IMG/VR virus record: IMGVR_UViG_3300020470_001015
Location: 1-20,554 of that record
Strand: one strand, 5' to 3'
DNA from: a virus
Length of the DNA: 20,554 bases
Shown: in pieces, positions 1 through 20,554 of the stretch
Numbering within the stretch: position 1 is the stretch's first letter
How the letters are laid out: each line of letters begins with the position of its first letter
Program-made: the position numbers and the translations under genes
Notes under the pieces: model-generated
What the model was told of the DNA's origin: nothing
The model's database searches: none
Seen by the model: only the letters and a program-made list of their open reading frames with translations

Positions 1-117
1 CAATCTCAAAAGGAATGGTTAATTAAATACATTTCAATTTGGGATGCTACGCAGGAATTTGAAGTTGATATTAATACCAATAAATTAGAAACTTTCATCC
101 CTACATTCCACGATTAA
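1..117 (+). CDS. C-terminal end of a hypothetical protein (5' truncated)
   Basis: An open frame enters from the left edge and encodes 38 residues before a TAA at 115-117. It ends in IPTFHD. The frame has no internal stop and its stop abuts the ATG of the next gene with no gap, as in the rest of this operon. Too little remains to name a function. Confidence 0.6.
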   Translation, partial: QSQKEWLIKYISIWDATQEFEVDINTNKLETFIPTFHD

Positions 118-306
118 ATGTCATCAATTCCAAAGAAATTAGCATTATTACTTGATGCTTACGATGAGGGAGTTTTACCCTCTGATTTACAAATAGAGAT
201 GGCACAATTCTTAATAGATTGTGACCTCTATAATGAGTTGACTCAGTATCAACAATTATGCGATTATTTCATCGCTGAAGGTTTATGTTATGAGGTGGCA
301 GTATGA
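118..306 (+). CDS. Small hypothetical protein, 62 aa
   Basis: This 62-residue acidic, probably helical protein starts with MSSIPKKLALLLDAYDEGVL and has regularly spaced leucines and aromatic residues. It resembles small cyanophage proteins with a 'position in a queue' pattern (PSDLQ, AQFLID, YFIAEGLCYE), a family I know only as uncharacterised. The ATG directly follows the previous stop. Its own TGA overlaps the next ATG (ATGA at 303-306), so the two genes are probably translationally coupled. There is no membrane segment or catalytic motif. Its place among other tiny genes suggests an early or auxiliary role, which is inference. Confidence 0.7.
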   Translation: MSSIPKKLALLLDAYDEGVLPSDLQIEMAQFLIDCDLYNELTQYQQLCDYFIAEGLCYEVAV

Positions 307-596
307 CCACTAATAATAACTTAATCACCACACAGTTAGAGGAAATAATAGAGCAATATGTTGAAATAGTTGTTGATAGAATGGACACTCAATCTCTCGT
401 AGAATATGTTACCGAAGACCTAACAGATAGGTATAATAAAATGACATCTAACGAGTTGAAAGAGTGGATTTATGAGCATGAAGATGAGTATCTTTATGAT
501 GAATTAGTAGAAAATGTGCAAATTGAAGATGTAAACAAACAATGGCAAGATTTCCAGGAAATTAAAGATAATAGACAAATTGGAGATAGATTTTGA
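303..596 (+). CDS. Small acidic hypothetical protein, 97 aa
   Basis: The 97-residue product is strongly acidic and helical. A central block (VVDRMDTQSLVEYVTEDL, about residues 23-40) is followed by an E/D-rich stretch (ELKEWIYEHEDEYLYDELVE, about residues 50-70). This layout resembles a common uncharacterised cyanophage family with a 'DxMDxxxLxxYV...ELKE...DELV' pattern; that is recognition by eye, not a database match. The start overlaps the upstream stop as ATGA. The stop TGA lies inside a TTGA that could also start the next frame. No enzyme motif is visible. A protein-binding role would fit the acidity but is unproven. Confidence 0.7.
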   Translation: MTTNNNLITTQLEEIIEQYVEIVVDRMDTQSLVEYVTEDLTDRYNKMTSNELKEWIYEHEDEYLYDELVENVQIEDVNKQWQDFQEIKDNRQIGDRF

Positions 597-646
597 AAGT
601 TATAATTACACCTGATTCAGTAACACTAACTAACTACAATTCTTCT

Positions 647-652
647 AAGGAG
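647..652 (+). promoter_or_regulatory. Shine-Dalgarno AAGGAG that decides a start
   Basis: AAGGAG lies 9 nt before the GTG at 662. The same 9-nt spacing is seen at the sites before 1400 and 1587. It favours GTG 662 over the TTG at 593 as the start of the following gene. Confidence 0.6.
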
Positions 653-661
653 ACTAACAAC

Positions 662-955
662 GTGCCTAAACTAAATCCACGTCCTATCTATCAACAACAG
701 GCAAATCCTAACGCAACTAATAGTGAATTAGATGCAAAGATAGTTGTTAACAATAACAACAAATTGCCCCGATTAACTGATAATGAATGGGACGCAATCG
801 ATCTTCTAATTGATGATAGATTAGAAAGACAATATAATCTACAATATGCAACAATTAGAGAGAAATTAAAAGCATATAGGAATGAAGATGAAATTGTCAA
901 TCGCTTGTGTGACACTAAAGAAAGTGACTACGATAAGATACCAAGTCGTTATTAA
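662..955 (+). CDS. Small hypothetical protein, 97 aa, GTG start
   Basis: The frame is open from a TTG at 593 (120 aa, TTGA overlap with the previous stop). A strong AAGGAG sits 9 nt before an in-frame GTG at 662, giving a 97-residue protein beginning MPKLNPRPIYQQQ. I prefer 662. The N-terminus is rich in Asn, Gln and Pro and is probably disordered. The C-terminal half is charged and helical (RLTDNEWDAIDLLIDDRLER, then a region ending KIPSRY). No family is recognised. If TTG 593 is used, 23 extra residues are added at the N-terminus. Confidence 0.65.
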   Translation: MPKLNPRPIYQQQANPNATNSELDAKIVVNNNNKLPRLTDNEWDAIDLLIDDRLERQYNLQYATIREKLKAYRNEDEIVNRLCDTKESDYDKIPSRY

Positions 956-960
956 TACTG

Positions 961-966
961 TATAAT
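961..966 (+). promoter_or_regulatory. Possible -10 element (TATAAT)
   Basis: A perfect TATAAT lies in the 40-nt gap before the gene at 996. No convincing -35 hexamer is found 16-18 nt upstream, so this is at most a weak promoter or one helped by an activator. The gene at 996 also lacks a clear Shine-Dalgarno site. Confidence 0.3.
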
Positions 967-995
967 TAAGATATCAAACGAATTCTTTACACATT

Positions 996-1247
996 ATGCC
1001 AAACTTTGTTGATTATGTTTATGACTTCTACGGACACCCCAAAGAAGCATTATACCCACTAATTAAAGATGGAAAACTATTAACTAAGGATGACATAATT
1101 AAGGCATTTAATGTATATCGAAAGAGACTAATTACCGCACTATGTGTTAATTCATCTCATTATACTTGGGGCGATGGTGATAGTTTAGACAGGGAAAGAG
1201 TAAGGGATATTCTTATTAACGATTTCAACTATACTTGGGGTGCTTAA
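996..1247 (+). CDS. Conserved phage hypothetical protein, 83 aa
   Basis: The 83-residue product begins MPNFVDYVYDFYGHPKEALY. It carries a distinctive WGDGDSLDRERVRDILI stretch at about residues 58-74, close to a pattern (WGDGDS-DRERVRDI) I recall from small proteins of cyanophages and pelagiphages. The function of that family is not known to me. A helical middle part (DDIIKAFNVYRKRLITAL) separates the two motifs. It follows a 40-nt gap with a possible -10 element, and its TAA is directly followed by the ATG of the next small ORF. Confidence 0.72.
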   Translation: MPNFVDYVYDFYGHPKEALYPLIKDGKLLTKDDIIKAFNVYRKRLITALCVNSSHYTWGDGDSLDRERVRDILINDFNYTWGA

Positions 1248-1385
1248 ATGTTATTTCTTACTCAAATTGCCTACAACAAAATGTATCAAACAGCAACCAA
1301 ATCTAAAAAACAAAATGTAAACAAAACCACTAAATCTTCAAAGGTTTATGTTTACAAACCCTATCGCACACTAAACAACTATTAA
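1248..1385 (+). CDS. Very small basic protein, 45 aa
   Basis: An ATG directly abuts the previous stop (TAAATG) and opens a 45-codon frame ending in TAA at 1383-1385. The product starts MLFLTQIAYNKMYQ, has a lysine-rich middle (TKSKKQNVNKTTKSSK) and a tyrosine-rich tail (VYVYKPYRTLNNY). It is strongly basic with no acidic residue, so it may bind nucleic acid or an acidic partner; this is inference. It fills the gap between two firm genes, and the next gene's Shine-Dalgarno site overlaps its stop. Confidence 0.5.
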   Translation: MLFLTQIAYNKMYQTATKSKKQNVNKTTKSSKVYVYKPYRTLNNY

Positions 1386-1390
1386 GGAGG
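1384..1390 (+). promoter_or_regulatory. Strong Shine-Dalgarno AAGGAGG
   Basis: A full AAGGAGG lies 9 nt before the ATG at 1400 and overlaps the stop codon of the preceding 45-codon ORF, which would allow reinitiation. Confidence 0.75.
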
Positions 1391-1399
1391 ACAATTTCA

Positions 1400-1582
1400 A
1401 TGAATTCTTATCTAATAGAGTGTGCAGAAATTAACTATTTTACAATAGAAGTTGATGCACAAAGTGAAGACGAAGCAAGAGAACTTGCTCGTGCTGATAT
1501 TAACTCATTTGAAGTATTAGATGAGTATGTATCAGAATGGGACATCAATTCTATTCAACTAATTAACAACGAGGAGGACTAA
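1400..1582 (+). CDS. Small acidic protein, DpnD/PcfM-like pattern, 60 aa
   Basis: The 60-residue product reads MNSYLIECAEINYFTIEVDA, then SEDEARELARADI, then a short acidic tail. The order beta strand, 'v-v-A-s-eEA-e-A' helix, then a strand near the end resembles the DpnD/PcfM-like family and related small phage proteins. That is a pattern match by eye and says little about function. It has one of the best ribosome binding sites in the window, so it is probably made in quantity. The tail shares a YVSEW segment with the next gene product. Confidence 0.7.
   Translation: MNSYLIECAEINYFTIEVDAQSEDEARELARADINSFEVLDEYVSEWDINSIQLINNEED
1571..1577 (+). promoter_or_regulatory. Strong Shine-Dalgarno GAGGAGG
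   Basis: GAGGAGG, 9 nt before the ATG at 1587, lies inside the last codons of the upstream gene. Confidence 0.7.
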
Positions 1583-1586
1583 TTTC

Positions 1587-1832
1587 ATGTTTAAATCTAA
1601 CTTTTTTGGTAGAATATTCTGGATAGATGATAACAATGATTTCAAATCTTGCCCACTATGTGTAGATAATACAGGAGATTTTGACCAAACTGATTATGTA
1701 TCAGAGTGGACAGATTTAGAGGGAGTTAGTATTAGTGAGTTATTAAACATTCACCACGCATGTATAATTAACAAGGTTAATCATGCTGGTAGTTTATCAC
1801 TAAATGACTTCTCAATTAATCCATCTAATTAA
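1587..1832 (+). CDS. Small hypothetical protein, 81 aa
   Basis: The 81-residue product begins MFKSNFFGRIFWIDDNNDFK and has a CPLC pair at about residues 22-25. A further cysteine in HHACIINK (about residues 56-63) together with its two histidines could form a small metal site, but spacing alone does not show this. The middle (TDYVSEWTDLEGVSISEL) shares YVSEW with the preceding protein. The strong ribosome site and the 4-nt gap after the upstream stop make it a firm gene. Function is not recognised. Confidence 0.68.
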   Translation: MFKSNFFGRIFWIDDNNDFKSCPLCVDNTGDFDQTDYVSEWTDLEGVSISELLNIHHACIINKVNHAGSLSLNDFSINPSN

Positions 1833-1860
1833 CAACTATTCACCCTATTTTTCCCACTAA

Positions 1861-2199
1861 ATGACAACAACTCGCAAAATTAACGATCTCATTACTATAG
1901 TTAATGATGAGCAAGATGTAGAAGAAAGAGTATACAAACTAGCAGAATATGTAGAGAAAGATCATAACAATAGATGGGAAAGTTTACCCTATAATGTAGA
2001 AGTTAAGAAGGGAAGAAAGTATTACAAAATTATTACTAACAACAGTGTACATTGCTTTGTAGATGTAAAGAATGGTGATGTATTTAAACCTGCTAGTTGG
2101 AATAAACCTGCTAAACATGTAAGGTATAACTTGTTAACTAATCCAACAGATTGTTATAACAATGTTGATTGTAATGGTGGATATCTTTACATGAGATAG
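1861..2199 (+). CDS. Conserved marine-phage hypothetical protein, 112 aa
   Basis: The 112-residue product has a helical N-terminus (DVEERVYKLAEYVEKDHNNR, about residues 20-39). A beta-rich part follows: YYKII, SVHCFVDVKNGDVFKPASWN (about residues 62-81), then KPAKHVRYNLL and a tail ending CNGGYLYMR. The 'VH-FVD-K-GDV-KPASW--PAK--RYNL' signature is one I recall from many cyanophage and other marine phage proteins of unknown function. It lies 28 nt after the previous gene with no clear Shine-Dalgarno site, so it may have its own signal or a leaderless-like start. Confidence 0.75.
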   Translation: MTTTRKINDLITIVNDEQDVEERVYKLAEYVEKDHNNRWESLPYNVEVKKGRKYYKIITNNSVHCFVDVKNGDVFKPASWNKPAKHVRYNLLTNPTDCYNNVDCNGGYLYMR

Positions 2200-2249
2200 T
2201 AACACTTATACTATGCTACTTTTTGCCCTTAATTGCTATTTTTCAAAAC

Positions 2250-2405
2250 ATGATTAACTCACCATTGTTAACAACAATCAATCCACAATTAGAAGAGAGT
2301 TTTCCACACTTAGCGGAAGGATTGTGGAAAAATAGTGTATATTTAAAATGTCAAAATAAACATAGGTTTGTGTTATTTAACGGATGTAATATGGACTCTA
2401 GTTAG
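2250..2405 (+). CDS. Possible small ORF, 51 aa
   Basis: An ATG at 2250 opens 51 codons ending at TAG 2403-2405. The product begins MINSPLLTTINPQLEESFPH and ends NGCNMDSS. The same frame extends upstream to a TTG at 2223. There is no Shine-Dalgarno site and no family match. It overlaps the paired TTTTCCACA sites, so this stretch may be regulatory DNA rather than coding. If the ORF is not real, positions 2200-2531 are a 332-nt gap holding the DnaA-box-like pair, an inverted repeat and a promoter. Confidence 0.35.
   Translation: MINSPLLTTINPQLEESFPHLAEGLWKNSVYLKCQNKHRFVLFNGCNMDSS
2300..2331. repeat. Inverted pair of TTTTCCACA (DnaA-box-like) sites
   Basis: TTTTCCACA at 2300-2308 and its exact reverse complement TGTGGAAAA at 2323-2331 form a 9-bp inverted repeat with a 14-nt centre. 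An overlapping pair, CCACAAT (2283-2289) and ATTGTGG (2321-2327), adds to the symmetry. TTTTCCACA is the DnaA box form described for cyanobacteria. A third perfect copy lies at 2654-2662. The sites could bind host DnaA or simply form a hairpin. Confidence 0.5.
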
Positions 2406-2425
2406 TGTTATCTTAGAGCGTAACA

Positions 2426-2476
2426 TAGCGAGATTTTTTTGTCAACAACTGCTAAGAAATATGCCAATCCTCGCTA
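2426..2476. repeat. Inverted repeat just upstream of the early promoter
   Basis: TAGCGAG at 2426-2432 and CTCGCTA at 2470-2476 are exact reverse complements flanking a 37-nt centre that contains a run of seven Ts (2434-2440). The right arm ends 5 nt before the -35 hexamer at 2482. The position would suit an operator, but a 7-bp arm pair can arise by chance. Confidence 0.3.
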
Positions 2477-2481
2477 ACACC

Positions 2482-2510
2482 TTGACACCACACATTTTTG
2501 CCTATATAAT
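2482..2510 (+). promoter_or_regulatory. Perfect-consensus sigma70 promoter
   Basis: TTGACA (2482-2487) and TATAAT (2505-2510) are separated by exactly 17 nt. Transcription should begin near 2517, only about 15 nt before the ATG at 2532. A consensus promoter of this kind is read directly by the host vegetative RNA polymerase, as in early transcription of T4-like phages. It would drive 2532-2702 and 2724-2894 and could read on towards 3086. Confidence 0.8.
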
Positions 2511-2531
2511 ACTATTGTTGCCACAATTACA

Positions 2532-2702
2532 ATGGGAAGATCTTACAAACGTAACGACCTCTATTCATCACATAAGGCGAAGAGTTTGCGAGAAAAGAGA
2601 AAACAATCCAAGACAAAGTATCGGAGGGAAAATGTTAACGATTCCACAGACTATGTGGAAAAGTATCACAAACCCCGCAACGATTACCCACACCCCGCAT
2701 AA
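2532..2702 (+). CDS. Small highly basic protein, 56 aa
   Basis: The ATG at 2532 lies directly behind the perfect promoter and opens 56 codons ending in TAA at 2700-2702. The product begins MGRSYKRNDLYSSHKAKSLR and continues with a run of Lys and Arg (EKRKQSKTKYRREN), then a Tyr/His/Pro tail (KYHKPRNDYPHPA). The high positive charge suggests nucleic-acid or RNA-polymerase binding. An early takeover protein would fit but is inference. A longer frame over the same DNA (2368-2736) starts before the promoter and has an unconvincing composition, so I prefer this one. Confidence 0.6.
   Translation: MGRSYKRNDLYSSHKAKSLREKRKQSKTKYRRENVNDSTDYVEKYHKPRNDYPHPA
2642..2662. repeat. Third TTTTCCACA site (minus strand), within a short palindrome
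   Basis: TGTGGAAAA at 2654-2662 is the reverse complement of TTTTCCACA. With TTCCACA at 2642-2648 it forms a 7-bp inverted repeat with a 5-nt centre. It lies inside the small basic gene, so coding constraint may explain part of it. Confidence 0.4.
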
Positions 2703-2723
2703 CACAATTATCCCCCTAATTAC

Positions 2724-2894
2724 ATGTCTAAAGTAACAACAATTCAGACAATTCCACCAGTAAATGTTAAATTGTGGTCACACGGTTCTAAACATTTTTG
2801 GGCATACGATTATCCAGGGAATAGTAAGAACGGACCATTCAAATCTGAGAAGTTAGCATTACTGGACGCAACGCAATTTAGCAGCGATTCTTAA
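2724..2894 (+). CDS. Small hypothetical protein, 56 aa
   Basis: An ATG at 2724 opens 56 codons ending in TAA at 2892-2894, 21 nt after the previous gene. The product begins MSKVTTIQTIPPVNVKLWSH. Its middle (KHFWAYDYPGNSKNGPFKSE, about residues 23-42) looks like a compact beta-rich small protein. No family is recognised. It is probably co-transcribed with the basic protein from the promoter at 2482-2510. No convincing Shine-Dalgarno site is present, which is common in this window. Confidence 0.55.
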   Translation: MSKVTTIQTIPPVNVKLWSHGSKHFWAYDYPGNSKNGPFKSEKLALLDATQFSSDS

Positions 2895-3085
2895 CAAGAA
2901 CTGTGTAGGCACTATGTGTTAATTAGCGTGTGTATATTAGCATGCACTAATTAACACAAACTGTATATGCACTAAATGTTAATAAACAGTTATTAACTTT
3001 TCGAGTTTGTGTAACCTACAAAAGTATAGGATCGAGAGCAAAATAAAAAAATTTCCAATATAAAAAAATTCCCCATAGGTTTTTT
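2895..3085. repeat. Non-coding AT-rich block with hairpins and GCACTA repeats
   Basis: No ORF is supported here. It contains an 11-bp perfect inverted repeat (GTGTTAATTAG 2916-2926 with CTAATTAACAC 2947-2957). A second palindrome follows (GTTAATAA 2978-2985 with TTATTAAC 2990-2997), next to a TTTT run. An imperfect direct repeat of about 28 nt (22 matches) starts at 2899 and at 2960. GCACTA occurs at 2909, 2944 and 2969. The last 45 nt are almost pure A and T with two similar A-rich copies (about 3040-3056 and 3057-3074). Function is unknown; iteron, operator or weak terminator are all possible. Confidence 0.55.
3059..3066 (+). promoter_or_regulatory. Possible T4-type late promoter (TATAAAAA)
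   Basis: TATAAAAA differs at one base from the T4 late consensus TATAAATA and lies 19 nt before the ATG at 3086, the first gene of the tail module. AT-rich surroundings make a chance match fairly likely. Confidence 0.35.
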
Positions 3086-3574
3086 ATGTCCATAGCAAAT
3101 GAAAACGATAGAGAAATTCGCAAGAGAGAGTTAGAGGAAGAATTCGCAGACTTGCTAGGACTCCCTTGGTCTGGTAGGAGATATCCAGGGTGCTATGGAA
3201 TTGTGCAGAAATATGCCCAGACACGCCTTGGAAGGTCTCTGAAGGACTTCTCAGGGTTATATACATCTTTCATGGATGATGCTGTGAAAGAAGAGGATGG
3301 GGTTTGGATAGCACGACCTGAATGGGGAGAGTTACTGGACATGTCTATCTTACAGAAGAGTGATCTCCTCTTGTTTAAGGTATACGACACAGTAATGGGA
3401 GACGAAGAGAAATTTAAGAAGAGAGCACCCAATCACGGTGGGGTTTACTTAGGTGATGGATTCTTACTTCATCAGTTATGGCAAGAGAAGAGTAGTATTG
3501 TAGACATGCGTAGAGGGGTCTATAAGAGATACCAGACATGTTGTGTAGGTATAGTTAGGGAAAACACTACATAG
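3086..3574 (+). CDS. NlpC/P60-like cell-wall peptidase, probably tail-associated
   Basis: The 162-residue protein has the order expected of NlpC/P60 cysteine peptidases, which cut peptide cross-links in peptidoglycan. The likely nucleophile is Cys36 in YPGCYGIVQKYA. LLDMSILQKSDLLLFKV (about residues 83-99) matches the usual 'GDl-l' strand. The catalytic His is probably His117 in NHGGVYLGDG, and His129 in LLHQLW may be the third polar residue. The C-terminus returns to 'GIVRE', typical of phage members such as the lambda gpK C-terminal domain. There is no signal peptide or membrane segment, so it is either carried in the tail or released by other means. Its position just before structural genes favours a tail-tip lysin that locally opens the wall at infection. 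The ATG has only a weak TAGG upstream. Confidence 0.75.
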   Translation: MSIANENDREIRKRELEEEFADLLGLPWSGRRYPGCYGIVQKYAQTRLGRSLKDFSGLYTSFMDDAVKEEDGVWIARPEWGELLDMSILQKSDLLLFKVYDTVMGDEEKFKKRAPNHGGVYLGDGFLLHQLWQEKSSIVDMRRGVYKRYQTCCVGIVRENTT

Positions 3575-3599
3575 CAGTATACAACTGAATATAATTCAT

Positions 3600-3761
3600 A
3601 TGAAAAGATTCACCTTAACTATAGAGGAGGATGAGTATGGGGATAACTTTATACACATTCCTGAAGATGTCATGAGAGATTGTAATTGGGACATCGGCAC
3701 TGTGCTAGAATATGAAGAGGAAACTGACGGATCAGTTATTTTACATAAGGTAGACGAATGA
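3600..3761 (+). CDS. AbrB/MazE-like small protein, 53 aa
   Basis: The ATG at 3600 opens 53 codons ending in TGA at 3759-3761. The product begins MKRFTLTIEEDEYGDNFIHI and has the block IPEDVMRDCNWDIGTVLEYE, then SVILHKVDE. The pattern 'strand, lP-ell-e--w--Gd-le-, strand-k' is that of SpoVT-AbrB/MazE-type swapped-hairpin domains, which bind DNA and often act as antitoxins or transition-state regulators. Similar short AbrB-like proteins occur in T4-like cyanophages. No separate toxin gene is recognised, though a 22-codon hydrophobic ORF overlaps its stop as ATGA. Regulation of nearby late genes is possible but unproven. Confidence 0.6.
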   Translation: MKRFTLTIEEDEYGDNFIHIPEDVMRDCNWDIGTVLEYEEETDGSVILHKVDE

Positions 3762-3826
3762 GATACAATCAGATAATGTTGACTATATTGGTAGTATGCA
3801 ATATAATTAACTTAATAAAAAATTAG
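3758..3826 (+). CDS. Possible 22-aa hydrophobic peptide
   Basis: An ATG at 3758 overlaps the TGA of the AbrB-like gene (ATGA) and opens 22 codons ending in TAG at 3824-3826. The peptide begins MRYNQIMLTILVVCNIINLI and ends KN, so it has one short transmembrane-like stretch with positive ends. The overlap would allow coupled translation. Such a short frame can be chance; no homologue is known to me. Confidence 0.25.
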   Translation: MRYNQIMLTILVVCNIINLIKN

Positions 3827-3847
3827 CGTTTAAAAAAATCGAAAAAA

Positions 3848-4153
3848 ATGGCGAGTGAAACTCCAAAGTTTGAAAGTGATGAAGAATTTATTACTTGGGC
3901 ATTCGAGAATATAAGCACAGCACTACAAAACTTGACCAAACGAGTAGAGAATTTAGAGGTCGCAATCCAAAAAATCCCTCCCCCAGGTGCTGAGATGATG
4001 AAATATAAACCTGAGGGAAGTGAAAGGTATCTTAATATGAAAGAATTATTCGATGATATCTACTCTAGTGAAGGTCCAGTTGCTTATAAGGGGGAAAATA
4101 TAAAACTCCTTGAAGAGAGACTAAATAAGTTAGAAGATCACTTTAGTAAATAG
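3848..4153 (+). CDS. Coiled-coil hypothetical protein, 101 aa
   Basis: The 101-residue protein is acidic and mostly helical. Residues about 12-44 (ITWAFENISTALQNLTKRVE onward) show heptad-like hydrophobic spacing typical of a coiled coil. A Pro-rich break (KIPPPGAEMMKYKPEG) follows, then a second helix ending LLEERLNKLEDHFSK. The stop TAG shares its G with the GTG start of the large structural gene (TAGTG at 4151-4155), a one-base overlap that implies coupled translation. It could be a chaperone, an assembly helper or a minor tail component for the next protein; this is inference from position and shape. Confidence 0.65.
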   Translation: MASETPKFESDEEFITWAFENISTALQNLTKRVENLEVAIQKIPPPGAEMMKYKPEGSERYLNMKELFDDIYSSEGPVAYKGENIKLLEERLNKLEDHFSK

Positions 4154-7100
4154 TGCCAGCCTATATTCAAGAAACAGGCAGGAGTTATCCTAATCCTATA
4201 AAAACTGGTGCCTTTACTCAAGGGTTTAAAAGACCTGCGAGTGGAGACTATGATACCTCATCAGATTATCCTGGTGTTGGCACTGGTATGGATTATACTA
4301 TAACTTTTGATGGTGGCGGACCAGGGAGTATGCCACTAGGGAAGGATAATGTTCACTATATTGGTGATGAAGAGTTAACTAATGTAAGTAATAACGGAAA
4401 CGAGCGTCAAGGGGTATACAGGTGGTATAGAGGTAGTAAAGACGACCACATGTATACTAGGGATCCTCAGATCCATAAAGTTAACCTAGGATGTGAGAAT
4501 GAGTCTTGGAAAAGAGCAGCAGCAGGATATAACCCAGAGCCTAGACAAGGAAGACCAGTATTTTATGTAATGTCTAACCAAGTAGAGAATAGTGTGCCTC
4601 TTAAGGCATGGTATTCCTATTGGCCTGACGATACTCAACTCTGTGTAGGGACTAATACCCCTGCTGTAACAGGTTGTGGAAGAGACAAATACCTAGAAGT
4701 GCAGACTCTAGGGTATGTGTTTACTACAGAGGCAGCTGCAGCAGCATATTGCTCTCCTGGAGAGGCACCTAAACCCCTCTATGAGTATCTACATCCAGAC
4801 CCTGATCATTTCTATACCACAGAGCCTGAAAGAGAGGTTAATCTACAAGGTATAGCAGAAGGTGCTCCAGTAGACCCTGCACGTAGTCATGATAAAGAGT
4901 ATGTGTATCAAGGTATACTCTGTTATGCCTTTGCTAACCGTGCTCAGGACTCTCCTACGGATACTATTGTAGATGTAGGTAGGATTGGACCTACTGGACA
5001 GTGTATTGATAAGAGTGGATGGTATGACTATACTTTTGGTAGTCAAGCAACTTGGAATGGCATTGTAAATGGTATGGGTGCATGGACTGAGTTCATGTAT
5101 CGACAGATGCGTGATGATCAAGGAAATAGTGTAGAAGGTCCACCTAATATACTAGGTTGGGGATGGCCTGATAATGTAGACATATTAGATAATGAAGCAC
5201 TATTTGAGTGGAGTTATGGTCTGAGTGGTGCTGTAAAGGGTGCTATACCTCGCTATTTGGGATTCGAGGATATGTATGACTCCCAGTTTGTATTTTACCT
5301 ATATGATACGACTTATCCTTGGAATGGTCCTATATTCTCTACTCAGTATATCCTTAGTAATGCACAGTGTTGTCCTAATACTACTGACCCTGAAGGATGT
5401 CCTCAGTGTGCTCCAGTATGGACGTATCACAGTCACTTCTATGAGATCAATGCGGATGTATGGAATACCACTAAGACTAAACTATCAATACATGACCAGA
5501 GTAGCGTTGGTGTAAATGAATCCTTCTGGACTATTGATACTGACACACATATGATATTCTTCCGTTACCTCACTAGGAGTGGTGATTTCAATAGCGGAGA
5601 AAAGATTAATGAATGGGATATAGTTAATTGCTATTACTTCGGAGATGAGCTTAAGTGCGGAGTAATGGAGTTAACATGGGATAACAGTAGAGATAATAAG
5701 TGGTATGTTAACCCTGCTTGCGTAGCATGGCGGTTAGTTAACTGGGATAGTGCGGAGGTAACTACATCACTTGCGGAGAAAGGATCATGGGTTGCTATAG
5801 GTGCACCAACTAATACCGCAGTGCCGTGGTCAAACTTTATGAAGCAATGGGGTATATACTCTATTAAACCTGCTGATGACGCAACTGATCCTTATATTGG
5901 TGTATGGCAGGTACACACTGCGACAATTACTATACCTGCTAGTGGAGACTACTCTCTAGCAATAGAGTCTGATAACTATGGATACGTTAAACTCACGGAC
6001 TCTAGTAATAATATCCTTATAGACAGGCAGATCATTTACGCTAGTGGTATGGGTAGTGAAGTAATCCCTATGACACTTGCAGCAGGTACTTACACTCTAG
6101 AGACTAGAGTGCAGAATATAGACAGAGTAGTAGATCCTGAGACATTCTCATATCAGCAGCAATTCACTTCCAGTGATGGTGGCACATGTGAGGTATTAGC
6201 AGGATATGGTATACCCAATAAGTCTGCATTCTGTGGTACGTATGAATTCCCTAAGAAGATATCCTACTGGAAAGTTGAGATCGATCCTAAGGCGTTGATA
6301 CCGCACCGTAAGATGGATGAGGCAAAACTAGAAGCGGTAGTGGGAGATGATGGTACCATAGTTGCCGTGAATGTTATTAACGGTGGAATGGGTTATGTAG
6401 ATCCTATTATAAAAGTAATGGATCCACGGCAGATGGATAACTTCTCTGCTAATGATACTTCCGAATTCATGGAAGATAAGTTAACTATGGATCCGCAGTA
6501 CAATACTGCTATAGGAGATCCAATAAAAGATAAGGGATACCAATTAGCAGAAGTGCAGAGTGCAGGTCGTAAATGGGGTACACTGAATGGTATTGTATCT
6601 GCTGATAAGGATAATGAGTTTATGCAACTCAAGACAGCAGAGGTTGAGATATCACTATTAGATGAGAGAGGAGTAATTAAGTCTGTAAGAATAGTAGATG
6701 GTGGATCAGGGTATAACCAAGCAAATGTACCTGAGGTGCACGTTGTAGATCCTGAGAAGTTAGCATTTGATGGAGGTCTTGCTGGACCTGATGCAGAGAA
6801 GCGGGAAGCAATGCATGGAAAGATGGAGGAAGCGTGGAATCATAAGTTTGAGAAAGAGGATGCAGTGTACTCTTCTGCACGAGTAGAGCAACCTCAGTAT
6901 GAGGTGCAGACCATAGGTGAGAATATGGATGCTGAGACTATGGGATATGTTAAATCATCTATGGGTGCTCAACCACAACCTGAGCACGTTAACAACTCAC
7001 CTAGTCATGTATACGCTGAGGTACCAGACAGTTACATAAGAGCAGCAGGTGATGGTATAGATGATGATGTAACAAAACTTTGCTTTAACCTACCAGAGAG

Positions 7101-8283
7101 TTGTATTGAGATTAATGCTAAGGGTATGATCTCTAATGGTGTGCCTGATGGTAGACAGTTTGAGGTATTATCTGGTCTTGATAATTCTAAAGACGGTGGT
7201 GGTATTATAGGGTTTGAGCAGAATGTTATGCCTTATGTGTACACTGGTGCACAATCAGTAGATACCTTTGGTGAGAATATGTCCTCACTATACGGTGGTG
7301 TAGGTGGAGAAAGGTGTATAACAGTCTCACAACCTAGGCTCTATAATATTACTCGTTGGTTTGATATGCCGTGTGCATACCTATCCTCTAACGAGGAAGG
7401 AGAGCAGAAAGCATTTGGATGGTTACCGTATAAGTATTGTGCATCTGAGCAGAAAGAAGCATCCTTCAGAGTATCAATGGAAATAGAAGGATATGTGGGC
7501 GGTAGTCAGGGAGCAAACTTTATGGAATTCCTGAGGGAGATGCCAGTGCCTTTCCTACAGGAGAAGAGAGATATACCAAACAACTCTGGAGAGAGGACAT
7601 GGCCTTGTAAGCGTAGTAGTATAGACGGTAGATGCTACAGGGATCCTCAGGATCCAGGTAACCAAGTATTTGTACCTGTGGGGTTAGATGAAAACACCTA
7701 CGACTACAATAGATCTCAGTATACAGAGCTGGAACAGTTACAGATGTGGGCTGGTGATAATATAACAAGTAGTCAAGCAGTGCAGACATGGTTGGGTCAC
7801 CCTACGGCAAATGATCCAGCAGGTACACCGCATTCTGTAGATTATACTGCATTAACCGTAGCAGCATGCACTAATGGTGTGCCACCTAATGAATGTTGGG
7901 ATTCCTATGTCAGGAATGTTAATGCATCTGATGGTCCTCTTACTGTATACTGTGGATATGATGCAGATGGTAATGGTATAGCAGGTCAAACTTATTGTAA
8001 TACTCCTGAGTTACACAACAACCCTTGTCTAGCACTAGATAAAGTTATGGATGCTTCTATAGCAATACCACCTAATAGGATTATAGGTAGTGAGAGTAAC
8101 GCTAGGTTGATTATGGGCACATATAATGGTACCATGGTAGTAAGAAACTACCTCACTGGTGGAGTTATCGCCCTGGGTAGGGCGTTGCGTAACTACGGTA
8201 ATCCATTCTTTGATGAATGTAGTGAAGAGGGATCATGGACAGATGGTCAAGAAGTTAACGACATTATAGAACCTAGAAGATAA
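4153..8283 (+). CDS. Large virion structural protein with DUF5648-like repeats, 1376 aa
   Basis: The GTG start overlaps the previous stop, and the product is 1376 residues. Residues about 88-260 carry two DUF5648-like repeats (YRWYRGSKDDHMYT near 89; LYEYLHPDPDHFYTTEPE near 209), a fold thought to resemble carbohydrate-binding beta-trefoils. Cys406, Cys407, Cys416 and Cys419 form a CC-x8-C-x2-C cluster that may be disulfide- or metal-linked. Residues about 560-660 look like a jelly-roll lectin-type domain (SGDYSLAIESDNYGYVKL). Two GGxGY beta repeats follow near 744 (GGMGY) and 850 (GGSGY), the same type as in the giant protein at 11674. The last 500 residues are not recognised. The following PAAR-like gene overlaps by one base (TAATG). 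A tail or baseplate surface protein with glycan-binding parts is the best reading. No enzymatic site is visible. Confidence 0.75.
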   Translation: MPAYIQETGRSYPNPIKTGAFTQGFKRPASGDYDTSSDYPGVGTGMDYTITFDGGGPGSMPLGKDNVHYIGDEELTNVSNNGNERQGVYRWYRGSKDDHMYTRDPQIHKVNLGCENESWKRAAAGYNPEPRQGRPVFYVMSNQVENSVPLKAWYSYWPDDTQLCVGTNTPAVTGCGRDKYLEVQTLGYVFTTEAAAAAYCSPGEAPKPLYEYLHPDPDHFYTTEPEREVNLQGIAEGAPVDPARSHDKEYVYQGILCYAFANRAQDSPTDTIVDVGRIGPTGQCIDKSGWYDYTFGSQATWNGIVNGMGAWTEFMYRQMRDDQGNSVEGPPNILGWGWPDNVDILDNEALFEWSYGLSGAVKGAIPRYLGFEDMYDSQFVFYLYDTTYPWNGPIFSTQYILSNAQCCPNTTDPEGCPQCAPVWTYHSHFYEINADVWNTTKTKLSIHDQSSVGVNESFWTIDTDTHMIFFRYLTRSGDFNSGEKINEWDIVNCYYFGDELKCGVMELTWDNSRDNKWYVNPACVAWRLVNWDSAEVTTSLAEKGSWVAIGAPTNTAVPWSNFMKQWGIYSIKPADDATDPYIGVWQVHTATITIPASGDYSLAIESDNYGYVKLTDSSNNILIDRQIIYASGMGSEVIPMTLAAGTYTLETRVQNIDRVVDPETFSYQQQFTSSDGGTCEVLAGYGIPNKSAFCGTYEFPKKISYWKVEIDPKALIPHRKMDEAKLEAVVGDDGTIVAVNVINGGMGYVDPIIKVMDPRQMDNFSANDTSEFMEDKLTMDPQYNTAIGDPIKDKGYQLAEVQSAGRKWGTLNGIVSADKDNEFMQLKTAEVEISLLDERGVIKSVRIVDGGSGYNQANVPEVHVVDPEKLAFDGGLAGPDAEKREAMHGKMEEAWNHKFEKEDAVYSSARVEQPQYEVQTIGENMDAETMGYVKSSMGAQPQPEHVNNSPSHVYAEVPDSYIRAAGDGIDDDVTKLCFNLPESCIEINAKGMISNGVPDGRQFEVLSGLDNSKDGGGIIGFEQNVMPYVYTGAQSVDTFGENMSSLYGGVGGERCITVSQPRLYNITRWFDMPCAYLSSNEEGEQKAFGWLPYKYCASEQKEASFRVSMEIEGYVGGSQGANFMEFLREMPVPFLQEKRDIPNNSGERTWPCKRSSIDGRCYRDPQDPGNQVFVPVGLDENTYDYNRSQYTELEQLQMWAGDNITSSQAVQTWLGHPTANDPAGTPHSVDYTALTVAACTNGVPPNECWDSYVRNVNASDGPLTVYCGYDADGNGIAGQTYCNTPELHNNPCLALDKVMDASIAIPPNRIIGSESNARLIMGTYNGTMVVRNYLTGGVIALGRALRNYGNPFFDECSEEGSWTDGQEVNDIIEPRR

Positions 8284-8816
8284 TGGCATTTGGATATCTA
8301 CTACCAGTATCATCTTTAAATGGACTACCCTGTAGTGGTCATGGATTGTGCTTACCATCCACTGTTCACTCTGTACAAGCGTGTGGCACCCCTCCAATCC
8401 CCTACAGCATAGTCATTAAGGAGTTTACCTGTTGGTGGCCTCCTCAACCCCTAATTCCTATATTTCCTGTTACACCTTATAGGGCAACTGTCCTAGTGAA
8501 TAGGATTCCCATTATGTTACTGGGTGATACATTCACACCGCATATAGCGGTATGTACTAATATTGTTGTGTACATGTGTCCTTGCGGTAAAGCGATGTGT
8601 CCAACCCCCACTCCTATACCGTGTAGCACCCTTACAATCGAAGATGGAGGGGGTGTAGGGCATACTAGGATTGTTATGGCAACAACTTTAACAGTATTTG
8701 CTTTGAAATTACCTATTGCAAGGATATTAGACCCTCTAGGAGTTGGATTTCCTGGTTGGAGTTACCCTTGTTCATCTGTGGTTGCGTGGGGGCATGCAAC
8801 TGTGCTATCATCATAG
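8283..8816 (+). CDS. PAAR-like tail spike tip protein, 177 aa
   Basis: The ATG overlaps the upstream stop by one base (TAATG). The protein is rich in Gly, Pro, Cys and Val, as PAAR proteins are. Typical PAAR elements include 'ATVLVNRIPIMLLGDTFTPH' (about residues 68-87, the V-vNg-p---GD-f--H pattern) and GGGVGHTRIV near residue 125. His20, His29, His87 and several cysteines are candidate ligands for the metal that holds the sharp tip together. In T4 the equivalent is gp5.4, which caps the gp5 needle and pierces the outer membrane. The domain is more divergent than usual, with a Pro-rich insertion at about residues 36-65. Position before the gp25-gp6 operon supports a tail-tip role. Confidence 0.75.
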   Translation: MAFGYLLPVSSLNGLPCSGHGLCLPSTVHSVQACGTPPIPYSIVIKEFTCWWPPQPLIPIFPVTPYRATVLVNRIPIMLLGDTFTPHIAVCTNIVVYMCPCGKAMCPTPTPIPCSTLTIEDGGGVGHTRIVMATTLTVFALKLPIARILDPLGVGFPGWSYPCSSVVAWGHATVLSS

Positions 8817-8832
8817 TAGTTTATCCAAAATT

Positions 8833-8970
8833 ATGGCATTATACGGTTCAACTGGTGGTTATACTAAGCCACAACCTAAGAAAACTAGGCAAGGAAACTC
8901 AAAAAACACGAAATTAGCTGCTTCTGCACGTAATGCAGCAAGGAAGAAGTATAGAGGTCAAGGAAAATAG
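8833..8970 (+). CDS. Small basic conserved cyanophage protein, 45 aa
   Basis: The frame is open from 8743, inside the PAAR gene, but the ATG at 8833 gives a sensible 45-residue protein beginning MALYGSTGGYTKPQPKKTRQ and ending ARKKYRGQGK. I recognise this pattern (M-x-x-YGSTG-YTKPQPKKTRQG ... KKYRGQGK) from T4-like cyanophages, where it is a conserved protein of unknown role. It is very basic and has no acidic residue. The gene sits between the spike tip and the late promoter of the baseplate operon, so it may be a virion or assembly protein. Confidence 0.78.
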   Translation: MALYGSTGGYTKPQPKKTRQGNSKNTKLAASARNAARKKYRGQGK

Positions 8971-8981
8971 TCGGAAAACCC

Positions 8982-8989
8982 TATAAATA
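8982..8989 (+). promoter_or_regulatory. T4-type late promoter TATAAATA
   Basis: A perfect TATAAATA (part of CTATAAATA) lies in the gap after the small basic gene. T4-like phages use this single -10-like element with the gp55 sigma factor and gp33 co-activator. Transcription should start near 8996 and cover the leader ORF, gp25, gp6 and the giant gene. It is the clearest late promoter in the window. Confidence 0.8.
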
Positions 8990-9010
8990 AAACATAATAG
9001 GGTCAAACTA

Positions 9011-9190
9011 ATGGGATATCCTGAACGACCTGTCGATATGTCCGATTCCTTTAAGGAAAACGGTTGGGAATATTGTAAATACTTAATTACTGACCCAAGA
9101 TGTGATAAATATCTTAGTAAAAGTAGACAAGAATGCCCACCTACAGGTTCAGATCAGAAAAATATGTCAGTAGAGGATTCAAGGACTTAG
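9011..9190 (+). CDS. Possible 59-aa leader ORF overlapping gene 25
   Basis: An ATG 15 nt after the expected late transcript start, with AGGG 8 nt before it, opens 59 codons ending in TAG at 9188-9190. The product begins MGYPERPVDMSDSFKENGWE and includes EYCKYLITDPRCDKYLSKSR. The last 58 nt overlap the start of gene 25 in another frame. Up to about residue 41 the composition looks protein-like; the overlapping tail does not. It is either a real small late protein or a leader that couples to gene 25. No family is recognised. Confidence 0.4.
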   Translation: MGYPERPVDMSDSFKENGWEYCKYLITDPRCDKYLSKSRQECPPTGSDQKNMSVEDSRT

Positions 9191-9546
9191 CTGTGTCTTT
9201 TAAAGCGAATCCTAATACTGGTGATTTTGGTGTGGTTAAGAATGAGAATGCTATAAAGCAGTCAGTTCGTAACCTAATTCTGACAATGTTCGGTGAAAGA
9301 CCCTTTCAAAGAAGCATTGGATCTAAAGTTAAGGCACTTTTGTTTGAACCTTGGGATCCTTTTGCAGTAGATACCATAAAAAGTGAAATTTACAACTGTC
9401 TAGCTAGACTTGAACCTCGTATTGTAGTAACAGGTGTCGCACTTCGTGATGATTCTGAGATCAATTCAGTCCAAATAGGTATAGATTATACCATTGTGGG
9501 TGAATCAGAAACCCAAAACGTCGAATTTCTCCTAGAGAGAGCGTAA
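9133..9546 (+). CDS. 25: Baseplate wedge protein gp25
   Basis: The 137-residue product matches the gp25/TssE family, close to the 132 residues of T4 gp25. It has the SFKANPNTGD N-terminal part, the conserved block FGERPFQRSIGSKVKALLFE (about residues 53-72), and the family's EPR motif at Glu94-Pro95-Arg96 in RLEPRIVV. In T4, gp25 has a lysozyme-like fold without activity. It joins gp6 and gp53 in the wedge and starts sheath assembly at the baseplate. It precedes gp6 by one base (stop at 9544-9546, ATG at 9548), the usual order in T4-like cyanophages. Confidence 0.93.
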   Translation: MPTYRFRSEKYVSRGFKDLAVSFKANPNTGDFGVVKNENAIKQSVRNLILTMFGERPFQRSIGSKVKALLFEPWDPFAVDTIKSEIYNCLARLEPRIVVTGVALRDDSEINSVQIGIDYTIVGESETQNVEFLLERA

Positions 9547-9547
9547 A

Positions 9548-11668
9548 ATGCCAGCAATTCCTTCACAATTAACGTCTTTAGACTTCTTTGAAATCAAAGA
9601 ATCCATAAAATCATACCTTCGGACACGAAAAGAGTTTACCGATTATGATTTTGAGGGTAGTTCTGCGTCATATTTGATCGATATACTAGCATATAACACA
9701 TATTATACAGCATTTAACGCTAACATGGCGTTAAACGAAGCATTTTTAGAGACTGCAACGGTCAGAGATAACATTGTAAGGATCGCAAAGCAGTTAAATT
9801 ACACTCCAAGGTCAATAAAAGCACCTAGAGCATGTGTCAAATTGGTTGCACAGACTACAATTGGTCTAAATGGCACTACTTTTCCAGAATTTGCTACCCT
9901 AAGGAAGGGTGATGTCTTTGTTGCAGACAATGATAACGATAGTTATACCTTTGCACTCACTCAAGACATCCAAGTTTCAGTAGATACTGCTACTGGACAG
10001 GCAATTTTCGATAATGTCCTTGTATATCAAGGTAATTTGCTTACTGCAAACTATACAGTTGACTATACTAGGAAGCAAGACTTCGTTATTCCCGATGAAA
10101 ACGTCGATACTGGTCTTTTAACAGTAGATATTTCACCAACTGCTCAATCTTCAGAGACTGATACCTATAGTCTTGCTGCAAATGTCACAAATGCTGACGC
10201 AACTTCCAGAATTTACTATTTGGAAGAGACAGATGACATGAGATACCGTCTTGTTTTCGGAGATGGGTCAATTGGACGTAAATTAATCGATGGTGAATAC
10301 ATTCAAGTCACATATGTGTCCACTGATGGGGTTGAAGCTAACGGTGCAAAGGGTTTTGACTTCGTTGGTAACGTAGTTGACTCTGATAATCGTGTAATTA
10401 GTCCAAATGCCATAAGATTATCGACTAAGGATGCTGCTCAAGACGGTGAAGACCGTGAAACAGCACTTTCTGTCAAGTTTAGAGCACCTAGAGCGTATGC
10501 AACCCAGAATAGGGCAGTTACTGAGAATGATTATGAGCATATAGTCTCTGAAATATACCCCCAGGCAGCGTCTGTGACCGCCTATGGGGGTGAGAAACTA
10601 TCTCCTCCTGTATATGGTAAGGTTTACGTCGCAATTAGACCAAAAACAGGAAATAAACTCAATGAGACGACAAAACAGAAGATTAAAAAGGACTTATTGA
10701 AGTATTCTATCGCTTCAATCGATCCTGTCATCATTGACCCTACAAGTTTTTACGTTATTCCGAAATCTTACGTTTATTATAATGGAAATGACACTTCTTT
10801 GACTGGATCTCAACTAGGAACTAAGATTTTACAAGGAATTGACCAATGGAATAAGGCAGGTATCAATAATCGCTTCAATGGACGCATAGATGGGTCTAAA
10901 TTTGGTGCGATGGTTGATAGTAGCGATCCTAGCATCTCTGGTAACGTTACACAGATGACTTTAGGTCAAAATCTTGATGAATTCACCTTTGGAAACGTAT
11001 TTACCCAATGTCTAGACTTTGGTAACCCACTTTATGACCCTTCAGGGTTTGCTGGTAGTCCAAAAGACGATGGTGACTCAACAGATGATGATTCTGGTGA
11101 TGGTACAGGTGGAAAATGTAAACCATCCTTCTCAACTGTGAAATCTGGGACATTTTATGCAACTGGATACACAGAAGACCTTGTAAATCTAACTTTGACC
11201 GATGGAGCGACTGCTGTAGCAGTTTCATCTCCTGGTTTGTCAACAAATGTCACCAATCAGGTGTTAGTGCCTGTAAATATTAGAGATGATGGTCAAGGTA
11301 ACTTAATTTTGGTCACAACAAGGGATGAAACCGAATTAACGCTAAATCCTTCTGTTGGAAGTGTAGATTATGGTAGTGGTCAGGTTTGTGTTGGTCCGAT
11401 AGCGATACAAGGCACTCCAGATGACACTGAAAGGTTGCCTATCCAAGTTTTACCTGCTGGTGGATCAATTGCGGTACCACCTGGCGTAGATCCAACAATA
11501 TTTAATCCCTCAGTCAATCCAATTGACTATACAATCAACGATGTAGCAATCCCCACCTTCGATCCTAATAACTTTAATGGTTATAATTTCGGTGACCTAG
11601 GGGGTATAAATATCATTGATTATCCAAGTGATACATTCACTTATCCAGTCAGCGAATCCTGTTTCTAA
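9548..11668 (+). CDS. 6: Baseplate wedge protein gp6
   Basis: The 706-residue product opens with the gp6 signature SLDFFEIKESIKSYLRTRKE. ILAYNTYYTAFNANMALNEA and LETATVRDNIVRIAKQLNYT follow, as in other T4-like and baseplate-J type proteins. The GDGSIGR and YGKVYVAIRPK stretches in the middle are also typical. T4 gp6 has 660 residues and forms the dimeric inter-wedge ring that holds the six wedges together. Residues about 504-524 form an acidic linker (DDGDSTDDDSGDGTGGK) between the core and a beta-rich C-terminal part of about 180 residues ending VSESCF. It lies between gp25 and the giant structural gene, with 1 and 5 nt gaps. Confidence 0.92.
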   Translation: MPAIPSQLTSLDFFEIKESIKSYLRTRKEFTDYDFEGSSASYLIDILAYNTYYTAFNANMALNEAFLETATVRDNIVRIAKQLNYTPRSIKAPRACVKLVAQTTIGLNGTTFPEFATLRKGDVFVADNDNDSYTFALTQDIQVSVDTATGQAIFDNVLVYQGNLLTANYTVDYTRKQDFVIPDENVDTGLLTVDISPTAQSSETDTYSLAANVTNADATSRIYYLEETDDMRYRLVFGDGSIGRKLIDGEYIQVTYVSTDGVEANGAKGFDFVGNVVDSDNRVISPNAIRLSTKDAAQDGEDRETALSVKFRAPRAYATQNRAVTENDYEHIVSEIYPQAASVTAYGGEKLSPPVYGKVYVAIRPKTGNKLNETTKQKIKKDLLKYSIASIDPVIIDPTSFYVIPKSYVYYNGNDTSLTGSQLGTKILQGIDQWNKAGINNRFNGRIDGSKFGAMVDSSDPSISGNVTQMTLGQNLDEFTFGNVFTQCLDFGNPLYDPSGFAGSPKDDGDSTDDDSGDGTGGKCKPSFSTVKSGTFYATGYTEDLVNLTLTDGATAVAVSSPGLSTNVTNQVLVPVNIRDDGQGNLILVTTRDETELTLNPSVGSVDYGSGQVCVGPIAIQGTPDDTERLPIQVLPAGGSIAVPPGVDPTIFNPSVNPIDYTINDVAIPTFDPNNFNGYNFGDLGGINIIDYPSDTFTYPVSESCF

Positions 11669-11673
11669 GATAG

Positions 11674-14600
11674 ATGCCGATTACGAAGAATATTAACGTC
11701 TCTGATAGGGTCGAAAATCAGCTACCTGAGTTTATTCGTCAGGAAGACCGACAGTTGGTCAATTTCTTGTTTGAATACTATAAGTCTCAGGAGAAAACAG
11801 GTCGTCCTTACGATATACTTAATAATTTACTAAGATACCTTGATCTTGACAATTATACCTCTGATGAGTTGTCAAGTTCAACTAGTTTGCTGAACGAAAT
11901 TGGATTAGATGATAAAAAGATAGAAGTTGAGGAAATTGACGGATTCCAGCGTCAAAATGGATCCTTGATGATTGATAATGAGGTAATTTACTATGAATCT
12001 GTTACTCGTGGTCCTGATGTTATTATTACTCCTGGGATCTCTTTCCCACAGTTTAATAAGAAGAAGCAACAGCTAGAAAACCCCTTTACACTGTTCGATG
12101 GTGTTGAAAATAACTTCCAACTAAGCTTTTTAGGTACTCCAGTCGCTCCTCCTTCAGCAGAGCACCTCATTGTGATTACTTACAACACAATGTTGGTACC
12201 AAACGTAGATTACTTCATTGAAGGGTTTAATATACGTTTTGATACACCACCTAGAGATAGGACTGGTGCTGATGACTCAGAATTCACTAGATTGACATAT
12301 TTGGTTGGATATTCCGATCAAACCATCACTGTAACCGATTCTATTCCTTGGCAAGAGTGGCAAAACACAAAAGAGTATCCATTACGAGTAAATGGGTCTT
12401 CATACACTCCAACTTCGGAAATTGGACTAATAATTAACAAAAATGGTCGTTTACAAGTCCCTTATGAAGATTTTACCGTTTTCCAAGATAGAGTTATCTT
12501 CAAAAACGAGATTGGGGCTGCTGATGCCATTCATATTCGTTCTGTTGAATATATTGCTCCTTCTTACGGTTCAGGAGCAACAGCAATTGCTAAGGTTGCT
12601 AATGATGGCACAATTGGGGCATTAATCCCTAAAAATGGTGGATCTAAGTATAGATTAGATTTTGCACCTAAAGTTGCTATCACAAGTAACGATGGTAGAG
12701 CTGCAACTGCTAGATCTTTGATTGGTGGTATTAAAGACATCAATTTGATCGATGGTGGACAAGGATACAACTCATATAACCCTCCAATCCCAGTTGTTGC
12801 ACAACCAAGTGATCCTAATGGTACAGCAGCACAAATAACTCTTACAGTTAACGATACCACTGGAATGGTCGATAGTTTGACCATTACTAACAGTGGAAGT
12901 GGTTATGACTTCATTCCTGCGATTTCATTTAAGAATCCTGGTGGAGCAATCATAACTCAACCAACAATTGACAGTGAAGGTCGTGTAAACATCGATAGCA
13001 TCACTGTTTCTTCAATGGGTAGTGGATATAGCAATCCTCCCCTAGTTTATATTGATGAGGCTCCTGATGGTGGTATTAATGCCACTGCAATCTCTAAAAT
13101 CAATCAGGATGGTCAAGTTTACGAAATTCAGATTACAAACCGTGGTAGAGGGTATTTAACCCCTCCTAGGACTAAAATAATCGATCCTATCGGTGCTCAG
13201 GTTTTAGACGTTACTGTAGCATCTGGATCAGTCACAAATATCGAAATGTTGACTGGTGGACAAGGATATACCGATGCACCTTCAGTTTATATCGTAGATG
13301 ACAGAAAAGACGGATATGGGGTGCCAATTGGAGGTACTGGTGCTTTAGCACAAGCAACTATCTTCAATGGCGAAATAACAGACATTAATATCATTAATTT
13401 CGGTACTGGTTACTCAGAAGAGTCTCCACCGAAGATATACATCGCAGAACCTCGTGCAGCACGTGCATCTGTAGATGTTGGGTTTGATCAAGTTACAGGA
13501 TTCGATATTATCGAAGAAGGCGAAAGTTATGCTCCTAGTGCGTTTTTAGGATGTGCTAGAGGTGTTTCTGGTCCTGTTGCTTATGATAATCTTCATAATG
13601 AGATATATGCTGGAGAAGCAGCTCTAAGACAGTCAAATCACCCAGCTGGGTCTTATGTAACCAATTTAGACTCTTTATTCATTAAAGAAGTCTTTGATAA
13701 GTTTAGAAGGCAGTATTTGCCTACTTTGGACATTGATTTCTCCAAAGTTAACCCAGTTCAGGTAATTAAGAATATTACCGACTTCTATATCTCAAAAGGT
13801 ACTAAATTAGCAACTCAATATCTTTTCAAGATCTTATTTGGAGAAGATGTTGATCTTTACTATCCAAAAGACGAAATTATTAGTCCATCCCATGCTACTT
13901 GGGTTGTGGACACTATTCTTCGTGCAGAGTTGATAGAAGGTGATCCAAGCAACCTTATTGACTCACAAATTAACCAATATGCTGATGAAGTAGACACTAG
14001 TGTTACTGCTGCATCTGCCCTTATCGAAAATGTCATCACCATCATTGAAGGAACAGATACTATCTACGAGTTGGCGATATCTGAAGAAACCTTGGTTGGT
14101 AGTTTCATTATTCCTTATAAAACTCGTCTTGTTGAGCCTCTTTCTACAGATGGTCAGATAATCACGGTTGACAGCACAATTGGATGGCCCGAGAGAAATG
14201 GTACTATTAGAATCAATGATGAAGAGGAAGTCCAGTATAAGGAGAAGTCCCTAAACCAGTTCATCGAGTGTACTAGGTCTAAGAATGGAATCGTTGAAGA
14301 TTGGGATCCTGGTACTATAGTCCAGTCGGATATCTATGTTTACGTTAATAGAGGTACCTCAGAAGAATGTAAGTTAAGAGTGTTAGGTATCGCTGAAGCA
14401 GGTACAACAGTTCTTAATGATACTGGGTCATATTATCTTCAAGGAGATAAACTAAAGGTAGCAAACCTTGGATCTACTGCTGAAGAGTTAAGACTTCAAT
14501 CTTGGTTATATAACGTCAAGAAACTGATTCAGGTCACTAGTATTAATCCTGGTGGTGTTAATAACCAGACTGCTACTGTAGTCTGCGACAACCCTCATGG

Positions 14601-17600
14601 TCTACTGGTATCTGACCAAGTTACAATATACGGTGCTAACCCTGTTGTATACAACGGCACATTCACTGTCACATCAAGAATTGACCAGTTTACATTCTCA
14701 TATCAAATAGCAGTACCAACAGAGATAGTGCCTGGTGGTAATATCCTGTTATCAGTTGACCTCAACAGAGGTAAATCTGATATTAACTCCATTAATAAGG
14801 TTGTTAGTGAATTTACTACTAATATACAGAATGCATTCTTCAACGATAGCTATGTTTATGTTGCTGCTTCTGGTCTACCCAATTATAAGATTGGTCCTTT
14901 CACTGGGTCTGCTCTCATCCCAGGAAACCAAAGGAAACTCTTAAGATTCCCCAGAACAGTCCAGACAATCTCAGAACGTAAGACAGTTGATCCAGGAACA
15001 CCTATTGGTGCTTGGATTAATGGTGTTTCTATATGGTCTTACAAATCTAGAGAATTTGTCCAATATGGTCCTTTAACATCTATCACTGTAACTAATTCAG
15101 GTGTTAACTATGATGCTGGTGCTAAACCTAATGTAGAGATTACAGGTGGTGGTGGATCAGGTGCTACTGCTGAAGTTGTAGTTAATGGTAGTCTAGACTC
15201 CTTTGAAGTAACTGAAGGGGGATCTGGATATACATTTTCACCATTAGTTTCTATTGTTGGTGGTAATGGTAGCGGTGCTACTGCACAGGCAGTTATTACT
15301 GGTGGTAGAGTAACAAGAATTCTAGTAGAGCAACCAGGTAAAGATTATACTACACAACCTTTAGTATCCATCACAGGTGGTGGCGGTAGTGGGGCTACTG
15401 CAACTGCTAACGTTAGAGGTACTATTCAGAGTGTTAACGTAACAAACTTTGGTAGTGGTTATACTTCACTTCCTTCTATTAAGGTTAACTCTGGTGAAGG
15501 TGCTCTAGCACAACCAATCGTTATTAATGGCAGAATAGTTTCTATCGCTATTATTAACTCTGGTGAATCATATACAACTGCACCTACTGTAATCATTAAT
15601 GGTGATGGTTTCGGTGCTATTGCTAAAGCAACTATTGGCACGATTGGAGAAGACAAAGGTCGTGTATTAGGAATAACTATCACCAACAAGGGTATTGGGT
15701 ATACACAAGGTTTAACCACCGTTAGACTCGAAGCAGTGGGTCAATTAGCGACCTTTACACCTACTGTGTATCAGTGGAATAAGAACCTTGAATATGATCT
15801 TGACACTAAATTTGATAATGCAAGAGGTTATGTATTCACTGGATATAACAACCAGTTTGGTGGTGAATATGCTCACCTATCAGATCCTAAGGAATTGAGA
15901 TATGTTGTTGGTGACAACGTATTCCTAGATCCTGTAACACAGACATTTAAAGAATTAGAATCTAACTTCCAACACTCACCTATTATTGGTTGGGCGTTTG
16001 ATGGTAACCCAATATATGGTCCTTATGGATACATTGATCCTACTGATGCAAATAGTGGTATCAGAAGGATGCGTACTTCCTTTAAATTAAAGACAAACGT
16101 TGTATATGATGAGATAACCAATCCTGACCCTGCTAGGGTAGATGGTCCTCCTATTTCAACATACCCTGCTGGTACCTTTGTAGATGACTATTACTACGAT
16201 TTCCAGTCTGGTGACCTAGACAACTATAATGGTCGTTTCTGTAAGACACCAGAGTATCCAGATGGCACATATGCTTACTTTGTAACTATTGATGCTAGTG
16301 AAGCAGGTCTTCCAGAGTATCCATACATTTGTGGTCCTCAATTTAACTCACTTCCAGATGATTGGAACTTCTCTCAGATAGCAACACAGGAGAATATTCC
16401 TGATGGTGTTGTCCGTTATAGAGATCCATATACTGATGTTGATATCGATGTAGATCGTCAACCAAACCAAGAGGCAGATGTCTTTACTACTGAGATTGAA
16501 GGTTATCCTATTATCTTTGAAATACAAGACTCTAACAATGATGGTTTGATTGATGCTAATGAGCAACAAGAAGTATTAGAGATGTCTGAAGAGGCAACTC
16601 TACAGATATATGATTATTTCCCAAGGGTCTCTGCTGAGTCTAGGGTTGATATTGAAGTTGAGACAACTACTCAATTTGAGAATGCTCAGATAGATGGATT
16701 CGTTGTTGAGAACCCAGGTGAGTCTTATCAGGTCAATGATACCGTATTCTTCGATAATGAAGGTACTGGTGGATTTGGTGCATCTGCTCTTATTGAATCT
16801 GTACAAGGTCAAAGAATTATTGGTTATCAGAAAGAGATAATTGGTGACCGTCCTTACGGTGTAATTACCACTGCTGAAGGTCATGAATTAAGACAGCAAG
16901 ACGAAATCATTGTAAATTCTCGTCCTGTAATTGATAACACCAATAAGATCTTTAAAGTTAAGGTTGTTGCTGGTGTTGAAAGAATTAATATTACTCAAGC
17001 AGGTACTGGATATAATCTTGATATTCCACCTACATTTGAGTTAATTACTGCTTCTGGACAAGATGCTGAGTTATCTCTTGTATTAGAAGGGACTGGTCAG
17101 ATTAATGATGTTAATATCATTAACTCTGGTAATGGATACGATGCTGATAATCCTCCACAGATCAGAGTATCACATCCACAACAATTTAAGAAAACTCGTT
17201 ATTGGTTAACTGAATATAAGGAAGCTACTGGTCAAGTTACTATACATCACTCAATAACTACTGCACAACGTTATACTTACATTTGTGGTAGTGTCCTTGA
17301 ACCAGATGGAGATCAGTCAGCAATTCTTGCTAAGTTTGATGACTTAGGCCAACTTATATGGGAGAGAGATTTAATCCCTACTAATGGAGGCACTAAGAAG
17401 GCAGAATTCGTCAAGATGCATATTGACGATACTCCTGAGAATGACCTCATATATGTTGTTGGTCAAAGCTATGATCCTAACAATTCACAGTATAATCCTG
17501 ATGTTTGGTTAGGTAAGTATGAATCTGGATTTAATAATGCAAATGCACCTGATGGTGTCTTACTATGGCAGAAGTCAATTGCAGGTATCTCAGGTCTTTC

Positions 17601-20554
17601 TAGAAGGGACTGGGTAACAGATTTAGACCTAGACCAAGATGGTCGTATTTACCTTTGTGGTTATACTGATAGTAACTCACCTGATCCTAACGATATGTGG
17701 GTTATTCAGTGTAGCATTGATGGTGATCTTGTAGAAAAACGTAAACTTGCTTCTGCTGATGATTCAGAAGAGATGCACCAAATTAAGTGGATCTCAAATG
17801 ACAGATTCATGTTTGTTGGTGTAAATGACCAAAATGATGACTGTATCTTTGGTGTATTCTTCTATGATGGTGCAAACATTGAAATTGACTGGATTAGACA
17901 GATTCCTACCGTTGGTGGATATGTAAGAGACCCAAGATTCATTATTGACAATTATGACGATGTTATCCTGATTTGGAACGTTTATAACTCTGCTACATCC
18001 AAATGGGAGAAAATACAGATTAATAAGTTCCCAGTTGCAACTGCTAACACTGCATGGACTTGGAGTAAGACAGTTACAGTTTCTGGTAACGTAGATTCCA
18101 TCAAACACGCTGGAATCAGTTTAGACGTGTTTGGTAACTATACATTAGTTACTGATGTTATAGAATCTCAAAATCAAAGATATTCAGTAATTCATTATCT
18201 CAAGTATGATGGTAGTGTAATTAAAGAGACTAAAGTTGATGATACTGCTGAAATTGGATTCCAGACTAAGTGGCATACAGTTGATAACTCTGGAGACTGC
18301 ATTCTTGCTGTAGATAGACAACAATCAGATCAACTAGCAGCATATCGCTTTAATGATGATACTGATAGAGATTATGACTTTACTAAGCAAGATCTCGCAA
18401 CAATGACATTCCATACTACTGCGAATGCTTGGATTGACACATCTATTCAGAAGTTTGGTGCTGGATCACTTAAGTTAAGTGGTATCTGCCCTATTAAACT
18501 TCCTGGGTTAAATCTTTCTACTAAAGAGTGGAGTTATAGAGCATGGTTCTCTTTAGCAACTGCTCAACATACTGCACAGAATACCAAACCAATATTCTTT
18601 GATGTAACTCCTATTGCAGGTGATAGCATTCAAGTAGAATTGGATGGTGATAGCACAAGTGGTAACTTTGAGAAATTCGTTATTTACGTTAATTCAACAG
18701 AAGTTGCTTCATCTGCTGTTGCTACTAACTGGACTACATTTGGTGGTGCTGCATGGTGCCATGTAACATTCCAGAAGAGAGAAGAGTCTCTTGGATTGTA
18801 TCAGTATGAAGTATTCTTAAATGGAAACTTAGTTTGTAACTATCAAAGCACTTCAGATATTAATGTTGCTGATGTAACTCTTGCTGGTAAGTATTCTGGT
18901 CCTGTAAGTGGTAATTCATTCATTGGATGGATTGATGACTTTGTAGTAGATGATGTTGCTCCATACAATACTGCATATCAACTACCAACAGAAGAGATTC
19001 CTGTTACTACAAGTAATTCAGATTCTGCCTTAATCAAGTTTGATAGACTCCATGATAAGAGAGCATCTTATACTCTTACTGGATTAGATAAGTGGTCAAC
19101 TATAGAGTTTAGTGATATTGAAACTGCTACCACTTGGGCTGATCTAAACATATCTGCATTTAGTCCTTGGGAATTAGGTGCTGGTGGTCTTCAGATCTTG
19201 GATATGTCACAGGTTGCTGCAACCTTTATACCTGGAACATATACCTTTACTACAACTAAGTCTGAGTATGCAACTAAGACTTCTACAGTTCCATCACCAT
19301 TAGGTAAGACATTACAGATTAGTGCTGATGTAATTAGTAAGTTCTATATCCGTGATGCTCTATATCAGAAGATTGATAATGTCCTTGAGTTTACATTTAA
19401 TCAAGATATTAAATTAACTAAGGGTGCTATCATACAGCAATTCAATAGTGCTGGAGTTACTCAAGCATACGGCACAATTGTAAAGGTACCTGAGGGCACT
19501 TTACTTAATCCTGGATACGGTAATAAGTATCAGATTGGTAAGATGTATGGTACATTCAACGATGATGATCGCTTTAGAACTGATGTTGCTGATGTAAACC
19601 AAATAGAAGGTCAATATTTCAATATTGATGAACCAGAAAATCCTTGGCAAGCTGCTACAGTATATGCTCAGGGAGATAGAGTATACAGCGATAAGAAAAT
19701 CTATGAAGCACTAGGTGCTGGTACATCAGGTACAATTCAACCTACTCATACTGCTGGTCAAGCAAGTGATGGAGTAATTAACTGGGTATTCATAGATGAT
19801 GCAGGTAAGTTTACATTAGATTTAACTACTCATCCATATCCAATGCCACAATATCAAGGCAGTGATATGCTTGAGTGGGATGAAGGTTTATTGTATGTTG
19901 TTGGACAACGTGTAAGACATAAGTTAAATGTATATGAGGTAGCAAGTGGTGGTGCTGGTGTATCTGGTACAACTGCTCCTGTCCATACTACTGGTGATGC
20001 TTCAGATGGTAGTGTAACTTGGACATTTGTATCAACATCTGAGCCTATTAGTGATTATGCTAGAAACCTAGGATATGACTTAGGTAACAACTATACAGTA
20101 CAGATTATAGAGATCCATCCTGGTTCACTATACATTCCAGAAGACGTTATCAGTGTTAACTCTGGTAATATAACTGTTGCTGAAGATGAGAAGAGTGTAG
20201 TTATAGGTGGATTAGCATCTGTTAAGAAGATTCGTGTTACAGCACGTTTAGAGAAGGATATTATTAGGACTGCAACTAATCGCACCAAGTATGTCTATTG
20301 CACATCAAATAGTGCTCATAACTTTACTGCTGGTAGTATTATCTTTACTGAAGGATTCCAAGGCACTCAGTTTAATGGATCATTCTTTATTGATCAGGTA
20401 ATTGGATCTAGAGAGTATACATTCGGTATTAGAGATACTGCTGTAAGTGACCCAGCATTTAACAATAACGCTATCAATAGTGTTAACATATATGCGAAGC
20501 ACCCAACCCTAGAGTTTACTAGAAATCATCAGTATGTCTTTGATGTATCTGATA
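11674..20554 (+). CDS. Giant multidomain tail/baseplate structural protein (3' end outside window)
   Basis: The frame stays open from the ATG 5 nt after gp6 to the window end: at least 2960 codons. Residues 18-60 (NQLPEFIRQEDRQLVNFLFE onward) and about 665-745 (NITDFYISKGTKLATQYLF, then EDVDLYYPKD) match a phage structural family with a 'PEF ... SKGTE ... FGE-v--YYP' signature. Between them (about 350-625) lie GGxGY beta repeats; a second array spans about 1134-1350 and a few more lie at about 1670-1836. A YHYH domain (about 1432-1555, HSPIIGWAFDGNPIYGPYGY) follows the second array. Further on are an EF-hand-like loop (1619-1630), propeller-like repeats (about 1866-2226), a LamG-like jelly roll (about 2235-2431) and two carbohydrate-binding-like repeats (about 2658-2710 and 2735-2791). 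The place after gp6 suggests it takes the role of the T4 gp7-type wedge or peripheral fibres and contacts the host surface; that role is inference. Confidence 0.85.
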   Translation, partial: MPITKNINVSDRVENQLPEFIRQEDRQLVNFLFEYYKSQEKTGRPYDILNNLLRYLDLDNYTSDELSSSTSLLNEIGLDDKKIEVEEIDGFQRQNGSLMIDNEVIYYESVTRGPDVIITPGISFPQFNKKKQQLENPFTLFDGVENNFQLSFLGTPVAPPSAEHLIVITYNTMLVPNVDYFIEGFNIRFDTPPRDRTGADDSEFTRLTYLVGYSDQTITVTDSIPWQEWQNTKEYPLRVNGSSYTPTSEIGLIINKNGRLQVPYEDFTVFQDRVIFKNEIGAADAIHIRSVEYIAPSYGSGATAIAKVANDGTIGALIPKNGGSKYRLDFAPKVAITSNDGRAATARSLIGGIKDINLIDGGQGYNSYNPPIPVVAQPSDPNGTAAQITLTVNDTTGMVDSLTITNSGSGYDFIPAISFKNPGGAIITQPTIDSEGRVNIDSITVSSMGSGYSNPPLVYIDEAPDGGINATAISKINQDGQVYEIQITNRGRGYLTPPRTKIIDPIGAQVLDVTVASGSVTNIEMLTGGQGYTDAPSVYIVDDRKDGYGVPIGGTGALAQATIFNGEITDINIINFGTGYSEESPPKIYIAEPRAARASVDVGFDQVTGFDIIEEGESYAPSAFLGCARGVSGPVAYDNLHNEIYAGEAALRQSNHPAGSYVTNLDSLFIKEVFDKFRRQYLPTLDIDFSKVNPVQVIKNITDFYISKGTKLATQYLFKILFGEDVDLYYPKDEIISPSHATWVVDTILRAELIEGDPSNLIDSQINQYADEVDTSVTAASALIENVITIIEGTDTIYELAISEETLVGSFIIPYKTRLVEPLSTDGQIITVDSTIGWPERNGTIRINDEEEVQYKEKSLNQFIECTRSKNGIVEDWDPGTIVQSDIYVYVNRGTSEECKLRVLGIAEAGTTVLNDTGSYYLQGDKLKVANLGSTAEELRLQSWLYNVKKLIQVTSINPGGVNNQTATVVCDNPHGLLVSDQVTIYGANPVVYNGTFTVTSRIDQFTFSYQIAVPTEIVPGGNILLSVDLNRGKSDINSINKVVSEFTTNIQNAFFNDSYVYVAASGLPNYKIGPFTGSALIPGNQRKLLRFPRTVQTISERKTVDPGTPIGAWINGVSIWSYKSREFVQYGPLTSITVTNSGVNYDAGAKPNVEITGGGGSGATAEVVVNGSLDSFEVTEGGSGYTFSPLVSIVGGNGSGATAQAVITGGRVTRILVEQPGKDYTTQPLVSITGGGGSGATATANVRGTIQSVNVTNFGSGYTSLPSIKVNSGEGALAQPIVINGRIVSIAIINSGESYTTAPTVIINGDGFGAIAKATIGTIGEDKGRVLGITITNKGIGYTQGLTTVRLEAVGQLATFTPTVYQWNKNLEYDLDTKFDNARGYVFTGYNNQFGGEYAHLSDPKELRYVVGDNVFLDPVTQTFKELESNFQHSPIIGWAFDGNPIYGPYGYIDPTDANSGIRRMRTSFKLKTNVVYDEITNPDPARVDGPPISTYPAGTFVDDYYYDFQSGDLDNYNGRFCKTPEYPDGTYAYFVTIDASEAGLPEYPYICGPQFNSLPDDWNFSQIATQENIPDGVVRYRDPYTDVDIDVDRQPNQEADVFTTEIEGYPIIFEIQDSNNDGLIDANEQQEVLEMSEEATLQIYDYFPRVSAESRVDIEVETTTQFENAQIDGFVVENPGESYQVNDTVFFDNEGTGGFGASALIESVQGQRIIGYQKEIIGDRPYGVITTAEGHELRQQDEIIVNSRPVIDNTNKIFKVKVVAGVERINITQAGTGYNLDIPPTFELITASGQDAELSLVLEGTGQINDVNIINSGNGYDADNPPQIRVSHPQQFKKTRYWLTEYKEATGQVTIHHSITTAQRYTYICGSVLEPDGDQSAILAKFDDLGQLIWERDLIPTNGGTKKAEFVKMHIDDTPENDLIYVVGQSYDPNNSQYNPDVWLGKYESGFNNANAPDGVLLWQKSIAGISGLSRRDWVTDLDLDQDGRIYLCGYTDSNSPDPNDMWVIQCSIDGDLVEKRKLASADDSEEMHQIKWISNDRFMFVGVNDQNDDCIFGVFFYDGANIEIDWIRQIPTVGGYVRDPRFIIDNYDDVILIWNVYNSATSKWEKIQINKFPVATANTAWTWSKTVTVSGNVDSIKHAGISLDVFGNYTLVTDVIESQNQRYSVIHYLKYDGSVIKETKVDDTAEIGFQTKWHTVDNSGDCILAVDRQQSDQLAAYRFNDDTDRDYDFTKQDLATMTFHTTANAWIDTSIQKFGAGSLKLSGICPIKLPGLNLSTKEWSYRAWFSLATAQHTAQNTKPIFFDVTPIAGDSIQVELDGDSTSGNFEKFVIYVNSTEVASSAVATNWTTFGGAAWCHVTFQKREESLGLYQYEVFLNGNLVCNYQSTSDINVADVTLAGKYSGPVSGNSFIGWIDDFVVDDVAPYNTAYQLPTEEIPVTTSNSDSALIKFDRLHDKRASYTLTGLDKWSTIEFSDIETATTWADLNISAFSPWELGAGGLQILDMSQVAATFIPGTYTFTTTKSEYATKTSTVPSPLGKTLQISADVISKFYIRDALYQKIDNVLEFTFNQDIKLTKGAIIQQFNSAGVTQAYGTIVKVPEGTLLNPGYGNKYQIGKMYGTFNDDDRFRTDVADVNQIEGQYFNIDEPENPWQAATVYAQGDRVYSDKKIYEALGAGTSGTIQPTHTAGQASDGVINWVFIDDAGKFTLDLTTHPYPMPQYQGSDMLEWDEGLLYVVGQRVRHKLNVYEVASGGAGVSGTTAPVHTTGDASDGSVTWTFVSTSEPISDYARNLGYDLGNNYTVQIIEIHPGSLYIPEDVISVNSGNITVAEDEKSVVIGGLASVKKIRVTARLEKDIIRTATNRTKYVYCTSNSAHNFTAGSIIFTEGFQGTQFNGSFFIDQVIGSREYTFGIRDTAVSDPAFNNNAINSVNIYAKHPTLEFTRNHQYVFDVSD
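12721..13548 (+). repeat. First array of GGxGY beta repeats (coding)
   Basis: About seven units of roughly 38-45 codons, each with a G-x-G-Y turn followed by P-x-V-x-I: GGQGY, SGSGY, MGSGY, RGRGY, GGQGY, FGTGY and EGESY in order. They separate the N-terminal PEF block from the SKGTK block of the giant protein. The repeats are diverged at DNA level. Confidence 0.7.
15061..15720 (+). repeat. Second array of GGxGY / GGGGSGATA repeats (coding)
   Basis: Units of 37-39 codons with markers at 15142, 15256, 15373, 15487 and 15598 (spacing 111-117 nt). The core is ITGGGGSGATA then 'nG-i--i-v-n-GsGYt--P-v-I'. At DNA level the GGTGGTGG and GGTGCTACTGC blocks are well preserved, so this array is younger or more homogenised than the first. 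Confidence 0.75.
15967..16338 (+). other. YHYH domain within the giant protein
   Basis: The segment has HSPIIGWAFDGNPIYGPYGY, a middle DDYYYD, then LDNYNGRFCKTPEYPDGTYA and a final YPYICGP. These are the hallmarks of the YHYH domain. Its biochemical role is not known to me; it occurs in secreted and surface proteins of marine bacteria and in some cyanophage structural proteins. Confidence 0.75.
19645..20046 (+). repeat. Two carbohydrate-binding-like repeats (coding)
   Basis: Two units, W-x-x-x-x-x-Y-x-x-G-x-R-V then Y-E-(A/V) and P-(T/V)-H-T with DG and W, begin at Trp codons 19645 and 19876. Similar short modules are frequent in phage tail fibres and resemble small chitin-binding (CBM5/12-like) folds. 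They are probably surface-exposed. Confidence 0.55.

Follow-up and report, generated by a model that had tools for sequence, protein, structure and literature searches.

Clustered copies of the DnaA box of the cyanobacterial host, TTTTCCACA, stand at a single locus upstream of the gp25 baseplate genes in T4-like phages of marine Synechococcus, where they may be the central part of an origin-like module found once per genome. On the evidence of sequence comparisons, the array very probably binds host DnaA and, less firmly, the balance leans towards its working as a replication origin, or part of one, that is based on this host protein. If this is true, a family of viruses believed to do without DnaA may use that of its host to begin copying its DNA.

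The window, i.e., the whole stretch of DNA analyzed, covers an IMG/VR record in full (20,554 bases), yet that record is a fragment of a genome. Its gp25 (9133-9546) and gp6 (9548-11668) genes place it among the T4-like phages, as an earlier note on this DNA had supposed, and its closest matches at the nucleotide level are marine cyanophages (~72%). An NlpC/P60-like protein, under the Pfam cut-off, is encoded at 3086-3574. Exact matching confirms the three perfect copies of TTTTCCACA that the earlier note had reported, at 2300-2308 (+), 2323-2331 (-) and 2654-2662 (-), and bears out its remark that no other copy was noticed: a fourth copy is found nowhere in the 20,554-base window. Its estimate of about 0.2 copies by chance likewise stands, with dinucleotide shuffles giving an expectation of 0.21 copies in the window and at least three copies in one of 100 shuffles. 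Copies with one mismatch are at chance level (nine as against 7.6 expected), and the signal therefore resides in the perfect copies.

The first two boxes constitute, as had been claimed, an inverted pair, with box 1 (2300-2308, plus strand) as the left arm and box 2 (2323-2331, minus strand) as the right arm, 23 bp from start to start. Alignments show that the 14-bp spacer between them (2309-2322) contains a recurrent TTAGCGGA, in place of which other phages have TGCGGAAA, a string resembling a weak box. The pair sits in a 332-bp stretch separating the ORFs at 1861-2199 and 2532-2702. A mechanically called ORF covering it (2223-2405) was rejected as a gene: no relative of it was found, and its reading frame is not kept, because the 13- to 15-bp spacers of relatives would break it. 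Box 3 (2654-2662, minus strand) lies within the ORF at 2532-2702, the gene of a 56-aa protein, and is kept in 23 of 24 relatives; the codons at this site are also conserved and the neighboring third codon positions equally constant, so that separate selection on box 3 is not proven.

Since the window is a fragment, the genome-wide count of TTTTCCACA was made on related complete genomes. In isolate T4-like cyanophage genomes, chosen without regard to the motif, it is rare (0-8 copies each) and clustered; the many evenly spread copies that the earlier note had named as refuting its observation are not seen. At least two copies stand together 3-8 kb upstream of gp25 in Syn9, S-PM2, Syn1, S-WAM1, S-SSM5 and S-SM2, and across the eight genomes of the enrichment count the 10 kb upstream of gp25 hold 19 of the 34 copies, as against 1.8 expected. 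The clustered boxes number two to four per phage genome. Further, TTTTCCACA is the only 9-mer with close pairs (9-40 bp apart) in six of the eight genomes, the next-best 9-mer having such pairs in three when counted genome-wide. No box cluster is present in T4, Syn5 and P-SSP7. In S-PM2, annotated tRNA-Asn and tRNA-Leu genes overlap the box cluster (NC_006820 19177-19333; L351 2678-2834), and these calls may be wrong.

In IMG/VR, the inverted pair recurs with a 14-bp spacer in at least 119 contigs, with a 15-bp spacer in at least 120 and with a 12-bp spacer in 30; no IMG/VR contig has it with a 19-bp spacer, and none contains a same-composition control sequence. Among the matches listed, T4-cyanophage markers occur in the fetched flank of 169 of 269 loci, 135 of these marker-bearing loci include gp25, and all 135 have the pair upstream of gp25 and no more than 12 kb from it. 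A search with 161 bp of the S-CAM22 module gave matches in 200 phage records, every one of which is named as a Synechococcus phage, a Prochlorococcus phage or a cyanophage. Alignment of the syntenic interval shows that relatives sharing the flanking genes also keep the sites, and the lack of conservation that the earlier note had given as its other refuting condition is not seen: boxes are kept in 25 of 25 aligned regions upstream of relatives of the 56-aa gene, with their number (2-3, including one mismatch), orientation and spacing varying. The notion that the boxes reflect chance or coding constraint could draw on the position of box 3 in a conserved coding stretch; for the pair, which is noncoding, conserved and clustered across many genomes, it is already refuted, and its overall probability is negligible. 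A few contigs that have 48-63% G+C and lack cyanophage markers also contain the same inverted pair (L028, L045, L091).

The identification of the sites as cyanobacterial DnaA-box-like is well supported: TTTTCCACA is the DnaA box of most cyanobacteria, with DnaA binding tested in Cyanothece (PMC4674748), and it marks the host oriC. In 30 dnaN loci of the Cyanobiaceae, the family of Synechococcus WH7803, 26 of which were long enough to count, the 280 bp before dnaN, i.e., the host oriC, show a 66-fold enrichment of boxes with up to one mismatch and contain 20 exact copies, with none elsewhere in the loci. The host array comprises a convergent pair of boxes 20-21 bp apart, with a DnaA-trio (CTACTACTACT) at its end; the WH7803 origin itself has near-matches only, TTTTCCACG and TTTTCCCCA. 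The cyanobacterial oriC and the phage module share clustered TTTTCCACA boxes in both orientations, AT-rich DNA alongside and two convergent boxes separated by about two turns of the helix. They differ in that the pair spacing is 20-21 bp in the host as against mostly 23-24 bp in the phages, and in that the host has more and weaker boxes, the DnaA-trio and dnaN, whereas the phage module has a promoter and a conserved block (CTTAGC); the trio CTACTACTACT of the host loci is absent from the phage module. A kinship of the CTTAGC block itself with the host oriC was considered and rejected, there being two chance-like strings and no model match.

The array could in principle be bound not by DnaA but by a phage-encoded or other host protein of DnaA-box-like specificity, given that these phages use a T4-type replisome of their own (PMC2984593) and that several of them retain the module although they lack exact boxes. 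However, the 9-mer exactly equals the box of the host oriC and of other cyanobacteria, and no candidate binding protein was identified; this explanation is held to be improbable.

The arrangement of the boxes follows the DNA helix. Same-orientation boxes are most often 11-12, 21-22, 32-33, 42-43 or 53-54 bp apart, and among periods of 5 to 20 bp the best fit is 10.4 bp, with an R of 0.73 as compared with 0.28 at most in 2000 random draws. Convergent pairs outside the searched spacings give a period of 10.7. As the sequences are related, none of these figures is a probability. The boxes are hence in step with the helix, as for a cooperative complex, and their placement on one helix face, with number and orientation left free, points to a protein array rather than an RNA hairpin. 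The inverted pair might make a hairpin, whether a terminator or a structured RNA, and the minus strand around it folds better than most shuffles (z -2.6). The plus strand, however, reaches only z -1.3, and Syn1, S-WAM1 and locus L157 have same-orientation boxes with no such pair. With box orientation varying in this way, and with no terminator found and no Rfam match, this candidate was rejected as very improbable.

The pair is directly followed by an AT-rich stretch of low duplex stability (2332-2379), a candidate unwinding element in which GTGTATATTT.AAA is conserved. In the window, the 50 bp of lowest stability start at 2330 and rank among the weakest 0.1%. Six of eight isolates resemble the window in having their least stable 50 bp overlapping the boxes or immediately after them, the chance for a single genome ranging from 0.01 to 0.48. 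Next comes a conserved block, AGTGTTATCTTAGAGCGTAACATAGCGAGATTTTTTTGTCAAC (2404-2446), nearly invariant among relatives, and then a sigma-70 promoter on the plus strand (TTGACA-17-TATAAT, 2482-2510), which the earlier note had called perfect and which indeed scores 12/12, being conserved with substitutions in most relatives. The closest relatives retain the order GTGTATATTT.AAA, AGTGTTATCTTAGAGCGTAACATAGCGAGATTTTTTTGTCAAC and promoter after the boxes, and other phages have a variant of the module, TTAAATAAA ... CTTAGCACG ... TGTCAA. In these other phages, the last box and the CTTAGC block are mostly separated by about 49, 59, 69 or 78 bp, i.e., the distance changes in steps of about ten. The first gene past the module (2532-2702, plus strand) encodes a basic 56-aa protein (MGRSYKRND...) with 34 related loci and weak matches to phrog_3226 and phrog_1464; a conserved basic protein of this kind (MGR[ST]YKRND...) follows the module in the window, in relatives and in S-WAM1.

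The presence of the promoter raises the alternative that host DnaA on the array regulates transcription, tuning the strong promoter (2482-2510) and the small genes downstream, perhaps in a manner tied to the host cell cycle. The 12/12 match about 150 bp downstream of the boxes, largely conserved in relatives, and the location of the module at the border of small genes and baseplate genes are consistent with such a role. However, about 150 bp is far for direct contact of the pair with polymerase, and the AT-rich stretch and helical phasing better match an opening complex, so that regulation is regarded as unlikely, if still the foremost of the competing explanations. The array might alternatively act as a sink, in which many phage copies titrate DnaA and thereby halt host replication; the host has few exact boxes of its own (14 in WH7803), and phage DNA present in many copies would increase their number. 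Yet a genome contributes just two to four clustered boxes, and titration has no need of a fixed locus, helical phasing or an adjacent AT-rich block, which makes a sink quite improbable.

Of the three roles that the earlier note had left open (origin, sink or regulator), an origin-like DnaA complex is favored by the phasing of the boxes on the helix, by the AT-rich stretch of weak duplex next to them and by their confinement to one fixed locus. We infer a sequence of events in which host DnaA would occupy the two to four boxes on one helix face and the resulting complex would aid the opening of the adjoining AT-rich stretch. Transcription or helicase loading, by phage gp59/gp41 or host DnaB, could then launch the first round of replication, after which recombination-dependent replication would take over. 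GC skew, proposed earlier as a check, lends this reading no support at the locus: the isolate genomes show no minimum at the boxes, after detrending, several genomes have their maximum about 3-12 kb left of the locus, and the minimum is at about 90-105 kb in most, being near the gp15/small terminase region in Syn9. GC and AT skew were consequently rejected as a pointer to the origin, as their minima at about 90-105 kb seem to follow gene classes.

The exact paired cluster is absent at this locus in P-SSM2, P-SSM4, P-HM1, MED4-213, P-RSM4, P-RSM6, S-SSM7 and S-CRM01, and the boxes are therefore not essential to every phage of the group. Six of these are phages of Prochlorococcus, the others being S-SSM7 and the freshwater S-CRM01. 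Absence of the boxes according to host is thus only a tendency, because S-SSM7 and S-CRM01 lack them while P-SSM7, a Prochlorococcus phage, has them. A profile search with the module returned a match in all box-bearing genomes tested and, among those without exact boxes, a strong match in P-RSM4 and weak ones in MED4-213, P-RSM6, P-HM1, S-SSM7 and P-SSM4. The CTTAGC block persists in phages without exact boxes, which suggests that it is older or more general than the boxes. An AT-rich stretch with the CTTAGC block was also observed upstream of gp25, without exact boxes, in four loci (L391, L392, L393, L394) and in P-SSM4 near 50986. As a tentative generalization, to which we give somewhat less than even weight, a large group of lytic T4-like phages may begin the first round of replication at a single origin opened by host DnaA on helically phased boxes echoing the host oriC, with relatives, mostly of Prochlorococcus, having lost or replaced the boxes and kept the AT-rich stretch and the block; the group would then record a change of initiator at one origin.

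T4-like cyanophages rank among the commonest viruses of the sunlit ocean. As to how their replication starts, the only cited proposal is the prediction of one theta origin in Syn9. The module offers one short place in hundreds of genomes at which to examine the start of replication, and would tie the replication of the phage to host DnaA, which itself depends on host state. No published report of DnaA boxes in marine T4-like cyanophages was found in the literature searched; we are aware of no earlier sign of DnaA use in T4-like phages, and the module would be the first. The DnaA-dependent origins of plasmids and prophages, P1 oriR, F ori2 and pSC101, likewise combine a few DnaA boxes with an AT-rich stretch in a foreign replicon. 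These origins also carry iterons for their own Rep protein, whereas no iterons were found in the phage module, and the phages are T4-like and lytic. The origins of T4 (oriA, oriE, oriF, oriG) are not known to use DnaA, and neither a box pair nor a match to the module model occurs in the T4 genome. The promoter beside an easily melted stretch nevertheless recalls the R-loop origins of T4. Additionally, T4-type replisome genes are common to both (PMC2984593).

The single theta origin predicted in Syn9 (Weigele 2007, as cited in review PMC2984593) would, as far as the review's account of it goes, resemble the module in being one per genome in a T4-like cyanophage. Several T4-like cyanophages have their lowest cumulative GC skew and their lowest cumulative AT skew within a few kb of each other, at about 90-105 kb; in Syn9 this is at about 99-102 kb (L556), near gp15 and the small terminase gene. 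Such coincident minima could represent another origin or a transcription border.
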